Shown here piece by piece: positions 1 to 64,000 of a DNA stretch of 64,000 nt (position 1 is its first letter; each line of letters begins with the position of its first letter). The stretch spans positions 23,834,398-23,898,397 of the forward strand of contig NC_092577.1 of NCBI RefSeq assembly GCF_037975245.1. Reading direction: 5' to 3'. This stretch comes from Apostichopus japonicus. Lineage: Eukaryota > Echinodermata > Holothuroidea > Aspidochirotida > Stichopodidae. Under the pieces are notes generated by a model. The model saw nothing but the letters and a program-made list of their open reading frames with translations. It had not been told where the DNA came from and searched no databases. The translations under genes were made by a program, and so were the position numbers.

Positions 1-1138
1 ACAACTGGACCGGTGTACAAAAGAAATTGCCGAAGCTCTGTGGCTTTCCACCGTTCAAACTCATTCAGAGATCGAGGTTGGCGAGCAAATTCACGTGGTA
101 GAGCACCATTCAACGATTGCAATTTTGCAGAAATTTCTCTGATAAGTTGAGGGCTCTGTCTTGTCTTTAGTGGACCTTTCAACCAAAGCTTTACCAGTCT
201 GCGTGTCACTCCCAAACATACTAGGTGCATGTAGTCTAAAGGGAAGTTGGATACCATACCCAATGAAAGTTGGGATAGTGGAGTTTCCCCTAGATGATGA
301 TTTTCATCTAGCATATTTCTAAATGACTGGTCAGTGCGATGATCTGCTTCTGGAAAGTTACTTTGTTGATGTACACGCCTCTCTGAACACATCTTTCACA
401 GCCGGAGTAGCCACTATGACCCTCGATGTTTTTGACCATGGCTCTTGCAGGGGCATCACATATGATTGCTGTCATAACCACTGTAAGCTTTTCTCCCTGA
501 AATTGAATACCATTTTGCTCAACATTTTGGTAGTCTGCTACAAATTCATTAAAAAATTCCAAATCAGTTGGTTTCCTTCTCCCATAGTACAAGCCAATCA
601 CAAAAGGACACTTTCTCTCACATGCAGTGATCATACCTAATATGGGCCAAAACTGCGAGTTTGAGCTTTTGAATAGAGGTAAACCATCAATGTTTACATG
701 CAACGTTATTGTTTTGTATTTACTACTTAGGGACTTTTGTCTTGAGTTCAGAATAGAGGTAATTCCATTCTCAATCCCAACATGGTAATATTCACCTCCT
801 GAGACAATTGTTGTGTCCACTTTGGTTTGCGTGCCTAGTAAAGTTCTAGGGTCTTTTGGAAGGTCAGGATGGTCATTTTGAAGAATGACAAGGAGCTCAG
901 AGAGTGAAGCATGAGAAATATTATACTTTGAGGCCCATTGCCCAAGGTCAATTTTCAGTGTGGAATTTATTTCATCACTTCCATCAATTTCACCATCTGA
1001 GTCAGAATATAGTTCATGAACATCTGAGTGAAAGGTCTGGAACAAATCACTGTCAACACCATCAGCATCATCATTTTCAGACAACTGTTCCAGTTGGTGC
1101 AACTGCTGCAGTTGGCTCGTTTTTTGCTTGATATGTAA
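1..1138 (-). pseudogene. CACTA (En/Spm) TNP2-type transposase, frameshifted, runs off window
   Basis: The reading frame from 1102 down to 308 (264 codons, opening at a TTG; open frame continues a little upstream) has the hallmarks of animal CACTA transposases: an acidic N-terminus, HPDLPKDPRTLLGT, then VNIDGLPLFKSSNSQFWPILG, a GLYYGRRKPTDLEFFNEFV block and CDAPARAMVKNIEGHSGYSG followed by CERC. TNP2 transposases cut and paste CACTA DNA transposons. The frame stops at 308, but the next frame from about 355 to 1 continues the same protein (NFPLDYMHLVCLGVTRRLVK, then FERWKATELRQFLLYTGPVV). The join at about 351-357 reads TTTCCAGAA where one more base would keep the frame, so this looks like a one-base deletion. 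The 3' part lies outside the window. No CACTA terminal repeat was found. Family call is firm; the copy is probably dead. Confidence 0.85.
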
Positions 1139-1144
1139 AGATTT

Positions 1145-1401
1145 TTAATTGTCCTTCCTGGTGTTATCTATTGGTCCAGAGAAATTATTTTGCCCGCAAG
1201 ATTCATCTGATATTGTTTGTATGTAGTTTAACACTTCATTGATTTTTCTTCTCTTGGTGCGATATGATTGTGGACCATGATCCATGATGAGCTATGAGGG
1301 AGATACACCAAGTTTGGAACAGTTACAGTACAAACAGTATAGATTAGGTGGTGAATGTTTAGTTTAGTTTTGTAGAAAAAAGGATCAGGAAGGACAATTA
1401 A
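1145..1401. repeat. Inverted repeat pair just upstream of the CACTA gene
   Basis: TTAATTGTCCTTCCTG at 1145-1160 is repeated exactly in inverted orientation at 1386-1401, 16 of 16 bases. The ~225 bp between have no credible coding sequence. It may be a small inverted-repeat transposon or a subterminal repeat of the CACTA element next to it. No target duplication was seen. Confidence 0.5.
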
Positions 1402-3228
1402 GTCCCCATCAAAGACCCTATTGGAGAGAAGGAACCGATACACAAAAAGGGACACCTGATTACAATGCTTAAAATGATTGTGTGAAGTTGTTTCAAAAAT
1501 TTGCCTTGTATTACTTGTTGAAAACCAAATCCCAATTGCAATTGTTCACCAGTATCCTTCAGTCTATTAGATAAGTAATAAGTGTAATGCATCATATATG
1601 TATTTATACCATGTCCATTTTAAATAAGCCTTTCTTCACTATTTTAGCTTCTTTATCTTATGGTTTCGAATGTTAAAATGTATATTTTAGTAACAGAAAT
1701 TCAGTTAGCATTTGTTGATTGCCAAATTATTCGTTAAATAAAGGGGAGTTTTAACTTTACAACCTTTGCAAGCAATACTGTTTCTATGAATGTTATTTTT
1801 CAAGGTGTGAGTGCAGGAGGGAACTTTTCACATTAAGGCAAGTCCCATTCCACAGTCAAGGGTGGCTGAAAGCGGCTACAAATTACAACCCTTAAACGGG
1901 AAAGTCCTACTTCTAGAAGGAAAAAATGGTGTATGCCTTTTAGGCAGTTTGTCCAAATTCCCTTTTGAAAAAAATGAACTGTGCTCAGTTGGCTGCCTAG
2001 ATTTTTTCATATATATATATATATCTGCATGTTTGGTGAAACACTTGAAGGTAGAACATTACTACAGTTTTAGCATATTCACTTGTGTTGAACTGTTTAC
2101 AGTCAGTTCACGTACTGAGCCCAATAAGTAAAAATAGATGACCATATTTTGGACTATAGCATAACTCGTTTCAACATAGATTACGAATCCAATGGTTCGT
2201 TTGACAGAAATGTAGCCGAAATATCGAAGCGTGCTCTGGTCAGTTCCATTTCTTTTCAAAGCAGATCGCATTTTGCACGTACCTTGCGTGCATCTCCCAC
2301 ATTGACGTACTTCAGTGTTGTGCTGGTACTGTGTTAGGCCAGTTTAAAGGTTATTTTTTTACCGAGAACAGTAGTGAATTTTGCATAATCTGTGATACAT
2401 TCAAACATGCGAGTACGCATTTCGGTTTGACATAGATTAGGCGTACTGAAAGGATACAGTCTACATACGTTGTGTGTCGCATGTAGTAACTTTCCTGCTT
2501 AAATCAGCGAGTCAAGCTGAATTATTCTAGGTCACGTTGGGCCTCTAAAGTCTGGCTAGGCTTTCGTACGCGATCAGATTTATGTTACACAGTTAGTAGG
2601 CCTAACGTGTCTAAGCTAGAGACAAACACACGGTCAAATAAGCTCGTGAGTTTAGGCCTTATATCAATGGGTTATTAATAGGCCGCATTTTCAGTGGTAT
2701 ACAGCTATTCACGACGAGTATGTACCATACCCTGTCGAGAACTTTGACATGAATTTTAGCCTAGGCTTTAGACTAGGTAAGGCACTTTTAATCGATCCTG
2801 TGTAGGCTATTAAATAATATGTGGTAGGTCTAGCAGCAAGCACAGTAGGCCTAGTTGTTGTACTAGTCCTATTATTCTAGCCTTTGTAGTTGAAAGGCTA
2901 TAGAATAGAACTAGTATTACCACTGTAGTCCTATGTACAATACTTGCAAAAGTTGTATCATATTATTCAAAAGTTATATAAAGCTGGGGTTGGAGAAACC
3001 CAACTCTAGTTTGAATGGCCTAGAGTTATTGTACAATGCGCTCGATTTGTTTTTTAGTTAGTATTATGAGTGTATATTAATTGGTATTACTGTACATGGA
3101 AAGAATGCTAGGAAGTAACAATCATGTCAGTATCATTATGTAGCCTAGGCAAAATATACAAAGTATTCTTATTGGAAGAAAAACATGAGCAAATAATGCT
3201 AGGTAGGTCTATAGTACAGTAATACAAA
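1402..3228. other. Non-coding stretch, no gene seen
   Basis: Only short chance frames occur. From about 2500 the DNA is rich in TAGGCC/AGGCCTA motifs, as are many other non-coding parts of the window. A short (TA)n run lies near 2010-2025. Confidence 0.6.
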
Positions 3229-3394
3229 GTGGCTATTCTTACGACTAGTTGTAAGAATAATTAACAATAATTTCCGGTTAGGGTTACCCCTACTACATGC
3301 GCAGTTGCTTTATTTACTTTACTGTGTTTGAATTCGCCAATGTCGTAAGAATAGTTTATAAATAATTGTTACGACTAGTCGTAAGAATAGCCAC
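3229..3394. mobile_element. 166-bp MITE-like element with nested palindromes
   Basis: The ends GTGGCTATTCTTACGACTAG (3229-3248) and its inverted copy (ending 3394) match base for base over about 20 bases. Each end is itself a near-perfect hairpin, because ATTCTTACGACTAG is followed by TTGTAAGAAT on the left and the right end has the same arrangement. A further copy of TCGTAAGAAT lies inside near 3343. There is no coding potential. No clear target-site duplication was found, so the superfamily is unassigned. Confidence 0.7.
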
Positions 3395-4078
3395 GGCCAT
3401 AGTTATATGTCATTGTTATTAGTATTAATGTTATGCAAGGCTGAAATTTGTTCAGATACCCAATCATGTCTATGCAGTAGGTAGGCAAGGCCTAGTAATA
3501 GGATGTTATATTCACCATGTGCTGCTTTTAGTCTGAACATACTTAAAGTTTTTAAGAATTAATTTCTCAGGCTGAAACCTGTTTCATTGCACATGTAAGT
3601 TGTAAGGCTGTACTGCTACTAATAACTGCTCAAAATTAAAATGGGCCCTGTACCCCTTACTGGTAGCCCTGGTCCAGGTGTACTCTAGTATAATTATACT
3701 GTCATCGGTTAGATGGGGAAGATCTATTTTCATGGTATTTATGTAGCTATAGGCTATGCCCTAAATGACTAGGTCTGACCTAACCCAGGTTTGGCTAAGC
3801 AATATATATAAAGTCCAAGTTATATGCATTATAAAGCAAAGGATGTGCTAGTATAGTTAGAAGCCTGTGGTTGGTAAGTAGGCTATCAAAATTAAACATA
3901 TCATATATAAAATTGAATTAAATAGCCTTTGCTACACCAGCATAAATATGCTTTATGCTAGGAATCAAGATGTATTGATACTTCAAAATTTGGTAAAATT
4001 ACTTGGCTCATTATTGGGGATTTGTCTTGAGTGTGGACCCATGTGCTACCCGCAGAGGGTGGACATCGTGTTAGGCTA
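3395..4078. other. Non-coding stretch, no gene seen
   Basis: AT-rich DNA with several AGGCCTA-like motifs and no supportable reading frame. Confidence 0.6.
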
Positions 4079-4606
4079 GGCCATTTATGTTGGAAACTGG
4101 AGTGTCCATTATAATATCATGGACTCATTTAATACTTCAAGATTGAGTATGAACAATGCCAATTCTAGGCTTAGAAATAAAAAAAATTAGACTTCCATAG
4201 GCCCAACAACAACTTAAAATCGAAGGAACATCAGGATTTCTTTGTGGGCGATATTGCAGGCCACATATGTTGGAAACTGGAGTGTTCATAAAAAAGTATC
4301 ATGGATTCATTTAATAAATCAAGATTGAGTATGAACGATGCCAATTCTAGGCCTAACATTTAAAAGAAATTAGATTTTCATACCTAGGCCTAAGAACAAT
4401 TTAAAATCAAAGGAAAATAAACATCAGGATTTCATTGTAGGCCATATATTTTGCAAACTGGAGTATTCATAAAAATATCATTGACTCATTTAATACTTCA
4501 AGATTGAGTTTGAAAGATGCCAATTGTAGCAATTAAAAATGAGACCCATTGGCAACATTTAGTTTAAATTCAAAGGAACATAAACATCAGGATTTTTTGG
4601 TATGCC
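4079..4606. repeat. Three tandem copies of a ~180-bp unit
   Basis: Copies start at 4079, 4259 and 4440, each opening with GGCCAyaTaTkTTGgAAACTGG and containing CATTTAATACTTCAAGATTG (or close to it), GATGCCAATT and AACATCAGGATTT in the same order. Periods are 180 and 181 bp. Copies differ by scattered substitutions and small indels, so the duplication is not recent. No coding function seen. Confidence 0.8.
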
Positions 4607-5457
4607 AATGCCTAGCCTCTGAGAATATTATAAAAATATCAGCTGTTTTAACTTAATATTGCTACTGCTTGGCTAATTTTTATTGCAATTCTCTAAAATA
4701 ATATGTGCTTCACCTTCAATGTTGAGGAAAAGAATAATTAAAAATGCTCCAAATTTTCCTGTACAAATTTTCGTTGATGCATATACACACCTACTGTCTG
4801 ACCCTGACCTATAAATAAGACCAGCGATGAAGTCTAGATGCCATGTGTACATGTGAATTATAATTAACTTTTTTTTCTGCTGGGAATTTCATTGATCTCC
4901 TATATTTCTTTGGTAAACATTTTTAAAAATGTAGGCCTAGTACTAATTTTAGTAAGCCTGCAGTAGGGGCCCTCAGTACTACTATAGTGGTACTAAATAT
5001 GTACACAATTTTTCTGGCCGTTCCCGATAAGACTAAGCTCCCGTTTGCCACTGTAAATGCACTTTTTTAACAGGTAGAAAGTTCTTTTTTTTTTCTATAT
5101 TTTTATTTGACATTTGGAAGAAATTTCAACAGCTATTACTCTTTATCAATTAAGCAGTAAATCCCAGCAAATCAACTCATTAAGTTCTTTATTAAGGAAT
5201 TACAACAATTGACACGACTTACCTCATTCTGTTTCGTTAGCTTGAATGATCAACTTTCCGACTTTTCTTGCACTTCATAACTTGGCGCTTTTTCTCTTTT
5301 CTCCCTTATGCGCATGCACAATGTAATAGCCGCGCCCACATTGCCACTACTTCTGGCATGAGCGCATGCGTCGAAACGAATATCGTCTGGTTCACTTTCC
5401 TTGTGTTCTGGTTCGATGACGGATAGCAACGTCTCACGTAGGCTTCAAGTATACGTG
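4607..5457. other. Non-coding stretch with a CpG-richer end
   Basis: No gene recognised. From about 5280 the sequence becomes rich in CpG (GCGCATGC, GCCGCGCCC), unlike the AT-rich DNA before it. Confidence 0.5.
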
Positions 5458-6412
5458 ATCGGCGGCAAACGCGTATGGGAAGCCATGTAAGACAAACACC
5501 GCATAATATATCCGCGTATTAATTTCAATATATACGCGTATAATTAAATTCGAACAAATACGTGTATATATTTTTAACCAATCATAAGGTCCAAATATAT
5601 CCGCGTATTAATTCGATTATAAACACGAATTAATTCGAATACATATATGAGGATTAATTCCTCAAAATTTTTAACCCAAAAGGTATACAAAATGTCAGAA
5701 TCTTGACCTTTTATCTCCAAATTTTGATTGTTAAAGTCAAATTCGTGACATAAAAGGTACAATAAAAGGTCAAAATTTTGACTTTAAAGTCAATATTTTA
5801 ATATTTTTAATATTTTAATATACTTGATAGGATGAAAAGAGATTTGTTTTATTTTTAATCTCAACATTTTGAGAAAGTTACAAATTATGAGATAAAAAAA
5901 ACCAACATTTTGAGATTTGAGGACAACTTTTTTCCTTCCTTTGTTCCTATTAAGCCTCCGTGTGTAAGTTGACGAATTAACTTCCAGGGGTAAGATTGAG
6001 AAGGGTCGCTTAGCGTCCTTCATCCGGAATAGAAGGCTTTCATGATATTTCCTACTTTTTACTATTTGATTTGAATTTTCGGGGTACTCCAAAGTGGAGG
6101 GTTGGGGAGTGATTGCTCCCCTGGGTAAGTCCATGCACACGGTTTAATTTATATATATATATATATATATATATCGCGTATTAAGTCATGATGTGGTCTA
6201 GATTTAGTACGTTGGCCAGGGCGTACGTCAATATAGAGACGAACTTTGTCATCTCTCATTTATTGAACTGGCGAGGCTAATGCGGGTGACAGATATAAGA
6301 CATGCAATATGATTTAATACACGTATGAATTCGAATTAATACGAGGATATTAATACGAGGATATATGCGGTGTTTGTCCTATATGGCTTTGCCATATACA
6401 CGCGGCGCCGAT
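5458..6412. mobile_element. ~955-bp non-autonomous DNA transposon with long inverted ends
   Basis: The left end (ATCGGCGGCAAACGCGTATG, then GACAAACACCGCATA and repeated CGCGTATTAAT) reappears inverted at the right end (ATCGGCGCCGCGTGTATATG, then GACAAACACCGCATATAT and CTCGTATTAAT). Similarity runs imperfectly for about 100 bp. Short ACGCGTAT and CGTATTAAT words are repeated within both ends. The interior holds a frame of 116 codons on the minus strand (5790-6140) without any domain I recognise. No target duplication was established. Confidence 0.65.
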
Positions 6413-6635
6413 GCAGCTTTACTGGATCGGAACGGCCGGTGTTATATTCATATATTTAACATTTGCAGTGAATTAACACGTAATCCATAAGTCCAAGCGG
6501 ATCTGTTATTAGGATTATATAGAACGATAATCTGACGGCAAATATAATTTGCTTATCTATTACCGATAAATTTCCAGCTTACGATATGAACAGGTCACTC
6601 AAAACGGCTTAAATACGTAAAGTAAGCGATATCGG

Positions 6636-6900
6636 CATGACGCCTCCGGCTCCCCGGCGGTATGCCGCTTACTTGCCGCCGGTGGCATCTCGGCCTTCAT
6701 CCGCCGGCGGTAAACCGCTCCTTTACCGAGGGCGGCTTGCCGCCTGCTCATCGCCGCCGCCCGCCGGCGGCAGGCCGACGTCGGCAAGCCGCATGTTAGC
6801 CGACGTCGGCCCACCGGCGGGTATTAAGCGGTTTGCCGCTGCCGATATGCCGCTGGTATGCCGCCGGCGGCCCGACGTCGGCTTGCTAGCTGGGTATTAT
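6636..6900. repeat. GC-rich block of palindromic CCGACGTCGG and GCCGGCGG words
   Basis: About 265 bp of very GC- and CpG-rich DNA in AT-rich surroundings. CCGACGTCGG occurs three times, and CCGCCGGCGG-like words and GGTATGCCG recur on both strands, so the block can fold heavily. Frames open across it on both strands but have a repetitive composition and are not treated as genes. It ends just where the retroelement begins. Confidence 0.65.
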
Positions 6901-6924
6901 TGTTATCAATTCGTCCCTTAACTA

Positions 6925-9505
6925 CAACCCTTTACCACGCAATGTGTAATGGCCTGGTAGAGCGTTATAATGGAACACTCAAAAATATGATAAGAAAAAT
7001 GTGCGAAGAATGTCCAAAACACTCGGATAGATACATCAACCCACTGCTATTTGCCTGTCGTGAAACTACTCATCCCAGTACAGGGTTTTCTCCATTTGAA
7101 ATGCTATTTGGGCGGACTGTTAGGGAGGGGGCCTGTGGTCATACTAAAAGAATTGTGGACAGGAAAGAGTGAGGACATCGAAATTACCAGTATGTTATGG
7201 ACTTGCAACAAAAGCTAGAGAAAACGTGTGAACTAGCTAAACAGGAAATCAAGAAAGTAAAGTTCATAAATAAAATCCAATACAATAAAACCGCTAGGAA
7301 TAGGGAGTTTAAAGTAGGGGATATGAGGTATTACCCACGGACACAAGTAAAATACTCATGCAATGGAAGGGACCATATAAGATTAGGGAGAAACTAAATC
7401 GCATGAACTACCGGGTAGATTTAGGGAATAGAGTGCAAACATTTCATGCAAACCCTCCTTAAGAGATATTATCGGAGAAATGAGGACATCAAACCACTAC
7501 AAAAGAGCAAAACAAATGAGGCATTTGAGGTTGTAACACTAGCATTGTTACCGATAGAAGCTAAAGATGAGTCAATAGGTGAACCCAATGGCGATGAAAT
7601 ATTGCATTTACCACCTGTAGTACCAAATGAGGGCATAACAGATGTTAACATTAATGTGCAACTAGATTGGGAAAAATGTTTGTTTCAGTTATAACACATG
7701 AGGGACTTTACCAATTCGAAACTATGCCTTTTGGCTTAGTTAATGCTGCGGCAACATTTAGCCGAATTATGAGGAAATTACTCCAAGGCTTAAGTGGAGT
7801 CCACAACTACATAGACGACATATTAATTCACTGGCCAACATGAGAAGAACATAAGAGAAAATTATTGGAAGTATTGAAACGCTTACGGAAAGCAAACCTA
7901 ACTGCAAAACCCAGCAAATAATTCATAGGTTATGATGAGATTGAATTTCTGGCCCACCTTATTGGCAGAGGACTTGTTAAACCACAGCCAGATAAGATAG
8001 AGGCTGTGGGACGAGCACTCAGGCCCAAAACCAAAAAGGAGTTACGATCTTTTTTAGGACTTGTTGGGTATTACAGAGAGTTCATACCCGATTTTGCGGC
8101 GATTGCATGTCCTTTGACCGACTGTATAAAGAAGGGAGCACCTAATACAATGATATGGGGGGGGGGGAGCCAACAAAGATCTTTCGGAACATTAAAAGGT
8201 TCACTGATTAAATCCCCAATATTACATTTGCCTAACTTGGAAAAAATATTTATACTCCGGAGCGATGCATCAGACACTAGAATTGGGTCAGTGTTATTGC
8301 AAGTAGAGGGAGAAGAAACATTCCCTTTGGCATTTGCCAGTAAGAAATTAAATAAAGCACAAAAGGGCTATTCGGTAACAGAAAAGGAGTGCGTGGGTAT
8401 AGTGTGGGCCGTTCAAAAATTTTAACCATACCTTTTTGGTAGAGAATTCATAATTAAGACTGATCACCAACCACTCGCTTGTCTCAAAAGAAATCCCAAG
8501 ATGGGCACTTGTTCTACAGCCATATAGGTACAAAATAGAAGTCATTAGAGGAAGGGATAATGTAGCAGCGGATTATATGAGTCGTACTGATAATGAGTTA
8601 AGGAAAGGTTAAGTTGGAAGAAAAGTAAAGGAAAACGTCAGTTGCAAATTGACGATATGACACATTATTTATTGGATGGAAAGGAAATGGGTATAGTGAA
8701 ATGTGTAAATAGGAAGGGAGAAAAAGGTGATGTTTCGTGGATGAAAGTGAAACTTCCTAATTTAACAAAAGTAATTTTATTAATTTAGTATAAAGAAAAA
8801 TGTGAACATTTTTCTTGTTAAGAGGGGAGGTGTTGTGATGGTTCAAATGACACGTGTAGGGTTATTTCCACTGGTCATAGACTAATTAGCATAATATGCA
8901 AGGTGTTTGTAGCGTATCCAACAGTAAATGCCAAACCGTATTATTACGGAACGAGGCGCGCTTAATAAAACAAAAGGTCTCTTACAAAGGATGAATATTT
9001 GAAACACATGCCCCTAATTGCAAGCATTGCTTCCAGGTGGAATGGGCAAATGGAATGGAACACTTGGTTTAGAAACTTCACTTCTCTCTGAGCATCTAGG
9101 CAGAGCAGACGGCGGTTTTAGGCGTTAGTAAATAGTATATATGTCGTGGAGACAGGCCTAGGGTATATATTACCGGGAGAGGCTTCATTGTCTGGGTATA
9201 CGGTATACTTGTATTGATATCCGATTGAGAGTACCCTTCACCGACCAAATGGAGACACCTGCCCCATGCCGTGACTCAGAGGCTGTCTAAACCTTTTCAT
9301 TATACCATTTCCTGGAAGACGAAAATCAGTTCTCCGTTTTGTTGATAGCTTGTTTAATTGAGAAAGGAGGGCAACGGGACGGAAGATCCGTGCGTAGCAA
9401 CCAACGTTGAGGCCCTCCCTCCGTTTGTAGTGTGTATTGGACGGTAACATGATATGGTTATACACGAAGAAAACGGTATTTAAAAGAGATATTGAATAAC
9501 GCCAA
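6925..9505 (+). mobile_element. Broken Ty3/Gypsy element, Gmr1-like gene order
   Basis: Parts seen in order: C-terminal half of an integrase (about 6925-7650, with NGLVERYNGTLKNMIRKMC and the THPSTGFSPFEMLFGR block), then reverse transcriptase (about 7690-8100, with the FETMPFGLVNA and YIDD motifs), the connection SFLGLVGYYREFIPDFA, and RNase H (about 8150-8600). A purine-rich tract at 8820-8830 precedes a candidate 3' LTR from 8831. Integrase before reverse transcriptase is unusual for Gypsy and is the known order of the deuterostome Gmr1 group. The front of the element and its 5' LTR are missing and the coding part carries several breaks, so it is a fossil of moderate age. The right end is tentative. 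Confidence 0.85.
8831..9505 (+). repeat. Candidate 3' LTR of the Gypsy element
   Basis: It starts TGTTGTGATGG directly after the purine tract AGAGGGGAGG and contains AATAAA near 8966, a plausible polyadenylation signal. The end is placed at a CA near 9505, six bases before the TTAA of the next element. With no 5' LTR in the window, the end cannot be verified. Confidence 0.45.
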
Positions 9506-10102
9506 ATAAGTTAAAGGTCAAGCGACACGTATACTTGACTTTACATAATATTAAACTTAACAATTCTTACATTAACAAAAACCCAACACCGCGATTTTTT
9601 TCCGTCTCCAAAGGGGTAGAAATCGGTAAAAAGTACTATTACGTAATAGATTCAGTGACGTCACGGGGGAGCGCAGAAGAGTGCAAACTGTATATGTTCT
9701 GCGCAGTGCATTGGGTATGTAGAAATCTCAAACTTCTCGAAAATATTACCTTTTTCAGCAGTCTGTTACAAGAAAGATTTGGATTAACATGAAAAATCAC
9801 AAATTAATACATAAGACATCAAACAAAACATCCATTGACTTCTTTTTTCATAAATTTCTAGCATTTTCTTCCTATGAAGCAACATAAACTCCGCAAATAT
9901 CGGCTACATTGACTCGTTCAGGGAAAGCCGAAAACAAATTACGTCATTTCTTTACCAAGTCGAAAGTTATTACTTATTGCTACCACATACAGTTTCTATA
10001 CACGCACTGTAGTACGCATATATACACAGCACAGCATAGCTTATACATAGCTTATACATTGACACACAGTATTTAGATAGCAACGGCGAAGTAGTAAGGG
10101 AA

Positions 10103-11752
10103 ATGGAGGACATGGTGGACGATCGTGGGGAAGTTTTTCCCTACATGTTCGAACCGGAGACCAGCGAAGAGGAAGCGGGACCGGACAGCGATGTCTAAAT
10201 CGTTCGTCTTGACGGAATACAAAGGTAACATTACGCCTAGCGCACTATACTGTACATAGGATAGTTGTGTCACTAGTTAGGCCTAGAACCGATAAATGTT
10301 TCCTAACTTTGCTGATACTCTTAGCTAGCCAATTTGTTGATGGGGCAGCAAAATTAACATGAAAGTGCGGTCCAGTTAAGTTAAGGAAGTTACTATTTTC
10401 CTTAAAAGTTGTGGCAGCACATGCCCCACAGACATATTTCATTTGGTTAGTAGATTGAAGGAGCCAATTGGAAGAGTGCACAACAAATTCAGAGGTGGCT
10501 ATTATTAATTTCCTAGCAGTTGTAGTGGCAAATTAGTGAAGTTACCACAAGGGTGGGGGAGGGAGGAGGTGGCACCTCACACCAGCTTTTTGTCATTTCC
10601 GATTGAGCTAATTTCATAACCAGATTTTCTCAATCTAGGGAATGGATTCAGAAGTGGGAAAGAGTTGAAAACGAGGCAACATCGGCCTGTTTTATTCTCC
10701 TTTGCAGCATTGTCCCAACAGAGGCAAGACTTCTAAGAAGAGGCTACCCCTTCCTTACTAGTGATGTTACTTGTAAGGAGCTTGAACGGTAGATTGCCCT
10801 TCAGAGGTGCCCCTTTTCTATTTTGACATGTTAGTACAGTATGCCCCAATAAATGAGGTCGGTATGAAGTCATTGAATTGGCTCTTTATTATTTGAACTG
10901 GTTTGTATTGTTTACAGGTGTCATTGTGGCCAGTGTGCTGTGATGCCTACAGCAAGGGAATGTAGATGCTGCAGCGAAATAGATAAGTAAGGACTGTGAT
11001 GGATGAAGAAGGTGCTGCATGCATCACCTTACACCCAGGTTTTTGAAGCTATGGTGCCTGAACCCATTGTTTCTTCAGACAGCCTACTACATGTACCGTC
11101 AACAGTATGGTGGACGTGCACAGGAAAACAGGATCCAAGAGTAAGTATAGAATACATTATCTTTGTTGTATACCTTTATTCATTGCTCTGACCTGCTGTT
11201 GAAAGATGTAACAATACAGAGGGTGTATTCTTAGTTTAGTTTCGTTATGAAAGGAATAACATTAAGATATAGATTTGATCAAGAAAATTTGTGCCCCATG
11301 TTCAAAACCTAATTCTGATTAGGTCATTTTGTCGAAAAACTGGTGTAATGCCCTTGAGGTTAACCCTTATCATGCTGACTGACATAGTAGTCATTAACAT
11401 TGAGCCATGGAACCAAATGCCACACAAAAAATGTCCACCATGCTTGTGCACGGTCCATTTACAAATTTTAGTCCCCGAGATACAATGATCAGTTTGTATA
11501 TATGGCATAGCTAGGCTACCAAGATGGCATAGATGGCTACCAAGCTTTTGTGTGTCTTCATCTTTTATAGCTGGTTTTCATATGATTATTTTACAGGAAA
11601 TACAGACACACAGCATACAGACAGCTTGCACGGATGAGCTAGCAGTTTTTAGGGAAGGAGATTTGTGTTGTTCTCCCAGCCTATGCAGTAAGGAGGATTA
11701 GAGAAGCTTTACCATCTCAACAGTATGAAGGATTTAAATTATCAAGACTGTG
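10103..11752 (+). pseudogene. P2X7-type 'ballast' zinc-domain gene, decayed
   Basis: Exon-like pieces match the cytosolic C-terminal domain of the P2X7 receptor, known also as a stand-alone family in invertebrates. An ATG at 10103 opens MEDMVDDRGEVFPYMFEPE, the usual PYMFEP start. After an acceptor, 10918-10986 gives CHCGQCAVMPTARECRCC, the zinc-binding cysteine core, with a GTAAGG donor. The next pieces give EGAACITLHPGF (about 11006-11043) and TAYYMYRQQYGGRAQENRIQ (about 11080-11140, donor GTAAGT). From 11598, KYRHTAYRQLARM is followed by FLGKEICVVLPAYAVRRIRE and stops near 11752. There is a TAG where the family has tryptophan (about 11641) and a frame break after HPGF. The exon between 10192 and 10918 was not found. 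No channel-forming P2X part is present. Confidence 0.7.
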
Positions 11753-12606
11753 AGAATGTGGATTGTTTATGCCAAGTCATAGTATCATTTCTGCAAAGTT
11801 TTATAGAAACAGGGTTCAGTCCTGTCTGTTTTGTGGCTGAATGGTGAACACTTTGGAATTCCAGCTTACATTTTTCTGGTTCATGGTATTACCTACAATC
11901 TTGGATGAAATTTTACATTTTCAAGTTTGGGAAGTACAGTACATAACAGTAATAGATAATAAAAACTCAAGTTAATTTTTTGTATGTATTCTCTCTTTGA
12001 GCAAAGCTGTCACTTGTAGTAGCCTGCCAACAGAATCTGGTTGATTGAAATCTCAAATATACCAGGGTTAAAATAGAAGAATAGTTTGAATAAAGTACCC
12101 TAAACCACTATGTCAATGGGATCTGGAGAGCTTAGGCTTTCATTTTAATAAAAGTGTAATGAGAATCAATCTGAAATTGTTCATTAATCCATGGAATATC
12201 AAGGTTACTTGATCATAAATGGGATAAAACCAAAAAATCACATTTTATCCCATGCGGGGAACAAACAGCAAATTTCTGTCAATTCTTTTCCAGAAAAAAA
12301 AAAAATTGGCAACATGTTTGAAACACCAAAGTTACATACAAATAGTAAGTCAGCATGAAATTTATATTTATGAAGTCTAAGCTCTCTAGAGAGGAATACT
12401 TATCATTGGAACTTTTTGTAAATATAATGTTATCATTTAGTTACTTTAATGTAAAACTTAAGCAACTTCCCTAAGGCTGGTAGCGACCTGTTAATTAACA
12501 CTGCTCTGCAGCTGTGCCATACACCATGTGAACAGACGATTCACAGAGTCGATTGCTCCCCACTACAATGAAACAAGATTAGAAATTGGGAGGCCATCAA
12601 CTACAG

Positions 12607-15085
12607 TACTTCAGCAAAGCTTTTGAAATCTGCTTCGGTGTTGTTTTATGGCATCATTGTTCGGATGAACATAGGAGCTTGCAAGTGGTGGGGGCTCTTT
12701 TCTGACAGGAACATGACGCTCCTCTCCCAGAGTTCCACTTCTGCAGAAGTTGTTGCAAGCAGTCAAGAAGTTCCCATACATAATCTGTAGAATAGTAAAG
12801 ATATGAAGAATAATATAATAATAGTTCATAAAAACATACCATTTAGATAGAGGCATTCCAATCACTCCATTTAGGTCAATAGGCATGGCACAGTTGTCAG
12901 TCAAGTCTTTGGATGCCCAACTAAGGCGACAGCTGAGTACACCTCAATTGGTGTGGATACATGGGTCAGGTTTTACCTGACAACTTGTGCCTGAACAATT
13001 TCAATATATTTGTTACTGATTACAACAAAAACCCTACACCTGTTTGTGCACCTAATATTATGGATTATGTAATCTTCAGCAGGATGTGTGGTCATTGTCT
13101 CAGTAGCTTAACCACTGTTTATGTAGTAAAGTAAACATGTGGACAGAGTAACATCCTGTCCCATCCCCTTGTAATCCATGGTAAAAGAGTGTATAAGATG
13201 CAACTTGCACCATTTGTATTCAGTAGCAGATATCCAGCCAAGTGAAGATATAATATACTCTGTTAAATCCAACTACTTGTTTGTGCCTTTATTTCTTGTT
13301 CACATACAGCTGTGACAACTCTACCAGATACAGTATGTATATGCTAATTGAAGTAAAGACTGATGGCCTCCACCACACATTCCAGACTGCCCCACAGTGT
13401 TGGTGTCAAAATTAATAATGATCCTCTTTCCAGAAAGTTATGGCACCAATTGATTTTCCAGACTAATCTACTATCAATCTTCAAAATTACCTCGAAGCGT
13501 CATCTTTGTCATGTTCAGATGAGTAACTGATGGAGTGTAGTCCGGACTACCTGGCGGTTTTTCGGTGTATCCCGATGTGGATGCCACAGCAGCAGACGGA
13601 CCATCATCGCCACTATCAGATGGCCCTGGTTGCTTTGATGGTGTTCTTGTCTCTGTTGGTCCAGTTAGCAACTTCAATGATGGTAGGGGGACCAGTGAAC
13701 ACTGGACTTCTACATGTGTTACATTCACTGAAAATTAGAATAAACGCTTATTATACCACACACATACAGTAGGCTGCTCATGGACAGGGGTCAGCTGCCT
13801 AGATGGTTCACTTATCTTCTCTGAAGGAGAGCATATCCTCCTGCTTTATGTGGCTGCAAAAATATGGGCCACTCACACCATGAGCATTATTGCAAATGAC
13901 CAGCTTGGTTTCATATTGTATAACTACAATGTAATCTCCCTTCTCTCAGTAACTATAGATGTAGCCTTTATATTTTCCTGTGAAGCCATCAGGTATAGCC
14001 TCCTCAACCACGCGGATATGATGGATAAAATGCAATGTATATTATCCCTTAGTCAGCCTGCCCGATGTGCAGTTTTAATTGCTATTTTGCTTTCAACGAG
14101 TACTGTTTCTAAAATTTTGGCCCCTGTACTCACTTCTGCTATAGAATACTCTATAGATGTATGAAAGTTTTGCATTCTTCCTTGTATTACCCTGGCTTAC
14201 ACTTCTCTACCACATTTTCTCCCCCACCCCCCACTCTCCATCCATCACTCTATTAAAGCCTATTTATGGGGACCTTTCGGCCGTAATACTGCTGCCTCCT
14301 TTTTGTCTGGTAGCTTGCCCCCCATATACATGCCTCGATGTTTTACTGGTGGAGATTCCTTGTATCCCGTTCAAAACTGACTACTTAAATCTTTAATGCC
14401 CGTCACCACCCTCCCCTTCCCCCATTTCCCAACTGTTTTTCGGTAATATCAAGCACATGTCTATAAGATCATGCTACCTTTAGATGGAGATGTACATTCT
14501 GCAGAATCCTGCCATTATTTTCACTGCAGTTGCTTGGGGAACAGCTTCTAGATTAATCTAAGTATTGAAAATTGGGAAAGAAAATAACAAGGAAGTTATG
14601 AAAGTTCATTTAAGAAAGCAGTTTGATATGTTTGAAAGTACCTGTCACAAGCGTTTTCTCTTGTAACAAAAATGGCAAAATATAAGGATGTCATTTACTG
14701 TGAAACATATGAGCTATACATCTGATTGCTTGTTATTCTGGATTTTTCATGATGTACCACAGATAAAAGTTAATATATCCCTAGTCTACGCATAACTTTA
14801 TCGTCGCCGTACCTAATTTAGGGCCTAACTAACTGAACGAAATTATAAGAATTAGCCTACTGTAAGTTAGTAATAATACCAAGTTAGTCCTTGTTGTAGT
14901 AGGCCTAGGCCAGAAAATACACTTACTCTTTTCCGATCCAGCTTCGCAACTACCGGTCTACTTGTTTCTATATCTCCTCGAGATTTGAAGATACTTTCTC
15001 CAAATAGAGAAGGAACGGCATTGTCTTGTAGACGGCGAGCTGTTGGTGTTCCAAGTCCAAGTTGCGCGGATAGGCGATAGGAATC
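12607..15085 (-). pseudogene. Possible THAP-like gene exons inside the TTAA element
   Basis: Three exon-like pieces lie on the minus strand. The first (about 15085-14937) reads SYRLSAQLGLGTPTARRLQD then NAVPSLFG, resembling the C-terminal AVPT/SIF end of a THAP zinc domain, and ends at a good GTAAGT donor. The cysteine part that should precede it was not found, and a stop lies just upstream in frame. The second (13727-13491) is a Pro/Ser/Thr-rich linker with an acceptor and a GTAATT donor. The third (about 12790-12607) has GEERHVPVRKEPPPLASSYV then HPNN, with amino-acid use that looks coding. The frames of the three are not all compatible, so exons are missing or the gene is dead. THAP proteins bind DNA and are fused to several transposases; the assignment here is tentative. 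Confidence 0.35.
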
Positions 15086-15515
15086 GAAACTTTAACTAGT
15101 GAAGGGCGCACTGCACACATAAGATTCGCTCGAAGGTTCCAGCCAATCTTTACTTATAGGCAGCTAGGCTGGCTGAGTGCACTGGTACTAAGCTATCGCT
15201 GTATACAGTGTTTGACGAACACGAAACTTTCTTGTACTGTTGTGCACCCATTCTCATCTGATATTTTGTTTACTGTTCGTGACGTATTGTTTACGGCTTT
15301 GATCTCGGTTAGCATATTAGGCATACTTAGTTTTGGTAACATTGGCGGTTCCCCCGTGACTTCATTATCTTACGGAATTAGCTTGATTATTAACTTAATT
15401 AAAACAGCAAAGAAACAATTGTGGAACTCCAAATTTGGAATATAGTGTTTTGATATGTACCTTTTAAATTTGTGTAAATTTGAAGGAAATCTGTTACGTT
15501 TCACTTGACCTTTAA

Positions 15516-17290
15516 CAAGGGAATTGTCGCGGAGAGAAAAAACCGACTTCCTTAGTTAAAAGGAACATTTTCTGTTGATTAAAAGAAGGGCATTAATAAA
15601 CGTTAAGATTATGTTATGTAAAAGACAGTTAATTGTAGCGTACAATAATAAAGTTTCCTTATTTATAAGCATACTGTTACATTTCATTTCTTCATAAGTG
15701 TTAAAGGAACCCGAGTGGGAATTTATTATTTCAATTTCTCACGCTAATAAATTGCCGTTGCAATGGAATTAAAGAGACGTGGCGGGAATAGAAGGGAGTC
15801 CGTCCCCGGTCACAGTTTCTCGACATTGACTTCGCTGTTGAAACTATACGACTGGAACAGGGGCGAAATGAGCTCTAAGTTTTGTATCATATATTACCTT
15901 CAGGGCTTTACCACCCCTCCCCCCTCAAAATGGGGATGTTTGCACCCATTAAACCCTCAGCAGATTCCCCTCCCCGTTTCAGATTCATACTGAAATGACT
16001 GCCACATTTGTTAGATGCTCTCAATTTAAACATATCTATTCATCATTTACGTTAGTTAGACAAGAGATAATTGGTCCCAATTAAAGTCAAACTTAAAAAG
16101 ACTAATTGAGACGGAATAGATTGTGATAGTTCTCTTTATTTAAGTAAATACAAAGACTATCCAAAGAAAAACACATTTCATTTGGATCCGTGAATGACCA
16201 GGGAATCTTCTTACATAAAATATAGCATTGAGGAATAAAAAATAAAACTCTTTAAGTGTTAGCACACATTTTCATGAACCTAAATGTAATGACGGATCCC
16301 TTGCGTACGGAGTATTTGCTTGTTTATGGTATGTATCGGCTTTCCATGAAATATCTACGAGACTGCAATATTTTGTGACTGCGTCAAAAGTAGGTACAAA
16401 ATATGCAAAGAAGAAACAGCAAATGTCATCTGGATTAGTAATTGATTGGGAAACCTTGTGAACTCATTTAAACTACCATTTACACTGCGAAGTTGATGGC
16501 CATTATGTACATATCAACATACACATACAATATAAGTTAATGATAATGTGTATTGTGACATTATTAAGCTATACGTTTAAGAGCTACTTTATATGTCGCG
16601 CACCAACATCATTACTGTTTCGTGCATAGCCTGTATGTTCAAGGATCGGCCTCTTGCGATCTGGCCTTCCGAGTGTTAACCTCTCAATACATTTCTGTAA
16701 TTCTTTATAGAAGTATTTCTGTCTTTATTTGGACATTGAACAACATATTACCTGGTCGGTAACATCACATGTATCGCCTTCGAGATCCTATGTATGAACA
16801 TATGTGACATTAATGATGATAACACATTGACAAACTAAAACCTACCGGACAGATATACATATTTTGTTCCAACTTTGAATACGAAATATAAAAGCAGTTT
16901 TTAAAGTTGTTGGCGAAATTTGAAAATCGAAGATATTGATATATGCCGAAGAAATGGGGTGGGTTGGCAGTGTAGAGCAGGTTGACTTAGAAAATACTTA
17001 TCTTAATACGACAATAATTCAAAAATGAATTCTTCTTCGCAGCTGGAACATCACAAAAAATAAGCCTGCTGCTTCCTTCAGTAATACCGTCTCTATATTA
17101 TATAAGTTACAAAATTTCATTTTCTTTCTACAATGTTATGAACAAGACATAAACGCCGTTTGAATTGGTTATCTTATATGTAACTACCATTCATATTAGG
17201 TAATTCATATAATTGAGATCGCGTGTAGTAACTAAATGCAATTGTGAGATATAGAATAAAGTAATAGTTCAAATATGCTAACCAGTGCTG
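15516..17290. other. Non-coding stretch, no gene seen
   Basis: Only short frames occur (for example 15763-15993), with no motif, splice pattern or repeat that I can name. Confidence 0.5.
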
Positions 17291-17309
17291 TATAACCCGT
17301 AGTCGTACC

Positions 17310-17455
17310 CATACTCGAGTCCCAGATCTTCACCGGTACCCATTTGTCAGGACCGCACCGGTACCCACTGTATATGACTTAGTTTTATTTTGGACCCATG
17401 ACTTGATACTTGATACCCTTGGACTCATGACTTGATACCCGTACTTTTAGTGTAA
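17310..17455. repeat. Degenerate short repeat of ACCCATGACTTGATAC
   Basis: Words such as CACCGGTACCCA (twice, 17330-17370) and CATGACTTGATAC (twice, 17395-17440) recur with spacers. This is a decayed short tandem repeat with no coding meaning. Confidence 0.45.
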
Positions 17456-17794
17456 TATGTAGAAGACTGTGTCGCCTACTATGGATGTTTCTACAATCCG
17501 GTTTATTTCGTTTCAAAGCAGTAAGAGAAGCTCCATTCATGTTCTTTGTTTGAATTATAGTGATTGTTTATAGCAGGATCTTGACTAGATAGAACGTCAA
17601 CCCGAAAACTTGACAGAATAACAAACCAAGGACCGCACGTGGGTGTACACGATAGTGCCACGTGCCGCAAAAGAAAAATGAGCGGGCCGCCAGTGGCATT
17701 TGACCCACAGGTTGCACACGAGTATATTTAGACGATACAGTGTGGTATAGCCTACATATTTGGTGCTTTTTACGTCACCCGCCATGCGGGATAC

Positions 17795-17998
17795 AAAACG
17801 TCACGGCCAAACGGCACTACCGAACCATCCCATTCTGACAAACGAAACTCAGGTCAAGCGAGCCAATAAAACATACGCCCGCCGACCTGCAGAGACAAAA
17901 CGCCCAACCCCCCACTGAAACATTCAAAAAACCACAAAAGCACGACCAGCACGCAGCGAAACGAAAAACCCCTCCCCAGCACACCACCGTCCAAAGAG
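17795..17998 (+). other. Strongly A/C-biased segment
   Basis: About 200 bp of A- and C-rich, T-poor sequence on the plus strand with CCCAACCCCCCAC and repeated AAAACG/ACAAAA words. It is followed at 18013-18031 by a 9-bp perfect hairpin (CGCCTTCAA, T, TTGAAGGCG). Such skew is typical of retroelement leader regions, but no coding part follows. Confidence 0.3.
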
Positions 17999-17999
17999 T

Positions 18000-19479
18000 T
18001 AAAGGGGAAAATCGCCTTCAATTTGAAGGCGAATGTCAGACTTCACCGCCTCAAGGACTGCCTGCCAACTTGCCCGCGACACGGACGTGTATTACTTGTG
18101 TACTTAGCACTTCGTAATACCTACGTCCTCCGACGTTCACCTCTAGAAATGCCATTTCTGCGTTAGATTTCTACGATATGAATAATGAATCACCTTGTGA
18201 CCTCACGTCAATTACCCACTACCTGACGAGAAAAAGCCACTAGATGCGTACGTTATCTAACAGGCAATCTCCAAGCGGACATGTACGCAAAAAGGCAGGC
18301 ACTAACCGATAGGAAAGGCACATGTTTACATCCTTATACATCATCATATACCAGCGCATGCGTGGTAATGCGCTAGTTGCCGGTGACGTAAAGAATAGGA
18401 GCTTAGACTGGCAGACGACAATACAGCACTGATCTCTAGTGCAGTATAGTGAGCGCTGCAAGGTGACGTCAGACATGCACAGGAAATTTGACGAAATTCG
18501 AAACCTTGAAATCTACTTTTCGACCGAGCTGTATTCAGTTCTCTTTTGCTCAACTAATCTACCGACGCTACCAGTACCACTTAACTTTTGTCTGCCTCAT
18601 ACTGAGAAGATTTGTAAGTATTATGAAAAGTCGAAGTAGGCAAATTCTACCAAGTTAGTGAGCACCAACGTTAGCCCCGCTTAATTATAGGGCCTGGGCC
18701 TAGTTAGTGCTAATGTAGGCCTAGTCAGTAAATATGACTGTACATTACGTGGCCTAAGCCTAGGCCACAATTAGCACTCGTATTCGTAACGTTACCTAAG
18801 CAAGCGTATGTTTATTGCCTATTACGAAAAACCAAAGCATACAACTATATGTATGTACAAATCCTCAAAATGAGATGATCCCAAAAAATCTATTGTTCTG
18901 TTCCTATAAACAACGTTCACGTAGCATGCTTTACAAGTTAGCCTACATTGTAAAAGTTTTTCCTAACTGAGCCACTCATCTGATGCTATGTACAACCAAT
19001 AAACAAGGCTTTGTGCTGTTCAAGCCAAACATTAAAACCCATGTATAAGGATGCTCATGCCAGGATCAAGTAATCATGCAAACTTTTAGCCCTTGAGATA
19101 AATTTATGACCAAGCTACATGTAGTTCAATACAAAATCACAGAATATATTGGCTTTTGTATGTTAAATTTGTAAAATTATGGTTTGATTTACTGCTGGAC
19201 AAAAATGTGCATTTGTAGGTCTAAGTGAACCAAGACCATCCTGTTGAAAGGATGTTCAGATAACGTCGCGTGCATTTGGCCACATCCCCATGTCAACCCT
19301 TCTCCCTCAAATTTTGCACAATTTGTTTGGAAAGCCAAAATGTGTGTAGTATGGTGTATAGTTGTATATCACTACAAGTATGAGTTAACGTTACTTTACC
19401 TTTCTTATTTTCAATGACATTTTGTGCCTGAAGCAGTGTCACTGCAGGACTAAGTGAAAATATTTATTTTATCTTTCAG
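18000..19479. other. Upstream region of the HMG-box gene
   Basis: No coding sequence recognised. An imperfect inverted repeat lies at 18706-18778 (AGTGCTAAT then GGCCTAG on one side, the inverse on the other). CpG-richer sequence at 18000-18500 may be a promoter region, but no TATA-type element can be assigned. Confidence 0.35.
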
Positions 19480-19483
19480 AGAA

Positions 19484-22400
19484 ATGGATCAGTCACAAGT
19501 GGAAATTCAACCTTCAGAGCAGGTATAGAGTTTTTCTTTTAATTTGCAGAGGTTTTGCCTGAGTTGCAAAACCACACAATATGATTATTCTTAAAATTAA
19601 GATGGAAGTATTTCACTGTGTCTAAGATTTCCACTACATACAGTAATAATAGTGACTTGGGATAACCAGTGAGTACTACAAATTCTAAAAATAATTTCTG
19701 TAAAGTAATACTTAGGCCTATGTAGAATATTGGCTGATGTTGGCTGAATCCAAATTAAGGCTGGAAAAAACAGTGTCTTCTTGTACAACTTAAGAAAGTG
19801 TCCTATGCTTCCCAAAATTTTCTGCCAAACCACAGATTATGTGGGAAAGACTGATCAGGGGTAATACGGAGATCAGACTTCCTTTTTGTTATTAATAATT
19901 TATAGCCATACTTCATTTTATTATAACCTTTTTGTTATCTTATCATTTTAACCCATTTTTTGTAACCCGTTATTCCGACTTTCAGTTTCTTTTTAATTCA
20001 TTCAAAATAGACAAAACAACTAAGGATACGCATAGACAAGCCTGGGGGTTTGTCATCCTTCAACATATTTTGCAAGGAGCTTTGTTCCCAAGAGGAAGGT
20101 AGGTGTGCATCTTGATCATTGTGCAATGCTACTAAAGCATGTTTATGCTTATAGGTCAGTGGGTCCTTCAACCATGCCCATCATGATCTGAAATGTTGCA
20201 CATGTATCTATGTTGGACATTTGAAAGATACAATGATGCTCAAGACAATATTTCTACAGTTCTGTCATGTGCTAGACAGATTATACTGTGGTTGAATATT
20301 TGTAACTGACAATATTCCAAATAAGTTTATAGTTGTGGGGTTTTAAATGCATGTGTTCATGAGTCAACCATTTCAGTTAAATATTCATAAGAGAGGGACA
20401 TCATCATAGCCCCCCCCCCCCGGCTACCCCTCCAGTAATACCTCTGTTCTGACACAGTACTAGTTCTATTTCTTTATAATGATAACTTTTGAAAAATGGC
20501 AATAACAGAGTAGCAAAGCAAAACTTTACATATCACTCTTCGATCTTTGGCCAGTGTAAAAAAAAAAAAAAACCCCTAGCTGCTACCTGGCTGACCCACC
20601 ACAAAGGCTTGACACTTCTCTCCTCCCTGTGACTCCTAAATTTGGTTTGTAATGAGAGTGTCAATTACATTACATACTGTAGCTGTACTGAAAGTTTCTA
20701 ACAAATGTAGCTTTGGAAAGGTTGATTGACCGCTTACATCTTTATTTATGTTTAGGATAGACAACATCCTCTTTTTTTGTTTCAGGTATTAAAGAACTAA
20801 CAACTTCAGCAAGGTTCACTCTGTTTTCACAGAGATGGGCCCAGCTGAGTGATGAAGAGCGGGCTATCTACAAAGAGAGAGCCAAGAGTGAACCCCTCTC
20901 ACTATCCTCTAAAGAGAGGCAATGGAAAGCAAACCTGAGGAAGATGAAGCGTTTGGTAAATAAATTTGTTTTTAAAGTTTAAGATGAGAATTGAAGATTA
21001 TAATTTGATTATGATAATTTTTAAGGCTTTTGCACATCAACATACCTATAAAGCATGGCATTTCCTGACATATGCTTCAACATGTTTCAAATCACATTTA
21101 ACTCATGTTGTTGATTATTACAAATATTCACTGACTAGAGAATATTCCCAATTTCAAAGATGCATATGATTGGGTCATGCTGATTGGAAAGGGAAAGATC
21201 TCTACATAAATCAATGTCATTATACCATTATCAGCATAAGAGTTAGTACTTAAGAATAGTACTGGTTGTGATTCATGTTGTACAAGTAGCATCATTGCCA
21301 TGAAGATATTTATCGGTTAAGTCAGCAATGAAATATTAAGACTCAATTTTCCAGTTGCAACAAATGTATTCAGCCTAGTGATCACTTAAACAGTTGAAAC
21401 AGGAATCTTGACAGTGATTGTAGATGAAAATCTGCATATTATTGTGACTTTACTTTATGTATAAAAGATGAAAATAGAACATCTACTTCCTGAATGTTGT
21501 ATATGCATTTGCTTTAATTATTCATTACAAACAGATGGATCACCAAAAGGAACTGATGCCAACCACAGAGGGTTTCTTTGTAATGGCACACTCTGCAAGG
21601 GATGAATACTTTGGTGGGTCTGAACAAGGACTTAAGTACCTCCGTGAGAATTTCCATATTGTGGAGGGCTTTGTTGCAGGTAAGATGTGAGACATTGTAA
21701 CAGAGGTAACCTCATTGCAATCAAATGAATATATAGGATGGCTGGATTTGTTTATAAACTATACTGTTGAAAACAATTTACTCATAAAATATTACATTTA
21801 TGCAGAGGTTTGTCTGAGAGTTGTTTGAATTTCCTTGGGATCAGGTTATAGTGCACATAGTTTTGTTTGGTTTTAATCGCTGTTTAATATTTTACATTCT
21901 ATTATATCCATGTACGTCAGGTTAAGATTGTTTCCTACAAATATCCAAATGTTAGTGGCATTGGGTACCAAACAGAGACCATGGGGCAGTGGAAATTTTT
22001 ACCCTTAAATGGGTATGTATTGATACATATATACTAGGTAGTGTAATGCAGTAGTATATTGCTTTGAAGTTGCTATTAATTATCATTGTATTACAGTAAT
22101 ATTTATGAAGTGGTTTATTATTTAGGCATTGCCATTCTATGTACCTCTACTATAAATTTCATATTCCCTGACGAAATCTTCATGACAATCCTTTGTCCTA
22201 GCCATTCTGTCCTTGCTCCTCACCAAATTCACTATGTCAATTTGTAAGTGGGTCCAAAGAATTGCAATAGTCATGTTAAATCAATCTTGATAGCCTTCCT
22301 AGAATTTGTAGATAGATATCTTGAGCTTCATTGTAAAGTTCAAGGAGTCTCCATGATCATAACTTTGCCACCTTGACAAAATCTCCTGCTTGTTTTTTAT

Positions 22401-23584
22401 CAGTGTCAATGGCAACACTCTATGTCCTGTAGATGTTTATTCCTATTCATATCTATTCATATCTATCATATCTGCGGTCAACCATTTTCCACAGAGCCCA
22501 CTACTGCTTAGAGGATGAAGATGTCAGATGGCAGTCCACCAACTTGACATGAAACTACATCCCAGTTTCAAACAGAATAAACAGTGCATCACACTCAAGT
22601 AATAGAAATATTGTACAATTCACAAAGTACTGGGTCAACCTTTATAGCTTCATTATTTACATGTATGTCATATGTTTTTTTTATTTTATTATTTATTACA
22701 GATCCAGGAGTGTGGGCCAAATCATCTTCTAGTAAAGTGACGGTGAAACAAATAAGGGATCTCTTTAATGAGAAATATGGTAAGTATTTATGGCATTATC
22801 ATGTCATAGGAAATGGTTTTGAGAATCTCACTGCCCAAAACATCACCATGTCTGTGACTCTCCCTGGTGACAAAATAAAAAACAACAGCAGAAATAGCAC
22901 TCTGCAACGCACTAGAAAAACAGTTTATGTCTCTGTTCAAATCAAACTTTGATTTGAAAGGTTTTCATTCCTCAATTTTTCATTTCCTAAATATGAACTG
23001 TTTAACTTGGCAGTCTGGATCCTGCCATTGGGTTCCTGGCATGAGTGGTAAAGAGTATGTTGTAAATATATGTTATTGTTAATTGTTGTATGTTCAAGAC
23101 AACCTACTATTATATGACTTATTTTCTCCCCAAAATGTCAATTCCACTGGGGCAAAGTGATGTTTTTAATTACCAATCAATGAAATTTACCACTATTGTA
23201 ACCTGCAGTTCCTCGTGTATTTTTTTTAAAAGATTTCCAGTTTTCAACAGACACCCCATTTGGGTGTCATCTTGGGTAATTCATTGGGTAATACAATGCT
23301 GTATAGTTATGATGTTACTATACATGTGTGACATGTACATCACGCTGTACTTATGACTTCCACTTGCCAAGTACTAGCAGCATATAATCATGTTTTCATT
23401 CTGATTTTCAGCTGCGGTTGCTGGTAAAGGCAAGAAGATGCCATACAGCATGCAGAACAGTTTCACAGTGTCTGGACTTCCAGACGGACTACAACTGAGA
23501 CAGCCTTCCAGATATGGCACAAAGCAGTTGCGAGAAATTTGGGATGCCAGAGACTCAATTGTCATATTATTACTTAGCTCATAG
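19484..23584 (+). CDS. HMG-box protein, six exons, apparently intact
   Basis: Six exons join in frame with GT/AG borders: 19484-19522, 20011-20098, 20786-20955, 21535-21679, 22702-22779 and 23412-23584, giving 230 residues. Exon 1 begins MDQSQVEIQPSEQ; the ATG follows an acceptor at 19479, so a 5' UTR exon lies upstream. Residues about 23-78 form an HMG box (KPGGLSSFNIFCKELCSQEE, then RWAQLSDEERAIYKERAKSE), a fold that binds and bends DNA. The C-terminal 120 residues (FFVMAHSARDEYFGGSEQGL, later DPGVWAKSSSSKVTVKQIRD) match nothing I can name. No stop or frameshift was found. It lies alone on the plus strand, 10 kb from the 3' end of the KDZ gene. It could be a host chromatin gene or a transposon accessory gene. 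Confidence 0.8.
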
Positions 23585-25497
23585 TGACTGGTTGGGTTAG
23601 TTTAGGGTTAGGGTTAGGCTACCTTTCTACTTATATATGCTATATGCAAAGAATCTTTTTCTCAGGGGAGCAATTAAGACAGAAACCCTTTAGTATGGAA
23701 GCTCATTAGAGCCATGGTTCTTTTTTGCTTCAAGGCCAAAATCCTTAATTGTCCCTTGCCCCTAATGAGCTTCCGTAAATTAACCATTATGAGTGTCATC
23801 TGGCTAATACAGGCACTATTTTAAATTCTCTTTATTATTATTACAAAGTCAAAGGATGTGTAACATGGAATAATAACAAAAGGTATGCCAATTTCACAGA
23901 GGTAAAACCAAAATATACTTAAAAATATAGTTTCATTTTAATGCCCTAACTATTACAAGTACTAAAAAAGTCAGGTGGGTACTTGAACATTAAACTTGAC
24001 ACATAGAGAGAGCTTCATGTCAGTGGATGGCACAGTGGAAGCACTGTAGGTGATGCTTCTAAAAAAATCAATTGCCACTTTACATAACTCGAATTTTGAA
24101 ATGACAAAATAGCAAAAGCTGGTTCTTCCAAAAGTGACCTTTTTGTCCATATTCCCGATCCACCTGCATATTCTTTATATATATATATATTTTTTTTGGG
24201 GGGGGGTTGCATTGAATTTTTTTATATCACTAACAATGACACAAATCCCTGTCAGCATAAGATTAACTAAAAATATGTTCAGAAATTTTCAGATGTTTTT
24301 CTCCTCAATGTTGTATCACATCTATGATGGTTTAATGTTTTGACTTGTGCAATGATTTGTAGTTCGACTTAACATGTCTTTTACATTCCACACCATATAT
24401 GAGCGTGAGATATAATTTTTTAACTTTACACTATTAGATGTAAGTAAGGATGCCCATACCATTGTTATCATTTGATAATAACAAGCTTTTTCTTTTCAAT
24501 GGAAAAATGGAGAACAGGAATAAACAGTACATCATAATTTTAATCCTGTGCAATATGTTGGCTGCATCAACCCTTCAACAGTTTGAATTATACGACACCA
24601 TGACAACCAGTAATCTCACAATTTTAATGTGTTATTTTATCTTGCAGTGAATAATATTTGTTTCACCATTTTGCCAATTTTACCTCACTCTTTTCTTAAA
24701 CTCCATCCCTCATTCATGTATTCCTTATCTACTCTTGCCAGTTTATATATGAAATCCTTGATGTATTCCACCTTGCTCAGATAAAAGTTTTTTTTTTGAG
24801 ATATTTTAACTTTTATGCTTAATATATGGACTACAAGTGTATGTCATTCATCTTGCCAATAAATAAGACATAACAAAATCATGGATCCTGTCATTTCTAG
24901 CTCAATCCGATAAATATGCATGTTGATGATGATCTTTGTATGTTAATTCACAAGTGTAAAAAATGAAAGACCCTAACACCCCAACCCATCATCCAGATCT
25001 GTTGTGATATTTAAGATGACCTCAACCACTTCCTCCCCATTTAGAAAACACCCAACAACAGCCCCCTCCTGTCCTCTCTGAAGTACCAATCGACATGAAA
25101 TTTTGACGTGGAGTAGAAGACACCCTTGTCATTGTCGTACACTTATTTCGTGTAATTATCTGACCGGGAAAGGCTTGTTGTCTATATGATTTCTATTTGC
25201 GCCAAAAATAAGTGTTTTTGTCTTGAAAAGTATACAAAGTACCTCGTTTTGGTACCCCTTCCTTTCCACCTAGGGTATGTGACGTGGCTGAATTTTTCAT
25301 ATGTGGGAGAAAAGAGTCGTAGCTACGTGTAGACAACTCATACGGTAGCATTAATCTTCGAGAAGGGGGTATAGTCTATACGTTTTGGATGCCCTCCCCC
25401 CAAACATAAAAATAGTTTTTTTTCAACGGTAGTAGCTATAATAACCCTAAGCAAGGACGCCAGCGCCGACGTGAACATTTGAGTAGCTTTTTTACCA
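23585..25497. other. Non-coding stretch, no gene seen
   Basis: It contains a short GGGTTA-like run (23597-23625), an AT microsatellite with a G-run near 24176-24208, and otherwise nothing recognisable. Confidence 0.5.
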
Positions 25498-25505
25498 CCT
25501 TAGGT

Positions 25506-26486
25506 CATTGACGGCGGAACCGGGGGGGGGGGGCTTGGGGGGCTCGGCCCCCCAATGAAAAAGTTGAGGGGGCAAATGCATGATAAGCCCCCCCCCATTA
25601 TTTACCAAGGCTCCGAAACGTGCATCTGCCCATTTTTCAATGCATACTTGTCGATATGTCCGATGCACACGGATACTATATAGGTGTAATAATTTTAGTA
25701 ATCGCTGGGGGGACCCTCGGCCCGTCCCCTAGCTATAGACCACATTGTCACCCCAACCGCGTCTTCACGCCCCGTGAAAAGTGGAAGCAGTGAGCGCAAC
25801 ACAACTTCGTCTTAGGCCAATGACTTGCCTCATTTCAGCCAGTTCTCCAACATTCCCGAAGGATATATCCTTCTAATGGTAGCACAATTCCCATGGATAT
25901 ATCCTTCAGGGACATTTCCTTCTAATTGGAGATGTACCTTTCGTAGGGTATATCCTTCTAAAGTGCCTTAAGTGTGATAACAAAACACATTATTAGCATT
26001 TCACCTGTACTGTATAGGGTACATGCATTCGTGACAGTGCTTCGTTCATAGAAATTTGTTAGCAACTGCACATGGTTTTGGAATAACCCATTTGTTGACA
26101 TTAAGAAATGCTTTCAGTTTTTTCTTATGACATTTATTTAATTATTGCATTTAATTGCAAGTAGTAATTTACTACACTCAAAAACGTCTTTGCGAGTACA
26201 CTACAAGCAATAGCTACTCTCTTAACTTACACCATCCAATATACAAATTACATTGTTTTTACAGATTTTTACGTGAAATCTTAGAAATTGCAGACTTGAG
26301 ACCCATATTTTAGGGCTAGGTATTCGCAGCATAAAACACTCGGGAAGTGCCGTTTCCGGCCATCTTGGGGTTCGAAAAACCCAAATTTTTTGTGTACGCT
26401 CCGCGCCAACCGTTGGTGGCGCTCCGCTTAGATAGTCTCCACAAATTAGCCCCCCCCCCAATAATTTTCCCGTTCCGCCGCTCCTG
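25506..26486. mobile_element. hAT-like non-autonomous element with 8-bp target duplication
   Basis: The ends are CATTGACGGCGGAACCGG and, inverted, CAGGAGCGGCGGAACGGG, matching at 14 of 18 positions, and CCTTAGGT stands on both sides (25498-25505 and 26487-26494). Terminal CA and an exact 8-bp duplication are typical of hAT elements. The 981-bp interior has G and C homopolymers near both ends and no transposase, so it would depend on a partner. Confidence 0.8.
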
Positions 26487-26494
26487 CCTTAGGT

Positions 26495-28253
26495 CAAATC
26501 AGACAAAGTTAAAATCGATGGAGAGCCCCATCTGTGACCTTTCATCACCGGATGTCCCGTTTCCACAGGTTTTGATGTAGCGTGACGTCACATCGACCCA
26601 CTTTTTGACATGTATGTACCCATATCTCAGCCATGAAAAATTCGATCGTTTCCAAAATAGCACCAATGGATTCAGCATGTCCGAAACTATCAAGAACAGT
26701 ATTTACATGTATTTTGCGCGATTTATAATTTCTGACGTCATGGTGGGGGCGCTATTTTCGGCGAAAAATTCAAATTCACCCAATTTGCTCGAAAATCCAG
26801 ATTTTGTCAAAAGTAATAATTAGACATTATATAAACGTCGTTTTGTTCTGTTCCGGTCTTTGTTTTTTTTTATTTATTTTTTTAAATATTTTCTCATAAA
26901 TACTTTATTTAGGCCGCCATTTTGTCAAATTTTGATGAAAATTTTTGAAATTCACAGAATCAATAGAACAAGTCTCGACATATTTTTGCTGCTTTTAAAA
27001 AGGCAATCGGTCATCAACTTTTGTAAAAATCGTCAATATTGTGTTTGTTAACGTCACTTCCGGTCAGAATAAAATAGCCACAAAAACGGAACTTATTTTG
27101 TACAGACTAAAGCGATGAGTCTCCAGTGTGAGTTACAGGTCGATAGATTATTCCTCCGGTCTCAGAAACGGACCCCTAGGTAAAACTTTGAAACGCCCTC
27201 ATTCCGGAAGTAAACAACTTGAAACAAGTTTAAGATCATCACATGATAGCACGCATCGAGTTACATCACGACACCAATTTGTGTCCCGAAAAACCATATC
27301 ATGTACACACAGGAGTCGAATATGCTAACCCTAAGCTAACCCTAGCTAACCCTAGGGGTTGGGGTTAACTTTGAGTGGCAGCCATCTTGGATTAGTATCA
27401 CCTAAGGTCAAAAACAAACTTTTTGACCATTTTTGATGGTCCGACTTATTAAATTTGATGAGTCAAATTTTTGACCTCTGATTGACCTTTGACCCGATGA
27501 CCTCATGGCCAAAATTTCTCAGGTGACCATTCCTTATGACCTCACACGTCATCGTTGCAAGTTTCGTGGAAATCGGTCACTCTCACGATCTTTGAGCTTT
27601 TTTGGAAGAAACAACATTTTTAACCTTTGACCCCCTATAACACATGAACCGGAAGTGACATATACTTGCCCTTTGCATATGTCAGTGCCCTATTGACCCT
27701 AAACATCCACAAGAAATTTGGAGGTCAAAGGTCAAAGTTTAAGATTTTCGACTTTAACCCTAGGGTAGTCATTTCACAAAATAAATAAAAGAGTAGTATA
27801 CTAAGTGTCACTTGCATTTTTTGGCTGTAATAAAAAGTCATGTGACCGAAAGTGACCCAAGCTTCGAGGGGGCGTCCTATTACATGAGTTCCACCCTTTG
27901 ACCAAAAAATGGACCTATGGATCCCCCACTTTTGGAGATAGAACCAAAAATTGGACACTTTGGACCTAGAAATGGACGACCGGGATCTAGGTACATATTA
28001 CGTTACATATTTTTATGGTCACTTCCGGTGAACAATTTTTATGAATTTTTCAGTTTGGGTCACTCTACTCGCCAAGGCGCATCTTATAAAGTAAAATAAA
28101 GTTTTGGGGCAAAAATATTTGACCCCCGGGGGGGTGGGGTGGGGACTGACGGAAAAAATAATTGGTCAGTTCATGTTGGCTGGGACAAAACAGTTGTTGC
28201 TTCAATATTTTATGTATACTGTGAAGAAAGGCCAAATTTTTACCACACCATTG
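26495..28253. repeat. Unclassified repeat-like DNA rich in GACCTTTGACC
   Basis: TGACCTTTGACC and its complement recur, especially at 27380-27760, together with ACTTCCGG/CCGGAAGT words and GACGTCA. A CTAACCCTA cluster lies at 27325-27352. There is no coding sequence. It has the texture of an old repeat family but I cannot set its ends. Confidence 0.4.
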
Positions 28254-30038
28254 CCCAGTAAACATTTTGACGTCGGATCGACGTCGGGTTTAGGTCCAGA
28301 TGGTCGGTTAAACGTTGGTGTCCAACATAAGTGCTAGTTCAGAGGTCGGATTGACGTCCCAAATTAATCCTTTCACTATTAGACGTCCTAACGACGGCGG
28401 ATGGACGTTTGTTAATATCGTAGTTATATAAAGGTAGTCTTTTCGACGTCGGATGACAGCCCTTTGATATACGTCGCGTTTTAATGGTCCATCCGACGCC
28501 GAAATGACCTATTATAATAGACCTATAATAAAAAGTTCGTTGGATCGACGTCGGTTCAACTACGGACAGGACACGTCGCACTGAAAACGTCCCTCCGACG
28601 CTCAAACGACCAGTCAGAATAGCCTTATCATAAACGATATACCCCCACCGCATATCCTCACAAACACAACCACATCCCCGACTACGTATTTATAACACTT
28701 CCGTAGACAAATGTGCGTCGGCAGCGCTTTCATCTTCTGCTGAGCGAACGTGAAAGAGGAATGTCAGTTTTCTTTTTATGCGCTGTGCAAGACTATGGAA
28801 GCGCAGAAGGGATATTGCATTGAAAAGTTACCGACTTTTCTAAACCACAAACAACGGTAAATTGTCGAGTTAACGAGACGATAACGTCATAAAATTCACA
28901 AACTTGGTATTGAATGTTGTTAATTTATTAAATTTTCTGTAATTTGCTGAGTCGCACACTGAGTTGCTACTATCTCAAAAATGACAGAAGTCGGAAAATG
29001 TTGACGAGATAAAGTATTTCCTTCAAGTTTCTGCAAATTGGCAGATTACCAACTTTAACAAAACTACAAATGTATGAAAAATGTTGAGATGGTAACGTGA
29101 TTCTAGAAATTGCCGTATTGACCGTACAACCGACGGATCTCGTCAACGGAGTTATTTTCTGTAATTTGAAGAGTGCCCAACTTTTTCAAAGAAAGTCGGG
29201 AAATTAACAAGAAAATTACTCTTCAATGATTTGACGAATTGCACTACACTAATCTCGCGAACATAGCGTTATATAATTGAGTTGAATTTTGGTTACTCCA
29301 TAGTGGAATTCAGTGTTGTTTTTTTAATAATATTTACGAGTTGTAATTCTGCAACACGACACTTTTACGGTGTTCATATGGGGACATTTCTCACACATTA
29401 TAGAATAACACAACTTCTTGACAAAAATCGTAGTTCTGTCGAGATACTGACGCTTTCTTGACATGTCTGTCAAAATGCATATACCATTGGTTTAATTCTA
29501 GGTAGACTCTGGGCCACTGTATAGCCATGTAGTGCCCCCCCCCCCCCAACACACACACAGAAACACTCATTTATAGGGAGTTTCATCCTCCATTTCCGGT
29601 CACAATCTATTTGTTTGTTAATTTGGTGTGGGCGTTAGGGCTGTTGCCACGGCAACTCAATTTTAAATTTGAATTAATGTAAACAACATAAAAACAGTAC
29701 GACTCTTTCATACCGTTTTATAATGTTGGAAAGACGTCCAATAAAAGTCATTTCAATGTATACCGAAGAGTCGGCCAAGAGTCGGATCAACGAATATTGG
29801 ACAGTTTCATCGACGTCTAATCGACGTCGACATTGACTGTTGGAAAGATGTCCAATGAATGTCGTTTGAACGGTACACCGAAGAGTCAGCCAAACGTCGG
29901 ACCAACGAATATTGGACGTCTGAATCGCTGTCGAATCGACGTTGCGCCACTTTGCAAACGGGAACGTGGGAGACGTCGGTCCGACCATTTCACGCGACCC
30001 AAACCCAACGTCGATCCGACGTCAAAATGTTTACTGGG
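28254..30038. mobile_element. 1.8-kb non-autonomous DNA transposon with 43-bp TIRs and GACGTC arrays
   Basis: Both ends start CCCAGTAAACATTTTG and continue GACGTCGGATCGACGT; over the first 43 bp there are only two mismatches. Inside each end are many GACGTC/ACGTCG words. On the right side a 113-bp unit starting GTTGGAAAGA is tandemly duplicated (29725 and 29838). The interior has no transposase-like frame. No target duplication was certain: flanks are CCATTG on the left and TGGGAC on the right. The superfamily is not assigned. Confidence 0.8.
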
Positions 30039-31253
30039 TGGGACCTCCCATATCTCCTAACGCTGAAGCAGATATTAACATGGCCGTTGCACATTTGTTC
30101 TCCTGGGCACAGATTACCTCATTTTATGTCCTTTGGGCGGATGTTATTTTTGGTAAATTTTCACTCCGCAAAATTACCTCATTCTACACTCGGGGACGTA
30201 CAATTTTACACTTTTCAATGCAAAACACCATTTTAGCATAAATAGAGTCATATTACCAATTACCTTTCCCAAAAAGATTTAACTACACTTTGGTATTCTT
30301 GTGGTTTTGTTTGGCCAAAAGGTTTGGTCGCAAAAAGCGTCTATGTTTATCCTATCTGGTAGTTCTCGGGAACACGCTGATCACAAGTCTTAAGTTTATT
30401 TTTGTATACCGTGTTGATTGGGGACGGCCCGTTCCCAAAACCGACATTGGCCCATAGGTCATGCCATAAATAGCCCAAACGGTCCCTTTTGTTTATGGAG
30501 GCCCTGAAAGGGAATCCGATGTTTATTATTGCATACTGTGTTGACTGGGGGCATTGCAGTCCCAAAACCCATGTACTCTCGTAAATATGAAAATTAAGTG
30601 TGGTGAATGGATGTGTAAAGCATCCAAAAGAGGAAACAAATACCAACAAAGTGATTTCCTCCATTGTATTCTTTACTATACATATTGGCTTTCATCAATG
30701 CAATATTCAATTGATACATGAAACAAAATCATGATTTAAATTAATTAAAATGACCAATCGTATCTTAGCATGAAATGGAAATAGAGTAGTCAATAGGGTA
30801 CTGCAGTTGGTTGTTACACTCAATTTCTTTGAGAGGAATTTAAATGGTATAAATTTTTCGTGGTATGGATGATAAGATACGCAAAATTACATCGCATGTT
30901 TGCATATGACTGCATGATATATATTGTACAGGTATGAACACTTTTCTCAAGTCCATTATACCATACACTATCAGCATTCAAGAAGAGATACCTACTTTGT
31001 TATCCGTTCCCATCACAAAAGCCACTTAATATGTGGGTATAGATGAATATCTGATGGCCAATAAAGTATGTACCAATAACAAATAATAACCCACATTGAC
31101 ATACATGCTGCTGCTCTGCACAACACTGCCATATTTCAAATTATGGTTAAAACTTGTTCAAACAAACCTTCCATCACATTCTTTGGAAGAGCAAAATTTT
31201 GCAAGATTATAGGCTTACAGTAGCTCTTGACTTCTTCTCATACATTCCCAATA
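30039..31253. other. Non-coding stretch, no gene seen
   Basis: Two ~50-bp similar segments starting near 30395 and 30520 (TTTATTdTTG, then GTGTTGAyTGGGG) form a weak direct repeat. Nothing else is recognisable. Confidence 0.45.
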
Positions 31254-31261
31254 CTCCAAAC

Positions 31262-32018
31262 CAAGGGCGGCGGAAGCACTTTTAATCTGGGGGGCACCAA
31301 CGTCGAAGGGCACTTTGCAGAAATTCGATTGGACTGATGCAGCCTGATATTTAGTACCCTTTATAACTCTTATTGTATTATCTTATTTGCGTATACACAT
31401 CACTCCATCAACGCCACCCCCCCCCCCTCAAGGAACCAATGCATACTAGCACTGCAGTATCTAATGTGCAAATTGGGAAACAAGGAAAAAGACAAAATGA
31501 GGTGAAATCATTATAAAGTTACGCGATGGATACATGCATGAAAGCAAATGAAATATGTCAAAATACTGAAAGAAAAGCAATTTTCTATGTGTTTTTTTCA
31601 ATGGTTAAACTGATATCATTATGATCATTATTATTGTAACCACTTTCCCAATAATTATAACCAATTTGGAAGGGTTATAACACGGCAAATGATTGTATGT
31701 TATTGGCATGCGATGTAATAACAACGCATGCCTATATGATATGCACATTAACATGTTGAACGCACGCGAAGCGCGTGAAAAATTTTGGTAATATTTTTCG
31801 GGCAAGTCGTTACAGCCCCCCAAATCAAATTGGGCTCCTACGCCTGTGGTAGTAAACAATTAAAACTTCCCGAAATATTTCATTCGACGTGGGTTTCGCT
31901 TTGTACACTCTTTTTTTATTTCGAAATTTTTATGTAGAAAAAAGGGCACATTTTTAATCTGAGGAAAAGTGGAGGGCACGTGCCCCCTGTGCCCCCCCCC
32001 CTGGTTCCGCCGCCCATG
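31262..32018. mobile_element. hAT-like non-autonomous element with perfect 8-bp target duplication
   Basis: The ends are CAAGGGCGGCGGAAGCA and, inverted, CATGGGCGGCGGAACCA (15 of 17 identical), flanked by CTCCAAAC at 31254-31261 and 32019-32026. The 757-bp interior lacks a transposase. The terminal core GCGGCGGAA is shared with the element at 25506-26486, so both were probably moved by related hAT transposases. Confidence 0.85.
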
Positions 32019-32026
32019 CTCCAAAC

Positions 32027-33800
32027 ATATGACTTAAAACAATTACTCGAAATACCTCACCAGCAAACGAAAACTTAAAACTGTTGTGACTAACAGAATG
32101 GGTACACTTGAGAATAAACTCCAGTCAGGTATTCCCTATAACACCTGCTACAAGCATAAACAAAGCTTGTCCTCCCACCACATTCTTCACAGATGTTGAC
32201 AATAGATTCCCATTCAAAATTCAACCTAACTGACCGCAAATTCAGAGAGAAACTAATGGCAGGCAATTCTAGAAAAGGGGAAAGGTAGCATATGCCCATA
32301 ATATGCCCCAATGACTTCCACACTAAATCCCAAGAGTAATACGGTCTCCAAGTCTAGATAGAAGGTCTCACTAGCTAAACGCTACCCATCACTGGATAGC
32401 TGACAAGATGGCCTTTCATGGCACTATCAATTTTCCATATCATGACCATGTAGATGTTTGCTATGTGAGCCAGTGAAGTTTTCATAACTTGTAAACAAAC
32501 CTAATCACTCAGTAGTAAACAGTTTTCGAAGGCTGCTCCTGGGAGGCCTAAAGGGGTCTAAAATTGCCTCAATTGACCCAAGTTTTATACCAAATATATG
32601 ACCATTCAAGCTCTTCAACATGAGCCACAACCAGATTATCATTGATATCTAAAAGGATGTTCTCCTACTGCATTTTGGCACTTTTCCTCACGGAGAACAT
32701 ACGGGTGGATTTATATAGACTCTTATAGGAGTAGGAACTTAAGAAACACTACTATTACTTTTTACACTTATTGCTGGCGCAACCTTAGAAGTGCCAGTAA
32801 CGATGTCTGTTAAAGCAGCATTTTGCGTCCTTTTCTATGATTTTTCTTAACCTCACTGACTCCACTATGCCATAACGACATAAATAACTAGCTTATCTAA
32901 TTAAACCTCACTTCAAATGGGGGCATAAAAGTCGAAAAAACTTTCAAGTTTGTTTATCTCCAAGATATTTTCCATTGGGATCCCAATAAACCTCGGCCAT
33001 AATATGAATATTTAAACACTATGAACGTCATTGACCAATGCGTAATATAACACCATGCTTGATTTGTTTACAGTCTATATGGCAGTTTCACCAGGGAGTT
33101 CCATAACAACTCCCTGGTTGTACCAACGCAAAGACTTTAATCTATTTTTAGCAACGGCTCATAACTAAACCTGCATCTCTGATTGGTTGAATTCAAACTG
33201 GTGGGTTTGGGGGAACCGTATGCGGTTAATTTTAAGCGTGGGCTTTGTCGTGGACAATTTTCTCATTATCTGCAAATATCCTTAATTACTGGCCAATTAA
33301 CGTTGTTGGCATGGAAAAACTTGGCTAATATCTTAGTTTGTTCTTTTGTAATTGTTATATGTAAAAAACTCGATGGACAAGAAAGTAGAAAACGGCGACC
33401 AAACGAAAATGCTGCTTTAAAGAAATCCACACTTTTAATAAGACTGCCATTCATTTTTTGCCACTGCCCACTTCTTTACATCTCAAGGTTATTAGTCTCT
33501 GTGTGTTACATAATCAATACCAAGCATAACAAAGGAAAGGAGTGTGAAAAAGCCACTTGCACAGCCTTTCTTTCAATCCGTATATTTGTATGTAGGTCAG
33601 TCAACACATAAGTACCCAAAACTATGGCCAAATAACTTTATTGTACTCCTAAATTTATAGACTAATAACATTGAAAGGTAAAGAAGTGAGCAGTGTAGAA
33701 AATGAATGGAAGCGTAACTAAAGGGGTAGATTTCCAAACACAGAATGTGTGATCCACAATTATAAGGATGATAATTCATCATCTGACAAAGTATCATCCT
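32027..33800. other. Non-coding stretch with one hairpin
   Basis: No gene recognised. A perfect 11-bp hairpin lies at 33090-33118 (ACCAGGGAGTT, loop CCATAAC, AACTCCCTGGT). The stretch covers the region 3' of the KDZ gene and probably contains its poly(A) site, which I cannot place. Confidence 0.45.
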
Positions 33801-36800
33801 CTATTGCTTCAATAAGCTCATCCAGGGGGCTGTGTCATCATCGTCTTCTGCATTGATGATGGGCATGTCCATTTCTTCAGAGACCTCGCAATTCCTGACC
33901 CATGACACAGATGGAACTATTGTAGGTTCATCCATGGGTGGAATAGCTACCTTGTCCTTGAATAGGGAGCACACCATGTATAGATCATGGTGTGCTTTAC
34001 TTAATTGCAAACCTAATATGGATCTCTCACCTGCACTGAGAGAATCCTTCTTTAAGGTCTCATTAATGTGCTGCCACTTTGAATTGAGACTGTCATGCAG
34101 TTGTAGCATTTCAGCCTTCAGCATGGCCACTTCATCTTCACTGTGCTGCACCCTGTGCAAAGCATCAGTCAGGATTCGCTTCACATGTACAGGGATGTAG
34201 CTGTCAGTAGGGCATCGGTTTGGGAATAGACATTCCCAGAACCTGGATTTTACATCAAAGGCCTCTTCTACTATAATGGTATTTGGGAAATCTATGGATG
34301 GCAATTCGGTGGTGTTGCTATAGTATGATGCCACTGCTTTCTTCAGTTTTGATGATACAGTCTTCACCTGTATGCAGAGGCGTTTGGCTATTTTCTGTCC
34401 ATCTATAGAGTTGAAATAGAAACAATTGTCATTTTCTACTTCCATATTTACTATCACATTTATTCGAGGTATGCCCCATAGGTAAAATTCATAACTTTCC
34501 ATTAGTGCATGCTTTCAAGTGGACACAGGTGTAAACATAAGACACAAGTAGGACCAAAATTATAAATAAAACAGGAAAAAAGTGGGATTTTATAGACCAA
34601 AAACTAACCCAACATTGGACTGTTGCTGGTTTTCACAAGTAGTTTTCATCGATAATCACAAATGTTCACATCATGATATGACTCTTAATTATAGTTTTTT
34701 TTTCTATGCTCACATGTCATTATTTTTTTTTTTGGAGTGGTGGAAAGGAAAAACAGTATAAGTAAGAGGAAGCACTGTTAAATAAAAACATACAGTGTGA
34801 TGCATCTTGTGAAGCATGAAGAGGGAACATTTCAGACCCATTTCAGTCATGAACTTGCTGTAATTGGTAGTTTTGTATCAGATTCAACATGTTTTGGGGA
34901 ATGTGCGAGAAGCGCTGTAATTTCAATACCTCCTGTGAATACAAGGTGACAACTAGTGCAGCCAACACGTGTATAACAAGCAACATCTGCATCATGCTCA
35001 CAGTTGACAGCGAGTTGAAATGTACAATATATGCTTGCTGCAGCCAGGCACAAGTATTGTTTATACAACACATTGACACAGTGTCACCATTTAAACTTAT
35101 GTGAAATTGTCATTTCTGTTTCCAATCAATAAAAAATAAAAACAAGTTGCATTTCATTTACAGTACTCACAAGGGACATATACAAACAAGTTGTGTCTTA
35201 TTTTACAGTACTCACAAGGAATATATACAAACCAACTTTGAAATTTAAATTTTTGGTTTTCATGATTATCAAATTACAACTCTTGTTACTTTTAGTGATT
35301 ATTGATCCAAACCAAAAACAACAGCAGCAAAGAACTACATACATATATGCACCAAAAAAAACCCAGACACAACAAACACATACTGGCACGCACACGCATA
35401 CTATACATAACAGCTTACTGGTGGAATTGTTTTGCTATGTGTACAAAAAAAAAGTGATGAATTGGAAGAATACGTTAATTATCATAAATCAACATTTTTT
35501 CATCAAAGCAACTTCCAGCAGCATTTGGCATGAGGGGTAGACTATTAATTGACTTTTAATATACCATTCAAATCCTTTATGACTGACTATACTGGACCTA
35601 ATTTAGTATCTTAGAAAGTATCAAATTGTTGCATGCATTGCATTAATATGAAGATTCTAACTTACCAGAGGTTATAATATGTACGGAGATGGATGGCATA
35701 AGTTTCTTGTGGGGTTAGATTGTGGCCAGTTGCTGGAAAAGAATTGATATTCGAGTTAGATATACACAGCCATGGCATGCGCAACAGTTAAAAGGCATTT
35801 GCCCCAAGTACAGCATATCAGGAAAAGAGTTTCTCAATATTACAAAATGCAAGAGGTGAAATCCTTGGTGTCATTATCATACTACCCAAAATGTCCTAAA
35901 CTAGCATATGACTACATTTACTGTATGCATTCATTTGAGCAGTTTTTCTAATAGGCCTTGGCTTATACCTTCACCATTGAAGTTTGCAAATATTATCTTG
36001 GAACTTTAATTCTCAATTGCTACCTCATTTGGGGTAATTTGCAATAAGCATCCATACACTTTTTCAGTGGAGGACTAAAGCCGTAGGCATATACACTTGA
36101 TCCATTGTTCCCACCATGACAAAGTCTGTTGATTTAGGCCCAAAACTATACAATTGGCCACTATGCCAACTCATTAGGTCTCAACTTGTAAAACAGATAT
36201 ATAGAATAGGGCTATCAGAGATCAACAGGCCATGTTCATTCCAAATTGTGCTGCGATGAGTCAACAAGCTAGGGATCAGAACAATCAGTGAAATACACAA
36301 AAATTTACAAGTAAAAATTTTGTAATAAAGAACTTAAATATGGTTGATTACCCAAGGCCTGAACAGAGGATGGTGTTGACTTCTCTGTGATCCATTGCTT
36401 GATATCATCTTCTGTGATTGGTGAGAGCGCTACCAAATAAAGGGCAACAGGTACTTGTAAATAATAGTGCAGTGATATTTATCAAAACCAGACCATCAAT
36501 GATGCAATTAGCAATGATGCAATTAAAGATAATACCAAGTATGGCACTGGCAAAATACATTTCATATCATTCAATAACAACTGGGTCAGAACAGGATCAA
36601 TTCCATTTCAACAAGTAATTTAAGCATTTTTCTGAAATGACCCATATGTCACACAGATGACCTTTATCTTTGAATTCCTTTAACACCCATGCAGGAGATC
36701 CTTCTAAACATCATGATTTAGAAACATCCCTACAGGTCCTCTGTTGTGATTTCTAAAGAATCACCACGTCCTCGGAAGAATTCTATCGTATGGGGTATTG

Positions 36801-39800
36801 TTAAGGTTAGGGTATACTGTACGTGGATTTGAACAATGGTAAATACAATGGGGTCCTCGGTTGGAATGTAATACAAACATGTGTGCGTGTTTGTGTGTGT
36901 GTATCTATATAAATATATATAAATCTATATATATATATATATGTACTCACCATGGGTTTGGTTGGATAATGCATCAGCCAGTTCCTTCTTAGAAGTTTTC
37001 AGTGACTCCTCAGCACGTTTACTTCTTTGCAAGATAATGTTACCTGAAATGAAACAAATGGCCAACAAATATCTTATTAGATCAGGATGCACCATCTGCC
37101 TATTGTGCTATCATAGAAATGTGGAACCATTTAGATTTCCAAATTGCCGCCCACTACGCCCATCAACATCATCGCAAACATAACTCAAGAAAATATGCAG
37201 GACCTTCATCATCACAAGAAATTTTAATCTAATTTCAGTGAAAAAAGGGTTTTGATCACTTTAAATTGTTCACTGAATATTTTGTTTACATTTGTGACAA
37301 TTGGACTGAATATGAACTTATGTCGAATTTGAAATGTTCCAAATATTTGCAATTGTCACTGTGGGATGGCTTTTATACCTTGTATGTACTGCAATGATGA
37401 AGCCACAACTGTATTAGTCAGGCCCACGAATGGCACTGTACAGTATAAGATACCAAAGTTTCACTTGCATTCTTTGTTCAAGTTTTAATGAGAATTAAGA
37501 AAAAAAGAGAAAGAATGGTCACAGAGAATATTTGTATTCTCCTGAAAGTGGTTCCAGATCAGAGGTGGAATCATCGAGATGAGATTTGTGACAATTTCTC
37601 TTAAAAGCACCAAGATTAAATATAGAAACTAATCTACAAGAACACAATCATATAGTCATATATTTTAACTTTTGCTTCTAACCATTTTACAGTTTCTTAT
37701 ATACAATAATGACTTATACAACCAGGAATGATAAACCAATCATGTGATATAGCTTTTTTGTGTGATATACAGTGCATTTCTTTCACTAAAAATATTTTTC
37801 ACAATCAAATTAATTCACTCTAGCAGCCTACAGTACACTAGTTAAATTTATGGTAAACTCATCAGCTCTTATTACCTGGCATGACGGTTTGTGGCCATAA
37901 ATGTGAAAGGCAGGCACTGCAAGAGCAATTTTTGAAAGGAGCTCAGTTTGCCCAGTCTTCTGTGAAAAGAAAAAGGAAAGGCATGTCATTTTACACCAAA
38001 AAGACAAACTAGAGCACCATTGTGTTGTGCATAGCTCAGACATTATTCTTACAGCATTCCACATATGCCATAAAACTAATGACATGTATACAATCCCTAT
38101 CATTTGGTGAACATTTCATCAACTTCCATCTGAGCATGCATGCATATTTGGAATAGTATAATTTAAACACCTCTGAGTAGATTTTATCCATATATACCAC
38201 TGATCCAAAATTAAGCCTATAATTCAATGACGACTGGTTTTGCGAGTCCATTGGTATGTGTCAGTCTCAAGTTAGCAATACAATATATAAATACAAAATA
38301 GTTAGCAATGCAGTACTGTTATGACAGACACTCAATAGTGTGCCAGCATGCTGTCCATTTGTGCTAAAGATATTATGAAAATTACCTTCAGGTGGGCTGC
38401 CAACATGCATGCAATATCATAGAGCACGTAGTGTTTTGTTGTTGGGGACTCAGCTATCAAATGACGGATGAGGTACACAGCATTTCCAATTCTAAGAAAC
38501 AAACATATTGGAACAATGTACTTTCATGAAATATGATTATCGTCCTGTGTTGTGGAAACACAAAATCAACAATGCATGAGTACCTAAAAGAGCATCAATG
38601 GTGCAATACTCATTTCACTCCACCATTAAATGAGTTCAGCTGTTGTAGCATTATTATATTTGAGCAACATTAATGTATCCCTATCATCTTCAGGGAAAAA
38701 TACTTCTTTTTCCATGCAATATGACCAAAGCATGACCCATTTAAGAATGTCTACTCCATATTCCCAAACAAAATTTACAGTGACTACCACAGCATTTAAT
38801 GACAAACCACCCCTCAATGATAGAACATGCAATCTGTTGGAGAAGATGCATCTTCATGGCCTTTCTTCAGACAATGACCTCTAATGATCTTTAGATAATG
38901 ACATAATCCCACACTTCCTGAACACCCTCACGGAAGTACTATACAAGCATTATCATGACAGACTCGAATATAGAATTTGTACGAGGAGAATCTGCAATGT
39001 GTGTTTTCAATAAATTCACCAACCCATACATGGCCCTTAACACTTAAGTTGCTGTGGATACTGTCATAACAATTAACTATCAACATTGTCCCATTTAAAC
39101 TGTGTGAGAAGATACTTTTTTGTGTTTGTTATGATATGATGTTCTTTAAGTTTGACATGGAATTCATTCAAACATTCAACAGCCTCTCATCTGATCAGCA
39201 TTGTGATCAAGTTCTCAGATGACCCAACATTCTATTTTGTATTTTATCAATTTGGTTACAATTTTGTACTTAGTGGACAGCCATCGCAATAGATTAATTA
39301 GCACACTTGCTGGCATGAGCTACACACACATTGGTTGTGTCTTCTTTTATACTTAAAAATTTCAGAAGAATGTCACATTTGATCTAGTTTTCATCAAACT
39401 TTGACATAATGTCACAATCATTTTTCATGAGCATTAAGTTTGTGCCTACTGAAGGGGATTGCTGTATTCATGGTTTGATGAATTGATATTTCTATACTGA
39501 CTTAGAAACAATTATTAAATGTAGAGAAAAGTTATAAGCTATATAGGACATGAAACAATGGAGACACCCCAGTTTTCCCCGGTGAAGATTCATGTGTACC
39601 TAATATAAACAAGGCACAGCTGGCACATATATCTCCAAGTATCTTCAATAGCACTAGCAGATATAGTTTGGAGTTGTTCAATGTCATTCAGGTCATCAAC
39701 AAATCATGTTCAAGAATCTGCTTCAAGAGATACAGATAAACTTACTGCTCGCCTTGCTTCAAATTAAAAAAGAAAAGAGTCATTTCATGCCGACACACAG

Positions 39801-42800
39801 CACCAAATAGACCTGTCTCATCTATCTGTCCAGAAGTTTTGTCTGTGTGGATCAGGCTTCCAGCCTGGAATGAGCTGCAGTTCTGCATATTAAGAAAGAA
39901 ATGATAATACACATGATGGGTTCATTAGACTATCAATTTGATTTAAAGAAGATGAGAATACTAACTTAGATCGTATTCCAATATGTAGTACTAACAACGT
40001 CTGATGCATCCTTTGCAGCAGAGTCCATGATTCTCTCTGTTGAGTGGTTGGGTTTGAGACTTTTGTTGGTGGATATAGTAAGTCATGTAACATGGATTGC
40101 CTTATCAAATTGAATGCTTTCATCAACTTACACCTGAGAGATGCTGCAAATCAGGATCGTATCATCAGCACAGATTCTGATTATTACCAGGCAATGCAAT
40201 CATTCAACAAAGTTATCCTAAAGTTAACTAAAATGTGAAAAATGCATGCACCCTGGAATCAATAAACATCCTTAAACATCACGCAGTGCATATATGCTAT
40301 GCAGATTTATAGATGTACATCTCATTGTTCACGGTGAAACACAGTGATAGTAAACTGACTTACTTGTTCTGTGGTTTTAGCCTGCTTGTATCCTTTAAGG
40401 AAAGTGTCAACTTCAGATTGATTTATAAAAAAAGTTTCATTATATCTTGGTGGGGAGTAACTCTCGCCAGACTTCTTCCACCGCTTCAGCCCAAACATTC
40501 CATCGAGGCTTACTATCCTCCTCCCTCCTGTCTTTGGGTGAAAACAGAGAAATGAGACTTGCATATGAGATTTTGTATTTTCAGTTTTCTATGACAAACT
40601 GCTTGTGATAGTAATAACAATAGGGGAAAAAGAGCTGTGAATTTCTTGTAAGATGCATTTTCTTTCCAAATATGGCTGAGCAGGGCCAATGATGTCCACC
40701 ATAAACCAGTTTACCTTTTGAATTAAAGCATTTTTCTCATCCATAGTTCTTTAGTTAATTTTTTATTTCAGATACAACATGATTTTGTGTGATCAAGTGC
40801 GATCACATGTGGCACCCTTAAATACAAATGTGTGCCTGGTGTACACAGCTTGTACAAACAAGTCACTAGCTATAAAATCATGGTTTAAGAACATATCTCA
40901 TAGATTACACAAATTTTACAATTATATCCTCCCTTGAACATGAAATTGAACACCAGATGACATTCTCTGCCAATGAACTGTACAGATTGGTTGTGTATCA
41001 CATCAGAATGGGAAGAGATAACAATAAAAAGAAGTAACATAAAAGGCACCGAAAAGATTGGACCCTCATACAAAACACTTAAAACTTTCTGACAATTGAG
41101 AGCTAGCCATACCTTTGGACATGCTGGATTGCTTGCATCTAAAAACTGTTGGCTGTCAATCTGGCTCAACAGGAACTTAAACTCAGCAAAGCAGTCTCGT
41201 GACAGCATTGAGTATGGATTCTTCACCTGCATATGTGTATTGATTGACAATTAAATTCACAATTTTTCTAGTACAAGAGGGATTGTAAATTCTTTTAAAG
41301 AAACAACCAGAGACTGTGTTTATTCAAAGTATCTTTTGCCTCTATCCAAAATCATAAGACATTATTCACTGATGGACACAATATTTAAATGTACAAAAAA
41401 AAAAACAGTCTACCATGGTATTGCTGACTAAACATGGCCACAAGTTTGTATCATTGTTTGGCCAAAGAGATATCGATCACTGACCGTGCAGAACATATCA
41501 TGCAACATGAGATATAGATTAAAGTAGGATTCAGATTGTGTCTCATCTGTAAGTCTCGCCTGTATGTATGCCAGTTTACATAAAAAAACATGTATGTTAA
41601 ATCAACATGCATGGAATATAGTGAGTTGTGTCAATGACTTACACTGCAGAATTGACAATGTAATGCAGAGGCCATAAATAGGTGAGGGTTATGATTCCCT
41701 CAGCAGCACAAGTACATCATACCCCTTTTTGAACACGGTCACAAAACATATAACATAACAATAAACCAATGCTGATAACAGAAAGCATTTATCTTTTTGT
41801 CATCAATGAGGCAAATCAAGAATTAGCTTCTTAATGACACAAACAAGCATACACACACCCATACACACACGCATAAACACACGCATACATACATAAATAA
41901 ATACCAAAAAGTATTACATTACCAGAGATGGTAAACATGGTGGTGGTATCCAGAACAGAGCATCACACAGGCTTTTCAGGGAAATGTGACACTCCAGTGA
42001 CATTACCCTCAACCAACACATAAGGTCCCAATGGAAAGCTACCTCTGGTCTGGTTGGTGTTCCTGGCCATAACCTCATGGACACAAGTTGCTTTGTGTCT
42101 GTCCAGCAGCCACACAATTTAATTGGGACACAGTGCTGTCGTCCTGTCAGTAAATGGACACAAAGACAAAAACTGTATATATATATGGCATATGTAGCCA
42201 ACCATAAAGACAAACTTTTCAAACAAATTATTAACCTGAAGAATGTAAACAGTGGAATTAAGTATTACCTTTAATGTCTACAACAACAATTGGACGCTCC
42301 TTCTGGGAGCTGCATTGGTGCAGTGCATGAGGCTCCCATGGCTCCTGTTTGATGAAGGCTGGAGAGAAACTTCCATCCTTTACAATAAAAAGGTAAAAAA
42401 AGGAGTAGCCAATAAGATTCAATTGTTACAAACATGACACATTTTAATCAAAAGAAGACTAAGAATGTCAATTGCATTTTTTGACTCAATTGAAATACTT
42501 GACTTCTAAAAAAATACTGAAAATGAACGACAAAGTTGCATGGTGATAATTGAAATGATGGTCATAACCAGCTTGAAACACTTAGAGATAGGCATAAAAT
42601 GTGTGCTCAATTTAAGTTGTGCTTGGAAATTAATGGCAGTGACTTTGTGTTTATATGTCATTACTTGAACATTTTCCATTATTAGCCATTTGTTGAAGAG
42701 CATGTTGAGTTTGCAGTTACAAGTATAGCACTGAAAATGGCAATATTAGTGTATCACATGACAGCCTGATACCAGACGTATTATTAGTGTACTGTATACG

Positions 42801-43502
42801 TATCTAGAGGGACAATATTAGTGTACCTCATGACAGCCCATTACAGTGGTGTACATGATAAAAAAGGCTTGCAGAGGGAGGGGGGGGGGCAACACTCCCA
42901 TCTGAAAGGACAAACATATAAACATTATATCACTGGCTATGGAATCACCCAAATACACGATCAAAACATATATGCCACCAAAAAGAAATTGAGCTTTAAA
43001 ACTAGACCACTAATGAACAGACCTTCCAAAAGCTAGGAAGGTGGAGCTTTCCCTGGTGTGTAGCCACTGCATGCTTCATGCAAAAGTAGACTGCTGGTCC
43101 ACAGTCACTGCATCTACAGGTTGGTGAGGAGTTACAACCACTAATGTTGCAGGTTGCAGTGGAAGGTAGCACTTCTGTCCTCACATACTGCGCCAGCAAC
43201 TCCTCACGTTGTTTAGCCCATTCCTCTTGGCTGGATCGCCTCTTCTCTGCATATGACCTTGTAGCTTGTGGTCTGCTTTCTGCACTGCTAGGTTCATCGC
43301 ACTCTGGGGGTTGTGGAGCCAAATCACCATCAACAAGGCTATTGAACAGCTCACGGAAGGTTGCCTTCCTCTTCCTGTTCCTGTTCGAATGAACCTTGAT
43401 CTTCTTGATGCTCACTCGCCCAGTTGGTGTGACATGGACCATCCTTGAAAATTTTGCTGGGCGCTTGCCCAGTTGGGCCTTTGCTTGGTATGACATATGT
43501 AC
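33801..43502 (-). CDS. KDZ/Zisupton-type transposase, multi-exon, one key exon not found
   Basis: In-frame exons with GT/AG borders run 43502-43023 (ATG at 43496), 42377-42269, 42143-41923, 41559-41485, 41226-41113, 40531-40364, 39882-39746, 38491-38386, 37959-37876, 37043-36951, 36411-36352, 35732-35666 and 34402-33801 (stop). Exon 1 ends in the cysteine cluster typical of KDZ proteins (CRCSDCGPAVYFCMKHAVAT). Then come GRQHCVPIKLCGC, VSMRLWPGTP, the catalytic-type blocks IVSLDGMFGLKRW and IDETGLFGAVCRHE, YDIACMLAAHLK, and VPAFHIYGHKPSCQ. KDZ transposases are RNase H-fold DNA transposases. The block that normally follows (GLTDGE...ERLWSYL) is missing between 37876 and 37043, and phases do not join at that gap or between the last two exons. 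So the gene may be inactive, or small exons escaped me. About 770 residues are covered. Confidence 0.8.
36880..36945. repeat. GT/TA microsatellite
   Basis: A GTGTGTGT run passes into TATATATATA within an intron of the KDZ gene. Confidence 0.8.
41845..41905. repeat. CA-rich microsatellite
   Basis: Imperfect CACACA/CATACA repeats ending in ATAAATAAATA lie in an intron of the KDZ gene. Confidence 0.75.
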
Positions 43503-44479
43503 CTGAAAAATGACACCAGGATTATACTTAGCACTGGAACCATCGGTGGCACAAGTTCTGCCTATCCCTCAAACAAATGTTGCCAGAAGAATTCCTTCAC
43601 TGTGATTCACATGAACTGTACAACACCATAATTATCATATACAGTAGGGCACCAAATCCAGGCACAGGGGGACAGGCCCTACATTTTGAGCTGAGGATAA
43701 ACCATTAAACACAAAATTTAATACACCCCCACCCCCCCCCCTCACCTTTAATACTTTGCATAACCATCAAAATGTCTCCACATTTCCAAGAGATAACTAA
43801 CCCTGGAGGTTAAGCAAGAAAAAAAAATTGAACTCAGCAGAATTGCTGTGTGAAATGCCTCAATAGGTGCTATACATTAACATAATAATAATATGGCAAT
43901 AGAAACTTCTGTTTGTTAGACTGTAGGCCTTCATTTAATAGTGTACATCCAATGTCATTTGAAGATAATTAAGTACTTTATTCTTAAGCCCAAAATTTGG
44001 TTAATTTTCCAGAGCTCCATGCTACAGCATATGGGGAAGAATAAAAAAAAACTTTTCCTTTGGAAAATTTGGTATTTCTGGTTTGTGAATTTGGGAAAAG
44101 GGGTTTATTTCTGTCCTTCACTTGGTTTCAAAACAACTTTGTTTGTCATGGCTGCACTGCAGCGATGTCGAAAGGGGTGCATTTGTCTACCTCATGAATT
44201 GAGAAAGTGGTCAGATGCTGGGGTATACACTCTCGTCTATTGGATGGGGACATTAAAGGGCCGCCCCGGGAGCAGGAAAGGGAGCGAATTCACACCGCTC
44301 AGCTGTCTAATTATCCTCTTAACACCTATTGAAAAGTGAAGGCTTGAAATAAGCCAGTGTTCTAACATCGATAGGGTCTCAAATAAGCTAATGTAAGGCT
44401 TCCTGATCCTTGTGTCTCTAAACTAAAAACTTAACTAACCTAACCATCACTTTATGAAACTCGTTCAGGGCGGTTACAT
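43503..44479. other. Upstream region of the KDZ gene
   Basis: No coding sequence that I can support. A plus-strand frame at 43941-44339 (132 codons) has no recognisable domain and lies upstream of the divergent gene; I treat it as chance. The exon before 43502 is presumably a 5' UTR exon somewhere here or beyond. Confidence 0.4.
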
Positions 44480-44670
44480 CTCTATGTTCCGACGTCTCTA
44501 TGTTCCGACAATTTTTTTGGACTAATTTTTTTTACCCAAAGTTTTTAGGACTCAATTTTTTTGGACCAAAATTGTTGACCAACATGTTTTCGGACCAACT
44601 TTTTTCGGACCAAAATTATTTAAGACCAATATGTTTTTATGACCAAATTTTTTTTGGACCAAAATTTTTG

Positions 44671-45418
44671 ACACCAACATGTTTTCGGAGCAAAATTTTT
44701 TTGGACCAAACTGATTTTGGTCCCAAAAATTTCACTACAAACAATTTATTTTCGGGTCACAAGCACTATTTGGGTCATAAGAAACCTTGGGCCCTTTTTT
44801 CCTGATACAAAATTTGTTGCGTCCAAAAAATTGTGTCCCCGAAAAAGGTAGGTCAGAAAAATGTTGGTCCAAAAAAATTGAGTCCCCCCAAAAAAATTGG
44901 GTCCCCAAAAAAAAATTTGACACCAACATGTTTTCGGAGCAAAATTTTTTTTGACCAAACTGATTTTGGTCCCAAAAATTTCACTACAAACAATTTATTT
45001 TCGGGTCACAAGCACTATTTGGGTCATAAGAAACCTTGGGCCCTTTTTTCCTGATGCAAAATTTGTTGCATCCAAACAATTGTGTCCCCGAAAAAGGTAG
45101 GTCAGAAAAATGTTGGTCCAAAAAAATTGAGTCCCCCAAAAAAAATTGGGTCCCCCAAAAAAAATTTCACACCAACATGTTTTCGGAGCAAAATTTTTTT
45201 GGATCAAACTGATTTTGGTCCCAAAAATTTCACTACAAACAATTTATTTTCGGGTCACAAGCACTATTTGGGTCATAAGAAACCTTGGGCCCTTTTTTCC
45301 TGATACAAAATTTGTTGCGTCCAAAAAATTGTGTCCCCGAAAAAGGTAGGTCAGAAAAATGTTGGTCCAAAAAAATTGAGTCCCCCAAAAAAATTGGGTC
45401 CCCAAAAATTTGTGGCCC
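44671..45418. repeat. Three tandem copies of a 249-bp A/T-tract satellite unit
   Basis: Copies begin ACACCAACATGTTTTCGGAG at 44671, 44920 and 45169, period 249 bp both times. They are nearly identical, with mainly homopolymer-length differences. Each unit goes from T-rich TTTTGGACC words to A-rich GGTCCAAAAA words, so it is internally an imperfect palindrome. Degenerate material of the same type extends from about 44480 to 45475. Open frames across it on both strands follow from the repeat and are not genes. Confidence 0.9.
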
Positions 45419-45475
45419 AAAAAATTAAGTCCCCCAAAAAAAAAATTTGGTCCGAAAAATGGGGGCCCAAAAAGA

Positions 45476-46480
45476 TTAATTGGAAATTAACTAAAGTCAA
45501 CTAGTTCTGCAACTGCGAGTCAAGTAACATTTACGCCTAACTTAATTAGGCCTAGCTACAGCATGGCCTAGTTTAGTTATAACATACTCACATCAACAAT
45601 TCACAAAATCAGGAGATAACAAGTCACAAAATTTGGTCGATACAATACACCCCCTAATAAGCGTACGTTCTTGTTTCGTCAGGCTGCCTTGGGATTCTCG
45701 ACCATTCGTAAAGCAAATATATTTATACTATAGTTTCGGTAAATTAACTATGTCACCTGTTGCGTAATACCAGGGTACGGGTTAAACAGCTCATTGCTAT
45801 TGACTTGGAATTTCTACATACATTTCTACATACATTTCTCATACATTTCTACAAGGTTATTGCCCTATCAATACACATATGTCTAATCGCTACTAACCTT
45901 ACTGCAAACGTACGAACTGGGTGGAAAAAGCTGTCATGGTACTGAATATTAATGATATCAACTCGGCAGTGGGAGGAGTCGCTTGCCGTTTTTCATCTAA
46001 TTATAGAATATAATTCTGCACACGTAATTGTAATTTATCGCTGGACCTGTGTCGCCAAACTCGGGCAATTTCACGCGAATTTTTGGTAACACCGAGTTGG
46101 AATATTGTGAATTGTCACCGTCACTATCAACTTCCGATGATTTCGTGCCAGCTGGAGCTTGCATTCAGTACAATTTCTCAAATTGGTGGGTTTTTCAACG
46201 AGTGAGTGGATACTATACTGAGTGTGCGTTAAGGTAGCATACGTCTAACGTTACACATGTGGATTATTCCCTGTAGCCTATCCTATTATTCCTAGGCCTA
46301 GTCTGCGGTTATCTGTGCAAGAAGTAATACCCGCCCGTGTCGCGGGCAAAGTCTGTGGCTGATTGTGATGTAGGCTCAGGCGCTGTTCAGTATACGATAA
46401 TTATGAGGTCTATGGAACTGTTTGGAAATGTGGAGTGCGGACACACTTGTCACATCTGACTTCTGAAATTCACCGCAGAT
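45476..46480. other. Region between KDZ and RecQ genes
   Basis: No gene seen. It separates two divergently transcribed genes and may hold the RecQ promoter, but no defined element is visible. Confidence 0.4.
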
Positions 46481-49459
46481 ATGAATATGGCCAGTATGGG
46501 TTACTTTCCTGTACCACAAGAACTTTTGCATGACTGCATCAGGAAAACGCTTGAGAAGGTACCGGTCAACATTTCCTTCGAACAGTTATTGCCAGAACAG
46601 ATAAGATGTATTGAAAACGTGGTAAATGGTAAAGATACCTTTCTTATGCTGCCTACTGGTTCAGGGAAAACACTGCCATTCCAGATTGTTTCAAGTGTTG
46701 TGAAGGAACTGAGGCAACATGACAAGGCCTATCAACAGCACTTCCCATCTCAACCTATCGTCATTGTTGTGAGCCCACTGCTTAGCCTGATGCGATCCCA
46801 TGTGCAGCAAGTCTCAATTCCCCAGAGGATGAGAGGATCAAACTGGGACATTTTGAGGTTGTTTTAGGATCTCCAGAGTCATGGCTCAACTCGACAACTT
46901 GGAGAGAGGTCCTGCTTACTCCAGAGTTTCAACAACGGATCATTTGCTTGGTGACTGATGAGGTCCATTGTGTGCCAAAATGGTGAGTCTAAATGGGCGT
47001 GATTCATACTTAATATCCAGTGGGGGGGGGGGGGGAAAGATTAGGAGAGAAGACCGGTATGATAGTAAATGTACATTTGGTACAAGATCTTGCGGCAGCT
47101 TTTGTAAGTTTGTACATCGGATATTGTGTGACCAATAGATCCTGATGTCAGTCTGTATTTTGACAGAGAAACTGCGAGTATCACCCCCTCGACCCACTGC
47201 AATTCAGTTTCTGCTTGATACTCAATAAACCCCTCTCCGGTATGGGTTATTCTATGTCAACTCCACAAATTTCCTGCAAATCATGGCTGGGTGATGTCAG
47301 GAGCAGATTTCCCTCTGAACCGATGGAAAAAAAAGGCACAAATTCCAAACGGTTTTCGAGTTTATATGGTTATTTAAAAATTGCTACTGACCCCCAGATA
47401 TGCACTTGAAGAATACACAGCAGTAAATTTTTCCATTTTCAGGACATGATAGTTTCAGTTAGCTCAGAGATACAGCACTAAAACAACCTCCTCTGGTCAA
47501 ATCTTGGCCATATTTTGCAAAACTGTCATCAAAAAGTGGGTGACTATTTTCTTCTTGAACATAGAGGGTGCCAAACATTGCATTTTATTCTTCACGTCAG
47601 TGTCAGTGATGTTTCATTTTTAGACTCCCCTAGTTTGAAGAGTTTGTATGTAAAAGGAGTCATGTTGCAGTTTAATACTCATATGAATGGACTTACCAGC
47701 CATAGCACATCATAAAATTTTACATGGACTCAAATTACATACATGTCTCTAGAAAGGTATTATTGATGGCAGTTGTCTGCAAACAAAGCTAAGCATACTT
47801 GCAATTTTCACATGTTTGCCATCCAAAATTTGTGGGGAGGAGGGCCACAAAATGGTGAATGTTCTGACAACCCTGCCCCTTCATGTACAGTACCTCCCTA
47901 CCCTAAATGCAGAGTACAGTAGTACAGTATATATTTCCAGTCGACGTTGACTATTTACCATTTTCAATAAGGAAATTTTCTCAGGCTAAACAGTGATGTT
48001 AAAATACTGTGGAGTAGTTGGGTAGCATGTTGAATATATACTGCATCCGATATTGCTGTGATGTCGTCTCATTAGCAAATGGCAGATTATATACTGTACT
48101 ATGTGAACTGAGAAATCACAACCATGGCTGTCTGACATGGATAATGGAACAATATTAAAAAAAGGCATCATTTCCCCTATTCATTCTCTTGCAGGGGGCT
48201 TCAGGGCCGTAAGAAGGCTGAGGCTGTTTTCCGGGAGACATTTGGCCGCCTTGGAGAACTGAGGACCTTACTTCCAGAGGGAACCCCTATATTGGCCATG
48301 ACAGCGACAGCAACCAAGAAGTCAAGGAGAATGATATACCATTCATTATGTCTACGTTCTCCTGAGGAATTTGACATTCTTTCTGTCAATTCGAAAGATC
48401 CCAACCGTGGCAATCATAGATGGGGAGAAGGTGAAACTTGAACCGAGTGAACAGTTTGATCATGTCTTCAAACCTTTGGTGGAAGACATAGTGACGAAGA
48501 AGCGAGGTAGTGACTTGACAATAATTTATTGTCGAACAGTTAAGGAGTGTGGTGAGGTATACGAGTATTTCTCCCGTGAGCTAGGCAGTGAGGGTTATAG
48601 TTTTGAAGGTGCTGCTAGGATTAGTGCAAACCGACTTTTTGCAATGTTCCACCACTCAACTCCAGATGAAATCAAGAATGATGTCCTAAAATCACTTATT
48701 GATGATGGACACTACAGGCTGATCATTGCTACAAATGCATTGGGGATGGGCATCAACGCACGTCATGTGAGGAGAGTGTTCAATGTTGGCATACCAGAAG
48801 ACATTGAAGCCTACATCCAGGAGATTGGCCGAGCTGGAAGAGATGGACAGCGATCACATGTCATTCTCTTCTATAAGTCTTTTCATCTTCTGCAAGCTGA
48901 TGAGACGATGAAATCCTACGCCAGAAATACATCTATTTGCCCTAGGGCATTGCTAATGAAGCAGTTTCAGGCCCTGAAAGAGACTGAACCTCATCATGAC
49001 TGTTGTGATCTATGTGAGGCAAAGTGCAAGTGCAGTGTCTGGGAAACAACGAGCCGAGTTGACAGTATTGCTGTATCGAATGAGTCACAAAAGGTCACAT
49101 CTCCTGTACTCATCCGTGTGGCTACGTCCGAGGATGAGAAACTGCTCCGATGTGCCCTACTTGAATACAGAGATTGTCTACTCCGATGCAGTGCAAATTA
49201 CAATTCGGTGGGATCAGGATTCTCCACCCAGCTGATCGATCAGGTCGTACAGCATTTGCCATTCATATCTGGATCAGATTACATTCAGCAGCATTTGTGT
49301 TCATTTAGTGAAAGCCATGCCATAGCAATTTTCAGCATTATCCATGAGCTTGACGTTGGATCAGATGATGATCAGTCCGTATTTCCAGAACTGAGTGAGA
49401 TCCTGGATGATAGAGTTAATATGGCTGATTTCAGCTTATCTGACCTTGAGGATGACTAG
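46481..49459 (+). pseudogene. RecQ-type DNA helicase, two exons, two frame breaks
   Basis: An ATG at 46481 opens a superfamily 2 helicase of the RecQ type, which unwinds DNA 3'-5' with ATP. Exon 1 (46481-46982) has LLPEQ (motif 0), FLMLPTGSGKT (Walker A, residues ~54-64), VVSPLLSLM, then in another frame GHFEVVLGSPESW and TDEVHCVPKW (DEVH instead of DEAH). Exon 2 (48195-49459) has AMTATAT, IIYCRTVKEC, IIATNALGMGI and the RecQ motif VI QEIGRAGRDG, followed by a zinc-site-like CCDLCEAKCKC and an acidic end, SDLEDD. The frame changes near 46805-46830, where some 20 residues expected between motif Ia and the next block seem lost, and again near 48415-48430. The intron has a good GTGAGT donor and TTGCAG acceptor. 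It is either a decayed copy or a copy with assembly errors. Confidence 0.8.
46983..48194 (+). other. Intron of the RecQ-type gene
   Basis: The 1.2-kb intron has no recognisable gene. It contains a run of G at 47023-47034. Confidence 0.6.
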
Positions 49460-49499
49460 ATAATGCATTGTTTATTGCATTTTGACTATATATTGACTA

Positions 49500-49745
49500 G
49501 GTTTTCAGAAGGCCTTTGATAAAGTTCGCCACCAGCGTCTTTTACTTAGGCCGAAGATCATGGGTGTCATAGGGGATTTACTGTCTTGGATGGGGAATTG
49601 GCTTGGTAATAGGGAACAGAGGGTGGTAATTAAAGGCTGTGCTTCTTCTTCTTGGCAGAACGTTACTAGTGGGGTTCCACAAGGGTCTGTATTAGGTCCC
49701 TTGTTGTTTGTTGCCTATATAAATGACATCGACGGAGATATTTTG
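49500..49745 (+). mobile_element. LINE reverse-transcriptase fragment (Jockey/CR1-like)
   Basis: Translation gives [15 protein letters not shown], then [33 protein letters not shown] and YINDID, the RT blocks around motif B of Jockey/CR1-type LINEs. The catalytic YADD is absent because the fragment stops about 40 bp after the stop codon of the next-block region. It lies only 40 bp beyond the RecQ stop and is a truncated dead scrap. Confidence 0.8.
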
Positions 49746-49754
49746 TGTACAGCT

Positions 49755-50345
49755 AAGACTCAAAAGCCCAAAATCTTCGAAAAGAAGCAGAAACACTAAA
49801 AAAGTTCGTAAAGAACCTATCAGACAGAAACATGTCCAATACAGAGTTTTTTGCGCTGGAAAAAGGTCTGAAGTTCATAGCCATTCCAGAAAAACCTAAA
49901 CGAAGTAATCTTCTCAAGTCATTGAAAGACCTACAAAGAAAAATGAGAATCCGCTTCGTCTTTACACAAAAAAGCAAAAAGGTTTACAAAACGCATTTGA
50001 AAAAAAGCACTTTTGAAACATTGGCACTTAATCTCGCAACACGCGGATTTATCCAAACTGTTTCCAAAAGAACCGATTCTAGCCTACAAAAAGGCCCAAA
50101 ATCTCAAAGATTTACTTCTTAACTCAAGGTTTCGTACTAACGAAGAATCAGCTAACTCTCAAGGTTCACACAAATCTTTTTTAGATGCTCTTATAGTTGC
50201 ACCATGAGTCGATAAAAACTCGTGCACAGAAAATAGATGCATTTTGAGAACGAGACGCTCATGCCGAATATAAAATATTCAAAGGCTTACTACTGATGAA
50301 GCTCCTCCTATAAAAGTTGAGAGCAGAAACCGGTCTAGTTGCTCA
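49755..50345 (+). mobile_element. Penelope-like element fragment
   Basis: The first part reads NLSDRNMSNTEFFALEKGLK followed by FIAIPEKPKRSNLL, the start of Penelope-like reverse transcriptases. The second part reads LSKLFPKEPILAYKKAQNLK followed by DLLLNSRF, the block that stands near the end of the RT region in this family. Most of the RT between them is gone, so this is a strongly deleted fossil with several breaks. A hammerhead-like ribozyme follows, as known for Penelope-like elements. It abuts the LINE scrap directly. Confidence 0.7.
50289..50339 (+). ncRNA. Degenerate hammerhead ribozyme of the Penelope-like element
   Basis: CUGAUGA (50293-50299) and GAAAC (50326-50330) are followed by GGUC with the expected cleavage point after 50335. 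Stem I forms between ACUA (50289-50292) and UAGU (50336-50339). Stem II forms between GCUC (50301-50304) and GAGC (50321-50324). The very short stem III lies in the self-complementary ACCGGU, as in dimer-type hammerheads of Penelope-like elements. The base pair closing stem II next to the core is A-A instead of G-C, so activity is doubtful. Confidence 0.55.
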
Positions 50346-50944
50346 TAAGAACCTACGCTAGTCTTTCTTACTATTAAAAGTACACTCAATTCACCTAATA
50401 GGTGCAATTATGTTTCACCATGAGGAGCATGCTATAAGTTCATGTTCTTCGGGCCCTCCCTTAAAAATACTTCAGGTTCTTGGCTACTACGTTGCGTTAG
50501 ATAGTGTAAAACCGCCTACACCCCCATTTCATTAATTTTTGTGAAATGGGGGAAGGTTGTCTTTATCAGTAGAGGGAGTATGAATTTCGAGGCAACTGCA
50601 GTACAGTTTCATGCAGAGGTTGATATTTCATTTAAGTTTCCATGTCTTTTGCAAAAAGGAATGTAGTCATTATGTAGTCACAGCCAAGGATGTGAGCTAG
50701 TAGGGATCACTTGGTGTTAGGTCATTTGGTAAAACTTGCATAAATATTACTGTTATATGTGGAGAATCCAAGATGCTGTACCTAGAAACTGAAGTGACTC
50801 GTGGCCTCACTGGCCTGCTCTCTGTCTTGGAATGAGAAATAGTAGGCCTGTATATGTTAAACCATGTATATTGCATCATGAATACAGTGCATAGATATAA
50901 AATGAAGCATATTTCTGGTGGAACCGGAAAATACGTATCTGTAA
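50346..50944. other. Non-coding stretch, no gene seen
   Basis: Nothing recognisable beyond possible remains of the Penelope-like element at its left end. Confidence 0.4.
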
Positions 50945-51650
50945 TCACACCTTGGCATTGGGATTTAATTGCATTAAATGTCTAAAAATTAACTTTGAAC
51001 TTGTATACATAACTTCACACACAAAGGTCACCCGGAGGTCAACCAATTGATATTTTTGATCGGTGGGATGTGAATATAGCATAAAAATCTATAAAAATTC
51101 AAACATTTTTTTCTTTGCCCATTTTCTTCCCCCAAACTACTAGTTTTTTAACATTAATTGACCTTTGGTGACTTCGGATCACATGACCGTTAAGTTTGAA
51201 AATATTCCCCTATACCATTTGCAACTTGTCGAAAAATATCAACGTGTCACACCTTGGAACTGCGAGTTATTGCATTAAAATGTCTGAAAATTAACTTTGA
51301 CCTCGTTTTACTTGGCACACGAAGGTCACACGGGGGTCCAACATTTATGATCAGAAGGTACCTTTTACATCTGAAAATATCATCGAAACTGTAAAAATTC
51401 CCAAAACACGAAAAGGTCACCAGAGGTCAAATTGAGGTCAAGGGTCACCCAGATGCGGGTCGACAATTAGATTACATTGAAGCAACTCCCAACCCTAACG
51501 GACATTTCGTTCTCAAGTTATCGTAAAAATACTAGTTTTTTATCATTAATTGACCTTTGTTGACCTTGGATCACATTACCGTTATGTTTGGAAACGATCC
51601 CTTACCCCATTCACAACTACTCCAAAAATATCAACCATGTCGGATTGCTG
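50945..51650. repeat. Two diverged copies of a 300-400-bp unit rich in GGTCA
   Basis: TCACACCTTGG, then TTGCATTAAA and AAATTAACTTTGA, starts near 50945 and again near 51248. ACTAGTTTTTTA, then CATTAATTGACCTTTG and GGATCACAT, follows near 51138 and again near 51530. The second copy is longer because of extra AGGTCA-rich sequence. It is an old tandem duplication without coding sequence. Confidence 0.65.
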
Positions 51651-52376
51651 TTTTTAATATATTGGTTTTTGGCATCTAACTGACCTTTGCAGACACCAAA
51701 AACAATAGGGATCTTCCTCTCACTATGGGCGATGTGTGTGTTCTGAAAAGTTGGGCTATAGCAACGTTGCCTGTAGCTAACATTCTTTTGAGTAGAACTC
51801 GTCTATCCCTAGTCGGTAGATGAACCGTTCAAATAAACGTTTACTGGGCCTGAGAATGAGCAGTTTTTGAAGAGGTTTGGACTTGTAGTAACCGCAGTGT
51901 TATTGCGAGTCTGAAAGATCGCTAGACCTAGTCCCTGGTCAGTCATGTCGTTACTGCTCGAATTAGTAGTAGGCCTAGTGCTTACGGTATTGCTAGGCTT
52001 AGCGACAAGGTTTCTTCTGTTATAGTGTCAACATTGACTTTGACTCTAGCTCAAAATTAATCCCCAAGTCTTTCATGTTACTCGAAGTATTTAGCTGGAT
52101 GATTTAAGAAGTACGTACAGTGTGTATTGAGACTCGGTGTGTGTGAAAACATATACAGTACTACTGCTGTAACTAATTGCAAGTAGGCTATATATACTAT
52201 ACAGTATTCTTTTGCAATTTGAAACATTTCTTTATCCATAAACATATTTGCATATACTCATGGCAATGTACACCATGTCTTCATTTCTTTTAATTATGAC
52301 TTCATGATTGCCACGGCAACAAACCAGTGTTTGTCTAACATTTCGATCCTGAAGCAATTCTCCTCTCTATACACTC
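51651..52376. other. Non-coding stretch, no gene seen
   Basis: AT-rich DNA with some AGGCCTA motifs and no supportable frame. Confidence 0.45.
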
Positions 52377-52407
52377 GACCAGTCTCGAATCGCATTCGAG
52401 ACTGGTC
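52377..52407. repeat. Perfect 14-bp hairpin
   Basis: GACCAGTCTCGAAT is followed by the loop CGC and then the exact inverse ATTCGAGACTGGTC. It stands alone in non-coding DNA. Confidence 0.85.
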
Positions 52408-52639
52408 CAGTTGGTTTAGGCATTTATGAATTAAAGGTAAAAGAGTCCCTGCTATTTAATTATGCTCATATCCACATAAAACTATTTGCCTAATAAATAC
52501 CATAAAATGTGAAAAAGCAATTTTATTCCACTTTTCCTTTCTCAATATCTAATTTGGTTGAGTCAGACTGGGTCATATGGTATATGGACTGGCTGCACCC
52601 TTTATTCAAATTAGTTTGATATTGGTGACCTAGTTACAT

Positions 52640-52940
52640 TCTGGTGATTTTGCGGTCAGGGTTTCTAGCTCGTGATCCAGAGGTCATGGAGAAATCCACA
52701 TATTACCCTTGAGCAAGATATTCATCTCAAATTGATTCTCAACACCCATATGCTAGAAGGAAGGGGTCCTGTGGGGAACCAGAATCCCATCAGTGTTGAT
52801 GCCACATACTCCCTGAGAATATCTGAGTGCTACCTGATTTCAATGAGCACTGAGCAGGGGGGGGGGGGGGGCGGCTGTAAAGTGTCTTGAGCCGTTAGTA
52901 GCTGGACCTGAGTGCTATGTAAGACTAAAAATGTATTTTT
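52640..52940 (+). mobile_element. tRNA-derived SINE, old copy
   Basis: CTCGTGATCCAGAGGTCATG near 52670 sits where such SINEs have the sequence leading into the polymerase III B box, here eroded. The body has CCTTGAGCAAGATATTCATC, ACCAGAATCCCATCAG and CTACCTGATTTCAATGAGCA. The 3' part GGCTGTAAAGTGTCTTGAGC, then GAGTGCTATGTAAGACTA, resembles the common 3' end of marine invertebrate SINEs (GCGCTATATAAG-like). A G-run interrupts it near 52857-52870. Confidence 0.6.
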
Positions 52941-53222
52941 AAAATTCCAATGCCTCAAACTTGGTCAGAGCATGTGTGATAGCAGCAGATGGTGTCACAT
53001 ATTATGAGTGTCATTGAAAAGCACACAGCCTCAGGAAACACCATTTGTTTATGAATGAACATCTCTCTACCACAAGTGTGTTGTTCTAAAGGAACTCAAC
53101 TCTGTCCTTGGCCAAGTCATGCTTAAACCTATCAGTAACTACTACTTGCATAATGCATATCCCTGAGTAACTACAAGATTCACTGGCTTCGCACATACAC
53201 AGTCTTCCTGCCAATGTTCCCT

Positions 53223-56200
53223 TCACTCACTGCTGGCCCTTAGGGTGATGGACTGGTCTTTGCTCCAGAGTTTCTTGTAATGTTGTATCCAACGGTGGAA
53301 TGCACGCACATCCAATTGATGCAAAATGTCGCGACTGAAATCGGGAAAAGCAGTGAATGATCTGCCCGAGTTGGGGGTGAAGATGTCAGCCTCATCAAAC
53401 ACTTGCGTGAGGAGTGTTTGGAAATCCTCCATGCAGTATGTTGATTTGTGGTAACCTTTTGGCTTTGACAAAGACAAATCATTTTCAATATTGGTAATGA
53501 GCTTTTCAACCTTTCCAATGGCATAACCAGCTCTTTGTGCTAGTGTCTCTGATATGTTCATTGCTCCCTGGGCTTTCAGAGCTTGTTTGGCAACCTTATT
53601 GATGTGCTCCAACCGAAGGTCCCTAGACATGTGCCTCCCTTTGCCACCTCGATTAGTTACAGTTCTGTTCCATATCAGTTCATGAGAGAGGTCCCCGGGC
53701 AGTAGACTATAAATGTCTGCTTGAAGTCTCAGTGCTGCTAGTGCATATTTGTTGTGCTTGTGCAACTTGAATAGAGGCATCAAGAATTTCCAAACTTGAA
53801 TTATTCGGGCCCCATCTCCTTCTCTAACTGCATCATCTGCATTACGCAGGAGAAGACCGAGACCGATTGTTGCACATCCATAGTTGGATTTGTGATCCTC
53901 CTCTTCTTGGCGTTGACTTTCTTCAGTGTGTTGGTCTGCTCTCCCGTGCACATGACTTTCATGGCTCCTCCGAGTTGCTTCAAGTTGCAGCACCTTTGTG
54001 CACCCATCTGCCCTGCAAAGGAATGACTCAACTCTTTCCAACCTTTTAAAACTAGGCAGCATAGCAAAATTCTCAACTAGCTCTAAACACTTCTGGTGCA
54101 GCCACTTCCGTTGCTCTTGTGGCGTACCATTCTTCACCTCTTCTGGAACTACTTTTTCATTGATGGAGTCCATCTTCCAATGGCTCAAAGTCGCAGCTGT
54201 GTGTTGAAGAATTCTTTGACTTCAGCATAGAACTGCAGTGCATCCTTCTTTGCATTCGAATTATTCACACAGTTGGCATTAGCGAAAAATGTTCCTTTGT
54301 CGACTGATGATGCCGGGCTGCGTAAAATTTTGATGACAACCTGTGAAATAAGACAGTGATATTGTGAATTGTCGGGAACAAGATTGCATGTTGACCTTCA
54401 TCAATGCCTATAACTATTGTGGTGAAAGGACATATATAATAAACATTAGATTGGCTCTCATCTCTATTTCCTTGACATGATGCTGGTCCATCACGAGGTA
54501 TTACAGCGTTATACTGTATGTCGCTATTAATTTGAAACAGTCGCCAATTTCTTTTGACAAAACTGCAGTATAGGGCCCGCCATAAAATGTGTGCACCAGG
54601 CCATTCACAGGCTTAGTGAGGCCCTGTCTGTCAGCATCAGAAAATAAACCATTGTATATTGAAGTACAATAGGTGCAGCAATTTTACCAACCTGGAAAGC
54701 TATCCTGAAAGCATGCCAGTCCTCCAATTTGGGAACAAGTCCAGACAATTTCTGCAGGGTAGTGTCACCGTCGGCTCGAGCCCTCTGGGCACTGCGACAC
54801 CGTTCATCAGTCAGTTGGTCACCTCCAAAGAACAGCTGCAAGTTAAGAGAGAATTATTAAATTACAGAAATTCCCAGGATGATGAAACTGGAATAGATCA
54901 GATTTTCTCCATGCCATCACAACCAAGTCACACAAGATGGACACTCCACTACTGAGGAAGGTGTACTCATTGCTCCAGACATTGAGATGAGTAACATGTT
55001 TTCTTGTTTGTCTGTCCACTGCGTTGTCATGGTTAACAGAATGCATTTCATTGTTGCCAGTTACCTTCTTAGTGGCTTCATCATCATCTAGGCAAGGAAG
55101 GTACTTGTTGTGGATTTCTTCTAAGATGGCTATCATCTCTTCAGACTTGTTTTCATTTCGACAAATGATGCTCAGTGGAACCTGTAGGTAAAGATGGTTT
55201 AAATAAGTAATTTCCTTGACATTATAGAGGAGCATGTTATTGACCAACATACAAAATTGTTCATTGCCACTGAATTTCATTGTTGTGTACTTGGGGCAAT
55301 TGCCTAGTTGCTTCACAGACCATCATAATAATCATAAAAGAATACATCCATTGCACAGGATAGATCCCCTGTCTCCCCCATTACATTCTGTTACCACATT
55401 TACAAGGATTAATTAATTACCTGTTCAGAAGGTTGCTGCATCTGTTCAGAATATGGATGGGGGATGTGCCACACAGCAGCTGTCCTCAGTGATTCCAGAT
55501 CAGGTATAGAGTTCACAATAACTCGTGACCAGAGGAAGGCAAAATCGGTTTGCAGCAGTGTGTTATCTTCAGGGGTTGGTAAGAAGGTGGACTCTGGAAT
55601 GTCATTCAGGTTTGTGGCCTCAGTTGTGGCATACTCTCGTCCACTTACAGCATCCTTTACTGCATACATGTTGAACCAGTGAATTGACTGGTTCTGGCGA
55701 ATTGAAGACATATGCTTTGCCCTGATTTCAAGGTCAATATTGTCCCCAATTATTTGGTACTTGTCTGGAGTGAGCTTCATAATTTCTGACTTGATGACCT
55801 CCGCTGCACTGTCAACAGCATGTCCCTCCCGAACAAGGGAACAGACTCTCCTCCATGTCATCAAATGTGGACTCACAGAAGCTAGTTGATAGTGAGTCTT
55901 TCGCAGCTCTGAAGAGGATAGTATCAACAGTTGGTTCCATGTTCACTGAAATATCAGCAGGTGAAAGTTCATAATTGAAATTTTTACCGCTGATGTCATG
56001 TCTTGAAACAGCCTCCTCCAAAGCTGAAGCCATGGCTTTCATCTTGCTGTGAGTGATCAGTTCATCTTTCCAATTCTGCACGGACTCATCATGACCCTTC
56101 CCGAGCTCGGTAAGGAACAGCTGTATCCGCCGGGCTGACACAGTGACATGTTGTTTGTTCATGATGGTAATAGCCTGAAACAGGAAGAAACAACATCATC

Positions 56201-58222
56201 AGATTCAAGACAAAACAGTCCGATGTGCACATAACCTCCACTTGTTCCATCCGAAGTGTGGGATGTACATTCTCCAAGGAATCCAGGCATTGCTGTGTAA
56301 ACAATAAATTATTTTGTTAATGAATGACTCGCTGGAGTTTGCAGACCTTAGTACTGCAATGTCTTCTGGGATCCTTCACCAAGTACGCGGATCAAGGCAC
56401 TGCCTGTAATGATGTGACCTCAATGTGATGTAAAGTCTTTGGTGTAAAACAACAGACACAAACCCCTACTACACCAAAAAAACATACAAAGACATCAACA
56501 ACTGGAGTACGCTGTAGAATAAAATCAGAATCTACCTACCCGACTGCTGAGTCCACATTGATGTAGCAGCACACCATTCCTGTATGCCAGAGCATTCATG
56601 AACTTGTTCCTCGCTTTCAGTAATGAAGATTATCTGCTCATGTGTGAAGCTGACGGTTATGGTTCCCAAAAGTCTCATCATGGTTGGGGCTTTCTCTTTT
56701 GCTTCAGCGAATATGTTCTCTTGTGTGAGGCCCACAATATCCAGGGGCGAACATTTCCTCAGTAAGGATGGGTTCGCAGTACTGCACAATATTTGACATT
56801 CCTGGTCCACTGTGTTACTTATCTGTGTCAGGATCTCCTCCTTCACTTCTGGTTCTAATGTCAGGTGCTGAACAGCTTTCTTGAGTTTCTTCTCAGCCAA
56901 GGCTGTTACTGCATCTTTGATGTTTCCATCACTGAACTGAAAGCTCTCTGGTCTTCTCTTTGGATGTTCGATTAATAGCTGGGAAGGAGATTGAAGTATA
57001 CAGTGTTAAATTTGGTTATCTGATGTCCAGGATGGTCACCGTCAATAATTTTGTGCATCATTGTAGGGCCTGTCTCACAATTGGCGGAATTTTTTTGTAG
57101 CCTATATGTATACAACTACCTTTTTGAGCTGTTTGGAGCATATAGTAAAATATGAAGAACTTGCTCTTTAGTTTTGGCTCAATGAAAAGCAATGCCTGCG
57201 TCAAAATAGTTTTCAATGATGGAACGATGGAGAGTCACAAACAAAAGACAACTTTAGGGTGCCCAAAATTACCTTGTCACCCCTTGTGCTGTGAAGGTTA
57301 TTGAAACACATAGTAAATTATTTGCTTTCTTCAGGAGAAAAACATGATTAGTGAACAAAGGTACATGTACTGTACAGTATTTGATAGCACATCGTAGTAC
57401 ACCTCAAACTCCAAATGTGGCAAAATTACTCAGCATCGACAAATGGACGATGATTAGAACTGTTCGACAATTACAAAGCCAGGCCTAATCTAGCCTAGGC
57501 CAGTACTGACAATTCTGTCGATGAAATTCATAAAGTTCATCCTCGGTTTCAATTATATGACATATAAAACTCAGCTGGGCACAAATTCTTCCAGCAGCAT
57601 GTCTTTATCATTAATCTTTTAAATGTTGAAGTAGGCTAATGCTATGTTGGTAATGATGACTTTTGTTACTCACTCTGGTAATACTGTTATGACTCTGTTC
57701 TCCATCTGTACATTGGGCTGTCGGGATCGGCACTGGGTCCACATGGAATGGATCGCCTTCACTTTGGATCGAACTTCTTTTTAAAACTGTACGTGTTCCT
57801 AATTGCTGCTCTGTTGGTGTTCTAGTGAGCCTCTGCTTAACCACTTTTATCCCAGGAGAGTCTTTGCTCCCCCTCTTTACCCTCTGAAATCGGGAGGCAT
57901 ATTGTTTGGTGAATTCAGACAATAGTTGCTGACCTCTCTCAATTTTTTCAAGCTTAGAAATGCACCCACGACAAATGCAGTGATGGGAGCCAACATTCTC
58001 CTTGTGCAGGGGTGGTATATCCAAAATCTTGGCAAGTCTTATATGAAAGTTTTTTGGCTTGGCAGTTATACCACTTTCAAAGATACTGCTCCAGTTTCTC
58101 CCTAGAATGTCAACATTTCTGCCACACACAAAACAATTCTTTCCAGAAGTGGAAGTTTGGCCTGTACCGGAGTAGTTACGTAGTATACGTACAGTTTTCA
58201 GTGGAGTGCCTGTAAATGCCAT
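53223..58222 (-). pseudogene. DUF6589-family protein, multi-exon, two frame breaks
   Basis: Exons: 58222-57674, 56978-56540, 56174-55421, 55181-55065, 54835-54692 and 54340-53223; a small exon at 56296-56240 is doubtful. The start is the ATG at 58222 (MAFTGTPLKTVRILR); one at 58264 is possible. Residues ~20-100 carry a zinc-type module, CFVCG followed by CICRGC, much like ZAD-type N-termini. Family blocks follow: VSARRIQLFLTELGKGHD, YQIIGDNIDLEIRAKHM, FLWSRVIVNSIP, VPLSIICRNENKSEEM, FFGGDQLTDERCRSAQRAR, EDWHAFRIAFQ, NYGCATIGLGLLLRNADDA and NRGGKGRHMSRDLRLEHINK. DUF6589 proteins are found in animals and fungi; function is unknown, and I suspect a transposase. The frame shifts once at about 55820-55930 and once near 54200, so the copy is probably inactive. 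It is convergent with the RecQ gene. Confidence 0.8.
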
Positions 58223-58990
58223 ATTGCAAGCCAAAATGCTCAGCACGGTCAGTAATAATTCCACTTACGTGATAATATTGCAATGAAAGAGAGGGCTCTC
58301 ATTAGAAAGCAGTTGATCCACAAGATAATTGATATAATTTGATTTGAAAGCTAGCGTTCGGTAACCTAGGCCATGGCATAAAGCCAAGCCTAAGCAGTAA
58401 CAGTGTCAGGCCAAGCCTAAGCCATTCCATGTCACACGAGTGACGATAAATGTTTTTCAATGAGTTACAATTTTCCCAATATTCTACATTCCCAGTTGGA
58501 AATGTCACAGTACTAAGTAGTTCAGGCGACTAAGTTGCGATGCAACTTACAACTTACAAGTGACAGGAGTCAAGAATCGTAGAAACTGTATAGGCCTAGT
58601 ATGGCTAGCACGTACGGACGACGACACGAGCATAGCAACATTTACGAGAAGTGTGTGTTCGCGGGAGATACATTCTGGACCAGGGCTTTTTGTCCGAAAT
58701 AATAAATGTAGCGAATGCTGCGTATTTTTTTATAATTTATTACACTTTAATGAGTATTGTGTAGGGGAATACATGACGAATAGGATTTTTGCTGATATAT
58801 TTTGAGCCTCACAATTTTCTGACATTTGTTCGAATTAGTACTAGATTATATTCAACGTACTAGAGTTGTGTCCGAGCTCCGCCCATTTGAAACGTGTATT
58901 CATTTTTCAGAACCAATCAACTGTTGGTCGAGTCTATTAGCGACACAGGGTCAGAAATCGGAAAGTGGTAAACAACTACAGATGTCGAAT
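58223..58990. other. Upstream region of the DUF6589 gene
   Basis: No further coding sequence is clear. It contains repeated CCAAGCCTAAGC words (58380-58425) and a CpG-richer stretch at 58600-58680, which may be the promoter region. Confidence 0.4.
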
Positions 58991-58999
58991 GCGGAGCAT

Positions 59000-60945
59000 T
59001 CACATCGGTTGCACAGATAACCTGCCAACTGGCATATTTCCCCCTAAAAACCACATCACATCTATTCCGCCAAACATGTTTTTTTCACAATAGAGCAAAC
59101 CGAAATAATGCGGTGCAACACAGCAACCGAACAAACTGGAGGGTCTACCCCATATAAAATAAAGCCCTGTCCTACCGACCATGAGCGGTCTCCCGTAACA
59201 CGGTCGGTCCAGGTCTGGAACCACTCCCATAAGTTTACTACAAAGCAACAATGCCAAAAAACATGAGCTGTACTCTCTAAGCTGTCACAGCCGGTCCTTG
59301 GGCACAGTCCATCACCCAATCGCCAATGATATTTTTTGAGGTTGGTCACCAAGGCGCCGTGTGCAATTCTCCGTGCAAGATCACGGAGCCTGCAACCATT
59401 CAGCCTTTAATGCACCGAACGCCATACTTCGGCAGAATGACGTCCCTGGACAAAAATTGCATTGAAGGCCCTATCCCGCAACGAACTGTGAACGAGGGCC
59501 GGCTGTGACAGGTCAACAGGGGGCAACTCAATCAGAGCGGAGCAAATGACACGCACCACCCTGTTTGAAGTACTACTATGCGGTTCTTTGTTGCTAAACA
59601 GCGCCGGGACCCATCGACGCAGGTGCAAACGGCCCAAAAACGTACACAATATGAACAAGGCAACCCTGGGTCAGTTACCAATACAAAGGATTGCTTAAAT
59701 CACAAAAGAGTAAATTTATTCCCCAGATGAACCACCCCTAGCCCCCCCCCCCCTTTTCCAGTTTTTGGTACATTACCGCCCTCTTGACAAGCTCTGTACC
59801 ACCCGACCAAATAAATGAAAATATCGCTCTCTCCAACCGCACCAGGACGCGACGCGGAATGGAATACACCGCGCCCGGGTACCACAAGATGGGCGAAACA
59901 AAACGATTAATTACGGTGACTTTCCCTAGGATCGAAAGCCAGCGGGTGCCAAAGGTTTCCAGCCTGCTCTCAAGTACCTCAGCCCTCTCGTTCCAGGTTA
60001 CATCACAAGGTGCATCGCAGCCGAACCATATACCATTAAATTTGATATTTTGATCCGACCACGATGCACCGAATGGTAAGTCTCTGTATCTCCAGCTACC
60101 AAGGCGAAGGCCCTTTGTCTTTTCCGGATTCAACTTCGCCCCGGTAGCTCTCTCAAAGATAGATAATTCCTGCGAGAGGGCACGAAATGAGCCCAGACTC
60201 GAAACAACACACGTGACGTCATCTGCATATTGAACGCATTTCACTTTGGCACCCCCTGGCACAACGAACGGAACAAGTCTTCAGTCCCTTTCCAAAAGAC
60301 GAGAGAGGGACTCGCTAAACAAAACATAAAGTAATGGAGACAGAGGGCACCCCTGGCGCACCCCCTCTCCACGCTGAAAACCTCCGAACAAAACCCATTT
60401 ACGATAACAGAACTAAAACTTTCCTCATACAATACAGAAATCCATTTACGAAAATCCGGGTGCAACTGAAACGTCTCCAATACATTCATTAAAAACCCAC
60501 GATCCTTCTGCTGGTCCAGAGACACCAATGCACATGACAGATCTCGTTCAAAAACAAAGTCAGTCCAGTCGCGCATCAACCACAAGTTCTGCTGGATGCA
60601 AAGACCCTTCACTGCACAAGTCTGGAGATCACCCACAAGATGCGGCATAGCCAGTGCGAGGCGGTTGCACAAAGCCTTAGCCAGCAACTTGTAGTCTACA
60701 TTTAACAAGGTGATCGGACGCTTGTTATGAGGATCCAAGGGGTCCCAGACTTGGGCAGCAAAGTAATCATGCCCAGACGTTGACTTTGGTTCATCAGTCC
60801 ATATCATTGGCATCGTGGGGAACAGTTTTTGAGATTCCCCTCAATAAATCGGCCTGTGCCGACAAGTCCACATTGCCACGCGTAAGCAAACTCGAATAAA
60901 AATCCTTGTACATATTTCCTACAGTACGATTAACTACGTGACATT
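59000..60945 (-). mobile_element. L1/Tx1-like LINE, 5'-truncated, broken ORF2
   Basis: Reading leftward from about 60945: MYKDFYSSLLTRGNVDLSAQ, then RPITLLNVDYKLLAKALCNR (RT), ALVSLDQQKDRGFL, a GFCSEVFSVERGCARGALC motif B block, and the catalytic region VQYADDVTCVVSSLGS. The C-terminal part (about 59650-59020) contains the zinc-type block CPRTGCDSLESTAHVFWHC. These features place it in the L1/Tx1 group. The RT is split into two frames with a break near 60245-60300, and the C-terminal part is also in separate frames. The endonuclease part is missing, as in typical 5' truncation. Confidence 0.85.
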
Positions 60946-61857
60946 GGCTCTACTGTTACTGGAGCGGAATTCCCAGCTTGTTTGATGTTTAAAATCCATT
61001 CACACTCCTCTTTACCATAATAAATGGAACAATAACCGCCCCCCCCCCACCCTGCCCATACCTTTTAAATTGACACTCATGAAAACAATAAACGTGTACA
61101 ACTTTTTCACGTGTGCCAAGTTTATCTGTCCCCGTAAACATTCTACACCACAACATTCCCCTTATCGCAACCTTCACTTGAGACATTCAAGACTATTCGA
61201 GACTGCATCGCTTTGTTGATGGTTGCCTACACATATTCAAGACGTCGTTGAATTTTGGAAGCGGTCCAATCTTCTGAACGCAGTGAAGGAGTTAGCTAAA
61301 CGAATAGACGTCAGACAACTTAAAGGGACATGCCTTCGATCAGCTCTGGCGCTATCCACGGATAATTTCTCCTCCATTTCTCTTTGTCTTGTTTCGAGAG
61401 GCGTCGTAATTTGGAATTCTCGTCCTCGATAACCGACTTCCCAAAATCAATGAATAGAAGTAGAGAAGCCTTCTGATGGACTCCGCGCTCGGATAATCAC
61501 TCACACGCACAACTCCGCACATTTTACTATAGTTTTGGACAACATAGTGCACTGAGCAGCAAAGAGTGAGAGTGGTTCGTAAAGTTATTTCAAAACGATA
61601 CTATACTTTGTTTGATTCAAATAAATTACATTTTCGGCCTAGATAAGAGATTTTTGGCCTATGATTCAACCATAACTTAACATGCTGCTAACGAAGGCAA
61701 TGTCTTTCTTAAGATTGGTAAAACGAATTTAGGCCAACTGTAAAAACCGGACGCCAAGCTGGAGGTTTCAGTGTTACGTTGGAATGCGAGAGGTCTCGAT
61801 AACTAATTTTGAACGAGACACAAGCCTGGGTTCGTTTCCGTAAGGAACACAGACAAA
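60946..61857. other. Non-coding stretch, no gene seen
   Basis: Short frames only, without recognisable motifs. Confidence 0.4.
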
Positions 61858-62436
61858 TTGACGAGTCTAGAGATTTTAAATGAGAACGTAAACTATATTG
61901 AACAATGGAGTCTGAACCAAGAACAACAAACGGTAAATACAAATATACAGAAAATTACTCACAAACTGAACAAGATAGGATACACTTTAAAACACGCTGG
62001 TCTCTTCCAACGGCGATATCCCTCAGCCGGCACGACCTCGATGACGACGATTCTCGGTCCGTTGTACCGCGAAATTCACTGGTCCTCGACGAAGTTTCTC
62101 GCGATCCCAGAAACAGCAGTCACCTTCTTTCCGGCGATGCTCCAAAATAGAAGACGGACTTCCAGCCACAATCGAGTGAAGCACAAGTCGAACTTCTCGC
62201 CGACTAAATATTACCAGAGTCAGTCCAAAATTAGCTTTATAGCCACCAACTCCTGGCGTAATGAACTGCCTCAACGGAGACAGAAATTCTTCACCTTCTC
62301 CGAAATACAGACTGGAAAACTGTACTTTCACAGCAAAGTCCTCCTCAAACTTCTGAATGGAATTGTAGAATCAATCTTGTTATCGATATCTCAATCCTTC
62401 AGAAAGTACTGGCAGTTGAGCACTGACGATATATAG
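61858..62436 (+). CDS. Uncharacterised open frame of 192 codons
   Basis: The frame from the ATG at 61858 is the longest otherwise unexplained one in this part (MTSLEILNENVNYIEQWSLN at the start, KYWQLSTDDI at the end). It is basic and polar, with no signal peptide, membrane span or domain that I know. The minus strand also has an open frame of 102 codons over 62023-62331, so the openness may reflect base composition alone. It may be noncoding. Confidence 0.15.
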   Translation: MTSLEILNENVNYIEQWSLNQEQQTVNTNIQKITHKLNKIGYTLKHAGLFQRRYPSAGTTSMTTILGPLYREIHWSSTKFLAIPETAVTFFPAMLQNRRRTSSHNRVKHKSNFSPTKYYQSQSKISFIATNSWRNELPQRRQKFFTFSEIQTGKLYFHSKVLLKLLNGIVESILLSISQSFRKYWQLSTDDI

Positions 62437-62989
62437 TACAATGGTATAATATGTGTCGTCGCTTGTATTCGTACAGAAACTGGGAAGTCCTTTGCATATC
62501 TCGCGTACGTTCCAGAGAATCCACGAAAATGTGTGCACACCGCAACGGGACTTCACGTAAACCGACGTTAACCTGAGACCAGCGCGTCATCATGAGGAAT
62601 ATACCAGAACAATCGTGTATTATAACATTGTGACACGGTAAACCGACCTAATTTCTCAAATACTGATTTATCACGTAGGCAATTTCAATTACTCTCCACA
62701 TTATAACATTAGGTTTCTCACTAGCAGTGACTAGCGTTAGGCTACAATGGGCCCTCGTAACATCAGTGCGATTCCCTGTGAGGTGAGAGTACTTTTCTCT
62801 TTTCCCAGATTATCCAACCAATTCCTTGAGAATGTTTAAAATGAATTGCTCGGAAAATCTGAAACCATGGAGAATGTTTTATTTAATAAATTGTGCAATT
62901 GATTAAACGAGGTTACCATCGCAGTGCTGACTGTAGTCTTCTTCCTTAAAAAATGATACAGCTCTCTTATTTTACTGATAAGGCGGTGT
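62437..62989. other. Non-coding stretch, no gene seen
   Basis: Nothing recognisable on either strand. Confidence 0.4.
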
Positions 62990-63708
62990 TGTTTAAATAC
63001 ACAAGCATACTATCCCTTTAAGGTCGTTGTGGATCACTCCTGAGTAATGAACAGCAAGCAAGCCCTCCCCGACTTGTTTTGAGACGTCTCCCCAATCAAG
63101 TTCTCGCCTTAGGGTAGCTGATCTCAAAGCAGAAAAGATAGTGTGAATGTCTTCACCACAGCTGTATTTCCTTGTAAATACGTAAAAGGGCGTTTGCTCT
63201 AACAATACTCCGATCAAGCCTACTGCGTTCTTGTGGGGGGAAAGCAAAGTAAGAATTCCAGCTTCTCTCTCCACGCTGTCCCTTTTTGTTTAATTGGAAA
63301 ATTCCTTTGCGGCCACATTAGTTTCATAAACAAGGGCATCGTACACTACGCCAAATCCACCTCTGCCGACGACATTTCAATTGAACTTCACACTCTCCCT
63401 CTTGATATGAAAGCAAGGCGGCAGTAAAAAGTGTGGCTTGCTTTGAAAGGTACTTCTTTGTTTATGTCATCGATGACCAGCAACGAAGGCATTGGGGTAC
63501 TCGAGAATTGTGCAACATTTGATCTTGCGTTGAGTTTAACTCCATAATATTTTTGAATTCTTCTACCGTTGCTTCCTGGAAACACTTTTCGTATGGCTTT
63601 TCCAATGGCTCTGTTGGTTATTCCGGACACATGACTCCTAATGAAGTCCTGGATCTCCGTAACGTGCACGTACAAATTTTCATCTCGGACGTAATTTCCC
63701 CGTGTACT
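62990..63708 (-). pseudogene. Protein-kinase pseudogene
   Basis: After an acceptor at about 63709 the first part reads YVRDENLYVHVTEIQDFIRS, then NRAIGKAIRKVFPGSNGRR, an N-terminal module seen in expanded invertebrate kinase families. The kinase domain follows: VGRGGFGVVYDALVY (glycine loop), VAAKEF (the VAIK-type lysine), EREAGILTLLSPHKN (helix C and after) and GVIHNDLKG (catalytic loop HxD). The frame shifts around 63430-63450, and two in-frame stops lie at about 63378 and 63290. The catalytic loop runs into AAAGGGATAG, where a GT donor would be expected. No further exons of the domain are in the window to the left. It is a dead partial copy of a host kinase family. Confidence 0.75.
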
Positions 63709-64000
63709 GTATACAAAAAATAAAAAGGCGAAAGGGACAATGAGGGGAAGTTGCATTGCTTTATAAAACAGTGCTACAGAGAATTGCCATGAATGGACTT
63801 AATTATTTATAAACCAACATTACGCAACACCTTTTATTCTACACTGTTTGTCATATTTAAAATGAGTGTTTTGGTTGTCTCTGTTTTGCCACGAAATGTT
63901 TCCAAATGTGGATAAATGTGGAAATATTTTGTTAAGGACGCAGTAAATTATTAACTACCTACAAACCACAATTGGTTAACAACAGATTATGTATAACAAA
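63709..64000. other. Non-coding end of the window
   Basis: It precedes the kinase pseudogene. A hydrophobic run (LIVPFAFLFFV) is encoded just before the putative acceptor, but that acceptor makes it more likely intronic than a signal peptide. Confidence 0.35.

Follow-up and report, generated by a model that had tools for sequence, protein, structure and literature searches.

A probable non-autonomous Kolobok-type element with a fossil KolX gene in Apostichopus japonicus

Introduction

The Kol0 families of Kolobok transposons encode two proteins, a transposase and KolX (Kojima and Bao 2022, PMC9587614). KolX is described there as resembling residues 476-595 of human P2X7 and as having the ballast fold, and P2X7 itself is reported to have originated when a P2X4-like gene fused with KolX. 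Within the literature searched, the term KolX occurs in that paper only. The ballast domain was described across animals by Rump et al. 2020 (PMC7016195), who thought that it had not expanded into large families; the string 'transpos' does not occur in their paper.

Here we analyze a window, a stretch of 64,000 nucleotides from Apostichopus japonicus (C17:23834398-23898397), against the genome of the same species (671.6 Mb in 35 contigs). A first-pass annotation of this window had proposed that a ballast domain travels with a Kolobok-like transposon and had taken the pairing to be undescribed, although it was already in print (Kojima and Bao 2022, PMC9587614). Because the pairing was published in 2022, what the window adds is a decayed, non-autonomous member. 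We consider it very probable that positions 9515-15511 are a non-autonomous Kolobok-type copy which carries a KolX fossil, descends from a KolX-bearing, Kol0-like element and has been moved in trans.

Results

The borders proposed for the element are confirmed: TTAA stands at 9511-9514 and 15512-15515, inverted arms at 9510-9531 and 15495-15516 are 91% complementary over 22 nt, and a deeper inverted match pairs 9656-9670 with 15350-15364 (15 nt, 93%). The ends of the window copy read AGGTCAAGCGACACGTA and TACGTTTCACTTGACCT; the end pair of its family is AGGTCAAG...CTTGACCT, with AG...CT termini. The features are:

9515..15511, plus strand: most probably a non-autonomous Kolobok-type element, 5,997 bp, one of 20 paired copies (L017-L036)
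9511..9514, no strand: left TTAA target-site copy, read directly; a single TTAA stands in 5 of 6 empty sites read
15512..15515, no strand: right TTAA target-site copy, read directly
9515..9531, plus strand: left terminal inverted repeat, starting AG; agrees with the right end at 15 of 17 bases
15495..15511, minus strand: right terminal inverted repeat, pairing with 9515..9531
9656..9670, plus strand: left subterminal inverted repeat, containing TGACGTCA
15350..15364, minus strand: right subterminal inverted repeat, TGACTTCA in the window copy and TGACGTCA in the other 19 copies

When each 170-bp end was searched against the genome, at least 40 scored matches (114 and 111 candidates) were returned at 94-100% identity, and the 21-base end motif TTAAAGGTCAAGYGACACGTA has 140 exact matches against none for its reversed control. 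Twenty paired copies, including the window copy (L036), were chosen from the end-match lists, and 18 of them have TTAA on both sides; the exceptions are GAAG at the right of L021 and TCAA at the left of L033. Of the 140 places, 100 were listed, and these lie on C1-C16; inward-facing neighbors among them no more than 40 kb apart form 38 end pairs, half of which (19) span 6.05-6.25 kb. Long paired copies with AGGTCAAG ends are present too, for example at C4:22171422-22182687, C9:111819-124019 and C16:34333092-34344611. The ends are paired and recur far beyond chance, and the outcome that the first-pass annotation had named as fatal to its proposal, ends that never pair elsewhere, did not occur. 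The 19 non-window copies are 94.5-99.1% identical to one another and 93.9-97.2% identical to the window copy, and all 20 carry TGACGTCAC followed by a run of G at the left. The joined flanks of the 18 TTAA-bounded copies show no match among one another.

The window copy is inserted inside another repeat, and its flanks, joined at one TTAA, have 23 genome matches. Eighteen, at 76-90% identity, cross the junction and lack the element, another two correspond to the halves of the window copy itself and three cover the right side only; in the six junction-crossing places that were read, a single GTTAA is present in five and GTTAG in one. A further empty site, for another copy of the family, lies in the window:

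61834..62486, minus strand: related empty site for copy L022, 619 of 653 positions identical across the junction

This site, in a copy of a repeat within the same window, reads TTCA where L022 has TTAA twice. In addition, copies of a single repeat are interrupted at the same TTAA, in one case by copy L027 and in another by the 3.2-kb element of L045, a member of a second family. A host multi-exon gene or a segmental duplication could account for the multi-exon layout and the many copies, but the ends are constant and bordered by TTAA, the flanks are unrelated and empty sites exist. On account of the empty sites we regard this explanation as refuted, with practically no probability left to it.

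The forward gene reported within the element, with a P2X7 cytosolic domain, is present as ballast exons but not as an intact gene, as a stop and a frame break are shared among the copies. Its parts are as follows:

10040..10198, plus strand: frame with a likely KolX upstream exon (PYMFEPE motif)
10919..11140 (end approximate), plus strand: KolX fossil, cysteine exon (CHCGQC) in a broken frame; profile E about 0.01
11595..11750, plus strand: KolX fossil, last ballast exon with an in-frame TAG at 11640-11642; found by tblastn and profile

The last exon is 37-56% identical over 30-54 residues to the intact ballast proteins of the genome among the tblastn matches listed, with alignments that pass through the stop; the best E among the matches listed is 9.3e-8, and that of the window copy 4.9e-7. 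Over most copies, the identity of the fossil to the nearest intact ballast proteins, among those compared, is only about 40-46%. A profile built from five open ballast frames matches the last exon in at least 18 of the 20 copies (best E 1.7e-5, window copy 1.2e-4). The C-terminal domain of the KolX fossil is homologous to the ballast domain of P2X7. The frame at 10040..10198 has no Pfam match; its position and a similar motif in L044 and L045 make it a likely upstream exon of KolX. The TAG breaks the last exon in 19 of the 20 copies, the remaining copy reading TAT, and the two cysteine-exon motifs lie in different frames in all 15 copies (of 20) where both could be placed. As the stop and the frame break are common to the copies, we infer that the gene was already dead when the family began to spread. 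When positions are compared by eye, no fetched copy of the window family contains any of the 150 scored P2RX7_C matches.

Reverse exons of the element had been likened to a THAP protein, and one frame is concerned:

14867..15091, minus strand: reverse frame with an AVPSLF box (box start 15019), THAP identity unsupported

This likeness is not supported: the frame has no Pfam match at E<=10 and offers the AVPSLF box only, and none of the 149 THAP matches in the genome lies inside the 38 paired copies, a count that covers C1-C16 and not C17-C23. Over the same pairs, with the same coverage, none of 46 transposase loci falls inside. Neither tblastn with one transposase nor a three-sequence profile run in six frames found transposase remains in the 20 copies. 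Copies L034 and L035, which are longer (8.1 kb and 6.8 kb), were tried as autonomous members and rejected, as neither method gave a transposase match. The search for copies by terminal segments returned the same ends with TTAA in 18 of 20; between window-family ends, no transposase was found in the fetched copies or the listed pairs. Because no DDE transposase of its own was found in the 20 copies, the family is filed as non-autonomous, by its ends and its KolX fossil.

Across the genome, a P2RX7_C search gave at least 150 matches above cut-off among 471 candidates. We compared the best 51 of the 150 listed ballast matches with 53 of 107 listed transposase rows, rows being omitted where their position suggested pieces of the same loci. 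A transposase lies within 20 kb of 34 of these 51 matches, in convergent orientation in 32 and not in two, where random placement predicts 0.15, a comparison to be read with the repeats not being independent. The other 17 have no listed transposase within 20 kb; two of them, L038 and L039, show weak transposase matches (E 3.5e-8 and 0.02). From the side of the transposases, 34 of 50 loci have one of 58 ballast matches within 12 kb and 16 have no listed one. A THAP match lies within 10 kb of seven of 46 transposase loci, six of which are 34-36% identical to the query and have no listed ballast match. The end sequence TTAAAGGGGCGTGG has 25 exact matches (control 2), and at 14 of these 25 ends a ballast exon lies 2.7-3.3 kb inward on the same strand, with 16 ballast matches tried. 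Ballast genes are associated with Kolobok-type transposases across the genome, and the second outcome that the annotation had set against itself, ballast genes unassociated with the ends of the element, likewise did not arise. Two inward-facing pairs of TTAAAGGGGCGTGG ends, about 16.7 kb apart, were seen at C16:19310234-19326905 and C16:19481523-19498215.

Better-preserved relatives are present in this genome. L042 and L046 are 98.8% identical over 10.6 kb; both ends are bounded in L046 only (TTAA followed by AGGGGCGTGGTCGT at the left, ACGACCACGCCTCT followed by TTAA at the right, 10,703 bp between), the right end of L042 not being reached. The interior of L046, read from single frames and not from whole exon structures, holds an open P2RX7_C exon (E 2.3e-33), an upstream cysteine-rich frame and a convergent 548-aa frame. 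In this one element bounded at both ends, KolX and the DDE transposase point toward each other, KolX from the left end and the transposase from the right, a convergent order that is seen at many loci. In L042, too, an open 548-aa reverse frame, without a Pfam match, adjoins the ballast exon. The ballast exons of the intact relatives match P2RX7_C at about 1e-33, and the ballast frame of L042 matches the P2X7 structure 6u9v (E 2.2e-23). Upstream of the ballast exon, and on its strand, a frame rich in cysteines (GCPCK...C.CGT) is seen at L042:2516, L043:2732, L046:1008 (+) and L049:8407 (-); this frame is probably the first part of KolX.

In the transposases of L042, L047 and L049, residues D198, D265, D288-VW-H291 and E416 (L047 numbering) are invariant across the three sequences. 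We read the relatives L042, L046, L047 and L049 as having a putative DDE triad, the choice of residues being ours, with C/DxxH between the second D and the E. C365, H367 and H387 are also invariant in the three sequences, the full four-ligand set of a zinc finger not being assigned, and the transposase structure predicted from a 3-row alignment (mean pLDDT 34.9) was of too low a quality to be of use. The end of the L047 element, TTAAAGGTGGGATC, has 116 exact matches (control 2; e.g. C5:9998812, C9:27014236 and C15:10879198), so the L047 family has many other ends in the genome; the left end of the L047/L048 element was not found among 100 listed of these 116, and the element is therefore bounded on one side only. 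L044 and L045, 98.5% identical over 3.2 kb, represent a second TTAA family; they are two read from a large near-identical, low-scoring P2RX7_C set and have a ballast exon (E 2.1e-9) with one TGA each, and the profile found no transposase match in them.

These relatives bear on whether the ballast gene is cargo. A transposon without such a gene of its own could have picked up a host ballast gene by chance and multiplied it, as might be suggested by the failure to find a transposase in the fetched window-family copies and by the identity of only about 40-46%, over most copies, to the closest intact ballast proteins compared. However, the gene recurs in other TTAA families (at 14 of the 25 TTAAAGGGGCGTGG ends and in the 3.2-kb L044/L045 elements), and Kol0 Kolobok elements are published as encoding a ballast-type gene (PMC9587614). 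We give capture very little credence, and the ballast gene is better read as the Kolobok element's own second gene, KolX.

Membership of piggyBac is slightly less probable still. The TTAA target would suit it, but AG...CT termini are of the published Kolobok type, which is said to differ from that of piggyBac, the CHCGQC cysteine exon is kept whereas most of the conserved cysteines are said to be missing from the piggyBac proteins (PMC9587614), and the open transposases adjoining ballast genes carry the DxxH signature. The assignment to Kolobok rests on the ends, the target and the KolX fossil: the TTAA duplication is found in 18 of 20 copies, and the AG...CT termini fit the published Kolobok 5'-RR/YY-3' rule (PMC9587614). 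Kol0 is a provisional lineage name, given by gene content and not by phylogeny; KolX with a ballast fold is found in the relatives, and in the window family as a fossil only.

All 20 window-family copies have TGACGTCA about 140-160 bp inside the left end, and 19 of the 20 have it at the right end as well; the exception there is the window copy. In L044 and L045 it lies about 183-193 bp inside both ends, so that, of the three TTAA families examined, two have inverted TGACGTCA palindromes within both ends, at a depth of about 140-195 bp. In L046 it is present near the right end only, which counts against a general rule. If TGACGTCA has a role at all, one doubtful suggestion is that the pairs form a shared control or transposase-binding module, a CREB/ATF-type site over each of the two convergent gene starts, kept after the loss of the transposase; were this true, host signaling could switch KolX and the transposase together.

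Elsewhere in the window, a long open frame at 48335-49459 (+) has a helicase C-terminal domain (E 5.8e-16), and a few kb away on the opposite strand another, at 53223-54221 (-), matches DUF6589 (E 9.1e-20); together they are possibly another mobile element. Reverse-transcriptase-related frames lie at 7922-8425 (+) and 60241-60840 (-), with an RNase H-like match (E 1e-25) and a weak RVT_1 match below cut-off, respectively.

Discussion

We propose that a KolX-bearing, Kol0-like element gave rise to the window family when the transposase gene was lost; the family retains its terminal and subterminal repeats and the remains of KolX, whatever function KolX may have had. Its copies inserted into TTAA with a 4-bp duplication, a step shown here, and were probably mobilized in trans by the Kolobok transposase of another element. 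A ballast domain does travel with a Kolobok-like TTAA element, as the first-pass annotation had supposed, but a working partner protein in this family is unsupported, given that the copies share a fossil gene and that the searches of them revealed no trace of a transposase. As for the element in the window, it is a dead passenger.

Beyond what has been published, the contribution is modest and consists of these families, their number within a single genome and the subterminal TGACGTCA pairs. Evidence from one genome, empty sites included, supports what has been published on the stand-alone P2X7 ballast genes of animals, namely that they are for the most part genes of transposons (KolX), which explains their multi-copy state. 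This view also warns against naming such sequences as 'P2X7-like' host genes.

Among described systems, the likeness to Kol0/KolX (PMC9587614) lies in the TTAA target, the 5'-RR ends, a DDE transposase with DxxH and a second protein homologous to the ballast domain, the proteins being those of relatives in this genome; the window family differs in that no transposase was found and KolX is present only as a fossil. The T2-MITEs and Kolobok elements of Xenopus (Hikosaka and Konishi 2018, PMC6004289) share the TTAA target and the terminal AG, and T2-MITEs are likewise non-autonomous and thought to be moved by Kolobok transposases. Xenopus Kolobok transposases are described as usually having a THAP domain, whereas THAP is not confirmed in the window family, which is also longer and carries a KolX fossil. 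The stand-alone animal genes for the P2X7 ballast (ZCD), including nanor (PMC7016195), resemble it in having the ballast cysteines outside P2X7; the account of those genes reports no large families, whereas the genome analyzed here has at least 150 matches.
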